Shown here: piece after piece, positions 1-46,400 of the stretch | Layout of the letters: every line of letters begins with the position of its first letter | Position numbering within the stretch: the first letter of the stretch is position 1 | Origin: Chloroflexi bacterium ADurb.Bin325 | GTDB lineage: Bacteria; Chloroflexota; Anaerolineae; CG2-30-64-16 | Assembly (NCBI GenBank): GCA_002068935.1 | Contig: MWBF01000003.1 | Span: forward strand, 1 to 46,400 | DNA length: 46,400 bases | Direction: 5' to 3' | The notes under the pieces: generated by a model | What the model was told of the DNA's origin: nothing | The model's input: only the letters and a program-made list of their open reading frames with translations | The model's database searches: none | Position numbers and translations under genes: made by a program

Positions 1-94
1 GGCGTATGGCTGACGTGACCCAGTCTACCAAAGTCCGCGATTTCGCGCGAGTTTCACCGTGCCCCGCTCATGGGGACTTTTTCATCGGACTTCT

Positions 95-236
95 AGAGTC
101 TGTTTAGAAGGCTTGTCTTGGGCGGTTGAAACCGCGGCCACATTTACCAGGTCCCTACGGACTTGCGCGTCTCAGTCTGCGCAGGCAGACTTGGCAATGG
201 TGGCCGTGACTTCAGTCGTCGGGGAACCCTTTAAAG
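95..236 (+). repeat. Dispersed three-hairpin repeat R1, copy 1
   Basis: About 140 bases closely match, in inverted orientation, the segment at 16735-16876. Three short hairpins lie in a row: GCGGTT-GA-AACCGC (122-135), AGGTCC-ctac-GGACTT (149-164) and GTCTGC-gcag-GCAGAC (175-190). The arms are better conserved than the joining sequence. No coding role is apparent. This looks like a small non-autonomous intergenic repeat family. Confidence 0.8.
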
Positions 237-721
237 CTCGCTTAATATGCATGGGTCTTAAGACCTACAGGAAATAGTCCGTGCGGTCGATGTATTGCGC
301 GCTGGCTTCGGCTATACTCCTGTCACTTGAGCGGTTGGCCGTGTTGCATGGGGCGACGGCCGATTAGCTATCTTCCGCGGCCGGGTTTTGGGGGAATCCG
401 GTTGCGCATCTGGGACAGCTTTATTGATCGATCTGGACAGAGTGTGGTGTGAGACGGATGGTCGAGGGTTGATATTGAGCGGTTGGATCGACTCGGTGCA
501 TGGGACGAAGAACGAGGACGCGTTGGGGCGATTGATTGTTTACGGGTGATGGGGATCAGATTGAACCCGGCCTCGCTCGCAAGCGGGGCGAGGGCCGGGG
601 AGAGTGGGATCGAATGGGGTTGGGGGAACCGGCGTTGCTGGGGGGCGGCGCCGGTTCCTCGTTTAAGGGCAAATCGCGGGGTGGCTCAGGTTCGTATCGA
701 TCCGAACTGTTGAGCGTCCAA

Positions 722-802
722 CCTCACCCCCTCGGCTCCCCCTCTCCTGACGTTGGGCGAGCCTTCGGCTCGCACGTCAGGAGAGGGGGATGGGGGGTGA
801 GG
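722..802. repeat. Long CCCCTCTCC/GGAGAGGGG hairpin, possible terminator
   Basis: A 16-bp perfect stem pairs 738-753 with 774-789 and encloses a second hairpin, GCGAGCC-ttc-GGCTCGC (757-773). Outer arms CCTCACCCC and GGGGTGAGG extend the structure. It lies 45 bases past the stop of the leftward gene 847-1866 and could end its transcript, although there is no T-run. A degenerate relative sits in the insertion at the 3' end of zwf (31333-31381), so it is also a dispersed repeat. Confidence 0.75.
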
Positions 803-846
803 CAGCCGGAACGCCTTTCGGATAGATGGTCAGCCGCCGCGCCACT

Positions 847-1866
847 TCAGCGGCGCTTCTGATCCCCGCAGCCGACCAGCCCGCGGAACAGACCTGCCAG
901 GGCAGCCAGCGCCAGGAGCACGGCGAGCGGGTGGGCCGCGGCCCACAGAACCGTTTGCAGCGCGCGGCGTATGGCTGACACCTGCGCGATGTCCTCGTCC
1001 GGAGGCGGGGACGCCGGCGCATTCCAGTCGAGCTCGGCCAGCCGCGGCAGAAAGCCCTGTCTGACGCACCCTTCGAGGCTGAACACGAAGATGTCTTTGC
1101 CCAACTGCCGGGCGAGGCGAAGATCGCGGGCGAGCGCGTCCCACGTCAGGACGGGCATCCCGGCCCCCATTTCCACGCCGCCTCCGGTGCTGCCGACGCC
1201 GATCACCGCGGCCTCGGGCCCGTAGCTCCACAACAGCGCGTCCCCCGTCTTGCCCAGGAAGCTGGAATAGAGCATGAACACATCGCGGTCCACGGGTATG
1301 TCGACCAGGCCGAGCACGCGGCGCAGGAGCGTGGAGCCGGCCTTGCGCTCGTCCGCCATAAACGGGATCTCGTAGCTCTCGACCGGGTAGCCATCGCTGC
1401 GGATCTGCGTCACCAACGCGGCATAGGCCTGTTCTGAACGGCGCACACGTTCCGCATCGAACGCCCGCAGCAGCACCTTCGGGAGCAAGCTCCGGCCCTG
1501 GCCGGACGTGATGGCCTTGATCTCGCGCTGGTCGAACTCGATGTCCACCCCGACGCCTGCCCAGGTCAGGCCGTTGTCGGCGGTCCACCGCTTGAACTGG
1601 CGGTAGAACTCCGTCGCCTCGCGCGCATTGCCTGAGTTGAACCAATAGCCCTGGTCTTCGGGGAGGAGCAGCCACGCGACGACCGGGATCCCCGCTTCGT
1701 TCAATCGGCGCACCACCTCAGCCCGCTCCGGGCCAAGATCCAGCGTGCCGAGCGCGACGCCCGCATCCAGCTTGACCAGCGTTTCGATGACCGCCGGGTC
1801 GGCGAAAAGCTCGGCCAGCGGCGCGGCAGCCAGCTCCACAGCGAAAGATAACTTTGGCAGAGACAT
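847..1866 (-). CDS. Unknown protein with predicted C-terminal membrane anchor
   Basis: I do not recognise this 339-residue protein. It starts at an ATG preceded by AGGAGG. The first 280 residues look like a soluble alpha/beta, perhaps TIM-barrel, domain: strand-like segments such as VVAWLLLP and GVGVDIEFDQ recur, and acidic pairs are embedded in hydrophobic strands. After a proline-rich linker (about residues 285-295) comes one hydrophobic segment (about 307-332, ALQTVLWAAAHPLAVLLALA) followed by a short basic tail, consistent with an inner-membrane anchor. It is the last gene of the leftward lacI/isomerase/SDR run, 15 bases after the SDR stop, so a role in the same pathway is likely. A glycosidase-like or sugar-phosphate barrel is only a guess. 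The hairpin at 722-802 follows it. Confidence 0.75.
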   Translation of the reverse strand: MSLPKLSFAVELAAAPLAELFADPAVIETLVKLDAGVALGTLDLGPERAEVVRRLNEAGIPVVAWLLLPEDQGYWFNSGNAREATEFYRQFKRWTADNGLTWAGVGVDIEFDQREIKAITSGQGRSLLPKVLLRAFDAERVRRSEQAYAALVTQIRSDGYPVESYEIPFMADERKAGSTLLRRVLGLVDIPVDRDVFMLYSSFLGKTGDALLWSYGPEAAVIGVGSTGGGVEMGAGMPVLTWDALARDLRLARQLGKDIFVFSLEGCVRQGFLPRLAELDWNAPASPPPDEDIAQVSAIRRALQTVLWAAAHPLAVLLALAALAGLFRGLVGCGDQKRR

Positions 1867-1881
1867 CGGTTCCTCCTGTCT

Positions 1882-2625
1882 TTACCCCATCACCAGCCCG
1901 CCGCCGACGTGCAGCGCCGCGCCGGTGATATAGCTGGCCGCCTCGCTCGCCAGGAACGCGATGGCCGCGGCGACCTCCTCCGGCCGGCCCAGCCGGCCCA
2001 GCGGGGTCTGTCGCAGCCACTCCGCCCCGCGCGCGGGCAATTGCTCGGCCAGCATGTCCGTCTCGATGCGGCCGGGCACGATCACGTTGGCCGTGACATT
2101 GTGCGGGCCAACCTCCTTGGCCAGCGAAAACGTGAAGCCCAGCAGCCCGGCCTTGGCCGCGGCGTAGTGCGCGTGGCGGACGGAGCCGGTGTATGCGGCC
2201 TGCGACGAGACGTTGATGATGCGCCCCCAGCGCCGCGCCAGCATGCCGGGCAGGCAGGCCCGCGCCAGCCGGAACGCCGCGGTGAGGTTCAGGTCGAGGC
2301 TGCGCTGCCATTCGGCGTCGGCCAGCTCCGCAACCGCGGCCGTGCCCTGCTCGCCGGCATTGTTCACGAGGATGTCCACCGGTCCCAGCTCCGCGCGGAC
2401 CTGCTCCGCCAGGCGCGCGCCGGCCGCGGGGTCGAGCAGGTCGGCCTGGACAGGGATGGCCACCCCGCCCGCGGCGCGGATCTGCTCGACGACCGCCTGG
2501 GCCGCGTCCGCGCGGCTGCGATAGTGAACCGCGACCGCCGCGCCCTGTGCGGCCAGCGCCAGGCACGTCGCGCGGCCGATGCCGCGCGCGCCGCCCGTCA
2601 CCAGCGCGATGCGTGTCGTGTCCAT
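1882..2625 (-). CDS. SDR-family NAD(P)-dependent oxidoreductase
   Basis: This is a classical short-chain dehydrogenase/reductase of 247 residues, the normal length. The cofactor loop TGGARGIG is at residues 10-17 and the structural NNAG at 88-91. The catalytic tetrad is complete: Asn113, Ser141, Tyr154 and Lys158 (YxxxK). A basic HYRSR after strand 2 suggests NADP(H) preference. Sequence alone cannot separate a FabG-like reductase from a sugar or polyol dehydrogenase. Its place between a fucose-isomerase-like gene and an unknown gene, downstream of a LacI regulator, argues for oxidation or reduction of a sugar-derived alcohol. The ribosome site is weak (AGGGCCAGG), and translation may depend on the upstream gene 45 bases away. 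Confidence 0.92.
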   Translation of the reverse strand: MDTTRIALVTGGARGIGRATCLALAAQGAAVAVHYRSRADAAQAVVEQIRAAGGVAIPVQADLLDPAAGARLAEQVRAELGPVDILVNNAGEQGTAAVAELADAEWQRSLDLNLTAAFRLARACLPGMLARRWGRIINVSSQAAYTGSVRHAHYAAAKAGLLGFTFSLAKEVGPHNVTANVIVPGRIETDMLAEQLPARGAEWLRQTPLGRLGRPEEVAAAIAFLASEAASYITGAALHVGGGLVMG

Positions 2626-2670
2626 CCTGGCCCTACAGCCTTCAGCGGGGCCGCGCGCCGGCCGCGGCCC

Positions 2671-4101
2671 CTAGCTGTGCCGGTAGACGTCCCACTCCAG
2701 ATACTTGCCGAGCGCCTCCTCCACCGCATCCGCGCACTGCGACAGGTTGATCGCGGCGTGGTGCTCGAAGCCGTTCTCGCAGATATAGCGCAGGAGCCCC
2801 TGGAGGTTGGGGATGCGCGCCACGCCGTAGCCGCCGAAGGTGGAGAGCGGGTCGTCGGTCAGCTCCCCCTCGCCCACGTATGCGCTCATCAGGCCGTTGA
2901 TATCGTCGGTCGAGACGCGGCAGTAGGTGAACGGCTCGGCCTTGACCCGGCCCACCACCGTGCCGTAGGTGTTCTCCTTGCCGACCGTGCCCGCGATGAT
3001 CGCCTGGTAGTCCATCACCATGATGTCGTCCGGCCGAATCGACTCGGACTTGAACACGTCCTTCGGCAGGTTGGAGCAGTGGAACACCACGCATTTGTCG
3101 GGGTCGTCGCTGTAGTTGTTGTTCCAGTCCACCAGCGCGCTGGGCTTCTGCGAGGCCAGCGCCATCGCATACATGCCGACGACGCCCGCGATGTCCGTCT
3201 CGCAGGCCGAGGGCATCAGCTCGTTGCTCATGATGGACATCAGCGTGCAGGGCACGACGCCGTAGAACTCCTCCATCGCGGTCCAGCACTGGATCGCGCT
3301 GGCCACCAGCCGGTTCTCGGACATCCAGTCGTCGATCACCACGCCCAGCCGCGCCATCTTCAGGATGGCCGCCGGGGGCGTCTGGCGCGTCGGCACATAG
3401 TTGTGGATCCTGTCGACCATCGCGGTCACCTTCGGATCCTGCGCGTTGAGCTTCAGCGCCTTGCCGAAGATCTCCGACAGATCCACGGTCTCGACCGAGA
3501 TGCCGGTGCGTTCGAGCAGCTTCTCGGAGAAGCGCACGGTGTTGAAGGCCGCGGGCCGCGCGCCGATGATGCCCACGCGGGCGTTCCTCAGCCCGGCCAC
3601 GGTCCGACAGGTGGCGACGAAACGTTGCAGGTCGGCGCGGAACTCGGCGCTGGTCGGGTCCACGGTGTGGCGGGTGGTGAGGGAGTACTTGATGCCGTAC
3701 TGGTACAGGTTATTGCAGGTGGACATCTTGCCGCAGAAGGAGTCGCGGCGATTCTCGATCGTCATCTTGCCCGGCTCGTCCGGGGTGGCCTGGACGAGGA
3801 CCGGCACGTTCAGTCCGGACCAGCGCAGCGCATTGGCGATGGCCTTCTCCTCGCCGAAGTTCGGCAGGGTCACAAGGACGCCGATGATCTCGTCGCGGTG
3901 CGCCTTGAACAGATCCGCGCACTTCTGCGAGTCGGCATGCGTCACGATGCTGCCGTATTTGGTGTCCTCGGGGGTGAGCGCAACCGCGTTGATGCCCTCC
4001 TCCGCCAGCACCTGGAGGATCGTCTTGCGGCCCGAATCGGCCAGATGCGCGGGGAAGAAGCCGCGGTTGCCGACGATAACGCCGAGCGTGGGTGTCTTCA
4101 T
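2671..4101 (-). CDS. L-fucose/L-arabinose isomerase-family protein
   Basis: This 476-residue protein resembles the FucI/AraA-type aldose-ketose isomerases. Bacterial FucI is longer, near 590 residues, so this belongs to the shorter uncharacterised branch. Three candidate metal ligands are in place: Glu301 (in ACETDIAG), Asp325 (LVDWNN) and His447 or His448 (FEHHAA). The 24-residue Glu-Asp spacing equals that of E. coli FucI (E337/D361). It probably interconverts an aldose and a ketose in the cytoplasm; the sugar cannot be read from sequence. AAGGAGA precedes the ATG. It follows the LacI regulator by 31 bases and precedes the SDR gene, forming one catabolic operon. Confidence 0.85.
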   Translation of the reverse strand: MKTPTLGVIVGNRGFFPAHLADSGRKTILQVLAEEGINAVALTPEDTKYGSIVTHADSQKCADLFKAHRDEIIGVLVTLPNFGEEKAIANALRWSGLNVPVLVQATPDEPGKMTIENRRDSFCGKMSTCNNLYQYGIKYSLTTRHTVDPTSAEFRADLQRFVATCRTVAGLRNARVGIIGARPAAFNTVRFSEKLLERTGISVETVDLSEIFGKALKLNAQDPKVTAMVDRIHNYVPTRQTPPAAILKMARLGVVIDDWMSENRLVASAIQCWTAMEEFYGVVPCTLMSIMSNELMPSACETDIAGVVGMYAMALASQKPSALVDWNNNYSDDPDKCVVFHCSNLPKDVFKSESIRPDDIMVMDYQAIIAGTVGKENTYGTVVGRVKAEPFTYCRVSTDDINGLMSAYVGEGELTDDPLSTFGGYGVARIPNLQGLLRYICENGFEHHAAINLSQCADAVEEALGKYLEWDVYRHS

Positions 4102-4132
4102 GTCGTCTCCTTATGTCATGTCAGGGGTGTGT

Positions 4133-5212
4133 TTAAACGATCTGCACGTGCTGTTGTCCGGCGCACGGCGCATGTCTGGCAGCCTCGGCCTCGACCTTGA
4201 CCGAACTCTCGCGCACGATGAGCTCGGCGTCCAGGCACGGGACGGAACGCGCGTGCGGCGTTTTGGCGGCCGCGCGCTCCTCCATCATCTCGTTCAGCAG
4301 GTGGACGGCGCGCCGGCCCAGGTCGAGGAGCGGCTGGTGCATCGTGGTCAGCGGCGGCCAGAAGCAGGTGGATTCGGGCAGGTCGTCGAAGCCCACGACG
4401 GCCAGATCCTCCGGCACCTTGCGCGCGGACAGATGCGCCGTGCGCAGCGCGCCGAGCGCCATCTGGTCGTTCGAGACAAATATGGCGTCCAGCTCCGGCA
4501 CGCGCGCCAGCAGGCAGCGCAGCCCCTCTTCGCCGCTGACGGTGGACCAGTCGCCGATCGCGACCAGCGCGGGGTCCGCGCGCAGCCCGGCCGCGTCCAG
4601 CGCCTCATGCCAGCCGGCCTGCCGCTCGCGCGCCTCCCACCAGTCCAGCGGGCCGGTGATCAGGCCGATGGTGCGCCGGCCCTGGGCGATCAGGTGCTCG
4701 ACGGCCTGCCGCGCGCCGCGCCGGTTGTCGATGGAGATGCTGGTCATGCCGGGCCGCGGGGCCATGTTGATGAAGACGATGGGGGGCGCCTTGGCCAGGC
4801 GCTCAGGCATGAGGCGGGCGCGGTTGTCGCCGATCTCGGGCGCGGCCCAGATGATGCCGTCCACCTGGCGGCCGGCCAGCGTGGCCAGGGCGTGCTCGGC
4901 CTCGCGCGGGTCGGACCAGTGGATCAACCGCAACAGGAGCGAATAGCCTCGCTCGTCGGCCGCGCGCTCGATCCCTACCACGATCTGCGACGGGCCGAAG
5001 TAATCCAGCCCGGAGGCGACGACCGCGATCGTCTCGCTGCGGCGGTTGATCAGGCCGCGCGCCAGGGCGTTGGGTTGATAGCCGAGTTCCTCGATTGCTT
5101 GCAAGACGCGGGCGCGGGTGGCGACGGAGACGGGACGCTTTTTGGTGAGCACATTGGAGACGGTCCCTGGCGAAACATTTGCCCTGCTTGCGACATCTTT
5201 GACGGTGGGCAT
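4133..5212 (-). CDS. LacI-family transcriptional regulator
   Basis: This 359-residue LacI/GalR repressor has an N-terminal helix-turn-helix (PTVKDVASRANVSPGTVSNV, about residues 2-21), a hinge-helix region (PNALARGL) and a periplasmic-binding-protein-like sensor domain. I chose the ATG at 5212 because the HTH begins immediately after it. An upstream in-frame ATG at 5245 would add 11 residues of non-homologous sequence inside the core promoter. It leads the leftward operon with the isomerase, SDR and unknown genes and is divergent from the Gfo/Idh gene, so it probably controls both directions from the shared 102-base gap. The effector is likely a sugar of this pathway. I see no clear operator palindrome. 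Confidence 0.95.
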   Translation of the reverse strand: MPTVKDVASRANVSPGTVSNVLTKKRPVSVATRARVLQAIEELGYQPNALARGLINRRSETIAVVASGLDYFGPSQIVVGIERAADERGYSLLLRLIHWSDPREAEHALATLAGRQVDGIIWAAPEIGDNRARLMPERLAKAPPIVFINMAPRPGMTSISIDNRRGARQAVEHLIAQGRRTIGLITGPLDWWEARERQAGWHEALDAAGLRADPALVAIGDWSTVSGEEGLRCLLARVPELDAIFVSNDQMALGALRTAHLSARKVPEDLAVVGFDDLPESTCFWPPLTTMHQPLLDLGRRAVHLLNEMMEERAAAKTPHARSVPCLDAELIVRESSVKVEAEAARHAPCAGQQHVQIV

Positions 5213-5235
5213 GATGGCAGAACCTCGTAAGCGGC

Positions 5236-5263
5236 AGTATAGCAAAACCTTTTAAGTTGTCAA
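5236..5263 (-). promoter_or_regulatory. Sigma-70-type promoter for the lacI operon
   Basis: Read leftward: TTGACA (5263-5258), 16-base spacer, TATACT (5241-5236). Transcription would start near 5229, leaving a leader of about 17 bases before the ATG at 5212. The match to consensus is very good and the leader is A/T-rich compared with its surroundings. Confidence 0.8.
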
Positions 5264-5273
5264 AATCCAATTA

Positions 5274-5282
5274 TGATATGAT
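5274..5282 (+). promoter_or_regulatory. Extended -10 promoter for the Gfo/Idh gene
   Basis: TGATATGAT matches the extended -10 form (TGnTATNNT). A TTGTCA at 5257-5262 is only 14 bases away, too close for a normal -35, so the extended -10 is the main support. It overlaps the -35 of the divergent lacI promoter closely enough for one repressor to control both. Confidence 0.55.
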
Positions 5283-5314
5283 AGACGCCAAGTCATCTAT
5301 ACGGAGGACGCTCG

Positions 5315-6325
5315 ATGGACACCCTCAAAGTTGCCATTGTCGGGACCGGCCACGTCGCCGAGGCCAGCTATCTGCCCTGCCTGGCGCGGGAGCCCAACGT
5401 AGACCTGGCCTATTATAACCGAACTTCGGCGCGTGCGGTAGCCTGCGCCGAACGCTTCGGCGGCCAGGCATTCGGCTCGCTGGCGGAGCTGGCGGCCTGG
5501 GGCGCGGACACCGTCTTCATCCTCACGCGCGAGATGGAGCGGTACGACGCGGCGATGGCCGTGCTGGCGCACAACCCCCCGCGCCTGTTCTTCGAAAAGC
5601 CGCTGTGCGCGCGGCGCGGCCAGGAGAACGTCGACGAGCAGGATTTCGTCGAGGGTCGCGGCCTGCTGCACGAGGCGGCCCGCCGCGGCTGCGAGACCGC
5701 GATGATCTTCAACTACCGGTTCTACGAGCACACCCTGCTCGCCCGCCGGATCGCCGCGGAGCGCGATTTCGGCGCTGTCAGCAACATCGCGGCCGTGGCG
5801 CACTACGCCTGCTGGAGCCACACCATCGACCTGATCCACCACTTCGCCGGGCCGATCGCGGAGGTCAGCGCGCGCGCGGGGGCGACGGTGCGCGGCGCGG
5901 CGGAGCTGGGCTTGCATGCGCCGGATCTGGCCGCGGCGTTCATCACGGAGGCCGGCGCGACGGGCACGCTGCTCGGCACCGCGGGCGTGCCCTGGGAGTC
6001 GGCGCTCTATGAGCTGTCCGTCAACTACGAGCGCGGGCGCATCCGGATGCAGGATCTCGACGGCGACCTGGAGGTGATGGATGCGCGGCGCGGGAGCCAG
6101 GAGCGCTACAGCATCCTGCGCGGCCGGTCGCGCTGGGATCAGTATCACGCCTCCTTCGGCAAGTCGATCCGCGCCTATCTGGCGTCGATCCGCGAGCGCG
6201 CCGCGCCGCCGGTTCCCGGCCTGGCCGGGCTGCTGGAGCTACAGGTGGAGGCGGGCCTGCGCCGCTCGGCCGACGCGGGCCGGCCCGTCCGCCTGGCCGA
6301 GGAGCTGCCCCTGGCCGAGGCCTGA
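5315..6325 (+). CDS. Gfo/Idh/MocA-family oxidoreductase
   Basis: This is a 336-residue NAD(P)-dependent sugar or inositol dehydrogenase of the Gfo/Idh/MocA family. The N-terminal Rossmann fold starts at residue 5 with VAIVGTGHVAE. The conserved EKP motif (FFEKPLC) near residue 93 supplies the catalytic Lys, and the C-terminal half is the alpha/beta substrate domain. The start is set by GGAGG nine bases upstream. It is divergent from the LacI regulator and probably oxidises a sugar or cyclitol in the same pathway. An insertion-like stretch rich in charged residues follows EKP (QENVDEQDFVEG). It ends ten bases from the convergent URO-D-like gene, with no terminator between. Confidence 0.9.
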   Translation: MDTLKVAIVGTGHVAEASYLPCLAREPNVDLAYYNRTSARAVACAERFGGQAFGSLAELAAWGADTVFILTREMERYDAAMAVLAHNPPRLFFEKPLCARRGQENVDEQDFVEGRGLLHEAARRGCETAMIFNYRFYEHTLLARRIAAERDFGAVSNIAAVAHYACWSHTIDLIHHFAGPIAEVSARAGATVRGAAELGLHAPDLAAAFITEAGATGTLLGTAGVPWESALYELSVNYERGRIRMQDLDGDLEVMDARRGSQERYSILRGRSRWDQYHASFGKSIRAYLASIRERAAPPVPGLAGLLELQVEAGLRRSADAGRPVRLAEELPLAEA

Positions 6326-6335
6326 GCCGGGGGCC

Positions 6336-7325
6336 TTACGCCGGGACGCCCAGGTCGGCGCGGGAGATAGCCAGGAAGGCCTCGCACATCGCGTCGATGG
6401 CCTCCTGCCGGTGGCCCGCGCCGGCCGGGTCGGGATACCACTTCGGGAGGAAACCGCCGGCAAAGCGGCCCTGCTCCCAGCGGCCCAGCGTCAGCGCCAT
6501 CCGCCGCGCATACGCCCGGATCTCGTCCGGCGCGCCGCGCGCCATCGTCATCTGGATATCCACCGGGTTCCAGAAGGTGATGCGCCCGGCAAAGCGCTCG
6601 CCGAGCAGCTCCAGCCCCATGTTCTCCTGCTGATCCATCTGGATCACGTCCAGGCCGATCTCGATCAGGTCGTCGAGGATCGCGACAATGTGGCCGCAGG
6701 AATGGAGGAAGGTCGCCAGGCCCGCGGCGTGCGCGGCCGCGTAGATGCGCGCATAGCGGGGCTTCCACAGCTTGCGCCAGGACGCCGGCGCGATCATCAG
6801 GCGAGTTTGCAGCCCCCAATCGTCGCAGAAGATGTACCCGTCGCAGCCCGCCGCGGCATAGCGCTCGATCAGCACGAGGTTCATGTCGGTGAGCAGGTCG
6901 AGCAGGCTGCCCAACTGCTCCGGCGCATCGTAGATGTCGGCCCAGGTGTTTTCGAGGCCGCGGATGAAGTGTACGCGCTCGTAGATGGAGATGCCGTTGC
7001 CGAGCAGGAACCGGTCGCCGGCCCGCTCGCGCGCGCCCTCCAGCGCTGTGTAGCGCCGCGGGTCGTGGATATCGGGGATGGACAGCCGGTCGAAGTCGGC
7101 CCAGCCGCGCAGCGGGAACTCCTTGACCTCGCCCAGGCTGCTGACGCCGATGTTGTGCCAGACCGCGCCCCACTCGTCCACGCCGCTGCGCGGCCGCGCA
7201 TCGGGCGACGGGTCGATGCCGCACCAGGCGAAGTCGGAGCCGTAGCGTTCCGGGAAGTCGCGCGCCAGCCGGTCGGGAAAGTCGAACGCCAGCGTCCGGC
7301 GGACCACCTCGCGGCTCGTCATCAT
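6336..7325 (-). CDS. Uroporphyrinogen decarboxylase-family protein (methyltransferase-like)
   Basis: This 329-residue protein belongs to the URO-D superfamily, which also holds the methylcobamide:CoM methyltransferases (MtaA/CmuA type). A zinc-ligand-like HSCGHI sequence near residue 206 points to the methyltransferase side rather than true HemE, as do the unusual N-terminus and the lack of a heme cluster. Many such genes sit in carbohydrate or C1 clusters with unknown substrates. I chose the ATG at 7325, with AGGAGG just upstream; the frame stays open to 7925, but that extension lies over the MOSC gene and reads as low-complexity Arg/Pro-rich sequence. It follows the MOSC gene by 11 bases and is probably co-transcribed with it. 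Confidence 0.82.
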   Translation of the reverse strand: MMTSREVVRRTLAFDFPDRLARDFPERYGSDFAWCGIDPSPDARPRSGVDEWGAVWHNIGVSSLGEVKEFPLRGWADFDRLSIPDIHDPRRYTALEGARERAGDRFLLGNGISIYERVHFIRGLENTWADIYDAPEQLGSLLDLLTDMNLVLIERYAAAGCDGYIFCDDWGLQTRLMIAPASWRKLWKPRYARIYAAAHAAGLATFLHSCGHIVAILDDLIEIGLDVIQMDQQENMGLELLGERFAGRITFWNPVDIQMTMARGAPDEIRAYARRMALTLGRWEQGRFAGGFLPKWYPDPAGAGHRQEAIDAMCEAFLAISRADLGVPA

Positions 7326-7336
7326 GGCGCAGCCTC

Positions 7337-7987
7337 CTATTCGCCCAGCTTGCGGCGCAGGATCCGCTTCCAGCTTTCGAGGAGCTCGGGCGCTTCCAGG
7401 AGCGCGCGGGCGGCCGCGGGATCGAACGTCCCGAACTCGCACTCGTTGAGCATGGCCAGCGTCAGGTCGGGATGCGGCCGCGCCTCCAGCGCCATCTCGT
7501 CCCCCGCCTGCACGACCCCCGGGGTCAGCACGCGCAGGTAGAAGCCGGTGCGCATCTCTTCCATTGCGCGGTTGTGCATGGCGGCCAGGCCGGTCGAACG
7601 CTCCTGTTTGTAGCACGGGTAGCGCGTGCCCGTCACCTGGACGCGGGCGCTGCCCACCGCATAGATGTCGCCCACGCAGACATCGGCCTCGGTCGCGCCG
7701 GTCAGCGCCCAGTTTTCGCCGAGGTTGCCGGGCCTGAGCTGGTCGGCCGGATCCGTCAGCCCATAGGCCACGTTCCAGCGCGCATAATGATCCAGCGAAT
7801 GGCAGGACACGGCCTGATCCGGCGAGCCGTGGTGCTCGGTATCCGCGACGCGGTCGCCCGCGAGGCCTCGCGGGCCCAGCTCGATGGGGCCGTCGACCGG
7901 CGTGCGGCGGATGGCCGTCTGCCAATCCCCGCGCGCGTCGGTCAGCGTCTGCGGCTGGCCGACGGAGATGGTATGAAGTCGAATCAT
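7337..7987 (-). CDS. MOSC-domain protein (YiiM-like)
   Basis: This 216-residue protein has a MOSC (molybdenum cofactor sulfurase C-terminal) domain across most of its length. Typical sequence includes GLAGDRVADTEHHGSPDQAV near residues 50-70, LGENW and a Cys (Cys119 or nearby, in YPCYKQE). Stand-alone MOSC proteins such as YiiM bind molybdenum cofactor and reduce N-hydroxylated bases and related compounds; this one is likely similar. The start at 7987 (MIRLHTISVG) has GGGAGGAA upstream; an earlier ATG at 8104 would add 39 unrelated residues. It leads a two-gene unit with the URO-D-like gene. Confidence 0.85.
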   Translation of the reverse strand: MIRLHTISVGQPQTLTDARGDWQTAIRRTPVDGPIELGPRGLAGDRVADTEHHGSPDQAVSCHSLDHYARWNVAYGLTDPADQLRPGNLGENWALTGATEADVCVGDIYAVGSARVQVTGTRYPCYKQERSTGLAAMHNRAMEEMRTGFYLRVLTPGVVQAGDEMALEARPHPDLTLAMLNECEFGTFDPAAARALLEAPELLESWKRILRRKLGE

Positions 7988-8087
7988 GGCAGGTTCCTCC
8001 CGTTCCGGCGTTTCTATAACATGTTGAAGCGAAAATAGGTCGCGCGCCCGTGAAGCGCCCGTTGGCCCCGAGCCGTTGCTCGGTCGG

Positions 8088-9092
8088 TCAGACCGTCCAG
8101 CCACGCACGGCGTTCCCCAATATCACATATTCCTGATGCGGCCGATCCGCGACAACGGACGGCAGCAGGATGGACGAATTCAACCCTTGACGGAACTCTC
8201 CCAGCCCCGCCCCTCTGGCAGCGGCCACCAGGCGGGCCGCCTCAACTTCGTTGACGCGCACGGAGTAATCATCCCACACCGTCACCAACCCCTGGTCATA
8301 TGCGCGATGATGCAACGCGCACAGAGCCAGGCCGTTGAAGGTCTCGTCGACGCTTCGTTCGTGATTGACGGGGACGATATGAGCCGCATCGGTCAGGTTC
8401 AGCGCCATCCCACAAAAGGCGCAGCGATGGCCGTAAGCAGTCAGCACCTTCTTACGGAATCTCGCGTCGCGCAGCTTGCGACTGACGGTCGACACCGCCA
8501 CACGCCGCGCCTGAGTGGTGACCGGAAGCTCGGCAGCGTTGACCTCTGGCTCCTGCGCTACAGCCTCCAACGCGGCGAAATCCTCGGTGGACTGACCGAA
8601 GTCGTGCAAGGTTTCGAGGTCGCGCACGTACTGAGCGAAGAAATCAGGCCGAAACGCAATGGCGATTTCCTGGTTGCCTTTGTCAGACGGCGCGAACCCT
8701 GTCTGCGCCGCCAGCTCCAGCGCGCCGCGTCGTATCTGGAGCGAGGGCGAAAAGCCCAGCGACCCGCTGTGCTTGCGCACGTCATAGCCCGCAAAGACCC
8801 CGCCCGCGGCCCACCATCCGAGGATGAGGGTCTTGACGCCGGAAGTCTGCTCGAATTGCGCGACCCCTGTGATCTGGATCCGATACTCATCGGCGGGACG
8901 GGCAGCTCCGCCGCCGTGCGTGATGTTCCAGATATAGATGCGCAGCCGGAGGCTCTCAGCGTCGCGATATATCTGAAGCTCGAACGGATGCTGGTCGGAG
9001 ATGAACAACACGCTCCACCCCGAATCGCGTATCGCATCGATGACGGTTTCAAGGAGTTGTAGCTTCGTCAGCCTCGTGGATGGCTGGGACAT
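8088..9092 (-). CDS. HNH endonuclease, probable restriction enzyme
   Basis: This 334-residue protein has a C-terminal HNH nuclease domain. A zinc pair CAFC (Cys224, Cys227) is followed by the HNH residues His238 (AAHIVP), Asn253 (NGLALC) and His261/262 (LHHRAYD). The first 190 residues form an unassigned beta-rich region, perhaps for DNA recognition (YRIQITGVAQFEQ and similar strands). The gene overlaps the 3' end of the methyltransferase gene by 44 bases and has AGGAG before its ATG, so the two are probably translated in series. The pairing is typical of a type II restriction-modification system. Target sequence and actual cleavage cannot be told. Base composition is visibly less GC-rich than the flanking genes. 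Confidence 0.88.
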   Translation of the reverse strand: MSQPSTRLTKLQLLETVIDAIRDSGWSVLFISDQHPFELQIYRDAESLRLRIYIWNITHGGGAARPADEYRIQITGVAQFEQTSGVKTLILGWWAAGGVFAGYDVRKHSGSLGFSPSLQIRRGALELAAQTGFAPSDKGNQEIAIAFRPDFFAQYVRDLETLHDFGQSTEDFAALEAVAQEPEVNAAELPVTTQARRVAVSTVSRKLRDARFRKKVLTAYGHRCAFCGMALNLTDAAHIVPVNHERSVDETFNGLALCALHHRAYDQGLVTVWDDYSVRVNEVEAARLVAAARGAGLGEFRQGLNSSILLPSVVADRPHQEYVILGNAVRGWTV

Positions 9093-10017
9093 GATCGCTC
9101 CTGAGCGGGAACAGGTCGTTGACTTCCTGAAAACGATAAAGACTCCCCTTCAGATATGTCTCGTCTATCTCAAAGGCAAGCCAGCGCCGCCTTGCCATCT
9201 CTGCGGCCTGTCCCGTGGTGTTCGAGCCGGCAAAGGGATCCAACACGACATCGCCTTCATCCGTCAGGAAATCGATGAAGAAGCGCGCGAAATCGAGCGG
9301 AAAACGAGCCGGGTGCGATTTTATCCCCGCCTCATTGCAGCGGCGCAAATAGGCGCTGTTCGATTCCGTATTCGCCAGGCTCAGGAGATTGGGCGGGATT
9401 GCGCCCTCGTTGTCTCTGCTGAACTTGTCCGAAATATCCCATCCGCTGGGCCGCTTCTTGGCCTTGTAGCCGTTTTCCAGCAGCTGTTTCATGCTCTCGC
9501 TATAAGGCTTCAAAACCTTGCGGTTGTCGGCTTTGGGCCACTCGGTGACCGATAGCCACCAGACAACATTGACCGAATCTTTGACGCGAATCCTGCGCAC
9601 ATTGACCCATTCGGCAGGCGCAGGCAACCGCGATGGGTTGTAATGGTAAAACTCCTGGGCCAGGAAGAAGCCCAGTTCTTTGCAGAGGCGTACAAGCAGC
9701 TCGAACTGATAGATGGCGCGAACGGGCGTGCCGGGAAGATATGCGCCCCCGAGGTCTATAACGAGCGATCCGTTATCCGACAAGATGCGCTTGAACTGCC
9801 GGGCGAACTCCAGGAACCATTCCACGTATTCATCGGCGCTCTTGTTGCCATATTCCTTCTTGCGGGTCAGGGCAAACGGGGGCGAAGTGACGATCAGGTC
9901 GATCGATTTATCGGCGAGCTGCGCCATCAATTCGAGGCTGTCGCCCAGGTGCGCCTCGCCGAATTCGGTTCGATAATAGGGAACGCTTGCCATTTTCGGA
10001 AGCGGAGCAAAGGTCAT
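9049..10017 (-). CDS. Site-specific DNA methyltransferase, beta class
   Basis: This 322-residue enzyme transfers methyl from S-adenosylmethionine to an exocyclic amino group of DNA. Catalytic motif IV, TSPPF (residues 44-48), lies near the N-terminus and the AdoMet-binding motif I, DPFAGSNTTG (260-269), near the C-terminus; this order defines the beta class. SPPF rather than NPPY favours N4-cytosine over N6-adenine, but both remain possible. The middle (about 90-240) would hold the target-recognition region. I chose the ATG at 10017, with AAGGTG nine bases before it; a GTG at 10026 would fall on that ribosome site. It overlaps the HNH gene, its likely cognate nuclease, and lies 80 bases from a tRNA gene. 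Confidence 0.9.
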   Translation of the reverse strand: MTFAPLPKMASVPYYRTEFGEAHLGDSLELMAQLADKSIDLIVTSPPFALTRKKEYGNKSADEYVEWFLEFARQFKRILSDNGSLVIDLGGAYLPGTPVRAIYQFELLVRLCKELGFFLAQEFYHYNPSRLPAPAEWVNVRRIRVKDSVNVVWWLSVTEWPKADNRKVLKPYSESMKQLLENGYKAKKRPSGWDISDKFSRDNEGAIPPNLLSLANTESNSAYLRRCNEAGIKSHPARFPLDFARFFIDFLTDEGDVVLDPFAGSNTTGQAAEMARRRWLAFEIDETYLKGSLYRFQEVNDLFPLRSDHVPAIHEADEATTP

Positions 10018-10096
10018 GGTCGTCACCTTCTCTCGATGTCTATGAACTGATAAGCTGGTTGTCTGCCTTTACGACCACAACCTCAGCGGAATCGGA

Positions 10097-10180
10097 TAGG
10101 ACGGGTGGGACTCGAACCCACACGGGTTGTTCACCCCTCGGTTTTTAAGACCGATGCGTATGCCGTTTCGCCACCGTCCC
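10097..10180 (-). tRNA. tRNA-Leu (anticodon TAA)
   Basis: The 84-base gene folds as a class II tRNA. The acceptor stem pairs GGGACGG with CCGTCCT (one G-U pair). The anticodon stem TCGGT/ACCGA carries the loop CTTAAAA with TAA at 10147-10145. A four-pair variable arm (GGGT/ACCC) and a T arm GTGGG-TTCGAGT-CCCAC follow. CCA is not encoded. It decodes UUA leucine codons, which should be rare in a genome this GC-rich. The restriction-modification pair lies immediately downstream. Confidence 0.95.
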
Positions 10181-10236
10181 CGGGATTGCCCCGATTGTAT
10201 CATTTGTGGGCCGCTTTTGACAAAGCGCGCGTCCGC

Positions 10237-11253
10237 TCACCCGCCGACCACGCGCCACACCTCTGCCAGGTCGGCGCAGTAGTGGCTGCACAGGGCCCGC
10301 GTGCCGCTCGCCTCGATGTTGCCGCCGGCCAGGCCGATGGTGGGGAACCCGGCCAGGCGGATGGCGCAGACGCCCGCGCCCGAATCCTCGATGCCCACCA
10401 CGCGGTTGCGCTCGCCGAAGGGGATGCCGAGGCCGACGCGCGCGGCCTCGGCGTAGAGCCACGGGTGCGGCTTGGGGGTCAGCTCGCCCAGCGTGCCGGC
10501 CGCGCCCCGGCCCAGCGGATAGCCGGCGGTGATGATCGCATCGTAGAAGTCGGCCGGGTCGCCCAGCCCCAGCGCGCGGAACGCGGCCACGATCTCCGGG
10601 TACGCCTTCTCGTACAGGCCCGAGGTCACCAGCGCGATGCGGATGCCCGCGGCCTTGAGCGCCAGCAGAAACTCCTTCAGCCCCGCAGCCGGCCGGAAGG
10701 CGTCGGCCCGGCCGCGGCCCTCCAGGATGGCCCGCATCTCGCGGCGCGCGTGCTCGAAGTAGAGCGCGCGCGCCTGCTCGACCGTCCGGCCGGGACAGTA
10801 TTTCGTCACGCAGTATTGCAGGTGCTCCGATACGCTGTGGCCGGAGACAAAGGGCAGATCCGCCGGTTCGAGGCTGAAGCGCGGGTTGTCGAGCAGGCTC
10901 GCAACCGTCTGCTCGATGATTCCCATCCAGAAGCCCTCGCTGTGCACGCTCGTGCCGTCCAGATCCATCAGCACCGCCCGCACGGGCCGCTCCAGGCCGA
11001 CCTCGTGGAGCGGATAGAAGGCCGGATAGCCCAGCCCGGAGCCCACGTAGGCCAGCGTGTGGCCGGCGCGCTGCGTCCTGGCCGCGCGGAACGCGATGAG
11101 CTCCACCTTCCGGTCGCCCGTCGCGTGGATGGAGGTCACACCGTCCGCGCCCGCCCGGAACCGCCCGCCGCCGCCCGTCCGCAGGGGGATCAGCCCGCTG
11201 TCCGCGGGCAGCCAGCCCAGGCCAGGGATGAACGCGGCGGCCGGCGTGCTCAC
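10237..11253 (-). CDS. HAD-superfamily phosphatase with N-terminal extension
   Basis: This 338-residue protein has a HAD hydrolase domain from about residue 90. It contains DLDGT with nucleophile Asp97 and acid Asp99, the VTSG loop, a Lys in KPHPW and the acidic pair in EDSGAG, with a beta-phosphoglucomutase-like cap. Such enzymes hydrolyse or isomerise sugar phosphates. The 90-residue N-terminal extension is unusual; it has no motif I recognise and looks beta-rich. The start is a GTG at 11253 that overlaps the stop of the MFS gene by four bases (GTGA), indicating translational coupling. The open frame continues upstream inside the MFS gene, but that part is a shadow. Confidence 0.85.
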   Translation of the reverse strand: MSTPAAAFIPGLGWLPADSGLIPLRTGGGGRFRAGADGVTSIHATGDRKVELIAFRAARTQRAGHTLAYVGSGLGYPAFYPLHEVGLERPVRAVLMDLDGTSVHSEGFWMGIIEQTVASLLDNPRFSLEPADLPFVSGHSVSEHLQYCVTKYCPGRTVEQARALYFEHARREMRAILEGRGRADAFRPAAGLKEFLLALKAAGIRIALVTSGLYEKAYPEIVAAFRALGLGDPADFYDAIITAGYPLGRGAAGTLGELTPKPHPWLYAEAARVGLGIPFGERNRVVGIEDSGAGVCAIRLAGFPTIGLAGGNIEASGTRALCSHYCADLAEVWRVVGG

Positions 11254-12545
11254 GTCATGTTCCTCACGCGCGGATAGCGCAGCGCCACGAACAGCCCGTA
11301 GCCGAGCGAGACGACTGCGCCGACCAGCACGGCGACCGGCGCATTGAACCGGTCGGCCATGAACCCGGCCTGCAGGCCGCCGAGCCGCATCGTGCTCTGG
11401 AGCACCAGGGTGTAGATGCTCATCACCCGGCCGCGCACCTCGTCCGGCACCGCGAGCTGCAACAACGTATTGGCGAGCGAATTCTGGAAGACGAAGCTGG
11501 CGCCGACGCCCATGAGCAGGAACGTCGAGAGCAGAAACGAGCGCGACAGCGCGAAGGCGATCAGCAGCGCGGGGAAGCTCAGGTTGCCGGCGGTGAGGAA
11601 GGGGCCTCGCCGCACGTAGTGGGGCAGCGACGCCACGGCCAGCGCGCCGATCACCGCGCCGATCCCCACCGCGGTCAACAGGATGCCGAGCGGCAGCGCC
11701 TCGGGCGCCGCGCAACGGAGCAGCGCCCGAGGCCCGTCGCACAGATAGCGAATGGTGGGCTGCGCGCTCTCGATCAGCACCTCCCCGGCGAAGACCGGCT
11801 GGAGCGTGCTGTAGGGCATGGAGAGGAACGCGCTGACCGCCACGAGGCTGATGAGGACCATGATGGTCTGACGGCTGAAGATGTAGCGGAAGCCCTCGGC
11901 CATGTGGCCGGCCAGGTTGTAGCGGATGCTGGACGGGGTCCGCTGCGGGGGCAGGTTGCGCATCAGCAGCAGGCTGGCGATGACCGCGACGAAGCTCAGG
12001 CCGTTGAGGAAGAAGGCCGGGCCTTCGCCCAGCGCGGCCACCAGCGTGCCGGCGAGCGCGGGGCCGAGCGCCCGCGCGCCGTTGAAGATGGTCGAGTTCA
12101 GCGCGATGGCGTTGGTCAGATCCTCGCGAACCGTGACCATGTCCACGACGAACGCCTGCCGCGCGGGCAGGTCGATGGCCTGCGCCGCGCCCAGCACGAA
12201 CGCCAGCACATAGACGTGCCAGATCTGCACGACGCCCCGCCAGGCCAGCGCGGCCAGGAGGAACGCCTGCGCCATCATCACGGCCTGCGCAAACAGGATG
12301 ATGGAGCGCCGGGGAACCCGGTCGGCGATTGAGCCGCCCCAGAGCGAGAGCGGGATGAGGGGGATCAGGCCGATGGCGGTCACGATGCCCAGCGCGGCCG
12401 CGGAGCCGGTCAGCCGGTACACCAGGACCTGCTGGGCCATGGTCTGCATCCAGGTGCCGACGAGCGAGAGACCCTGACCGAAGAACCAGAGCCGAAAGTT
12501 ATAATGGCGCAGGGCGCGAAACGTGGCCGGAAGGGCTAGGCTCAT
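11250..12545 (-). CDS. MFS transporter, EntS/MFS_3-like
   Basis: This 431-residue major facilitator protein has about 10-12 hydrophobic segments, the usual length for the family. The conserved loop GGSIADRVPRRS follows the second segment and matches the MFS signature. DEVRGRVMSIY near residue 350 is typical of the MFS_3 group, which includes the enterobactin exporter EntS. It probably exports a small molecule or drug across the inner membrane. The ATG at 12545 coincides with the expected transcription start of a very good promoter and has no ribosome site, so the message may be leaderless. It overlaps the downstream HAD gene by four bases. Confidence 0.9.
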   Translation of the reverse strand: MSLALPATFRALRHYNFRLWFFGQGLSLVGTWMQTMAQQVLVYRLTGSAAALGIVTAIGLIPLIPLSLWGGSIADRVPRRSIILFAQAVMMAQAFLLAALAWRGVVQIWHVYVLAFVLGAAQAIDLPARQAFVVDMVTVREDLTNAIALNSTIFNGARALGPALAGTLVAALGEGPAFFLNGLSFVAVIASLLLMRNLPPQRTPSSIRYNLAGHMAEGFRYIFSRQTIMVLISLVAVSAFLSMPYSTLQPVFAGEVLIESAQPTIRYLCDGPRALLRCAAPEALPLGILLTAVGIGAVIGALAVASLPHYVRRGPFLTAGNLSFPALLIAFALSRSFLLSTFLLMGVGASFVFQNSLANTLLQLAVPDEVRGRVMSIYTLVLQSTMRLGGLQAGFMADRFNAPVAVLVGAVVSLGYGLFVALRYPRVRNMT

Positions 12546-12552
12546 GGAGGAT

Positions 12553-12581
12553 ATTATAGCGATAGGGCGGCGGGCTGACAA
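12553..12581 (-). promoter_or_regulatory. Near-consensus promoter giving a leaderless MFS transcript
   Basis: Read leftward: TTGTCA (12581-12576), exactly 17 bases, TATAAT (12558-12553). Seven bases then separate the -10 box from the ATG at 12545, the normal distance to a transcription start. The sequence before the ATG (atcctcc) has no Shine-Dalgarno character. Confidence 0.82.
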
Positions 12582-12594
12582 AGTGAAGACGGGG

Positions 12595-12631
12595 TAAAAC
12601 AAACCCGGCTTCTGCGAGAAACCGGGTTTGT
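12595..12631 (-). terminator. Intrinsic terminator after the PhyH pair
   Basis: Ten-base perfect arms ACAAACCCGG (12599-12608) and CCGGGTTTGT (12622-12631) enclose a 13-base loop. Read leftward, the stem is followed by TTTT. It lies about 80 bases past the stop of the second PhyH gene and just upstream of the MFS promoter, separating the two units. Confidence 0.8.
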
Positions 12632-12708
12632 GGCTGGGCCGGCCGGCTACAGGCGGACCGGCGAGAGGCGCCGGCGCGCGGATTCAGGCTCCGCGCCCCG
12701 ACAGCGCG

Positions 12709-13563
12709 TCACGGCGCAAAGCCGTTCGTCGCGTTCCACGACCGGGCGTATTCGTTCCAGGCCTGCCAGTCGTGGAAGGGCATATGCTCGCCGCCCACGA
12801 ACAGCGGGAAGGGGTGGTAACGGTTGTCCACGTTCGGATGCGCGCGGCCGCGCAGCAGAAACGCGCCGGCCCAGCGCTCCTCGCTGACGATGCGCGTGGA
12901 GGTCGGGATGTAGCGGATGGTCAGGCCCCGCCGCCAGCGCGCCGAGATGTTGGCGTTCGAGCCGTGGATGATGTTCGGATGGTGGATCTCCACGTCGCCC
13001 GCCTTGAGGATGACGTCCACGGCCTGCGACTCGTCCAGCTCGGACGGCCGGATGCCGGTGCCCAGGACGTTGCGCCCGTCGTCCTGCCGCTCCATCTCGT
13101 CGAGCTTCAGCAGCCGCTGGTTCTGCGTCCCCGACAGCACCCGCAGACAGCCGTTCTCCACGTCGGCGTCATCCACCGCCAGCCACAGCGTCACGACTTC
13201 CATCGGCTCCAGCGGCCAGAAGCTGCCGTCCTGGTGCCAGAGGACGCTCTGCCCGTCGTGAGGCCGCTTCGCGATATAGTGCGAGGCGAACAGCGCGATG
13301 TCCGGGCCGATGAACTGCTCGACCACGTCCAGCAGCCGCGGGTCGCTGATGAGGCGGACCCAGAAGGGATCGTTGGTCATCAGGTGGTGGTGCAACTGCT
13401 CCGGGCGGACGCCGGGGTGCTTTGCGAGCAGCCAATCGACGTGGCTGCGCGCCTCGGCCATCAGCCCCTCGTCAACCACGGCATGGGCCGCCACCCATCC
13501 GTCCCGGTCATATTGGCTGCGCAGGTCGGTCTGCGCAGCGACAGCAGTAGTGGTCATGTTCAA
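12709..13563 (-). CDS. PhyH-family Fe(II)/2-oxoglutarate dioxygenase
   Basis: This 284-residue phytanoyl-CoA dioxygenase-family enzyme should hydroxylate a small organic substrate using Fe(II), O2 and 2-oxoglutarate. The iron triad is His110-x-Asp112 (WHQDGSFW) and distal His200 (IIHGSN). An Arg around 211-212 can bind the cosubstrate. Length is normal. The substrate is unknown; bacterial PhyH proteins act on varied acids, ectoine and natural-product intermediates. The ATG overlaps the stop of the upstream paralogue by four bases (ATGA), so the two are coupled. A terminator follows at 12595-12631. The two neighbouring sequences differ clearly, so they are not a recent tandem copy. Confidence 0.9.
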   Translation of the reverse strand: MNMTTTAVAAQTDLRSQYDRDGWVAAHAVVDEGLMAEARSHVDWLLAKHPGVRPEQLHHHLMTNDPFWVRLISDPRLLDVVEQFIGPDIALFASHYIAKRPHDGQSVLWHQDGSFWPLEPMEVVTLWLAVDDADVENGCLRVLSGTQNQRLLKLDEMERQDDGRNVLGTGIRPSELDESQAVDVILKAGDVEIHHPNIIHGSNANISARWRRGLTIRYIPTSTRIVSEERWAGAFLLRGRAHPNVDNRYHPFPLFVGGEHMPFHDWQAWNEYARSWNATNGFAP

Positions 13564-14348
13564 TCCTGCCGGAACAGCGGCTGCCCTTCCCGGCGGTCAC
13601 GGTAGCCCCAGACCATCAGCCCGGGCCGGGCGAGGCTCTGCCCCGCAATCTGGATGTTCTGCGGGTCGCGGTAGCCCACGCGCACGAGCCGCCGCGCCTT
13701 ATCCGTCGTGTTGATGTAGGAGCCGTGGATGGTGTAGATGTTGAAGAGCACCACATCGCCCCGCTTGGCCGGCACGGGCACGGTGTCCTCCAGCGGGTAC
13801 TCGTCCAACGGCAGATACGGCGAGCAGGGCCCCTCCGCGGTCTCGGTGATGTGCTTCAGCTTGCCGAGCTTGTGCGAGCCGTCGAGGAAGCGAATCTCGC
13901 CGTTGGCGTGGCTGGTGTCGTCCAGGTGGACCAGCACATCCACATAGGCGTCGCTCGTATGCTCGTAGAAGGGATGATCCTGGTGCATGGGGAAGGGGTG
14001 GCCGGCCTGGGGCGGCTTGATGTGCAGGGTCGAGTGGTGCAGCTCCACATCGCCGCCGAGGATGTCGTGCATCGCCTCCGCCAGCTTCCGATGCGTCACC
14101 GCCCGCATCCACGCCGCAGAATAGAACTGCAAGTCGTGCATGGCGGTGAGCCGTGTCTTCTTCTCGGTTTCCGCATTCATATAGGCCTTGCGCCACGGCC
14201 CCGACCATCCCTTGCTGGTGACGGCCCAATCATGTACGAGGCGGTCGAGCTCATCCGACAGCTCGTCGGTCTCCTGCGGCGTAAACATCTCCGGGATACG
14301 CAGAAAACCGTGCTCGTGATAGTACGCGATCTGCTCCTGGGTCAACAT
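13560..14348 (-). CDS. PhyH-family Fe(II)/2-oxoglutarate dioxygenase (second)
   Basis: This 262-residue dioxygenase is in the same broad family as its downstream neighbour. Its triad is His122-x-Asp124 (MHQDHPFY) and His208 (TIHGSYIN), with Arg220 or its neighbours well placed for 2-oxoglutarate. The start has GAGGAGGG upstream. The GEIRFLDGSHK sequence is typical of PhyH proteins. It is the first gene of a two-gene leftward operon and is divergent from a KDPG-type aldolase and a CitE-like lyase. Hydroxylation followed by carbon-carbon cleavage is a natural order of reactions, so the four genes may form one catabolic route. This is inferred from position only. Confidence 0.9.
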   Translation of the reverse strand: MLTQEQIAYYHEHGFLRIPEMFTPQETDELSDELDRLVHDWAVTSKGWSGPWRKAYMNAETEKKTRLTAMHDLQFYSAAWMRAVTHRKLAEAMHDILGGDVELHHSTLHIKPPQAGHPFPMHQDHPFYEHTSDAYVDVLVHLDDTSHANGEIRFLDGSHKLGKLKHITETAEGPCSPYLPLDEYPLEDTVPVPAKRGDVVLFNIYTIHGSYINTTDKARRLVRVGYRDPQNIQIAGQSLARPGLMVWGYRDRREGQPLFRQD

Positions 14349-14398
14349 CTATACCCTCCTCGATCTTCGAATGGCAGTTCAAACAGCGGTTTAGCGCT

Positions 14399-14421
14399 CT
14401 GCTAACAGCGTACATTAGCAG
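14399..14421. promoter_or_regulatory. Candidate operator between the PhyH and aldolase genes
   Basis: Seven-base arms CTGCTAA and TTAGCAG are separated by nine bases, and a further TTAGC lies just upstream at 14391-14395, forming an overlapping inverted repeat with GCTAA. The site lies about 50 bases before the PhyH start. The arms suit a dimeric regulator, which is not encoded next to it. Confidence 0.45.
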
Positions 14422-14540
14422 CGCGGGCCGCGCTCGTCGGTGACGCGCATGACAGTCAGACGCATGCGCCCGCGACGACGTCGAAAATCCCGCGCTCCGG
14501 CTCTTTGGCGCGAATCATCAAGCCGGCACCGGGCCATTCG

Positions 14541-14549
14541 TGCTATAAT
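14541..14549 (+). promoter_or_regulatory. Extended -10 promoter for the aldolase genes
   Basis: TGCTATAAT is a perfect extended -10 element with a consensus TATAAT hexamer. No good -35 lies 16-18 bases upstream. Transcription would start near 14556, about 35 bases before the ATG at 14591. Confidence 0.65.
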
Positions 14550-14590
14550 GCAGCCAGCTATTGCCCGACAACATCAGGGAGGTCAGTGTC

Positions 14591-15283
14591 ATGGCACGTT
14601 TCACCCGGCTCGATGTCCTCAACACCATCGTCAACACGGGCCTTGTCCCGGTCTTCTACAGCCCTGACGCCGAGGTCAGCCGTCAGGTGGCGCGCGCGAT
14701 CCAGGCGGGCGGCTGCAATCTGCTGGAGTTCACCAACCGCGGCGATTTTGCGCCGGAGGTGTTCCGCGAGCTGGCGCAGTACTGCGCGGCCGAGCTGCCC
14801 GACATGATCCTGGGGGTCGGCTCGATCGTGGATGCGCCGACTGCCGCGCTCTACATCGCCTACGGCGCAAACTTCGTGGTCGGCCCGCTGCTCAACCCGG
14901 AGGTCGCGCGGCTGTGCAACCGCCGCAAGATCCCCTACAGCCCCGGCTGCGGCAGCGCTTCGGAGATCTCCGAGGCGGAGGAGCTGGGCGTCGAGATCGT
15001 CAAGGTGTTCCCCGGCGATTCGGTGGGCGGCCCCGCGTTCGTCAAGTCGATCCTCGGCCCCTGCCCCTGGACGCGCATGATGCCGACCGGCGGCGTGGAG
15101 GCGACGCGCGAGAGCCTGTCCGCCTGGTTCAAGGCCGGCGTCAGCGCGGTGGGCATCGGGTCCAACCTGATCCGCAAGGAGTATCTGGCGCAGCAGGACT
15201 ACGCCGCGCTGACCGCGCACACCCGCCAGGTGCTCGACTGGATCCACGAGCTCCGGGCCGGGGCGCGGATCCGGAGCGTATAA
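14591..15283 (+). CDS. KDPG/KHG-type bifunctional aldolase
   Basis: This 230-residue class I aldolase resembles 2-keto-3-deoxy-6-phosphogluconate / 4-hydroxy-2-oxoglutarate aldolase, which releases pyruvate. The Schiff-base lysine is Lys138 in IVKVFPG, and the catalytic Glu is in LLEFTNR near residue 39. The C-terminal phosphate-binding GIGSNL is present. I chose the ATG at 14591 because AGGGAGG lies eight bases upstream; an ATG at 14561 lies before that site. The 28-base gap to the following CitE-like gene, with its own good ribosome site, suggests an operon. The active sugar acid may differ from KDPG; no edd gene is visible nearby. Confidence 0.88.
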   Translation: MARFTRLDVLNTIVNTGLVPVFYSPDAEVSRQVARAIQAGGCNLLEFTNRGDFAPEVFRELAQYCAAELPDMILGVGSIVDAPTAALYIAYGANFVVGPLLNPEVARLCNRRKIPYSPGCGSASEISEAEELGVEIVKVFPGDSVGGPAFVKSILGPCPWTRMMPTGGVEATRESLSAWFKAGVSAVGIGSNLIRKEYLAQQDYAALTAHTRQVLDWIHELRAGARIRSV

Positions 15284-15310
15284 GCCCGGCCCCTTTCAGG
15301 AGGATTGCCC

Positions 15311-16183
15311 ATGCGCCAGCGCCGCGCGCTGCTCTACATCCCCGGCGCAGACGAGCGCAAGATCCGCAAGGCGCCGACGCTCGATGCGGACTGCATCTGT
15401 CTCGACATGGAGGACGGCGTGGCCGCCAGCCGCAAGGTCGAGGCGCGCACGACCGTCGCGGCCGCGCTGCGCGAGCTCGACTTCGGCCGCGCGGAGCGGC
15501 TGGCGCGCATCAACCCGCCGGCCTCCGGGCTGGCCGAAGAGGATCTGGCCGCCGCGCTCGCCGGCCGGCCCGACGGCGTCGTCATCCCCAAGGTCGAGCA
15601 TGCCGCGGACATTGCCTGGGCCGACGCGCGCATCGCCGCGGCCGAGCAGGCGCACGGCTGGCCGGCCGGCGGCGTCGCGCTGATCGCCATGGTCGAAACC
15701 GCGCTCGGCATCGTCAACCTCGCGCAGATTGCCGGCGCCAGCCCACGGCTGCAAGCGCTCATCTTCGGCGCGGAGGATTTCGCCGGCGACATCGGCGCGA
15801 TCCGCACCCCCGCGGCCTGGGAGGTGTTCTATGCGCGCAGCGCGGTCGTCACGCATGCGGCCGCCTGCGGCCTGCAGGCCATCGACATGGTGTATATCGA
15901 CTACCGCGACACGGCCGGGCTGACAGCCGAGGCCGAGGCCGGCGCGCGGCTGGGCTACACCGGCAAGCAGGTCATCCACCCGGCGCAGATCGCGGCGGTG
16001 CAGGCCGCGTTCACGCCCGATGCCGCGGCCATCGCCCATGCCCGACGCCTCCTGGCCGCGATGGCGGAGCATCAGGCCGCGGGCGCGGGCGCGTTCAGCC
16101 TAGACGGCAAGATGATCGACATGCCGCTCATCAAGGCCGCGCGGCGGGTGCTGGCGCGCGCCGGGCTGTCCGCGGAGGATTAA
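15311..16183 (+). CDS. HpcH/HpaI aldolase / CitE-like lyase
   Basis: This 290-residue TIM-barrel protein is of the citrate-lyase-beta / malyl-CoA lyase type. Landmarks include LLYIPGADERK near the N-terminus, LDMEDGVA (Mg-region acids), MVETALGIVN and FGAEDFAGDIGA with metal-binding Glu/Asp, then GKQVIHPAQ. The C-terminus DGKMIDMPLIKAARRVL is typical of stand-alone CitE-like and CLYBL enzymes that cleave or make malyl-, citramalyl- or beta-methylmalyl-CoA. AGGAGG precedes the ATG at 15311; an in-frame TTG at 15305 is less likely. Lying after the KDPG-type aldolase, it would join pyruvate- or acetyl-CoA-yielding steps. No CitF/CitD partner is present, so true citrate lyase is excluded. Confidence 0.88.
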   Translation: MRQRRALLYIPGADERKIRKAPTLDADCICLDMEDGVAASRKVEARTTVAAALRELDFGRAERLARINPPASGLAEEDLAAALAGRPDGVVIPKVEHAADIAWADARIAAAEQAHGWPAGGVALIAMVETALGIVNLAQIAGASPRLQALIFGAEDFAGDIGAIRTPAAWEVFYARSAVVTHAAACGLQAIDMVYIDYRDTAGLTAEAEAGARLGYTGKQVIHPAQIAAVQAAFTPDAAAIAHARRLLAAMAEHQAAGAGAFSLDGKMIDMPLIKAARRVLARAGLSAED

Positions 16184-16216
16184 ACAGGCCGCGCTAAAAT
16201 CGGGCATGTCCCATAC

Positions 16217-16245
16217 TTGCACGGTTTAGCAAGGTGTGGTATAGT
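16217..16245 (+). promoter_or_regulatory. Promoter for the zinc-ribbon gene
   Basis: TTGCAC (16217-16222), 17 bases, then TATAGT (16240-16245). Transcription would start near 16252 and give a leader of about 125 bases. A lone TTGACA at 16333-16338 lacks a matching -10. Confidence 0.65.
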
Positions 16246-16356
16246 TCTTCTGTTGAGAAAAGTCCGTCGCTCGATAACAGATCAGGCCGCGACCCCTCGT
16301 CGATTGTTCCTGTAGTCCTCGCTCGTCGGATTTTGACAGACCATCTTTTCATTCTT

Positions 16357-16376
16357 AAGGAGTTAGCGAGGCTAAC
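16357..16376 (+). promoter_or_regulatory. Hairpin between ribosome site and start codon
   Basis: AAGGAG (16357-16362) is followed at once by GTTAGC-gag-GCTAAC (16362-16376), whose last base touches the ATG at 16377. Unfolded, the ribosome site lies 14 bases from the ATG, too far. Folding the 15-base hairpin would bring the two together, so it may raise or switch translation. Confidence 0.6.
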
Positions 16377-16730
16377 ATGCAGGACAAGACACTCACTTGC
16401 AGCGATTGCGGCCGGGAATTCACCTTCACGGCGAGCGAACAGGAATTCTTTGCGAGCAAGGGCTTCAGCTCGCCGAGCCGCTGCCCGGACTGCCGCGCGA
16501 TCCGCAAGGCGCAGCGCGCCAACAGCAGCTATGGCGGCGGTTACGGCGGCGAGCGCCAGATGTACCCGGCCGTGTGCGCGCAGTGCGGCAAGGAGACCGA
16601 GGTCCCCTTCCAGCCGCGCGGCGATCGCCCGGTCTACTGCTCCGACTGCTACCGCGCCCAGCAGGGCGGCTCCAGCCGCGGCGGCTATGGCGGCAGCCGC
16701 GACCGCGATCGGCGCAGCAGCCGGTACTAG
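16377..16730 (+). CDS. Double zinc-ribbon protein with Gly/Arg-rich tail
   Basis: This 117-residue protein carries two four-cysteine modules. The first (Cys8, Cys11, Cys36, Cys39) matches the zf_Tbcl-type probable zinc ribbon. The second (Cys67, Cys70, Cys88, Cys91) has exactly 17 residues between its CxxC pairs and matches the CxxC-x17-CxxC group common in Chloroflexota and candidate phyla. A glycine/tyrosine linker (YGGGYGGER) and a C-terminal SSRGGYGGSRDRDRRSSRY tail resemble RGG-type RNA-binding regions. It is probably cytoplasmic and binds nucleic acid, but no function is established. It is monocistronic, with its own promoter, a hairpin at the ribosome site and a downstream terminator. 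Confidence 0.9.
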   Translation: MQDKTLTCSDCGREFTFTASEQEFFASKGFSSPSRCPDCRAIRKAQRANSSYGGGYGGERQMYPAVCAQCGKETEVPFQPRGDRPVYCSDCYRAQQGGSSRGGYGGSRDRDRRSSRY

Positions 16731-16734
16731 AGGC

Positions 16735-16876
16735 TGCTTAAAAAGTTCCCCGGCGACTGAAGTTACGGCCACCATTGCCCAGTCTGCCTGCGCAGGCTGA
16801 GACACGAAAGTCCGCAGGGACTTGGATGTGGCAGCGGTTTCAACCGCCCGGAACGGGCTTTGCAAGCAGATTCTGA
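16735..16876 (-). repeat. Dispersed three-hairpin repeat R1, copy 2
   Basis: This is the inverted match to 95-236. Read leftward it holds GCGGTT-GA-AACCGC, AAGTCC-ctgc-GGACTT and a hairpin around CTGCGCAGG. Differences from copy 1 fall mostly in the linkers; in the second hairpin a G-U pair in one copy is an A-U pair in the other. It begins about five bases after the stop of the zinc-ribbon gene. Confidence 0.8.
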
Positions 16877-16886
16877 ACAGCATATA

Positions 16887-16919
16887 AAAACCCAGGCCCC
16901 CTGAGGGCCTGGGTTTTTT
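16887..16919. terminator. Bidirectional intrinsic terminator
   Basis: A 13-pair stem (16887-16899 with 16905-16917) is closed by a five-base loop, with core CCCAGGCCC / GGGCCTGGG. It is bordered by A-runs on one side and T-runs on the other, so it can stop both the rightward zinc-ribbon transcript and the leftward importer operon ending at 16972. Confidence 0.9.
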
Positions 16920-16971
16920 GTCTGGCTGCGGCTTCCGCGCGGTCTCTATGCAGCGCGCCGGGCCGCGGCGC

Positions 16972-18027
16972 TCACGCGCGCAGCCAGCGCGCCAGCCAGT
17001 CCCAGACGACCGTGCCGTGCCAGACGTGGCCGCCGGGGAACGTATCGAGCCCCAGCCGATCCTCCACATCCAGCAGCGCATAGGCGCGCCGCGTGATCGC
17101 GAGCTGCTCCAGCACGTTGTCGATCCCGCGCGGGCCGTTCAGCCCGTCCTGCAGGGCCGCCTCCACGAAGAAGGGCCGCGGCGCGATGAGCGCGGCCAGG
17201 TCGCCCATGTCCGCATATTCCCACAGGTGCGGCACGAAGTTGCAGTCGCAGTTGTCGGACAGGTGCAGCAGCGAGTCCGCGACGCCGTAGAAATAGCCGC
17301 TGCTGACCGCGACGTCCACGCGCTCGTCCAGCGCGGCGAAGTAGAGCGTCTGGAGCCCGCCGCCCGACAGCCCGATCGAGGCCACCTTCTGGCCCTGCAC
17401 CTCGGGCCGCGTCTGCACGTAATCCAGCAGGCGCGAGAGATCCCAGGCCCACATGCCCGCGATGGTCAGGCCGAGGGGCAGCGCCATGTGCGCCAGCGCG
17501 CGGCACGACGACATGAGCAGCTTCTCCGGCCCTTCGTAGAGCGTCTCGCGGCGCTCGCCGAACCCGCGCGCATCCGGGCAGAAGACGACATAGCCCTGAC
17601 GCACGGCCTGCACGCCGTAGGCGTAGTTGTGCTGGTCGATGGTCTCGGCCATCAGGGGGATGTCGCGCCGGCCCGCGGGCGCATATTTGCCGCCGCTGCC
17701 GTGGCCGTGGGGCGCAATGATCGCGGGGACCGGCCCGGCCAGGTCATCCGGCACGAGCACGTAGAACGGCATCGTGACGCCCGGCTCCGTGTCGATCTCG
17801 ACCCGCTCGCGGCGGTAGCCGTCCAACTGCACCGTCTCGGTGGTGCGCGGGCTGGCCGCGGTCGGGATCAACCGATCGATCCCTGTGAGCTGGCGCAGCT
17901 TGCCGTGCAGCTCCGCGCGCCAGACGCGCCACGCCTCGATGCTCTCCGCCTCGAAGCCGAGCCGCCGGCCCGCGGCCGCGAACCGCGCCTGGAAATACGC
18001 CTCGGTCTGAAAATAGGTTGCGGACAT
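16972..18027 (-). CDS. Alpha/beta-hydrolase, acetylxylan-esterase / dienelactone-hydrolase type
   Basis: This 351-residue alpha/beta-hydrolase has the oxyanion segment APHGHGSGGK near residues 97-106, the nucleophile elbow GLSGGG (Ser near 218) and a C-terminal catalytic His in GGHVWHG. An acid probably lies in the preceding DVEDRLG region. No signal peptide is present, so it is cytoplasmic. The closest match is to large bacterial esterases that deacetylate sugars or polysaccharide fragments. It is the fourth gene of the leftward importer operon, six bases after a permease, and may remove acetyl or other acyl groups from the imported oligosaccharide. GAGGAA lies before the ATG. Confidence 0.85.
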   Translation of the reverse strand: MSATYFQTEAYFQARFAAAGRRLGFEAESIEAWRVWRAELHGKLRQLTGIDRLIPTAASPRTTETVQLDGYRRERVEIDTEPGVTMPFYVLVPDDLAGPVPAIIAPHGHGSGGKYAPAGRRDIPLMAETIDQHNYAYGVQAVRQGYVVFCPDARGFGERRETLYEGPEKLLMSSCRALAHMALPLGLTIAGMWAWDLSRLLDYVQTRPEVQGQKVASIGLSGGGLQTLYFAALDERVDVAVSSGYFYGVADSLLHLSDNCDCNFVPHLWEYADMGDLAALIAPRPFFVEAALQDGLNGPRGIDNVLEQLAITRRAYALLDVEDRLGLDTFPGGHVWHGTVVWDWLARWLRA

Positions 18028-18033
18028 GGTTCC

Positions 18034-18948
18034 TCACTTTCCGCCGTAATAGACCAATTTTCCGGAGACCCGGAACATGATCACGGTGAAGATCACGATG
18101 ATGACAAAGAGCACCCAGGCCTGCGCCGAGGCGTAGCCCATCTTGAAGAAGCGGAAGGCGGTCTGCCACAGATAGATCGACATCATCATCGTGGAGTCCG
18201 CGGGCGAGCCGCTGCCGCCGGTCATGACGTGCACCTCGGTGAAGAACTGGAACGCGCCGATCAGGCCCGTGATCACGTTGAACAGGATCACCGGGGAGAT
18301 CATCGGCAGCGTGACGTGCCAGATCTGGCGGGGCACATTGGCGCCGTCGAGCTGCGCGGCCTCCACCAGCTCGCGCGGGACGTCTTGCAGCGCGGCCAGA
18401 TAGATGACCACCGCGCCGCCCACCCCCCACAGGCTCATCAGGATCAGCGCGGGCTTGGCCCACACGGGGCTGCCGAGCCAGCCGGGGCCGCGGATGCCGA
18501 CCAGCGAGAGCACGAAGTTGATGACGCCGGCGCGCGGGTTGAACATCCACAGCCAGACGAGCGAGGTCGCGACGACCGGCGTGATGCTGGGCAGATAGAA
18601 GATCGTGCGCCAGATCGACATCCCCCGCACCTTCATGTTGAGCAGCATCGCCAGCAGGATGCCCGCGAACGTGGCCAGCGGCACCGCAAAGAAGGAGTAA
18701 TACGCGGTGTTGTAGAGCGAGGTCAGGAAGCGCGGGTCCTTGAACAACTGGACGAAGTTGTCCAGGCCGATCCACTTCGGCGTCTCCAGGACGGGGTAGA
18801 AGGTGAAGCTGTAGTAGAACGACATGATGAAAGGGATCAGCCGGAAGGCCAGGAACCCGATGACCCACGGCGAGATGAAGAGCAGGCCGATGCGCAGGGA
18901 ATGGCGTTCTTCGCGGCTGAGGCGGCGGGAGCGTTGGATGACGGTCAT
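18034..18948 (-). CDS. Carbohydrate ABC importer permease, MalF/UgpA type
   Basis: This 304-residue inner-membrane permease has six hydrophobic segments. The EAA loop EAAQLDGANVPRQIWHVTLP (about residues 206-225) contacts the ATPase. It is the usual length for the short MalF-like branch (CUT1 family). AGGAGG precedes the ATG and overlaps the stop of the neighbouring permease gene. It pairs with 18958-19860 and the binding protein 19924-21351. No ATPase gene is present in the window, so a shared MsmK/UgpC-like subunit is expected. Confidence 0.95.
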   Translation of the reverse strand: MTVIQRSRRLSREERHSLRIGLLFISPWVIGFLAFRLIPFIMSFYYSFTFYPVLETPKWIGLDNFVQLFKDPRFLTSLYNTAYYSFFAVPLATFAGILLAMLLNMKVRGMSIWRTIFYLPSITPVVATSLVWLWMFNPRAGVINFVLSLVGIRGPGWLGSPVWAKPALILMSLWGVGGAVVIYLAALQDVPRELVEAAQLDGANVPRQIWHVTLPMISPVILFNVITGLIGAFQFFTEVHVMTGGSGSPADSTMMMSIYLWQTAFRFFKMGYASAQAWVLFVIIVIFTVIMFRVSGKLVYYGGK

Positions 18949-18957
18949 GCTGGCCTC

Positions 18958-19860
18958 CTAACCCTTCAGCCCGGTCAGCGCGATGCCCTCGATGAAGGTG
19001 CGCTGGGCAAAGAAAAACAGAATGACGATCGGCAGCACGCTCATCACGGTCGCGGCCATGATCCAGGCGAAGTTCATGAAGCCGTAGGTGCTCTGCATGT
19101 TGGCGATGCCGAGGGAGATGGTGTAGCGGGCCTTGTCGCTGAGGTAGATCAACGGGCCGAAGTAGTCGTTCCAACTGCTGATGAACTGGAACAGCGCGAC
19201 CACCGCGATCGCCGGCTTGGCCAGCGGCAGGATGATGCGCCAGAAGATGCCCAGGTCGGATGCGCCATCGACGCGCGCGGCGTCGGAGAGCTCCTGCGGC
19301 AGCCCCATGAAGAACTGGCGCAGCAGGAAGATGTAGAACGCATTGCCTAGCCAGGCCGGCGCGACCAGCGGCAGATAGGTGTTGACCCAGCCGATCCGGC
19401 TGAAGATGATGTAGAGCGGGATAAAGGTGACGAAGCCCGGCAGGATCATGGTCGCCAGCACCACGGCGAACACGGCATCGCGGCCCGGCCAGCGCACCCG
19501 TGCAAAGCCATACGCCACCAGCGTGTTCGACAGCACCGCGCCGATGACCGAGGGCAGGGCCACGATCAGCGTGTTCAAGACGTATGTCGCAAACAGCGCC
19601 TGCTTGAACGCGGAGATGTAATTATCCCAGCGGATCGGGTTGGGGATCCAGATGGGCGGCCAGATGGCCAGCTCGTTGGGGTTCTTCAAAGAGGTCGAGA
19701 GCATCCAGACCCAGGGCAGGATGAAGAAGCCGGAGAGCAGCACCAGGGCGCCGTACTTCAGGAGAGCAGAAAGCGCGGCCGTGGCGCGGAAGCGCAGGGA
19801 ATGCTGGTGTCGCAGCGAACCTTCGGATGCGGGCACCACATATGCTGACGGGGTAGACAT
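18958..19860 (-). CDS. Carbohydrate ABC importer permease, MalG/UgpE type
   Basis: This 300-residue second permease has six hydrophobic segments and the EAA-like loop DAARVDGASDLGIFWRIILP. The C-terminus RTFIEGIALTGLKG is characteristic of MalG-like proteins. I chose the ATG at 19860, with GAGGAGG ahead of it; the upstream extension to 19914 is Arg/Ala-rich and unlikely to be translated. It lies between the binding protein and the MalF-like partner. The substrate is probably an oligosaccharide, judged from the family and the following esterase. Confidence 0.95.
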   Translation of the reverse strand: MSTPSAYVVPASEGSLRHQHSLRFRATAALSALLKYGALVLLSGFFILPWVWMLSTSLKNPNELAIWPPIWIPNPIRWDNYISAFKQALFATYVLNTLIVALPSVIGAVLSNTLVAYGFARVRWPGRDAVFAVVLATMILPGFVTFIPLYIIFSRIGWVNTYLPLVAPAWLGNAFYIFLLRQFFMGLPQELSDAARVDGASDLGIFWRIILPLAKPAIAVVALFQFISSWNDYFGPLIYLSDKARYTISLGIANMQSTYGFMNFAWIMAATVMSVLPIVILFFFAQRTFIEGIALTGLKG

Positions 19861-19923
19861 CAGCCGGGACCTCCTCAGGGGTGCACGCGGGGCGGCCGCG
19901 GCCGCCCCGCGCATTCGAAGATA

Positions 19924-21351
19924 TCAACCGGCCTTTGTGAGCCAGTCGTCGAGTTCTTTCTGCGCCTGCTCCTGGACGAAGTCGAGCGCCTCCTCCGGGC
20001 TCTTCTGGCCCAGCCGCGCCTTCTCCCACTCGCTGCCCATGACCGACATGTAGGAATCGCTGGTCGGGATCTTGGGCGGGTAAAGATAGTAGTCGGACTT
20101 GAACAGGTCGGGCAGGAAGACCTCGGCATAGCCGGGGCACGCGCCGATGACCTCATCCTTGAACTTGGGCCAGTCGGCCATGCCCTCGGAGACGGGGCCG
20201 TTCACGCACAGCCAGGTCGTGAAGAGCGCGGTGTAGACGTCGCGGTCGCCGATCGCGCCGGTCAGCGTGCTGATGATCTCCCAGGCGGCCTGCGGGTCGG
20301 GCGAGCCCTTGGTGATGATCCAGCCATCGCCGTAGGTGTACATGCCCTTCTCGGATTGGCCGGCCGGGCCGGGCAGCGGCCAGACCGTGAACTCGAAGCC
20401 CTCCGGCTTGTAGCTGCGCAGCGTGTTGAACTGCCACGGCCCGGTGATGAGCGTCGCGCGCAGGCTGGAGAGGAACGGATCCTGGCCGGCGGAGCGTTCG
20501 CCGCGGCCCTGCAGAGAGGCGTAGAAGTCCTGCAACTTCTGCGGCCCCATCTTGGCCCAGTAATCCGTCACCCACTTCAGCGCCCTGAGGTTGTTCTCGT
20601 AATTGGCGGTGATCGTCTTGCCGTCGGCCTCGACGTACTTGCCGAGGAAGCGAGCCATGACCAGTGAAGACGAAGTGAGATCGCCGCCCAGGACGTCGAT
20701 GTTGCCGCTGGCGTCGTAGGTGGTCAGCTTATCCCAGGTCACGATCAATTCATCGAGGGTCTGCGGCGGCGCGTTCGGGTCGACGCCGCGCTCCTCGCAC
20801 ATCTTGGTATTGACAAAGATGCCGTAGCACTGGTTCCACATGCTGGCATAGTAGAACTTGCCCTGGTAGACGCCGAGCTCCCAGATGGGCGGCGCCATCC
20901 ACTTCTTCAGGGTGTCGACCTGCTGCGGGTCGCCGATCTCGTCGAGCGCCAGCAACGCGTTCTGCGCGGCCAATTGGTAGGCGATGTTTGCGCCGAAGAC
21001 AACGGCCGCGCCGGGCGGGGTGCCCGCGGCGATGCCGGCGAGCAGCTTCTGAGTCATGGCCTCGGGGACAACGACGTGCCTGGCGATGACGCGCGTCTGC
21101 GATTTGTTGTAGTTGTCCAGGATCTTCTCGATCTGGGTCGCGGCGTCCTCGGTCCAGCCGGTCCACACATCGAGCGTGATCGGCGCGGCGGCCGGCGCGG
21201 CGGCCTGCGGCTCTTGGGCAGCGGCTTGTTCAGCGGCCGGCGCGGCGGGCGCGGCTGCCGGCGGGGCGCAGGCAGCGATGGCTGCCGTCGCGGCGGTGAG
21301 GGAGGCGGCGCTCAGAAAGCGCCGGCGGCTCAAGGCCCTGGGGAAAGACAT
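19924..21351 (-). CDS. Tat-exported sugar-binding lipoprotein
   Basis: This 475-residue extracellular solute-binding protein (family 1) starts with a twin-arginine signal, SRRRFLS, and a lipobox ending at Cys28 (AIAAC). Export is therefore probably folded through Tat, followed by lipid anchoring. An Ala/Pro-rich tether (about 29-65) precedes the binding domain, in which ITLDVWTGWTEDA and WNQCYGIFVNTK are typical. I chose the ATG at 21351 because AAGGAG lies just upstream; an ATG at 21369 would overlap that site. It is the first gene of the leftward importer operon, with a promoter at 21580-21609 and a leader of about 220 bases. Confidence 0.95.
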   Translation of the reverse strand: MSFPRALSRRRFLSAASLTAATAAIAACAPPAAAPAAPAAEQAAAQEPQAAAPAAAPITLDVWTGWTEDAATQIEKILDNYNKSQTRVIARHVVVPEAMTQKLLAGIAAGTPPGAAVVFGANIAYQLAAQNALLALDEIGDPQQVDTLKKWMAPPIWELGVYQGKFYYASMWNQCYGIFVNTKMCEERGVDPNAPPQTLDELIVTWDKLTTYDASGNIDVLGGDLTSSSLVMARFLGKYVEADGKTITANYENNLRALKWVTDYWAKMGPQKLQDFYASLQGRGERSAGQDPFLSSLRATLITGPWQFNTLRSYKPEGFEFTVWPLPGPAGQSEKGMYTYGDGWIITKGSPDPQAAWEIISTLTGAIGDRDVYTALFTTWLCVNGPVSEGMADWPKFKDEVIGACPGYAEVFLPDLFKSDYYLYPPKIPTSDSYMSVMGSEWEKARLGQKSPEEALDFVQEQAQKELDDWLTKAG

Positions 21352-21436
21352 CTGCGTGTCTCCTTTCATGGTGACAGAAAGACCGGGAGAAACAGCGATT
21401 TATCGGAGACAGGGCCAGATCGTGGCCCCCACGAGA

Positions 21437-21454
21437 CGCGCCCATCAGGGCGCG
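21437..21454 (-). promoter_or_regulatory. Leader hairpin of the left importer operon
   Basis: CGCGCCC (21437-21443) pairs with GGGCGCG (21448-21454) around a four-base loop. It lies in the predicted 5' leader about 85 bases before the binding-protein ATG. It could stall polymerase or protect the message. No T-run follows, so it is not a clear attenuator. Confidence 0.4.
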
Positions 21455-21579
21455 CTCCGGCGAAGGGCATGTTTATCCGCCTATAACACCACCTCCTTTC
21501 CATGATCGGATAATGGAAAAAATCGAGAAAAGATCGGGCCAGAACGAACAAAAATGGCAGGGGTAGCGCAGTGCGCGTC

Positions 21580-21609
21580 TTTATACTACGAAAACAATAT
21601 AAGTGTCAA
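21580..21609 (-). promoter_or_regulatory. Promoter of the left importer operon
   Basis: Read leftward: perfect TTGACA (21609-21604), 18 bases, TATAAA (21585-21580). The spacer is A/T-rich. Transcription would start near 21573. Confidence 0.8.
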
Positions 21610-21650
21610 GCCTAGAAAATTGGGCGCGAGGGCTCCCCGCGGAATTCGAT

Positions 21651-21680
21651 TTGCGTTGCATCCCGAACCTGTGCTAGACT
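21651..21680 (+). promoter_or_regulatory. Extended -10 promoter of the right importer operon
   Basis: TTGCGT (21651-21656), 18 bases, TAGACT (21675-21680) preceded by TG at 21672-21673, which is an extended -10 form. Transcription would start near 21687, about 207 bases before the binding-protein ATG, so the leader includes the small ORF at 21763-21849. Confidence 0.5.
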
Positions 21681-21762
21681 TGAAACCTGATTGGTTCTCC
21701 GTTTCTCCGTGCTTTCGACGTGGACCCATCGACGCCGATCTCGGCGGGAAGGAGGGTGACTA

Positions 21763-21849
21763 TTGCGCCAAATGCTGCCAGTGCATCTGAAGAAGCTCAC
21801 GGAAAAGCATTTTCTCCTGGGCATACGTGATCTGTCTCGTGATCGGTAA
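21763..21849 (+). CDS. Putative leader peptide of the right importer operon
   Basis: A 28-residue frame starts with TTG (MRQMLPVHLKKLTEKHFLLG and eight more residues) and ends with TAA at 21847-21849. AAGGAGGG (21749-21756) lies six bases before the TTG, ideal spacing; an internal ATG at 21772 is a second possible start. It ends 44 bases before the binding-protein ATG, inside its predicted leader. The peptide is basic and amphipathic with no family match I recognise. It could be a regulatory leader peptide whose translation affects the hairpin at 21851-21885, or a small functional protein. Existence is suggested only by ribosome-site quality and position. Confidence 0.4.
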   Translation: MRQMLPVHLKKLTEKHFLLGIRDLSRDR

Positions 21850-21850
21850 T

Positions 21851-21885
21851 CCCTTTGTCTCACATAAAACTCGTATCCGAAAGGG
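21851..21885 (+). promoter_or_regulatory. Possible helix covering the binding-protein ribosome site
   Basis: CCCTTT (21851-21856) can pair with AAAGGG (21880-21885), which overlaps the start of the ribosome site AGGGAGGG of the gene at 21894. The left arm begins one base after the leader ORF stop. A ribosome finishing that ORF would cover it. The helix is weak (six pairs, 23-base loop). Confidence 0.3.
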
Positions 21886-21893
21886 AGGGAACG

Positions 21894-23312
21894 ATGAGCA
21901 TCCGTAACAAGCTGAGCCGACGTCGCTTCTTGAGTGTCACGGCAGCGGCGATGGGAGGAACCGCCCTGGCCGCCTGCGCGCCGCAGGCAGCCGCCCCCGC
22001 CCAACCTGCTGCCCCGGCCGCGGCCGGGCAGGCCGCCGAGGCCCCGGCCGCCGCGCCGGCCGCGGGCGACAAGGTCGGCATCCGCATCGCCTGCTGGGGC
22101 GACGTCACCGACAAGCAGGTCTACGACAACATCGTGGCCGATTTCATGAAGATCGAACCCACGATTGCGCCGGTCGTAGAACAGTATCCGGGCGGCCACT
22201 ATGAGAAAATCCAGGCCAACTTTGCCGCTAACACGCCTGCCGACCTCATCTACTTCCAGGGGTGGTCCTGGCAGCCCTTCGCAGACAAGGACGTGCTTGC
22301 CCCGCTGGACGATCTGATCGCCCGAGATCAGGCCCAGAAGTTCTGGCCCGACATCGATAACTACAAGAACAACTGCCAGTGGTATGGCAAGACCTACATG
22401 TCGGTGGCCGACACCGGCTCGGTGATCATGTTCTACGCCAAGGAACTGTTCGACGCCGCCGAGGTCCCCTATCCCGTAGACGGCTGGACCTATGCCGACT
22501 TCCAGAATGCCGTCGAGAAGACGAGCCGCACCGAGGGCGAAGTCCAGTACTATGGCTATGCCCAGGCAGGCGGCTGGAACGGCACCTATCTGCGCTCGCT
22601 CCACTGGATGCGCATGAACGGCGCGCTGGAGTGGGACTCCGTGGTCGAGCCGAAGCAGGTGAAGTGGCTGCAAGACTCCATCATCGAGGGGCTTCAGTAC
22701 ACTGTGGTGGACACCATCGCGAAAGGCTACTGCCCAAGCCCGGCCACCATCTCCGGCGGCGGCGTCACGGTCGCAACCGGCCGCGTGGCGATGTGCATGG
22801 AAGGCCCCTGGTTCCTGGCGAACATGCAGGGCGGGTCGGCCTCGCGCGAGGGCGGCGTGGAGTTTGACGTCGTGGAGCCGCCGGTCGGCTCGACGGGCAG
22901 GGACGAGACCATCGCCGAGGTGCACGGCCAGGTCATCGCAAAGGCCAGCAAAAACCCGGAAGAGGCCTGGAAGCTCATGAAGTACATCATGGAGGATCCG
23001 GGCCAGGAACGCATCGCGGAAGGCGGCCGCATGTGCGGCACGCCGGAGAACATCGAGAAGTTCTGGGTGCCCATCGCCCAGAAGACCTACAACTTCCAGA
23101 ACGGCAAGGCCTTTGCCAACTCGATGCGGACCGGCGGCAACCCGGTCTTTGCGGGCGCCGGCGCGAACTATGACGCGCTGGCCGGCGCGGCGACGCCGCT
23201 GGCAGTGGCCTGGGACGCGATGCTCAACGGCACAAGCGCCCGCGAGGCGCTGACCGTGGCCGAGCCTCTGTTGCAGAAGATCCTGGACGACTACTGGGCA
23301 GCCAAGAGCTGA
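21894..23312 (+). CDS. Tat-exported sugar-binding lipoprotein (right operon)
   Basis: This 472-residue family 1 solute-binding protein has a Tat signal (SRRRFLS) and lipobox Cys28 (LAAC), the same layout as the divergent binding protein, but the mature domains differ considerably, implying different ligands. An Ala/Pro tether (about 30-60) leads to the binding domain starting VGIRIACWGDVTDKQVYD. The ATG at 21894 has GGGAGG before it; an upstream ATG at 21855 would put 13 extra residues before the Tat motif. It heads an operon with the permeases at 23390 and 24323. Confidence 0.95.
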   Translation: MSIRNKLSRRRFLSVTAAAMGGTALAACAPQAAAPAQPAAPAAAGQAAEAPAAAPAAGDKVGIRIACWGDVTDKQVYDNIVADFMKIEPTIAPVVEQYPGGHYEKIQANFAANTPADLIYFQGWSWQPFADKDVLAPLDDLIARDQAQKFWPDIDNYKNNCQWYGKTYMSVADTGSVIMFYAKELFDAAEVPYPVDGWTYADFQNAVEKTSRTEGEVQYYGYAQAGGWNGTYLRSLHWMRMNGALEWDSVVEPKQVKWLQDSIIEGLQYTVVDTIAKGYCPSPATISGGGVTVATGRVAMCMEGPWFLANMQGGSASREGGVEFDVVEPPVGSTGRDETIAEVHGQVIAKASKNPEEAWKLMKYIMEDPGQERIAEGGRMCGTPENIEKFWVPIAQKTYNFQNGKAFANSMRTGGNPVFAGAGANYDALAGAATPLAVAWDAMLNGTSAREALTVAEPLLQKILDDYWAAKS

Positions 23313-23389
23313 CATTCCGCGCTCGCCGGCGGCCGCGGCTGCCGGCGAGCAATCCGCCCAATCGGGCGCGAACATGTGCGAGGTGGAGC

Positions 23390-24304
23390 ATGGCGGCAGT
23401 CCCAAAGCGCGGCAAGCGACCTTCCGGCGTTCAGCTCGCTGAATGGCGCGACGGCTGGCTCTTTGCCTTACCCTTCCTGCTGGGCGTGCTGATCTTCTGG
23501 CTGGGCCCGATGCTTTATTCGCTGTTCCTCATCACCCAGAACTGGGATATGCTCAGCGCGCCAAAATTCGTCGGCCTCGGCAATATCCGGCGGCTGCTGG
23601 AAGACCCGCTGGTCGAGAAGACCCTGAGCAATACGGCCTATTACACGTTTATCGGCGTCCCGCTACAGCTATTGGTGGCGTTGCTGCTGGCGCTCGGCCT
23701 CAACCAAAATATCCGCGGCCGGTCGATCTACCGCACTATCTTCTACCTGCCTGCCATCACGCCCGCCATCGCGAGCGCGGTGGTCTGGAACCAGATTTTC
23801 AACGTCGATTTCGGCGTCCTCAACAACATCCTGCGCTCCGTCGGCCTGCCGGGGGTCAAGTGGCTGTTCGACCCGAATATCGCCAAGCCCGCCTTTATCC
23901 TGATGAGCCTGTGGGCCATCGGCCCGCAGATGGTCATCTTCCTGGCCGGCCTGCAGAACATCCCGGCGGAGCTGCTCGAGGCCGCGGAGATGGACGGCGC
24001 AAGCGCATGGCAGCGTTTTTGGGCGGTCTCCCTGCCCCTGCTATCGCCCGTCCTGTTCTTCAATCTGGTCATCGGCATCATCGGTAGCTTCCAGGTCTTT
24101 ACCAACGCCTTCGTGATGACGAACGGCGGGCCGCAGAATTCCACGCTTTTCATGGTGTTATACGTCTACCTGAACGGGTTCCGTTACTTCCGCATGGGTT
24201 ACGCGGCGACTCTCGCGTGGCTGCTATTCTGGATCATCATGTTCTTCACGTTCCTGCAATTCCGCCTCAGCGGGCGGTGGGTTTATTACGAAGGCAAGCT
24301 CTAG
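23390..24304 (+). CDS. Carbohydrate ABC importer permease, MalF/UgpA type (right operon)
   Basis: This 304-residue inner-membrane permease has six hydrophobic segments, and the EAA loop EAAEMDGASAWQRFWAVSLP lies near residues 200-219. The N-terminus is basic and cytoplasmic (AVPKRGKRP). The ribosome site is modest (GAGGTGGAG). It follows the binding protein by 77 bases and precedes its MalG-like partner by 18. As on the left side, no ATPase gene accompanies it. Confidence 0.95.
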   Translation: MAAVPKRGKRPSGVQLAEWRDGWLFALPFLLGVLIFWLGPMLYSLFLITQNWDMLSAPKFVGLGNIRRLLEDPLVEKTLSNTAYYTFIGVPLQLLVALLLALGLNQNIRGRSIYRTIFYLPAITPAIASAVVWNQIFNVDFGVLNNILRSVGLPGVKWLFDPNIAKPAFILMSLWAIGPQMVIFLAGLQNIPAELLEAAEMDGASAWQRFWAVSLPLLSPVLFFNLVIGIIGSFQVFTNAFVMTNGGPQNSTLFMVLYVYLNGFRYFRMGYAATLAWLLFWIIMFFTFLQFRLSGRWVYYEGKL

Positions 24305-24322
24305 CCCCGGGGAGAATACGTT

Positions 24323-25219
24323 ATGACGGCGACAGCCAAATCCAGCCTTCCGGAGACAGCAGCGATCAAGTCGCCCCGGCTCACGCGCCGGGCGCGCACC
24401 CTGCTCGGTCACGGCGCTCTGCATGTCCTCCTGATCATCTGGGGCATCACCTTCCTCATCCCGCTTCTGTGGGTCCTGACGACATCGCTCAAGACGCCGG
24501 GCCAGGTGTTCATCGTGCCCGTGCAATGGATCCCCAAGACGCCCCGTTGGTCGAACTATCGGGAGATCTTCGAGATTCTGCCCCTTACATCCTTCATCCG
24601 CAATTCGTTATTCGTGACAGCGATGGGCACGCTGGGCTCCGTCTTCAGCTCGCTGTTGGTCGGCTACAGCCTGGCCCGGCTGCGCTGGCCGGGCCGCGAC
24701 GCGGTCTTCACGCTGCTGGTCGCGACGATGATGCTGCCGGGCATTGTCACCCTGATCCCCACCTTCATCCTGTTCAAATATCTGGGCTGGCTCGACACGT
24801 TCCTGCCGCTCTTCGTGCCCAGTTGGTTTGGGGTTCCGTTTTATATCTTCCTCATGCGCCAGTTCATGATCGGGCTGCCGTATGAGCTGGAAGAGGCCGC
24901 GCGCATCGATGGCGCGAGCTCCCTGCGCATCCTGGCGCAGATTATCGTGCCGCTCTCCGGCCCGGCGATTGCCGCGGTTGCCATCTTCGCCACCCTGGCT
25001 CACTACAATGATTTCATGGGGCCGCTGATTTACCTGAGCACCAACGACAAGTTCACGCTCGCGCTGGGCCTGTTCTGGTATCAGGGGCGCTATGGCAACT
25101 TCTGGCACCTGGTGATGGCAGCCTCTACTGTGGCCATCACGCCCGTGCTTATCTTGTTCTTTATCGCGCAGCGTCATTTCGTGCGGGGGATCGCCCTGAC
25201 CGGGCTGGCGGGGCGCTGA
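24323..25219 (+). CDS. Carbohydrate ABC importer permease, MalG/UgpE type (right operon)
   Basis: This 298-residue permease has six hydrophobic segments, EAA loop EEAARIDGASSLRILAQIIV and the MalG-like C-terminus RHFVRGIALTGLAGR. GGGGAGA is eight bases before the ATG. It completes the right importer. The 86-base gap to the following RNA methyltransferase gene has no terminator that I can see, so some read-through is possible. Confidence 0.95.
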   Translation: MTATAKSSLPETAAIKSPRLTRRARTLLGHGALHVLLIIWGITFLIPLLWVLTTSLKTPGQVFIVPVQWIPKTPRWSNYREIFEILPLTSFIRNSLFVTAMGTLGSVFSSLLVGYSLARLRWPGRDAVFTLLVATMMLPGIVTLIPTFILFKYLGWLDTFLPLFVPSWFGVPFYIFLMRQFMIGLPYELEEAARIDGASSLRILAQIIVPLSGPAIAAVAIFATLAHYNDFMGPLIYLSTNDKFTLALGLFWYQGRYGNFWHLVMAASTVAITPVLILFFIAQRHFVRGIALTGLAGR

Positions 25220-25305
25220 GGCAGCCCGGCCGGTCTGTGGCAGCATCGCCTGCAATCCGGTTCGGCCTTGCCCTTCGGCATGACGCCCCTTGAAGATCGT
25301 CCGGG

Positions 25306-26547
25306 ATGATGTTGCCGCAGATCCCCCCGCCCGCCGACCGCCGGATCGCGCTGCGCGTGACGCCGGAGGCGCAGCACGCGCTGCGCCAGGGACACCCCTG
25401 GCTGTTCGACCAGGCCATCGTCCACCAAAGCCATGCCGGCGCGGCCGGCGACCTGGCCGTCGTGTTCGACGACCGCCGCCGCTTCCTCGCGATCGGGCTC
25501 TACGACCCGACCTCGCCGCTGCGCGTCCGCATCCTGCAACACGGCCATCCGGCAGCCATCGACGAGGCGTGGCTGCACGCGCGCATCGCCGCCGCGGCCG
25601 CGCTCCGCGCGGATCTGCCCGCGACCGGCACGACCGGCTATCGGCTGATCCACGGCGAGAACGACGGGCTGCCCGGCCTGGTCGTCGACCGCTACGAGGA
25701 CACGCTGGTCGTCAAGCTCTACACCGCGGCCTGGCTCCCCTGGCTGAGCCGGGTGCTGCCCGCGCTGACCGCGGTCCAACCGTGTGCGCGCGTCGTGCTG
25801 CGGCTGAGCCGCAAGCTGCTCGACCGCGACGAGGGCCTCTGCGGGCTGCGGGAGGGGCTGCTGACGGGCGCGGGCTTCGACGCCGCGGCCGGCCTGGTGC
25901 AGTTCAGTGAGCACGGGCTGCGCTTCGAGGCGGATGTGCTGCGAGGACAGAAGACCGGCTTCTTCCTGGATCAGCGCGAGAACCGGGCGCGCGTCGAGCG
26001 GCTGGCGCGGGGCAAGCGGGTCCTCAACGTCTTTGCGTATACGGGCGGCTTCTCGCTGTACGCGGCGCGGGGCGGCGCGCGCGAGATCTTGAGCGTGGAT
26101 CTGAGCGCGCCCGCGCTGGATGCGGCGCGGCGTAACTTCGACCTGAACCGTCGCGCGGCAGCGGTCGCCGCCGCGCGACACCTCACGCAGGTCGCGGACG
26201 CGTTCGACGCGCTGGCCGCGCTGCGCGAGCGGGGAGAACGCTACGACCTCGTGATCGTGGACCCGCCCGCGTTTGCCAAGCGGGCCGCGGAGGTCGACGC
26301 GGCCCTGCGCGCCTATGCCCGCCTGACCGCGCTGGCGCTCGGCGTCACGCGCCCCGGCGGGCTGCTGGTCAGCGCGTCATGCTCCAGCCGGGTCGATGCG
26401 GAGCTCTTCTTCACGACGGTCAAACGGGCCGCGGAGGCCGCTGGCCGGCCCCTGTACGAGCGCGAGCGCACCGGCCACGCGAGCGACCACCCCATCGGCT
26501 TCCCCGAGGGCGCGTATCTGAAATGCCTGTACGCGGTCGCGGGGTAG
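25306..26547 (+). CDS. RlmI-like 23S rRNA (cytosine-C5)-methyltransferase
   Basis: This 413-residue class I AdoMet methyltransferase matches the RlmI family, which methylates C1962 of 23S rRNA in E. coli. An N-terminal PUA-like domain (about 10-85, with GHPWLF) leads to the family signature GQKTGFFLDQR near residue 223. The AdoMet-binding NVFAYTGGFSLYAA, the VDPPAF loop, and SCSS with catalytic Cys359 follow. The C-terminus HASDHPIGFPEGAYLKC is diagnostic. Length is normal for RlmI (about 396). Adjacent ATGs at 25306 and 25309 are both possible, with no clear ribosome site. It is a housekeeping gene with no evident link to its neighbours and ends ten bases from a convergent gene. Confidence 0.93.
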   Translation: MMLPQIPPPADRRIALRVTPEAQHALRQGHPWLFDQAIVHQSHAGAAGDLAVVFDDRRRFLAIGLYDPTSPLRVRILQHGHPAAIDEAWLHARIAAAAALRADLPATGTTGYRLIHGENDGLPGLVVDRYEDTLVVKLYTAAWLPWLSRVLPALTAVQPCARVVLRLSRKLLDRDEGLCGLREGLLTGAGFDAAAGLVQFSEHGLRFEADVLRGQKTGFFLDQRENRARVERLARGKRVLNVFAYTGGFSLYAARGGAREILSVDLSAPALDAARRNFDLNRRAAAVAAARHLTQVADAFDALAALRERGERYDLVIVDPPAFAKRAAEVDAALRAYARLTALALGVTRPGGLLVSASCSSRVDAELFFTTVKRAAEAAGRPLYERERTGHASDHPIGFPEGAYLKCLYAVAG

Positions 26548-26556
26548 CCGCGGGCG

Positions 26557-27291
26557 TCAGCTTATCCGCCGCGGGATCGGGTAGCTGCCGCTGCTGCTCA
26601 TGGCCAGCTTGGGGTCGGTGTAGTGCCCCGCGCCGGAGCCGCTCGCCGACATGCCGCCGGTGCCGGTGCCGTAGCTGGTCCGGCCCCGGACGCCGCTGAC
26701 GATAGGGCCGAACTGGGTGCGACCCGCGGCGCTGGGGACCATGACGCCCGCGGGCGCGGCCACGGCCGCGGCGGCCGGGCTGCTGACCTGGCCCTGCGCA
26801 AGGCCGGCCGCGGCCCGCTGGACGATCTCCGTCGCGCCATAGCGGTGCAGGATGTCCGTCGCCCGGCTGACCATCTCCTCTGCCGCATACACGGTGACGC
26901 GCGCGGGATCGACGCGCGCGGCCCTGGCGCGCCGCGCCTCCCCTGCCGCGCCGCCCGCGTCCACCAGCGCGGAGATGACGCCGCCGACCGCCGCGCCCAC
27001 ACCTGCGCCCGCGAGGGTCGTCGCCAGCGGGCTGGCCGCAAGGAGCGCCCCGACGCTCACCAGCAGGCCGGCCACGCCGCCCAGCACCGCGCCGACGCCG
27101 ACCGCCGCGCCGTTTGCGTTTTCGGCGTTCGCGGCCTCGCCCGCTGGCTCAGCGGGCTGCGCGCGGCCGGCGCCGCGGTCGTCCGCCGCGATGCGGATGT
27201 TGTTCCGCTCGAACCCGTCGCCCACCAGCTCCAGCACGGCATCCTGCGCCGCGCTCTTCTTATCGAATGACGCCACGATGATCTGTTCCAT
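26557..27291 (-). CDS. YflT-like general stress protein with glycine-rich hydrophobic middle
   Basis: This 244-residue protein begins with a short alpha/beta domain (about 1-40, EQIIVASFDKKSAAQDAV) typical of heat-induced YflT / general stress protein 17M-like proteins. A long Gly/Ala-rich hydrophobic stretch (about 62-115) resembles glycine-zipper membrane segments. Residues 130-165 (DPARVTVYAAEEMVSRATDI) look like a second small domain. The tail is Ala, then Gly/Ser rich. It is possibly membrane associated. GGAGGG precedes the ATG at 27291; an ATG at 27348 is upstream of that site. It appears to be transcribed alone, convergent with the rRNA methyltransferase gene. Confidence 0.75.
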   Translation of the reverse strand: MEQIIVASFDKKSAAQDAVLELVGDGFERNNIRIAADDRGAGRAQPAEPAGEAANAENANGAAVGVGAVLGGVAGLLVSVGALLAASPLATTLAGAGVGAAVGGVISALVDAGGAAGEARRARAARVDPARVTVYAAEEMVSRATDILHRYGATEIVQRAAAGLAQGQVSSPAAAAVAAPAGVMVPSAAGRTQFGPIVSGVRGRTSYGTGTGGMSASGSGAGHYTDPKLAMSSSGSYPIPRRIS

Positions 27292-27367
27292 CTCATCCCT
27301 CCGCGCCTTATTGTACATCATGGCGGGCGGTTGACGCCAGAAAGCCATTCGACCTGGAGCGCCGATG

Positions 27368-27387
27368 CGTCCGCGAGGGGGAAGGTG
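27368..27387 (+). repeat. 20-bp direct repeat, left copy
   Basis: CGTCCGCGAGGGGGAAGGTG occurs exactly here and again at 30514-30533 in the same orientation. The two copies bracket the cytochrome and flavoprotein genes. The flanking bases do not match. Confidence 0.75.
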
Positions 27388-27419
27388 CGGGGCGTGAACT
27401 GTGATTGGGATCGCGGCCT

Positions 27420-27454
27420 ATCCGGGCAGATCGATCAGGGACGTCTGCCCGGAT
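27420..27454 (-). terminator. Hairpin after the cytochrome gene
   Basis: ATCCGGGCAG (27420-27429) pairs with CTGCCCGGAT (27445-27454), a perfect ten-base stem with a 15-base loop, 19 bases past the cytochrome stop. There is no T-run, so it may be a Rho-assisted end or a 3' protecting structure. Confidence 0.5.
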
Positions 27455-27472
27455 GGGCCGGAGAGCGCGAGG

Positions 27473-28165
27473 TCACTCTTCGTGGCACGTGTTGCAGAGG
27501 ACGAAGTTCTGCTCGTGGTGACACGAGGCAAAGCAGCTTAGCTCTTTGATGGACGGCAGTTCGATCGAGCCGGTGGGCGGCAGCGGATGTGGCTCATGGC
27601 AGGCATCGCATGCCGTGATCGACGTCGAGTCATGTGGCACATACTCGTGAGGATTGCCCTTCACCCCGTCGATCTCGAGAGCGCCCGCGGTGCGGGCCCT
27701 GAGCGCCTCGTACGGCCCATGACATACCAGGCAGAACTCGGTCGATACCTGCGTCGACAGCGGCGGCAGGGTAGGGGCCTCCCCCTGCGAGGGTTGATGA
27801 CAGTAGAGGCAGAGGGTTTCGTCCAGGCCCTCGTGGCTTTGGGGCACGGGCTTCACCCCCTTGTCCACGTCGTGGCAGGTCTGGCACTTCTCGAACCCAG
27901 CCAGCGCGTGAGGGATATCGGACGGCGCCGGCTTATCGCCCGAGACCGCCGCCGCGGTGGGGCTGGCCTCCGGTGTATCCGTGGCCGGGACCGGCGTGTC
28001 CGTGGCGGGCACGGGCGTGTCCGTAGCCGGGACTGGCGTGTCCGTAGGCGGGACCGGCGTTGCCGCGGGCAGCGCGGTCGCCGGCGCGCAGCCTACCAGG
28101 AGCGCCGTAATCGCCAGCAGCGTGCATACGATCACAGCGAGTCGTTTCATTTGATTTCCGAGCAT
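27473..28165 (-). CDS. Multiheme c-type cytochrome lipoprotein
   Basis: This 230-residue protein has a lipoprotein signal ending at Cys26 (LLVGC). A Pro/Thr-rich tether follows, with four near-identical seven-residue units (VPATDTP) at about 36-66. The folded part carries six heme-attachment motifs: CQTCH (94-98), CLYCH (119-123), CLVCH (145-149), CDACH (186-190), the longer CFASCH (211-216, CxxxCH) and CNTCH (224-228). Extra His residues can serve as distal ligands. It likely shuttles electrons outside the membrane. The next gene upstream encodes a Tat-exported fumarate-reductase-like flavoprotein, so the two resemble a split flavocytochrome c. GGAGG lies seven bases before the ATG at 28165. 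Confidence 0.92.
   Translation of the reverse strand: MLGNQMKRLAVIVCTLLAITALLVGCAPATALPAATPVPPTDTPVPATDTPVPATDTPVPATDTPEASPTAAAVSGDKPAPSDIPHALAGFEKCQTCHDVDKGVKPVPQSHEGLDETLCLYCHQPSQGEAPTLPPLSTQVSTEFCLVCHGPYEALRARTAGALEIDGVKGNPHEYVPHDSTSITACDACHEPHPLPPTGSIELPSIKELSCFASCHHEQNFVLCNTCHEE
27972..28061. repeat. 21-bp tandem repeat inside the cytochrome gene
   Basis: About four copies of a 21-base unit (GGCGTGTCCGTGGCCGGGAC-like on the + strand) encode the VPATDTP tether. Units differ at a few bases. Copy number is likely to vary between strains and would change tether length. Confidence 0.8.
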
Positions 28166-28235
28166 TTGATATCCTCCAACTCGACGAGACGGCGGGGAGG
28201 CGGTGCAGGATGCGCTGGCGAGGCTGCGGTTCTTC

Positions 28236-28279
28236 GATGGTACGAAGATGCATAAGGAACCGGGCATCTTCGTACCATC
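28236..28279 (-). promoter_or_regulatory. 16-bp perfect hairpin between flavoprotein and cytochrome genes
   Basis: GATGGTACGAAGATGC (28236-28251) pairs perfectly with 28264-28279 around a 12-base loop. It lies in the 190-base gap between the flavoprotein stop and the cytochrome start, in the likely shared transcript. No T-run follows on either strand. It may set the ratio of the two proteins by partial termination or by protecting the upstream message. Confidence 0.65.
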
Positions 28280-28355
28280 TGTTCACATACCCTGAACTGC
28301 TGCTGGCAGGTGGAAGTTCACGCCAGCGCGCGGCGCGCCGCGACCCGCGGCGCTG

Positions 28356-30206
28356 CTACACCTTTTCGGCGGCCGCTTCGGCCCCCGCGATGTAGCCCTG
28401 AGTGAGGCAGCGGGCCAGGCCGTGCTGGCTCGATCCGCCGGCCGATTCGCCGCCGCAGTAGAGGCCCGGGATGACCTCGCCGTTCATATCCTGGACCTGG
28501 CACTGCATGTTGATGCGCAGGCCAGCATAGGTGTCGTGGATGGCCGGCGTTGCCCAGGCGGCATAGAAGGGCGGTTTCTCGATCTTGTACTTGGGCGCAG
28601 GCTTGTCGAAGTCCGGGTCAACGCCCAGATCGACCATCATGTTGTAGCGGGCGACGGTCTCTTCGAGGTTCTTGGCCGGCATCGCCTTCTTCTGATACGG
28701 GTTCTTGACCAGCTTTTCGGCGAGCTCGGCCAGCGTGTCGGCGCTGAAGAAGTACTCCGGATCCGTGGCCGGGTCATCGAGATCCCACTTCTGGCGAGCG
28801 ACGGCCTCAGAGTCGAAGATCGCCCACTGCGGGCCGGCCGCGTAGTCGGGCGGCTCAGACAGCTCGTTGATGGCCAGGGCGGCGTCGACGTAGGCGCGCG
28901 GGTTGTACTTGATCCGGGTCAGGTTGCGCCAGTCGCCAGGCTTGTACGGATCGAGGGAGCCCTCGCGGGTCCCGCCGGGATACCCTTCCTCGAATTCGTT
29001 GTAGAAGCGCTTGCCGGCCTGGTTCACGATGATTCCGTTCTGCCAGTCGGTCACGCGCAAGCCGGTGGCCTTGCACAGCGGGAAGATGGGGCTCTTGGGC
29101 GTCCAGGCCACATAGACGTATTTGGTGCCGACGATCGGCCGGCGGCGGATATAGCCGTTGCGGTCGCCGGTATGGTTGGCCGTGCCCCAGAGGGACGCGC
29201 CGATCGCCATGGCCGCCAGCTCGCCGCTGGCATCCTGCGGCGAGTAGGGCTCGCCGGCCAGGATGAGCTCTTCCGTGGCGCGCGGGTCGAATATGCGGCG
29301 GAAGTTGACGTTGCCGGTGCTGCCGCCGGTGCCGATGATCACGGCCTTCTTGGCGCGTATCGTCACGGTCTCGGCCGTCATGTCGATATTGCCCTCGGAG
29401 GCGAAGCTCTTCAGGGGCGTGGTCTCGCCGGGCAGGATCGTGGGGCTGTAGCTGGCCTGGATGCCGAGCACCCGGCCCGAATTGGGCGTCTCGCGGTAGA
29501 TGACGTCCATGTGGTAATTCAGCAGGAACTTGACGCCCTTCTTGCGCGCGCTGGCCTCCAGGGCGCGCATCAGGCTGGTGCCGCCCGCGCCGGCCGGCGA
29601 TTCGAGGCTCTGGCCCTTGTCCCAGATCGTATGATGTTCACGCTTGGCGGAGATCCCCGTCCCGTGGGCGCCGCTGTTGTCCGGGGCCTTGTCCACGAAG
29701 GGGACGCCGTTCTCGAGCAGAAACTCGAAGCACGGCGCGCTGTTGTCGGCCAGGGCGCGCTGGATGCCGCGGTCGTTGTAGCGATAGTCGGGCGAGCCGC
29801 CCGTTTCCACGACGGACCAGTCCGTCAGGTCGCGGAAGTAGATATCCGGGCTGTCCTCGATATCATATTTCTTCTGGAAGCTGGTGCCGCCGCCGAGCGG
29901 AACGTTGCCGCCGCTGATGATAGCATGCCCGCCGATGTCATAGTTGCACTCGACGACGATGACCGAGGCCTTGGCGTCGACGGCGCGGATGGCGGCCGGC
30001 AGCCCCACGGCGCCGGAACCGATGACGACAACATCGGCCTCGAGATCCCACTTCGAGGGGATGTCGGTGTTCGCGTTGCCTTGCTGGGCGAAGGCCGGGG
30101 CGGCGTTGGCGAAGCTGGCGCCGGCCATGGCGGCCGCGCTGAGCCCGGCCCCCCGGAAAAAGTCTCGCCGGCTGATCTTTTTCGGTCCGTTGTTATCGGA
30201 ACGCAT
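28356..30206 (-). CDS. Tat-exported fumarate-reductase-type flavoprotein
   Basis: This 616-residue protein has a Tat signal (SRRDFFRG, Arg13-Arg14; probable cleavage after AFA near residue 38) and an FAD-binding domain starting DVVVIGSGAVGLPAA. It belongs to the FAD_binding_2 superfamily, which includes fumarate reductase FccA, urocanate reductase and 3-ketosteroid dehydrogenases. The C-terminal FAD segment GLYCGGESAGGSSQHGLARC departs from the usual HGANRLGGN form, so the substrate is probably not simple fumarate. With the neighbouring multiheme lipoprotein it should reduce or oxidise a compound outside the membrane. The ATG at 30206 has AAGGAGG before it; an ATG at 30239 has no ribosome site. 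Confidence 0.9.
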   Translation of the reverse strand: MRSDNNGPKKISRRDFFRGAGLSAAAMAGASFANAAPAFAQQGNANTDIPSKWDLEADVVVIGSGAVGLPAAIRAVDAKASVIVVECNYDIGGHAIISGGNVPLGGGTSFQKKYDIEDSPDIYFRDLTDWSVVETGGSPDYRYNDRGIQRALADNSAPCFEFLLENGVPFVDKAPDNSGAHGTGISAKREHHTIWDKGQSLESPAGAGGTSLMRALEASARKKGVKFLLNYHMDVIYRETPNSGRVLGIQASYSPTILPGETTPLKSFASEGNIDMTAETVTIRAKKAVIIGTGGSTGNVNFRRIFDPRATEELILAGEPYSPQDASGELAAMAIGASLWGTANHTGDRNGYIRRRPIVGTKYVYVAWTPKSPIFPLCKATGLRVTDWQNGIIVNQAGKRFYNEFEEGYPGGTREGSLDPYKPGDWRNLTRIKYNPRAYVDAALAINELSEPPDYAAGPQWAIFDSEAVARQKWDLDDPATDPEYFFSADTLAELAEKLVKNPYQKKAMPAKNLEETVARYNMMVDLGVDPDFDKPAPKYKIEKPPFYAAWATPAIHDTYAGLRINMQCQVQDMNGEVIPGLYCGGESAGGSSQHGLARCLTQGYIAGAEAAAEKV

Positions 30207-30418
30207 TGAATAGATCCTCCTTGTGTGATCTTTTGTCATACAATGGTGTGCGACGATGCGTCTTCGGTGTTTGACCGTCAGATCACCTCCTGTGTATCGG
30301 TATGTTTACGGCCCACCCGCGTGCCCGTGGCGCTTCGCATATCAGGCTTCCACACAAAGCACGCCGGCCGAGCCGCCGATCCCGCTGTCACCCACAGTTG
30401 CAAAAGCGCCAACCTGTT

Positions 30419-30434
30419 TGTGAATTTACACACA
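30419..30434. promoter_or_regulatory. CRP/FNR-like palindrome at the flavoprotein promoter
   Basis: TGTGA-atttac-ACACA matches the TGTGAN6TCACA form in nine of ten key positions. It overlaps the predicted start of transcription, a position typical of repression. It is A/T-rich in GC-rich surroundings. Confidence 0.4.
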
Positions 30435-30440
30435 AGCGGT

Positions 30441-30469
30441 ACAGTAGCACAGCCCGGCTGCTTTGTCAA
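30441..30469 (-). promoter_or_regulatory. Promoter of the flavoprotein/cytochrome unit
   Basis: Read leftward: perfect TTGACA (30469-30464), 17 bases, TACTGT (30446-30441). The predicted leader is about 230 bases. Confidence 0.7.
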
Positions 30470-30513
30470 AATAAGCACAATGTGAGAAATGCTTCACTAT
30501 TCCGGCGCGGCAA

Positions 30514-30533
30514 CGTCCGCGAGGGGGAAGGTG
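30514..30533 (+). repeat. 20-bp direct repeat, right copy
   Basis: Exact match to 27368-27387. It lies immediately before the terminator of the pentose-phosphate operon, so the pair brackets the whole redox module with its promoter. Confidence 0.75.
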
Positions 30534-30536
30534 GAG

Positions 30537-30573
30537 ACAAAAAACGGTGCACAGGCCGAAACCTGTGCACCGT
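30537..30573 (-). terminator. Intrinsic terminator of the GH15/gnd/zwf/dinB run
   Basis: Perfect 12-base arms ACGGTGCACAGG (30544-30555) and CCTGTGCACCGT (30562-30573) have a six-base loop and, read leftward, are followed by TTTTTT. It lies 80 bases past the last gene. It is the best terminator in the window. Confidence 0.93.
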
Positions 30574-30653
30574 GCAGCGTTCCGTTATTTTCGTCTGCGT
30601 GCGTTGAGATTCCTGAGAGGCGGCCGCTCAGCACAGCAGCCAGCCGAGCCGCT

Positions 30654-31241
30654 TCACTCCGTTGCCGGCGCGCCGCGCGCAATGCGGGCCTGGCGCACGA
30701 TCTCGCGCATCTGCCCCAGGTGCTCGTCTTCGTGCATCAGGCCGAGGAGGAAACGGCCGACCGCGTTCACCTGCGGGCCATTGGGCCACGCCTGGCACTC
30801 GTTGTCCAGATGCGGCGCATCGGGCCACATGTCCAGGCTCGCCAGCCGCATCCGCCGGCTCTCCTCCAGCCGCTGGCGGCAGTCGGCCAGGGTGTGCATC
30901 TCCGTCCAGGGCGTCTCGTAGCGCGACCGGCCGTGAAAGGCCACCCCGCGCGCCAGCTCCGCGGCCAGCGCGGCCGACTCCTCGGACGAGGCTGTGGCAT
31001 GGACGACCACGTGGCCCAATGTCCAGGCGATATCGACCTCCTCCGGCGTCGCGGCATAGGGGTCGTTACGCTGGGGGTCCACCGGCACGAAGGTGACATC
31101 CGCATCGATGCACCCGGCGATCGCCGCCAGGGCTGCATCGACGCTCTCGTTGGTCAGCGCGGCCAGATCGTCGCGCGTCAGGTCGGCGACCAGTTCCGCG
31201 AGGGTGATCTGCTTATCGCGAAACGCCTGAAAATTCAACAT
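30654..31241 (-). CDS. DinB-superfamily protein
   Basis: This 195-residue protein has the four-helix DinB/YfiT-like character. Candidate metal-binding histidines are in GHVVVHA (about 76-81) and HEDEHLGQM (about 173-177), in the order expected of the family. Relatives include thiol-dependent S-transferases such as maleylpyruvate isomerase and many uncharacterised metal-binding proteins. AAGGAGA lies before the ATG at 31241. The frame stays open far upstream through zwf, but that part is a shadow. It is the last gene of the leftward run starting at GH15 and is followed by a strong terminator. A role in the pentose-phosphate pathway is not established. Confidence 0.82.
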
Positions 31242-31262
31242 GTAGGGTCTCCTTGTGTTCAA

Positions 31263-31396
31263 GAGGTCGGCCGCGCCGCCGAGTTGCTCTGGCCGGTCTC
31301 CGACCGAGCCAGGGGCACGGTCAGAGACCGGCCCCAGCTCCCTCTCCTGAAGGCTCATCTTCAAGAGAGGGGGCTGGGGGGCGAGGTCGGCCGCGC
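31263..31396. mobile_element. Small composite hairpin insertion at the 3' end of zwf
   Basis: The 14-base sequence GAGGTCGGCCGCGC occurs at 31263-31276 and 31383-31396 as a direct repeat, bracketing 106 bases. The insert consists of an R2 hairpin copy (31286-31338) and a degenerate relative of the hairpin at 722-802 (31333-31381). Removing the insert and one repeat joins the zwf frame to TCT-TGA, giving a stop right after Ser. This is what a target duplication would leave. It has no transposase, so it would be a non-autonomous (MITE-like) element. Confidence 0.65.
31286..31338. repeat. R2 hairpin repeat, copy A
   Basis: It shares the exact 15-base core GCTCTGGCCGGTCTC with copies at 36843 and 42754, plus the matching arm GAGACCGG-CCCCAGC. 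The outer stem present in copies B and C is missing. It lies within the insertion at the end of zwf. Confidence 0.8.
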
Positions 31397-32890
31397 GGCC
31401 GCGGCCCAACTGCGGCCGTCGCGCGCGATCAGCGCCTCGGCCGCCTCCGGCCCCCAACTGCCCGCGGGATAATTGGGGAAGTCCGTCGGGGTCACAGCGC
31501 CCCAGACGGTCAGGATCGGATCGATGACCGACCAGGCCGCCTCGACCTGGTCGGCGCGCATGAAGAGCGTCGCATCCCCCACCATGACGTCCAGCAGCAG
31601 GGTCTCGTAGGCGTCGCGCGGGGCCTCCTGGAAGGCGCTCTGATAGGAGAAGTTCATGTCGGTCGGGATCAGCCGCATGACCGGCCCCGGCTGTTTGGCC
31701 TGGAAACGGAGCACGATCTCCTCCTGCGGCTGGACGCGTATCACCAGCCGGTTCGGGTGCCAGTCGAGCGCCGCGGTCGGCGGGAAGGACTGATGCGGCA
31801 CCGGGCGGAACTGGATCGTGATCTCCGAGGCCCGCTCGGCCATCCGCTTGCCGGTGCGCAGATAGAAGGGCACATCCTGCCAGCGCCAGTTGTCCACGAA
31901 GAGCTTGAGCGCGGCCAGCGTCTCCGCGTTGGAGGCCGGGTTGACGTCCGGCTCCGCGCGGTAGGCCACGACGCGCTCCCCCTCCAGCCAGCCCGCGCCG
32001 TACTGGCCGCGCACCGCATAGTCTTGCACGCGCTCCTCGGCGATCGGGCGGATCGCGGCCAGGACATCGACCTTCTTGTTGCGGATCTCGTCGGCCTGGA
32101 ACGAGACCATCGGCTCCATCGCGATCAGGCACAGCAGTTGCAGCAGGTGGTTCTGGATCATGTCGCGCAGCGCGCCGGCATGGTCGTAGTAGCCGCCGCG
32201 GTGCTCGACCCCCACCTGCTCCGCCACGGTGATCTGCACATGGTCGATGTAGCGCCGATCCCACAGCGGCTCGAAGAGCGCGTTGGCGAAGCGGAAGGCG
32301 AGGATGTTCTGCACGGTCTCCTTGCCCAGGTAGTGGTCGATGCGGTAGATCTGCTCCTCATCGAAGGCGGCGAGCAGGGTGCGGTTCAGCGCGCGCGCCG
32401 AGTCCAGGTCGTGGCCGAAGGGCTTCTCGACGACGACGCGCGTGCGCGCGGCCGTGCGGGCCAGCCCGGCCCGGCCCAGGCCGTCGGCGACCAGCGAGAC
32501 CACGCCGGGCGGCGTCGCCAGATAGAAGACCCGGTTCGCCGGCCCGCCCCAGGCCTTCTCCCGCGCGGCCAGCGCCTGCGCGATGCTGGCGTAGAGCTGC
32601 GGGTCGCCGAAGTCGCCGGTGAGGAAGGTGCATGCGCCGGCCATCGCGGCCCAGCGCGCAGCGTCGGCCTTGCCGCGGCGCGAGAAGTGGTCGATGCCGT
32701 CGCGCAGCCGGTCGCGGAACGCCTCGTCGCTCGACGCCCGGCCGTCCACGCCGAGGATAGCGATCTGCTCCGGCAGCCAGCCGTCCTCGAACAGATTGTA
32801 GAGCGCCGGCCCCAGCTTGCGCCAGGTCAGGTCGCCGGCCGCGCCGAAGATGACGAGGACGGTCGCGGAGGGGCGGGTGTGGTTTTCCAT
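31361..32890 (-). CDS. zwf: Glucose-6-phosphate 1-dehydrogenase
   Basis: This 509-residue enzyme oxidises glucose-6-phosphate to 6-phosphogluconolactone, producing NADPH. The NADP site starts [13 protein letters not shown] near residue 13 (GxxGDL). EKPFGHD is present, and the family signature [13 protein letters not shown] carries the catalytic His-Tyr-Leu-Gly-Lys segment. Length is normal. AGGAG lies nine bases before the ATG. It follows gnd by 13 bases. The last six residues (PPSPLS) are encoded by the hairpin insertion at 31277-31382; without it the protein would end ARPTS. The catalytic core is intact, so it should be active. No separate lactonase gene (pgl) is seen. Confidence 0.97.
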
Positions 32891-32903
32891 GGCTGCGCTC
32901 CTG

Positions 32904-34319
32904 TCACTCCTGCTCCCACTGCGTGTGGAAGACCCCCTGGGCGTCGATGCGCTCGTAGGTGTGCGCGCCGAAGTAGTCGCGCTGCGCCTGGATCAGGTTG
33001 GCCGGCAGCCAGGCGCTGCGATAGCCGTCGAAGTAGGCCAGCGCGGACATGAACCCCAACACCGGGATGCCCAGGCTGGCCCCGGCCGCGACCACGCCGC
33101 GCAGGTCGGCCTGGCGTCCGGCGACGGCCGCGCCGAGCTCCGCATCCAGCAGCAGGTTGGGCAGGTCGGGCTGGCGGTCGTAGGCGGCCCGGATCGGCTC
33201 CAGCAGCGCGGCGCGGATGATGCAGCCCCCGCGCCAGATGCGGGCCACGTCGGCCAGATGCAGGCCGTAGCCCCTGGCCTGCGAGGCCGTGTGCAGCAGG
33301 GCCAGCCCCTGGCCGTAGGCCACGATCATGGCCGCGTGGAGCGCGTGGCCCAGGCTGGCCAGGAAGGCGTCCCGGTCGCCGCTGAAACGTTGGGGCGGCC
33401 CGGCCAGCACGCGGCTGGCCGCCTCCCGCTCGGTTTTGAACCCCGACAGGTCGCGCAGCGCCACCGCCGCGTCGATCGTGGGGATCGGCGTCTGGAGGTT
33501 CATGGCGTCCTGCGATGTCCACATGCCGGTGCCCTTCTGGCCCGCCTCGTCCAGAATCTCGTCGATCAGGGGTTTGCCGGTGCGCTCGTCGATCCGGCCG
33601 AAGATCTGCGCAGTGATCTCCATCAGATAGCCGTTCAGCTCCCCGGCGTTCCAGCCGGCGAAGACCGCGGCCAGCTCCGCGTCGCTCAGCCCCAGGCCGC
33701 GCTTCAGCAGGTCATAGCTCTCCGCGATGAGCTGCATCAACGCGTACTCGATGCCGTTGTGCACCATCTTGACGTAGTGGCCGGCCGAGCCGGGGCCCAG
33801 ATAGGTGACGCACGGCTCAGCGCCGACGTGCGCGGCCACCGCCTCCAGCACGGGGCGCACCCGCTCGTAGGCCTCGCGCGGCCCGCCGGGCATCAGGCTC
33901 GGCCCGTGCCGCGCGCCGTGCTCGCCGCCCGACACCCCCACGCCGAGATAGGCGATCCCCCGGGCGGCCAGCGCCTTGCCGCGCGCATCGGTGTCCACAT
34001 AATACGAATTGCCGCCGTCGATGATCAGGTCGCCGGCCGCCAGGTGCGGCAGCAGGTCGCGGATCACGCTGTCCACCGGCGGGCCGGCCGGCACCAGCAT
34101 CATGATCGCGCGCGGCGCGCGCAGCAGCCCGACGAACTCAGCCAGCGTCGCGGCCGCGGCCACGGGCCGGCCGCCGGCCGCGGCGCGCAGCGCCTCCCCC
34201 TTGGCCGCGTCCCGGTCGAACCCGGCCACCGAGAAGCCGTGATCCGCCATGTTGAGCGTCAGGTTCTGGCCCATGACGCCCAGGCCAACCATGCCGATAT
34301 CATACTTTCCGTCGTTCAT
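32904..34319 (-). CDS. gnd: 6-phosphogluconate dehydrogenase
   Basis: This 471-residue decarboxylating enzyme converts 6-phosphogluconate to ribulose-5-phosphate with NADP+. The cofactor motif VGLGVMGQN is at the N-terminus. The substrate loop [21 protein letters not shown] and the catalytic [13 protein letters not shown] are both intact. The long helical C-terminus ([20 protein letters not shown] onward) is normal for the homodimeric form of about 470 residues. I chose the ATG at 34319 because the Rossmann fold starts there, with AAAGGAA upstream. The frame continues upstream over the GH15 gene, but that sequence is a shadow. It lies 38 bases from GH15 and 13 from zwf, one operon. Confidence 0.97.
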
Positions 34320-34357
34320 CTCGTCTCGTTCCTTTGATATCGCGTGCTGTCGCGCGC

Positions 34358-36775
34358 TCACGCATCCGCGCTCACCCGCACGACGAAATCCCGATTCTCC
34401 CAGCGGTTCTCCTGGGCCCAACGCATGGTGAAGCGCACCGCCGCGCCCGGCGCAAACTGCGTCGCGGGTATGTCGGCCACGTGGACGCCCAGGCCGGTGT
34501 CGCGCGTCTCCAGGTCGTGGACCGTCTGCCATTCGTCGGCGGACCAGTGGATCAGCGCCGGCTCCAACAGCTCGATGCGCAGCGTCTTGTCGGGCGGGAT
34601 CGTGCGGCACTTCTGGTTGAAGTGCCAGGTGGCGTGGGCCGCCGTGACCTTGTCGACCAGATAGCGCTGGACGGTCTGCTGCGGGGTATCGAACACCTGA
34701 CCGTCGCACAGGGAGCGCCGCAGCTTGATATATTCGGCGTGCGCCCAGGCAAGCGGCATGGCCGAGCCGGTCGCCTGGCCGAAGAACAGCCCCGCCTTCG
34801 GCAGATCGGGCGCATCCCACACCTGTTCGGGCAGCAGGCCGCCCTCGTTGGCGAACCCTTCCAGCGTGGCCAGCAGCCGCGTCGCCTCGTCGGGCCGGCC
34901 CGCGGCCAGCTCGTAGTGGCCGCGCTCGCCGGTGAGCAGAGGCCAGGCGCGGCCGACGCCCGTGCCGTCGAACGCCCGGCCGTCCTCGTGCTCGCCGTAG
35001 CCGTCGCCGTTGTAGCGGTGCCAGGCCGGGCCGACCGGGGTCTCGACCCTGAGCAGCGCGTCGATGATCTTCACGGTGCAGACGATCCGCGGGTCATCAG
35101 CGGCGCGCAGGCCGAAGCGCACCAGCGCCAGCGCATCCGGGCTGATGATCTGCGCGGCCGGCTGGCTGCTCTCGCCGGGCGGCCGGTTCTTGATCGGCAC
35201 GAAGCCGTGGACCGGCGAGGCCGCATCGGCCACCTCGGGCGGCGCGGTGCGGATGTAGTAGCCGTCCACCCCGACCTCACGGGCCAGGGCCGTGTCCTCG
35301 ACATAGGTCCAGCGTTCGATGCTGTCGTTCCAGGTGTCCGCGGTCTCGCGCAGATAGACGCCGACCTCCGGCTCGCCGTTTATGTCGGCCAGATCCGCCG
35401 CGACGAGCAGCGCGGCCACCTCCGCGGCCAGGGTGAACGGCGAGTAGCCCGGATCCTCCTCCCAGCGATCCTGGGGCGTCACGGGGCCGTTGCGCACCAG
35501 ATAGCCCGCCGCATTGCGCACCATCGGCCAGAAGCGGTTGGCCGGCTGCACCTCGACCGCGCCCGCCTGACAGGCCAGCCCGACCAGCAGGATCGGGAAG
35601 GCGGTCTCGTCCATCTGGATGCCATGCCAGTAGGGCTGGCCGTCCAACCACATGTTCTGCGGCCAGTGACCGTCCGCCTCCTGGGTCGCCTGGAGATATT
35701 CCAGCACACGGAGCGCGTCCTCCAGCGCGCCCGCGGCCAGCAGGCCGCCGGCGACCTCCGCCAGATCGCGCGGCCAGACGAGGTGATAGCCGCCCAGGTC
35801 GTCGTCCCCCTTGTCAGCGCCCCAGGGGATGGACAGGCTGGCGATCAGCCCGCCGGGGAAGCGCTTGGCCCCGTGGACGCGCAGCACGGCCGTGCTCACG
35901 CGGTAGAGATCCTCCGGCGTGGGCCCGACGCACACGGGCGCCAGGTCGGCCAGGGCCTGCTGCCAGTCCTGCCAGCCGCGCACATACTCCTCCAGCGCGA
36001 CATCGAAGCCGTCGAGCAGGCTGCTCAGGGCGCGCTGGCCCGCCTCGTGGACGGTCCTGCCGAAGCCGAGGGCCAGCGTGAACACGCCGTCCGCGGCGTT
36101 CAGATCCACCTCGCCGGTGAGCGCCACGTTGCCGTTCTCCGCGCGCGTGTAGCGCCAGGCCATCTGTCTGTGGCGCACAAGATCCTGCCAGCCGTCGGAG
36201 AAGCCCACGAACCCCGCGGAGCGCGCGAGCCACGGGGCCGAGCAGGCGAGGGCCAGCACGGTGTCGTTGCGCGCCGCGCAGAGGATGGGCAGGCCCTTGT
36301 AGTCGTCGAGCCAGGCCGTGTTGCCCATGCCGCGGTTGCCCAGATGCGGCGCAAGCAGGGCATAGAGGCGGTAGTCCGCCAGCGCGCCCTGCAGCGGCAC
36401 GAACCGCGTGCGCTGGAGCAGCGCATCGCGCCGGGGGTCGGCGATCACCTCCTTCTCGATCCGGTAGCGGCCCTGCGTGCAGGTGTTCAGCAGGCGGTAG
36501 GCCGGCACGCCCTCGGCCGTCCAGGCGATCTGGTGCGTGGCCTGGCGCTTCTCCTCGGAGAAGAAGTCGCGGCCGTCGGTGACGATGAGGCCCAGGTCGC
36601 GCGTGCAGGCCTGATCCACCCGCGGGTAGTAGATCTCGTTGAGGATGCCGTGGCTCAGCGAGAACCAGACGCGGCTGAGCGGGTTGAGCGCGGCGCCGAC
36701 GCCGCTCTTGGCGCTGGAGGTCCACCGCGGCGCGATGCCGGGCCAGCCGGGAGCCCATTCCTGTTGTTCTGTCAT
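34358..36775 (-). CDS. GH15 glucoamylase / glucodextranase-like enzyme
   Basis: This 805-residue protein has an N-terminal beta-sandwich domain (about 10-270), an (alpha/alpha)6-barrel catalytic domain (about 280-690) and a C-terminal beta domain (about 700-805). That is the layout of bacterial GH15 enzymes such as Arthrobacter glucodextranase and clostridial glucoamylase. Candidate catalytic acids are Glu390 (QMDETAFP) and Glu650 (LPEQVWD); GYHLVWPRDLAEVAGG is typical. No signal peptide is visible, so it is probably cytoplasmic and releases glucose from imported or storage glucans. It leads the gnd-zwf operon, suggesting glucose is sent into the oxidative pentose phosphate pathway. CAGGGTGAG precedes the ATG. 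Confidence 0.93.
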   Translation of the reverse strand: MTEQQEWAPGWPGIAPRWTSSAKSGVGAALNPLSRVWFSLSHGILNEIYYPRVDQACTRDLGLIVTDGRDFFSEEKRQATHQIAWTAEGVPAYRLLNTCTQGRYRIEKEVIADPRRDALLQRTRFVPLQGALADYRLYALLAPHLGNRGMGNTAWLDDYKGLPILCAARNDTVLALACSAPWLARSAGFVGFSDGWQDLVRHRQMAWRYTRAENGNVALTGEVDLNAADGVFTLALGFGRTVHEAGQRALSSLLDGFDVALEEYVRGWQDWQQALADLAPVCVGPTPEDLYRVSTAVLRVHGAKRFPGGLIASLSIPWGADKGDDDLGGYHLVWPRDLAEVAGGLLAAGALEDALRVLEYLQATQEADGHWPQNMWLDGQPYWHGIQMDETAFPILLVGLACQAGAVEVQPANRFWPMVRNAAGYLVRNGPVTPQDRWEEDPGYSPFTLAAEVAALLVAADLADINGEPEVGVYLRETADTWNDSIERWTYVEDTALAREVGVDGYYIRTAPPEVADAASPVHGFVPIKNRPPGESSQPAAQIISPDALALVRFGLRAADDPRIVCTVKIIDALLRVETPVGPAWHRYNGDGYGEHEDGRAFDGTGVGRAWPLLTGERGHYELAAGRPDEATRLLATLEGFANEGGLLPEQVWDAPDLPKAGLFFGQATGSAMPLAWAHAEYIKLRRSLCDGQVFDTPQQTVQRYLVDKVTAAHATWHFNQKCRTIPPDKTLRIELLEPALIHWSADEWQTVHDLETRDTGLGVHVADIPATQFAPGAAVRFTMRWAQENRWENRDFVVRVSADA

Positions 36776-36829
36776 GATCTCACCCTGTTACATCTCATCA
36801 TAGATCGAAGCGTCCTCCGACCGTAAAAT

Positions 36830-36909
36830 CTATCCGAAGATTGCTCTGGCCGGTCTCTGACCGAGCCAGGGACACGGTCGGAGACCGGTCCCAGCGGGTT
36901 TTCGGATAG
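36830..36909. repeat. R2 hairpin repeat, copy B
   Basis: Eighty bases fold as one hairpin. The outer stem CTATCCGAA / TTCGGATAG closes it; an inner stem pairs CCGGTCTC with GAGACCGG, and CTGG/CCAG-type pairs join them. It lies between the regulator gene and GH15. Confidence 0.82.
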
Positions 36910-37044
36910 GCTCGTAGTCGCGCCCCTCCGAAAATGGCCGCCCCTTCGACTGCGTCCGCACTGCGTGCGGCCTCCGCTCAGGATGCTCCGCGTCTTTTGG
37001 GGCGACATCGCTCAAGCGCGGCCAGGCACGCGTCGGTCTGCCGC

Positions 37045-38946
37045 TCATCGCGCGCCGGCGGCCCGGCCCGCGGCCTCGGCCAGCCGATGCCCGGCCAGCC
37101 GACGCCGCGCGGCGCTCATGTCGTCGTAGCACACCTCGCGCAGCTTCTCGTGCGTGAAGTCGTAGCTCTCATCCCCGACCTCGCGCAGGATGCGATGTTG
37201 CCATAGCTCGTCGAGGGCCTGGACCAGCTCGGTCTCGCTCCCGTCGTATGCGCCAGCCAGGATGTCGTAACGGCACTGGCGGCCGTGGACAGCCGTCAGT
37301 TGCGCGACCGCCAGGGCCGGCGGCGAAAGCTGGGCCAGCCGCGCGGCCAGGACATGCCGCAGCTTGGGCGGGAACGGCAGGGCCGCGGCCGCCAACATGG
37401 CCCCCTGGCGCTGCGCGTCGGGCGGCCCGGACAGCCCGGCCCGCACCATCTCCACCACGAAGAGCGGGTTGCCCTCCGACCCGCGTTGCAGCGGCTCGGC
37501 GAGCGCGGGGTCGAACGACCGGCCGGCGATCTGCTCGGCCAGCGCCAGCGTGCTGGCGCGATCCAGCGGCCCCAGCTCGATCTCCGTCACCAGGCCCCGC
37601 CGGCGCAGGCTCGCGAGCAGCAGCGCGAGGGGCTGCTCAGCCAGCGTCTCCTCGTCGAAGATAGCGGCGATGATGAGCAGCTTGCCGCCGCCGTCCTCGC
37701 GCAGCAGGAAGTGCAGCCAGTTGAGCGTGTCCGGGTCGCACCACTGGATATCGTCGAGGACCAGCAGGATGGGCAGCGTCTCCGCCGCCGCGCCGCGGCG
37801 CAGCTCCGCGGGGCCGACCTCGCCCCAGGCCAGGATGGCGTGCGCCAGCGCCTCGAACAGGCCGTGGCGCTCCCCGCCCGCGGCGGGGCCGCGGCCCTCG
37901 TTGACGTCGGGCAGGATGCGGGCCAGCTCGTTGCGCCAGGGCGGCGGCAGGTTGGCCGGGGGGCGGCTGCGCAGCCAGGCGATGGCCGGGCCATACGGCA
38001 GGTTGCCCTCCGCGCGGTAGCAGCGGGCGATGGCCGTCGGGTAGCCCTGCCGGCCGACCCAGGCCGACATCTCCTCGGCCAGGCGGCTCTTGCCCAGGCC
38101 GATGTCGCCCGACAGCAGGACGAGCTGCGATTGCCCGTCGGCCGTGCGCTCCCAGGCGCTGACGAGCTGCGCCCACTCCGCCTGCCGGCCCACGAGCTGC
38201 GGCGCTGTGGGCGTCGCGACTGCGTCCGGGCCGGGGGCTGCGGGGTTGTGCAGCAGTTGGGCGTACATCCGCTGCGTCGCGGGCGACGGCTCGATCCCCA
38301 GCTCGCGGCTCAGCGCGGTCGCAAAGGCGTGATAGGCGCGCAGCGCAGCCGCGCGGTTACCGGTCAGGGTGTGCAGGCGCATCAGCCTGTAGCAGTGCGC
38401 CTCGCAGAGCGGGTCCTCGCGGAGCAGCCGCAGCGCATAGCCGAGCGCGCTCTCGTAGTTGTGCGCCTCCTCCGCGTCCTGGGCCAGGCGCTCCAGCGCG
38501 GCGAGATACATCTGGCGCAGCCGTTCGCGCTCCGGCGCGACCCAGTCCAGATAGCATTCCGGCAGCAGATCCCCCGCGTACAGCTCGACGGCGAGCGCCA
38601 TCTGCCCGGCCGCGATGGCGTTTTCGAACTCGACGATGTCCAGCGTGTAAGGCTGATCCGGCTCCCAGAAGATCACCTGGCCTTCGCCGCGCAGGCCGTA
38701 GTCGGCGTCGGACAGGGCCTGGCGCAGCAGATGGATCAGGTTGCGGAGGTTGGTGCGGGCCTGTTCCTCGGATGAATCGGGCCAGAGCATGAAGGCGAGG
38801 CGCTGGCGCGGCTGCGGCGCGCCCCGGTGGACGATCAGATAGGCGAGCAGAGCGCGCAGCCGCGGCGAACACAGGGTCGTCACAGGGGCGCCGTTATAGG
38901 TCAGGCAGAACTCGCCGAGAAGCTGGATTTGTAGACGTGATGCCAT
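37045..38946 (-). CDS. BTAD/AAA transcriptional regulator, short C-terminus
   Basis: This 633-residue regulator has an N-terminal winged-helix domain of OmpR/SARP type (about 5-95, LQIQLLGEFCLTYNGAPV onward). It is followed by a bacterial transcriptional activator domain (BTAD, about 96-240) and an AAA/STAND ATPase with Walker A GDIGLGKS (Lys286) and Walker B LLVLDD (Asp398/Asp399). Related Chloroflexota and actinobacterial regulators usually continue with a long TPR region to about 900-1100 residues. This one stops just past the ATPase lid, in sequence that gives way to non-coding repeats. The ATG at 38946 has GAGGA upstream; an in-frame TTG lies two codons earlier. It is divergent from a large secreted-protein gene, its most likely target. 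Confidence 0.9.
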   Translation of the reverse strand: MASRLQIQLLGEFCLTYNGAPVTTLCSPRLRALLAYLIVHRGAPQPRQRLAFMLWPDSSEEQARTNLRNLIHLLRQALSDADYGLRGEGQVIFWEPDQPYTLDIVEFENAIAAGQMALAVELYAGDLLPECYLDWVAPERERLRQMYLAALERLAQDAEEAHNYESALGYALRLLREDPLCEAHCYRLMRLHTLTGNRAAALRAYHAFATALSRELGIEPSPATQRMYAQLLHNPAAPGPDAVATPTAPQLVGRQAEWAQLVSAWERTADGQSQLVLLSGDIGLGKSRLAEEMSAWVGRQGYPTAIARCYRAEGNLPYGPAIAWLRSRPPANLPPPWRNELARILPDVNEGRGPAAGGERHGLFEALAHAILAWGEVGPAELRRGAAAETLPILLVLDDIQWCDPDTLNWLHFLLREDGGGKLLIIAAIFDEETLAEQPLALLLASLRRRGLVTEIELGPLDRASTLALAEQIAGRSFDPALAEPLQRGSEGNPLFVVEMVRAGLSGPPDAQRQGAMLAAAALPFPPKLRHVLAARLAQLSPPALAVAQLTAVHGRQCRYDILAGAYDGSETELVQALDELWQHRILREVGDESYDFTHEKLREVCYDDMSAARRRLAGHRLAEAAGRAAGAR

Positions 38947-39216
38947 GCGCAATCCTCATTACTGCTGAATGCGCGAACTGCCCTCGATTGTCGGCGTCCG
39001 GCCCCGGTTTGTCTGTGATTTACATTTCCGTTTCCGAGGCGTTTCGCGGCGATGCAGGCCCCGGCCGCGGCTGAGACGATTTCGAGACGCCGACCGTGAT
39101 AAACCTGCACCGTAGAGCCGGGCCTCCGCTTACGCGCGGCGCGGAACTCGACATCCGGCTGCCCGTGCAGCCGACCACATGTCAAGGGCAAGGCAAGGTG
39201 ATAATGAGGAGCAACT

Positions 39217-42200
39217 ATGAAATCGCGGTACAACATCCTGGTGATGTTCATCCTGCTAGGGATCGGCCTTGGCGGGAGCCTGCTGTTTTCGATCCCCTCG
39301 GCCGCGCAGGATGGCGCGCCGGCCGGCGCTCCGACGACGACCTATCACGCGCCGCTCGTGCAGGATAGCTGGGTGGACGCCACCCAGCCGACCAGCAACT
39401 TCGGCGGCGATGCGAGCCTGCACGTCGGGATGGCCGTCCAACCGGCCACCGGGGGCCTGGGCGAACGCCAGACGCTCGTGCAGTTCGACCTCTCCGGGCT
39501 GCCAGCCGGCGCGACGATCGTCGACGCCACGTTGCAGCTCTACCAGATAGCCGCATCCGGCTCCGACGCCTATCAGGTGCGGCCCGATGCGGCTGGCCAT
39601 AGCTGGCAGGAGGCCGCCGTCACCTGGGCCAACAGGCCGTCGAACTCCAACCTGGGCGATCCGGCGATCACGCTGAGCTACAGCACCGGCTGGAAGCAGT
39701 GGAATGTGAAGCAGACCGTGCAGGACTGGCAGGACCACCGGGTGGCGAACTTCGGCTTCGTGTTGGTCGGCATGAACCCGGCCGGCGTGCCGCCCTCGGA
39801 GCGCGTCTTCAGCTCGCGCGAGACGACCGGCGGGACCGGCCCCACGCTGACCATCGTGTACGAGGGCGGCGCTACCGCCACCTTTACCCCCACACGCACC
39901 GCGACGCCGACCGCCACGCGCACGCCGACGGCCACCGCGACGCGCACCGCGACGCCGACCGCGACCCGCACCGCGACGCCCACCGCCACCCACGCGGCCC
40001 CGACGCCCGCGCCGACCCTGATCCCGATCGTAACCGTGCCGCCCTTCATCTTCAGCCCCTATCCGACCCCGCCCAGCAATATCGCGTTGGGCAACGCGGT
40101 GGTCTTCGGCCGTTACCGCATCACCCAGGGGCTGGACGATGACATCTCCGGCGGCGTGACCTACGATAAGATCGCCGGCAAGGACACCCTGGCGCGCTTC
40201 TGGGCGCATACGACAATGCACGATCTCAAGGTGAACAGCGCGGCCTGCGAGATCTACCGCTGGGACGGCGCCAAAGATGTGCTGGTGGGCACCGTGCCGG
40301 CAACGTTCAGCCATCCCTGGGTCTATACTACAGACAAACACCCCACCGAGTTTGGCCGTTTCGAGTGTTGGATCCCCGGCCAGACCCTGGACAGCGCCGG
40401 CTGGTACAAGTTCCGGGCCATCCTCAACACCGTCGATAACTGGAGCTGGAAGAGCTGGCTGGGCGGCTATCGCGAGTTCCTGCCGACCACGAACTACTTC
40501 GGCCTGTTCCTCTTCCCGGCGTACGTGAACCACTCGGTGGTCCCGGAGGCGCACAGCTTCTTGAGCTGGGCCGAGATCGGGCACCTGCTCGGCATCACCC
40601 TGCAAACCTTCCAGCGCGAGCAGCCGCTGCGCGCGGGCATCGAGGCGATCCGCAGCGACGGGCTGAACCCGCACAAGGCCGGCCTGCGCTACTATCTGTC
40701 GCCCAGCCCCTACTATTGCAGTCCATCCGAGCAGACCACGGACAACCAGTGCGACGCCCATCAGCGCGCCGCGGGGAACGCGCAGCTCATCCTGTTCAAC
40801 ACGCAGGCGTGGGTCGCCAACGTCCCCCAGGGCAAACACGTGGATACGTTGGATCGAGGCGAGGTCGTCGTGCCGTTCGATCACACCGGCGGCGGCCAGT
40901 CATGCTGGGGCAACCAATACGTCGGCGGCCAGGGGATCAGCCTGGACGATCTGGATGGTTACGTCATGATCCAGGAGATCAACCACTGTCTGGGGCTGGT
41001 ATACAAGGGGCCCCACGCCGACACCGCGCACAACAACGCCGCCCACAGTTCCACCGGCGATATCCCGATGTGGGGCAGCCAGTCGCTGGTCAACTTCCGC
41101 ACCCGCACCGATGAGAAGGCGGTCGAGTCGGTGATGAACGGCCTCATCTATCGGCCCGACGACCAGTCCATGCTGGAGGGCTTCGAGTGGAACCGGCTGC
41201 GCGGCATCCTCCTGGGCAGCGATCCCTGCGCGGGCGGCTGCGCCGCGCCTGCGGCCGCGGAAGCGGCGACCACGGACGCGGCAGTCGTCGACCAGATGCC
41301 TGACGCGGGCGACCAGCGGTTCCTCCTCTCCGGCAGCATAGACCGGCAGGATCATTGGACGACCGTGTTCTCGATGGTGGTCGCCCAGCCCGCGCCGCTG
41401 ACGCCGGCGCAGGCCACGGGCGCATACGCGGTGGTCGTGCTGGACGGCGGCAACCATGAGCTGGTCCGCAGCCCGTTCGACCTCACCTTCGAGACGACCC
41501 ACGGCGATTCCGCCGACGAGATCCCCTTCAACTTCATCGTGCCCTACCCGGACGGCGCGGGCAAGGTGCGCGTCGTCCACGGCGCGACCGTGCTGGCCGA
41601 GCTGACGCCGCCCGCGAGCGGGCCGCAGGTGACGTTCCAGACGCTCACCGCAACCGCCGACGAGGTCCAGGCGGCATGGAGCGGCAGCCACCCGAACCAC
41701 GCGGCGCTGACCTATACGCTCTACTTCTCGCCGGATGACGGCGTCACGCGGCTGCCCATCGCCACCGCGTTGACCACCGCCTCCTACACCTGGCCCACGG
41801 CGCTGGCGCAGGGCACGACCCAGGGCCGGCTGATCGTGGTGGCCAGCGATGGCTTCCACACCGCGGAAGCGACCTCGGCGCGCTTCAGCATCCCGCGCAA
41901 GCCGCCCGCGGCGTGGATCTCCGCGCCGGCCACGGGCCGCCAGGGCGTGAACCCCGGCGGCGCCGAGCACATCCCGAACCCGGTCGCGCCGGTCGTCACG
42001 ACCCTGGTCGCCGGCCAGCCGGTCGAGCTGCGCGGGGGCGGCTTCGACATGAACGACGGCGTGTTGGACGGCGCAGGGCTGCGCTGGGCCTCCGATCGCC
42101 AGGGGCCGCTGGGGATCGGAGGACAGTTGACGGTGACGCTCCAGCCCGGCGTGCACGTGCTGACGCTTCAGGCCATCTCTTCGGCGGGCATGATCGGCCC

Positions 42201-42705
42201 CTACGAGGCCGGCCATGCCTGTCTGAACCAGAACGACGCGGCCGATGCGCAGGCGGATCAGGACCACGACGGCCTGCCGGCCCTGTACGAGTTCCAGATC
42301 GGCACGGATCCGTGCAATGCGGACACAGACGGCGACGGCTATGCAGACGGCGTCGAGGACCAGGCGGGGAGCAACCCGCTCGACCGGAACAGCACGCCGC
42401 TGCCGGCGCTGGCGCAGGCGCCCGATGCGCTCACCCTGGTTGGCTGCGGCATGCTGCCGCCGCCCCCGGCCGGGAACGTGTCGTTGCGGGGGCTCAGCGC
42501 GACCTATGCGGCGACGACCGATGCGGCCTGGCTGCATGCCGCGCCGAACCCCGACGGCAGCCTGAAGGTGACGGCAACCTGCGATGTCCCCGGCGACGCC
42601 GCGGGAACGATCCTGTTGACCGCCCCGGGCCACCAGCCGTGGCGCATCGCGGTGCAGCTCAAGTTCGGCTCGGAGCGCATCGAGCTGCCGCTCGTCGAGC
42701 ACTAG
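39217..42705 (+). CDS. Large secreted DNRLRE protein with degenerate HExxH-like motif
   Basis: This 1162-residue exported protein has a signal peptide (about 1-30), a DNRLRE domain (about 42-205, TYHAPLVQDSWVDATQPT onward) and a Thr/Pro/Ala repeat stalk (about 216-262). A large central domain (about 280-670) contains MIQEINHCLGLVY. This resembles the HExxHxxG zinc site of metallopeptidases, but the first His is Gln586 (CAG), with Glu587 and His590 kept. Beta-sandwich modules (about 700-1000) follow, then calcium-binding thrombospondin-3-like DxDxDG loops (about 1014-1057). It may be a surface adhesin, binding protein or inactive protease relative. GAGGAG precedes the ATG. It is divergent from the BTAD regulator and followed by repeats R2-C and R3-1. 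Confidence 0.85.
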   Translation: MKSRYNILVMFILLGIGLGGSLLFSIPSAAQDGAPAGAPTTTYHAPLVQDSWVDATQPTSNFGGDASLHVGMAVQPATGGLGERQTLVQFDLSGLPAGATIVDATLQLYQIAASGSDAYQVRPDAAGHSWQEAAVTWANRPSNSNLGDPAITLSYSTGWKQWNVKQTVQDWQDHRVANFGFVLVGMNPAGVPPSERVFSSRETTGGTGPTLTIVYEGGATATFTPTRTATPTATRTPTATATRTATPTATRTATPTATHAAPTPAPTLIPIVTVPPFIFSPYPTPPSNIALGNAVVFGRYRITQGLDDDISGGVTYDKIAGKDTLARFWAHTTMHDLKVNSAACEIYRWDGAKDVLVGTVPATFSHPWVYTTDKHPTEFGRFECWIPGQTLDSAGWYKFRAILNTVDNWSWKSWLGGYREFLPTTNYFGLFLFPAYVNHSVVPEAHSFLSWAEIGHLLGITLQTFQREQPLRAGIEAIRSDGLNPHKAGLRYYLSPSPYYCSPSEQTTDNQCDAHQRAAGNAQLILFNTQAWVANVPQGKHVDTLDRGEVVVPFDHTGGGQSCWGNQYVGGQGISLDDLDGYVMIQEINHCLGLVYKGPHADTAHNNAAHSSTGDIPMWGSQSLVNFRTRTDEKAVESVMNGLIYRPDDQSMLEGFEWNRLRGILLGSDPCAGGCAAPAAAEAATTDAAVVDQMPDAGDQRFLLSGSIDRQDHWTTVFSMVVAQPAPLTPAQATGAYAVVVLDGGNHELVRSPFDLTFETTHGDSADEIPFNFIVPYPDGAGKVRVVHGATVLAELTPPASGPQVTFQTLTATADEVQAAWSGSHPNHAALTYTLYFSPDDGVTRLPIATALTTASYTWPTALAQGTTQGRLIVVASDGFHTAEATSARFSIPRKPPAAWISAPATGRQGVNPGGAEHIPNPVAPVVTTLVAGQPVELRGGGFDMNDGVLDGAGLRWASDRQGPLGIGGQLTVTLQPGVHVLTLQAISSAGMIGPYEAGHACLNQNDAADAQADQDHDGLPALYEFQIGTDPCNADTDGDGYADGVEDQAGSNPLDRNSTPLPALAQAPDALTLVGCGMLPPPPAGNVSLRGLSATYAATTDAAWLHAAPNPDGSLKVTATCDVPGDAAGTILLTAPGHQPWRIAVQLKFGSERIELPLVEH
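39893..39992 (+). repeat. Thr/Pro/Ala stalk repeat inside the secreted-protein gene
   Basis: Imperfect short repeats based on ACCGCGACGCCGACC encode a TATPTAT-type low-complexity stalk of about 35-45 residues between the DNRLRE domain and the central domain. Such stalks separate folded domains on the cell surface. Confidence 0.75.
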
Positions 42706-42741
42706 GGGGCCGCGCCGGGCGACGCCGCCCGGCATGAGAAC

Positions 42742-42817
42742 CTGTCCGAGATTCGCTCTGGCCGGTCTCCGACCGTGCCAGGAGAATCAGAGACCGGCTC
42801 CAGCGCTTTTCGGACAG
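42742..42817. repeat. R2 hairpin repeat, copy C
   Basis: The same core and fold as copy B. The outer stem is CTGTCCGAg / tTCGGACAG: relative to copy B, an A-T pair is replaced by G-C on both sides, a compensatory change that keeps the stem. Confidence 0.82.
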
Positions 42818-42828
42818 ACTGCTGAACC

Positions 42829-42910
42829 AGACGGCCGGACAAGGGCGTCCGGCCGAGGGCAGGACAGCTCCGCACGGCCGATGTTGGCCGTGCGGAGCCA
42901 TTTAAGCGTC
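42829..42910 (+). repeat. R3 double-hairpin repeat, copy 1
   Basis: Two hairpins: CGGCCGGAC / GTCCGGCCG, then GCTCCGCACGGCC (42867-42879) pairing perfectly with 42886-42898. Ends in CATTTAAGCG. It is closely matched by 46114-46195. It lies 3' of a secreted-protein gene and may terminate its transcript. Confidence 0.88.
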
Positions 42911-42974
42911 GTGGGGCCGGGCTAAGTGTTGCCCCGACACCGTCAGGGCGGGACAACTCTTCTTCTAAAAGTGT

Positions 42975-43003
42975 TTGACAGAGGCTCCGGAAGATGATAA
43001 CAT
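42975..43003 (+). promoter_or_regulatory. Promoter of the subtilisin gene
   Basis: Perfect TTGACA (42975-42980), 17 bases, TAACAT (42998-43003). Transcription would start near 43010, about 35 bases before the ATG at 43045. Confidence 0.75.
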
Positions 43004-43044
43004 CCTGGCGTCCAGGATCGCATCGAATCACGAGGAGCCATATC

Positions 43045-46000
43045 ATGTTTCACCGCACTGTCCCTCACTCCTGGCTGCGCGCGCTTAGCCTGATCGTCGT
43101 CGCAGCCTTTGTCTTCGGTCTGACGGGAGCGCCTGTCGTCCCCAGCGACATCTCAAGGCCGGCCATCGCCCACGCGGAGAAGATCGACCGGACGGTCGTG
43201 GCCGCGCTGGAGACCGCGCCCAACGAAAAGGTTGCGGTCTTCGCCGTGTTGACCGAGCAGGCCGACCTGAGCGCGGCCAGCGCCATCGAGGATTGGGATG
43301 CACGCGGCTGGGCGGTGTACAACGCGCTCACCGATGTGGCCGAGCGCACCCAGCCAGCCGTGATGGCCACGTTGCAGCAGTTCAATAACCGCAGCCAGGC
43401 GATCGAGATCAAATCCTTCTGGATCGTCAACCTGGTCTCGCTGCGCGGCGACCGGGCCACCATCGAGGCGCTGGCCGCCCTGCCGCAGGTCAAGCAGATC
43501 ATCCCCCACATGAAGCTGGAGTTGCCCGAACCGGTGGAGATGTCCTCGACCGATCAGTCGCCCGACGCGATCGAATGGGGCATCACCAAGATCGGCGCGC
43601 CCCTGGTCTGGTCGACCTACGGCGTCACCGGCGCGGGCGCAGTAGCGGCCAACGTGGACACCGGCGTGCAGTACAACCACCCCGCGCTGGTCAATCAGTA
43701 CCGCGGCAATCTGGGCGGGGGCGTGTTCGACCACAACTACAACTGGTACAACCCCGCGCCCAACGCTACCTGCCCCAACCCCAACGTCCCCTGCGACGAC
43801 AACGGCCACGGCACGCACACGATGGGCACCGAGATCGGCTACGACGGCGGGGCCAACCAGATCGGCGTGGCGCCCGGCGCCAAGTGGATCGCGGCCTACG
43901 GCTGCTGCCCCGACAACGAGGCGCTGTTGGAGGCGCAGCAGTGGATGCTGGCGCCCACCGACCTGGCCGGGGATAACCCCGATCCCACCATGCGCCCCCA
44001 CGTGCTGAACCAGTCATGGGGCGGCCCGGGCGGCAGCCTGATCTTCGACGACGTCATCGCTTCGCTGCGCGCCAGCGGCATTTTCCCCTCGTTCTCGGCC
44101 GGCAACTACGGCGCGGCCGGCGCCACCGGCTGCGGACGGCTGGGCTCGCCGGGCGACAACCCGTCGGCCTTCAACGTCGGCGCGACCACCAGCAGCGACG
44201 CCATCGCCAGCTTCTCCTCGCGCGGGCCGAACCCCTTCACCGGCGCGACCGGGCCTGAGGTGTCCGCGCCGGGCAATGGTGTCCGCTCCAGCTATCCTAC
44301 CAACGCCTATGCTTCGGCCAGCGGCACCTCCATGGCCTCGCCGCACGTGGCCGGCGCGGTGGCGCTGCTGATCTCGCTGGAGCCCAAGCTGGCCGGCCAG
44401 ATCGAGCAGATCGAGGAGCTGCTGCGCAAGACGGCCACGCCGCTGACCAGCACCCAGACCTGCGGCGGCGTGCCCGGCAGCCAGATCCCCAACAACGTCT
44501 TCGGCTGGGGCCGCATCGACGTCAAGGCCGCGGCCGACATGATCTACCAGGCCGGCGTCATCCAGGGCACGGTCACCGTCGGCGGCGTGCCCACGGCCGG
44601 CGTCACCGTCAGCTACACCCGCCTGGGCAAGACCCTGACCACCACCACCGACGCCAACGGCTTCTACAAGGTGCTGGCCGGCGCGGGGTTGTGGAATATG
44701 AGCGCGACCATCTTCGGCCAGAGCGTCACCGCGGCCGGGGTCGGCGTGATGCAGAACACCGTCACCACCCGGAACTTCGCCATCCCCGCCATCGCTGTCC
44801 ACACGGTCAGCGGCGTGGTCAGCGATGCCATCTCCAGCGTGGGCGTGCCGGCCATGCTGCTGATCGCCGATCAGCCGCTGCTGGCCCCGGTGTGGGCGTC
44901 GGCCACCGGCGCGTACAGCATGTCGGTCCCGGCCGGGACCTGGAACCTGGTGGTCTCCCACCCCGGCTATGACACCGCCACCCGGAGCATCACCGTCAGC
45001 GGCGACATGACCGTCGATATTCAACTGACGCCGCGCGGCAACTACGCCTGCCTGGACAACACCCAGCCGGGCGGCCCCACCTACAACTGGATCGACGCCA
45101 CCGATGGCACGGCCTACTCGCTGGCCGACGACGGCAACACCCCCAACATCACCCTGCCGGGGACCTTCACCTACTTCGGCGCCGACTACACCAGCGTGCG
45201 CGTCAACGCCAACGGGTTCATCTTCTTTGGGACGACCACCTACGACGTTACCCACATGATCCTGCCGTTCGAGGGCCGGCCCAACAACGACGCGATGGCC
45301 TACGGCGACGACCTGAACCCCGAGGACGGTACGCAGGGCAAGGTCTACGTCAAGACCATCGGCAACACCCTCGTCGCGCAATGGCACCAGGTGGAGCACT
45401 GGGCCAGCGGCTTCCCGGAGACCTTCCAGATCATCCTGGATACCGACACCGACACCATCACCTATCAGTATCACACGGTGAGCTGGCCGGACTTCACCAC
45501 CGTCGGCCTGGAGAACGCGACCGGCACAGTGGGCCAGCTCTACTCCTACCAGAACTCGGCCAACCTGGTCTCGGGCCGCGCGGTGCGCTTCACCCCGGCG
45601 ACGGGCGTCGGCGTCAACTGGGGCTGCGACCATGCGCTGGCGGTCACCATCGCGGATGACATGGATCCGGTGCCGCAGGGCAACACCTACACCTATCGCA
45701 TCAACTGGAACGTCCTCGGCTTCGGCGGCGCGCCCGATGCGCAGCTCACGGCCACGGTGCCCGGCAACACCAGCTTCGTCGCGGCCTCCGGCGGCATCAC
45801 CCCGGTGGGCGGCGTGCTGACCTGGAACCTGGGCAGCCAGCGGCCGGGGATGCAGGACGGCAGCGCCTGGTTCACCGTCAAGGCCAACAGCGGCCCGCTG
45901 GCCACGACCACGGCCACCATCTCGGACGGCAGCGGCAAGAGCGCCAGCAACCAGGAGACCACCACCATCGAGGCGCCCTCTGCCGTGGGCCTGGCCGGGC

Positions 46001-46110
46001 TGGACGCGAACCAGGACGGGGCGATGCGCAACGGCCTGTTGCTGGGCGCCGCGGCCGCGGCGCTGGCGGCCCTGGGCGTCGGTTTCGCCCGACGACGGCG
46101 CTCGGCATGA
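43045..46110 (+). CDS. Subtilisin-family (S8) serine protease with C-terminal anchor
   Basis: This 1021-residue exported protease has a signal peptide (about 1-43) and an I9-like propeptide region (about 45-155). The S8 catalytic domain (about 165-510) carries the full triad: Asp205 (NVDTGV), His255 (GHGTHT) and Ser429 (GTSMASP), with oxyanion Asn354 (SAGN). Two carboxypeptidase-regulatory-like beta domains follow (about 508-665), then beta modules, a DUF11-like repeat (about 865-975) and a C-terminal hydrophobic segment with a RRRR tail (about 996-1021) that looks like a surface-sorting or membrane anchor. GAGGAG precedes the ATG at 43045; an upstream ATG at 42994 lies within the promoter. 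R3 repeats border the gene on both sides. Confidence 0.94.
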   Translation: MFHRTVPHSWLRALSLIVVAAFVFGLTGAPVVPSDISRPAIAHAEKIDRTVVAALETAPNEKVAVFAVLTEQADLSAASAIEDWDARGWAVYNALTDVAERTQPAVMATLQQFNNRSQAIEIKSFWIVNLVSLRGDRATIEALAALPQVKQIIPHMKLELPEPVEMSSTDQSPDAIEWGITKIGAPLVWSTYGVTGAGAVAANVDTGVQYNHPALVNQYRGNLGGGVFDHNYNWYNPAPNATCPNPNVPCDDNGHGTHTMGTEIGYDGGANQIGVAPGAKWIAAYGCCPDNEALLEAQQWMLAPTDLAGDNPDPTMRPHVLNQSWGGPGGSLIFDDVIASLRASGIFPSFSAGNYGAAGATGCGRLGSPGDNPSAFNVGATTSSDAIASFSSRGPNPFTGATGPEVSAPGNGVRSSYPTNAYASASGTSMASPHVAGAVALLISLEPKLAGQIEQIEELLRKTATPLTSTQTCGGVPGSQIPNNVFGWGRIDVKAAADMIYQAGVIQGTVTVGGVPTAGVTVSYTRLGKTLTTTTDANGFYKVLAGAGLWNMSATIFGQSVTAAGVGVMQNTVTTRNFAIPAIAVHTVSGVVSDAISSVGVPAMLLIADQPLLAPVWASATGAYSMSVPAGTWNLVVSHPGYDTATRSITVSGDMTVDIQLTPRGNYACLDNTQPGGPTYNWIDATDGTAYSLADDGNTPNITLPGTFTYFGADYTSVRVNANGFIFFGTTTYDVTHMILPFEGRPNNDAMAYGDDLNPEDGTQGKVYVKTIGNTLVAQWHQVEHWASGFPETFQIILDTDTDTITYQYHTVSWPDFTTVGLENATGTVGQLYSYQNSANLVSGRAVRFTPATGVGVNWGCDHALAVTIADDMDPVPQGNTYTYRINWNVLGFGGAPDAQLTATVPGNTSFVAASGGITPVGGVLTWNLGSQRPGMQDGSAWFTVKANSGPLATTTATISDGSGKSASNQETTTIEAPSAVGLAGLDANQDGAMRNGLLLGAAAAALAALGVGFARRRRSA

Positions 46111-46113
46111 GCA

Positions 46114-46195
46114 AGACGGCCGGATAAGCAGGTCCGGCCGCGAGCAGGACAGCTCCGCACGGCCAGCGCTGGCCGTGCGGAGCCGTTTAAGCGCC
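46114..46195 (+). repeat. R3 double-hairpin repeat, copy 2
   Basis: It begins four bases after the protease stop. The second hairpin is a perfect 32-base palindrome (46152-46183) whose loop has become fully complementary (CCAGCGCTGG centre). The first hairpin is CGGCCGGA / TCCGGCCG. Ends in CGTTTAAGCG. Likely acts as a 3' end structure for the protease message. Confidence 0.88.
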
Positions 46196-46289
46196 CTGCG
46201 ACCGGTGGAGTTTCGCGAGCTGGCCGCCTGCGCAGAAACGTTTTTGAAACGCTTCCTGTAGTTCAATTGCCGCGAACCTGTACGCATCG

Positions 46290-46318
46290 TTGCCGACTTC
46301 ATACCGGGTTTTTATCTT
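46290..46318 (+). promoter_or_regulatory. Candidate promoter for the truncated last gene
   Basis: TTGCCG (46290-46295), 17 bases, TATCTT (46313-46318). The predicted leader to the ATG at 46374 is about 48 bases. Confidence 0.5.
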
Positions 46319-46373
46319 CTGCCGCGCGGCTGTTCGAGCCGATCTGTTAAACCACCCCACATGGGAGGACAAC

Positions 46374-46400
46374 ATGTTACAGACCCTTTCAACCTTGCGG
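46374..46400 (+). CDS. Start of a further gene, cut by the window end
   Basis: ATG at 46374 is preceded by GGAGG (46364-46368) at five-base spacing. Nine codons are visible (MLQTLSTLR), too few to identify. A promoter candidate lies upstream and the R3 hairpin separates it from the protease gene. Confidence 0.55.

Follow-up and report, generated by a model that had tools for sequence, protein, structure and literature searches.

A REP/RAYT system of Anaerolineae without the GTAG tag, whose REPINs are probably dispersed inside IS5-type MITE ends

The window analyzed here comprises the first 46,400 nucleotides of contig MWBF01000003.1 of Chloroflexi bacterium ADurb.Bin325, and three of its intergenic regions carry a copy of a palindromic repeat family, R2. 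The exact 15-base core that the preliminary description had found in all three copies, GCTCTGGCCGGTCTC, does begin at positions 31286, 36843 and 42755. Copy A lies next to a G6PD gene, copy B is flanked by a GH15/glucodextranase gene and a BTAD/AAA regulator gene, and copy C is flanked by a CBM96 protein gene and a subtilase gene. Across the 3.96-Mb draft genome (all genomes compared in this study are drafts), the core was matched exactly 204 times, 93 times forward and 111 times in reverse, and the reversed-pattern control gave no match in the whole genome. In 1.36 Mb of this genome, 13 of 140 clusters of R2 units fell within the genes predicted by a crude gene finder, versus 79% of random positions.

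The three copies differ in how much of a two-layered structure they retain. Copy A (31286–31338, plus strand) is an inverted REP doublet of REPIN-like form without IS5-type ends, and consists of a unit D (31286–31312, plus strand) and a unit U (about 31313–31338, minus strand), both with 0 mismatches to the unit pattern. Copy B (36826–36913, plus strand) is a complete 88-bp element bounded by 3-bp direct repeats, GTA, at 36823–36825 and 36914–36916. Its left terminal inverted repeat, AAATCTATCCGAAGATT (36826–36842, plus strand), has the end motif of autonomous IS5 elements in relatives, and is followed by a unit D (36843–36869, plus strand, 0 mismatches), an inverted unit U (36871–36895, minus strand, 2 mismatches) and the right terminal inverted repeat (36896–36913, minus strand). 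Copy C (42738–42822, plus strand) is a diverged element of about 85 bp with the same plan of IS5-type ends around a REP doublet, bounded by TGA at 42735–42737 and 42823–42825; its unit D (42755–42781, plus strand) has 0 mismatches, and its unit U (42782–42804, minus strand), which is shortened and diverged, was missed by the search at 4 mismatches and was read from the sequence. The elements previously placed at 36830–36909 and 42742–42817 are real, and their full lengths are greater. It had also been proposed that copies B and C each fold into one long hairpin, which agrees with the predicted RNA folding energies of −52.7 kcal/mol for copy B (z = −7.1) and −46.2 kcal/mol for copy C (z = −5.7), with dinucleotide shuffles as the reference. 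The hairpin of copy A, in which the outer stem is absent, has z = −3.3 against such shuffles.

The outer stems of copies B and C had been described as CTATCC/GGATAG and CTGTCC/GGACAG, and the paired differences had been taken as a sign of selection on a folded molecule. The letters were correctly quoted, while the difference amounts to one pair only, A-T in copy B and G-C in copy C. Among 38 distinct copies, this change of pair occurs in one sequence, copy C itself, and one-sided changes at the same pair were observed in three others. Over the long hairpin of these 38 copies, the covariation score was 0.064 versus 0.080 in shuffles, and standard pairs made up 91.1% versus 91.8% in shuffles, so that the further copies show no excess covariation and compensatory selection on the outer stem was rejected by pair counting. 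Linked differences do exist at end columns 2/92 and 4/90, where pairing is not preserved and where they mark subfamilies, as expected. The outer stem would be symmetric because it consists of two copies of one transposon end, an origin that does not need selection on the fold. As a caution for similar cases, symmetric changes in transposon end repeats are no evidence for selection on folded RNA.

Within this outer stem, the R2 interior is composed of two bulged hairpins in inverted orientation, unit D (GCT-CTGGC-CGGTC-TCC-GACCG-A-GCCAG) and unit U (GCT-GGGGC-CGGTC-TCT-GACCG-T-GCCCC). Among the dispersed copies, inverted pairs of D and U (REPINs) predominate. Inverted “+-” doublets accounted for 68 of 148 clusters, and in 54 of them the pattern matches are separated by an identical 3-nt gap; a further 68 were matches to a single unit, which include chance matches, as the unit search at 4 mismatches counts some of these (the reversed control gave 28). 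Both IS5-type ends were present on 43 of the 68 “+-” doublets, and R2 units without such ends occur in this genome both alone and as doublets. In addition, tandem arrays of R2 units are found in other Chloroflexota, in records labelled Anaerolineae, Caldilineales and Thermoflexales, and three records of viral contigs contain isolated units. On one contig labelled Pirellulaceae, an exact unit is embedded in repeats some 36 bp long (L236 5158–5182), for which transfer, mis-binning or a coding repeat are all possible.

The inner stem behaves quite differently from the outer one in such comparisons, as it covaries strongly across RAYT-linked REPs. In 30 distinct units, collected from the window family and from sequences flanking RAYT genes, six of the ten stem pairs change on both sides, and the covariation score of 0.362 (versus 0.102) was reached by none of 500 shuffles, although kinship inflates the covariation counts. 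Paired cells amounted to 99.3%, versus 85.9% in shuffles and 28–39% in slid controls, the 99.3% being raised by the choice of the units by eye as hairpins of the R2 plan. The triplet before the stem is G(C/T)T in these 30 units, and the canonical foot tetranucleotide GTAG (or GTGG) is absent.

The preliminary description had compared R2 with REP-like elements and recommended a search for a REP-associated Y1 transposase, and such a gene is indeed present in the same genome, surrounded by R2 units. A profile built from two R2-flanked RAYT proteins matched it, in a scan of 396 genomes of the class, at G000:C84:1210-1755 (E = 1.9e-85); the PF01797 search had failed to detect this gene, and the R2-flanked profile alone revealed it. 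The C84 protein scores 83.4 bits against NCBIfam NF047646 (cut-off 80) and contains the motifs THLH (HUH) and GYLHDNP (Y). Three U-type units lie upstream of the gene and three inverted D-type units downstream. Similarly, R2-type units flank a RAYT gene on both sides in 3 of the 11 other R2-carrying Chloroflexota genomes that were searched with the RAYT model, and the two proteins of the profile come from these loci. All nine R2-flanked RAYTs fall within one clade of 14 rows (support 98/97), and the remaining RAYT loci carry two single R2 units only. Diverged hairpins of the same plan (e.g., GCTGTGGCAGGTCTCCAGACCTAGCCAC, GCTGCGGCCGGCCTCCGGCCGTGCCGC and GTTCTCGCCGGTGTCCTCACCGCGCGAG) were observed both at RAYTs of this clade that the motif search had missed and at neighbours outside it. 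Judged from these sequence relationships, the C84 RAYT is likely the partner enzyme of R2. The only Pfam Y1 match of the genome, L031 (G000:C174), was considered as a partner and rejected, as its flanks carry a different REP of the GTAG type, GGCGCTGAAGCGCCTACTACRAAC, with 54 matches in 1.36 Mb and a RAYT of its own. The genome therefore holds at least two REP/RAYT pairs. In a relative, G004, 89 exact cores were counted and the R2-RAYT profile found no match; therefore, the R2 copies of that genome appear to persist or spread by means other than an R2-RAYT.

The likeness to MITEs, which had been put forward as well, was also borne out, since in copies B and C the outer stem is made up of IS5-family terminal inverted repeats (GAACCTATCCGAAAA). 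Most R2 doublets in this genome are enclosed by IS5-family ends and form a MITE of about 88 bp. The end motif, GAAYCTATCCGAAAA, occurs in pairs 88 bp apart in 33 cases. The three bases before and after the element are identical in 27 of 50 elements, compared with a mean of 8.8 and a maximum of 19 in 5000 shuffles, and the target consensus is C-TNA-G, with TNA duplicated. Two nested insertions were found for which empty copies of the target repeats are present: in one, the empty site GTGACTTCAGTCGCC became GTGACTTCA-[88 bp]-TCAGTCGCC, and in the other, the empty site GCGCTTACTAC became GCGCTTA-[88 bp]-TTACTAC. Autonomous elements of 910–945 bp with the same ends exist in relatives from the same family (L141, flanked by TTA/TTA, L140 and L137), and at L151 only the right end is seen. 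Matches to DUF4096 and DDE_Tnp_1 were obtained for the proteins of L141 and L151, and L141 also matches NF033580 (IS5 family). Elements with DDE_Tnp_4 were checked as a source of the ends and do not have them. A search for an intact IS5 transposase in the genome itself, whose assembly is 93.9% complete, revealed a broken fragment only.

Elements of about 131–140 bp (L048, L058, L062, L079, L085, L090, L106 and L108) have the same ends around another long palindrome, CCTCACCCCC..CCCTCTCC..GGAGAGGGGG..GGTGAGG, as if the IS5-type shell took interchangeable palindromic interiors. A palindrome similar to this alternative interior abuts copy A at 31339–31385.

Taken together, we consider it highly probable that R2 is a REP/RAYT system of Anaerolineae that does without GTAG, and that its REPINs are dispersed inside IS5-type MITE ends. 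According to this model, the RAYT, a Y1 HUH transposase, would nick and rejoin single-stranded REP hairpins, and its action would give rise to doublets and arrays. REPINs would then become enclosed by IS5 inverted repeats, after which an IS5-type DDE transposase acting in trans may move the enclosed REPINs, inserting them at C-TNA-G with duplication of TNA; the active IS5 copy would by now be lost from this genome or unassembled. The R2 palindrome pair may thus have two possible ways to spread. We infer the cleavage and mobility due to RAYT, the movement driven by IS5 and any cellular role of R2; the arrangement of REPs and RAYT, the common ends, the duplicated TNA, the empty sites of the nested insertions and the covariation of the REP stem are observed.

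Each of the two layers could also be thought to account for R2 by itself. If R2 were simply an IS5 MITE, the inner palindrome would be nothing more than the inside of the MITE, found beside RAYT genes by coincidence; the ends on 43 of the 68 doublets, the TNA duplications and the nested insertions are all in keeping with that, whereas units that lack the ends and occur singly or tandemly arrayed in many Chloroflexota, and units on both sides of the RAYT genes of one clade are not, and we regard this explanation as improbable. The converse proposal, that the outer stem belongs to the REPIN and nothing derives from IS5, would fit the REP/RAYT arrangement and the continuation of the same hairpin by the outer stem. 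It is already contradicted by the 910–945-bp IS5 elements with the same ends, and the 3-bp TNA duplications, the unrelated palindrome enclosed by these ends and the doublets that lack them also speak against it, which makes it the least probable of the alternatives.

A structured RNA or terminator selected at many 3′ ends was considered as well, given the strong hairpins and the intergenic bias of the clusters. However, an Rfam search of the window detected a single tRNA and left the copies without a match, the long hairpin shows no covariation, an upstream stop was not clearly preferred over a downstream start (39 of 70), and the duplications and nested insertions demonstrate mobility. This explanation is accordingly very unlikely, and a secondary effect of R2 on transcripts is possible.

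In comparison with known REP/RAYT systems (REPtrons, TnpA_REP) and REPINs (PMC3116915, PMC6006769, PMC8266576), R2 shares the short, imperfect, bulged hairpin, the high copy number, the intergenic location and the inverted doublets, and, as in REPtrons, units flank the gene of a single-domain Y1 HUH protein. A GTAG or CGTC tag is described for REPs in PMC3733652. R2 differs from typical systems in having neither GTAG/GTGG nor CGTC, with G(C/T)T before the stem instead, in the THxH motif of its RAYT, in its Chloroflexota host and in the many doublets within DDE-transposon ends. Atypical REPs without GT[AG]G have been described for subclass 2.6 and class 3 (PMC6006769), and the missing tag therefore excludes canonical GTAG REPs only. 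By motifs, R2 resembles TnpA_REP subclass 2.6, equivalent to RAYT group 5 (PMC6006769), in its atypical REPs, a WQ motif, NP after the tyrosine and an HUH-Y spacing of about 80; this subclass, which is mostly from Bacteroidetes (PMC6006769), has NH[LIV]H and YIH[QN]NP, whereas the R2-RAYTs have THLH/THIH and YLHDNP. The GTAG REP/RAYT pair of the same genome has the same arrangement around its gene, but its REP is GTAGTGGGCGCTTCAGCGCC and its RAYT is on a distant branch. Like IS5-family MITEs, the R2 elements are short and geneless, with inverted ends as in the autonomous IS5 of relatives and a 3-bp TNA duplication; unlike them, their interior is a REP doublet instead of a deleted IS, and the ends also enclose another palindrome. 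In the literature searched, no paper on REPINs inside IS5 ends or on RAYTs in Anaerolineae was found, and among the matches listed for part of the core there were only unrelated papers.

These results identify in Chloroflexota a REP family that lacks the customary GTAG tag, along with the RAYT that matches it. The compensated stem changes among the REPs flanking the RAYT clade make the rules of hairpin recognition testable with matched and mismatched pairs, and REPINs inside DDE-transposon ends offer a plausible route for the RAYT-free spread of REPs. Beyond this, we tentatively suggest, without much confidence, that a single miniature element serves two unrelated transposases, RAYT addressing the inner hairpins and the IS5 DDE enzyme the outer ends, and that self-folding palindromes would be preferred as the shell interior because their folding brings both ends close to each other; at least two different palindromes have been seen inside this shell. 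REPs might generally use this route to spread where their own RAYT does not reach.

Of 132 clusters, 22 are bordered by direct repeats of 14 bp or longer, compared with 9 of 3000 random sites; several of these repeats represent tandem duplications or belong to other repeats. REP doublets with direct repeats of about 20–32 bp were observed at L096 8626–8678, L083 13068–13120, L113 4055–4108 and L072 18573–18625, and in two of these cases a transposon end is missing. At L096, L083 and L113 the repeats consist of about 20–30 bp of otherwise unremarkable sequence, for which template switching at the foot of the hairpin could be a source. Longer elements of 104–125 bp with another hairpin, e.g., GTGCTCAACTGCGTTGAGCCTACC, in place of one REP hairpin tip or of both occur at L091 2142–2266, L104 7965–8069, L108 12110–12230 and L083 6456–6559. 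In relatives, R2 units also lie within other inverted flanks, GGGTGTGTTTCAAATG and GGGCTTGTCAAAG (L187, L230 and L190, L219, L033, L035), possibly further transposon shells.

Other repeats accompany R2 in this genome. Degenerate tandem AATCCTGTC motifs were found beside several R2 units (L043 2778, L045 5752, L056 7854–7955 and L086 15776). Another repeat family, GGCCGTGACTTCAGTCGCC, is present in the window at 202 (plus strand) and 29631 (minus-strand coordinate), with 22 matches in 1.36 Mb, and is the target of one nested MITE insertion. In addition, directly after the CBM96 and subtilase genes, window positions 42823–42920 and 46108–46205 are 83% identical and contain strong double hairpins, GCTCCGCACGGCC..GGCCGTGCGGAGC.
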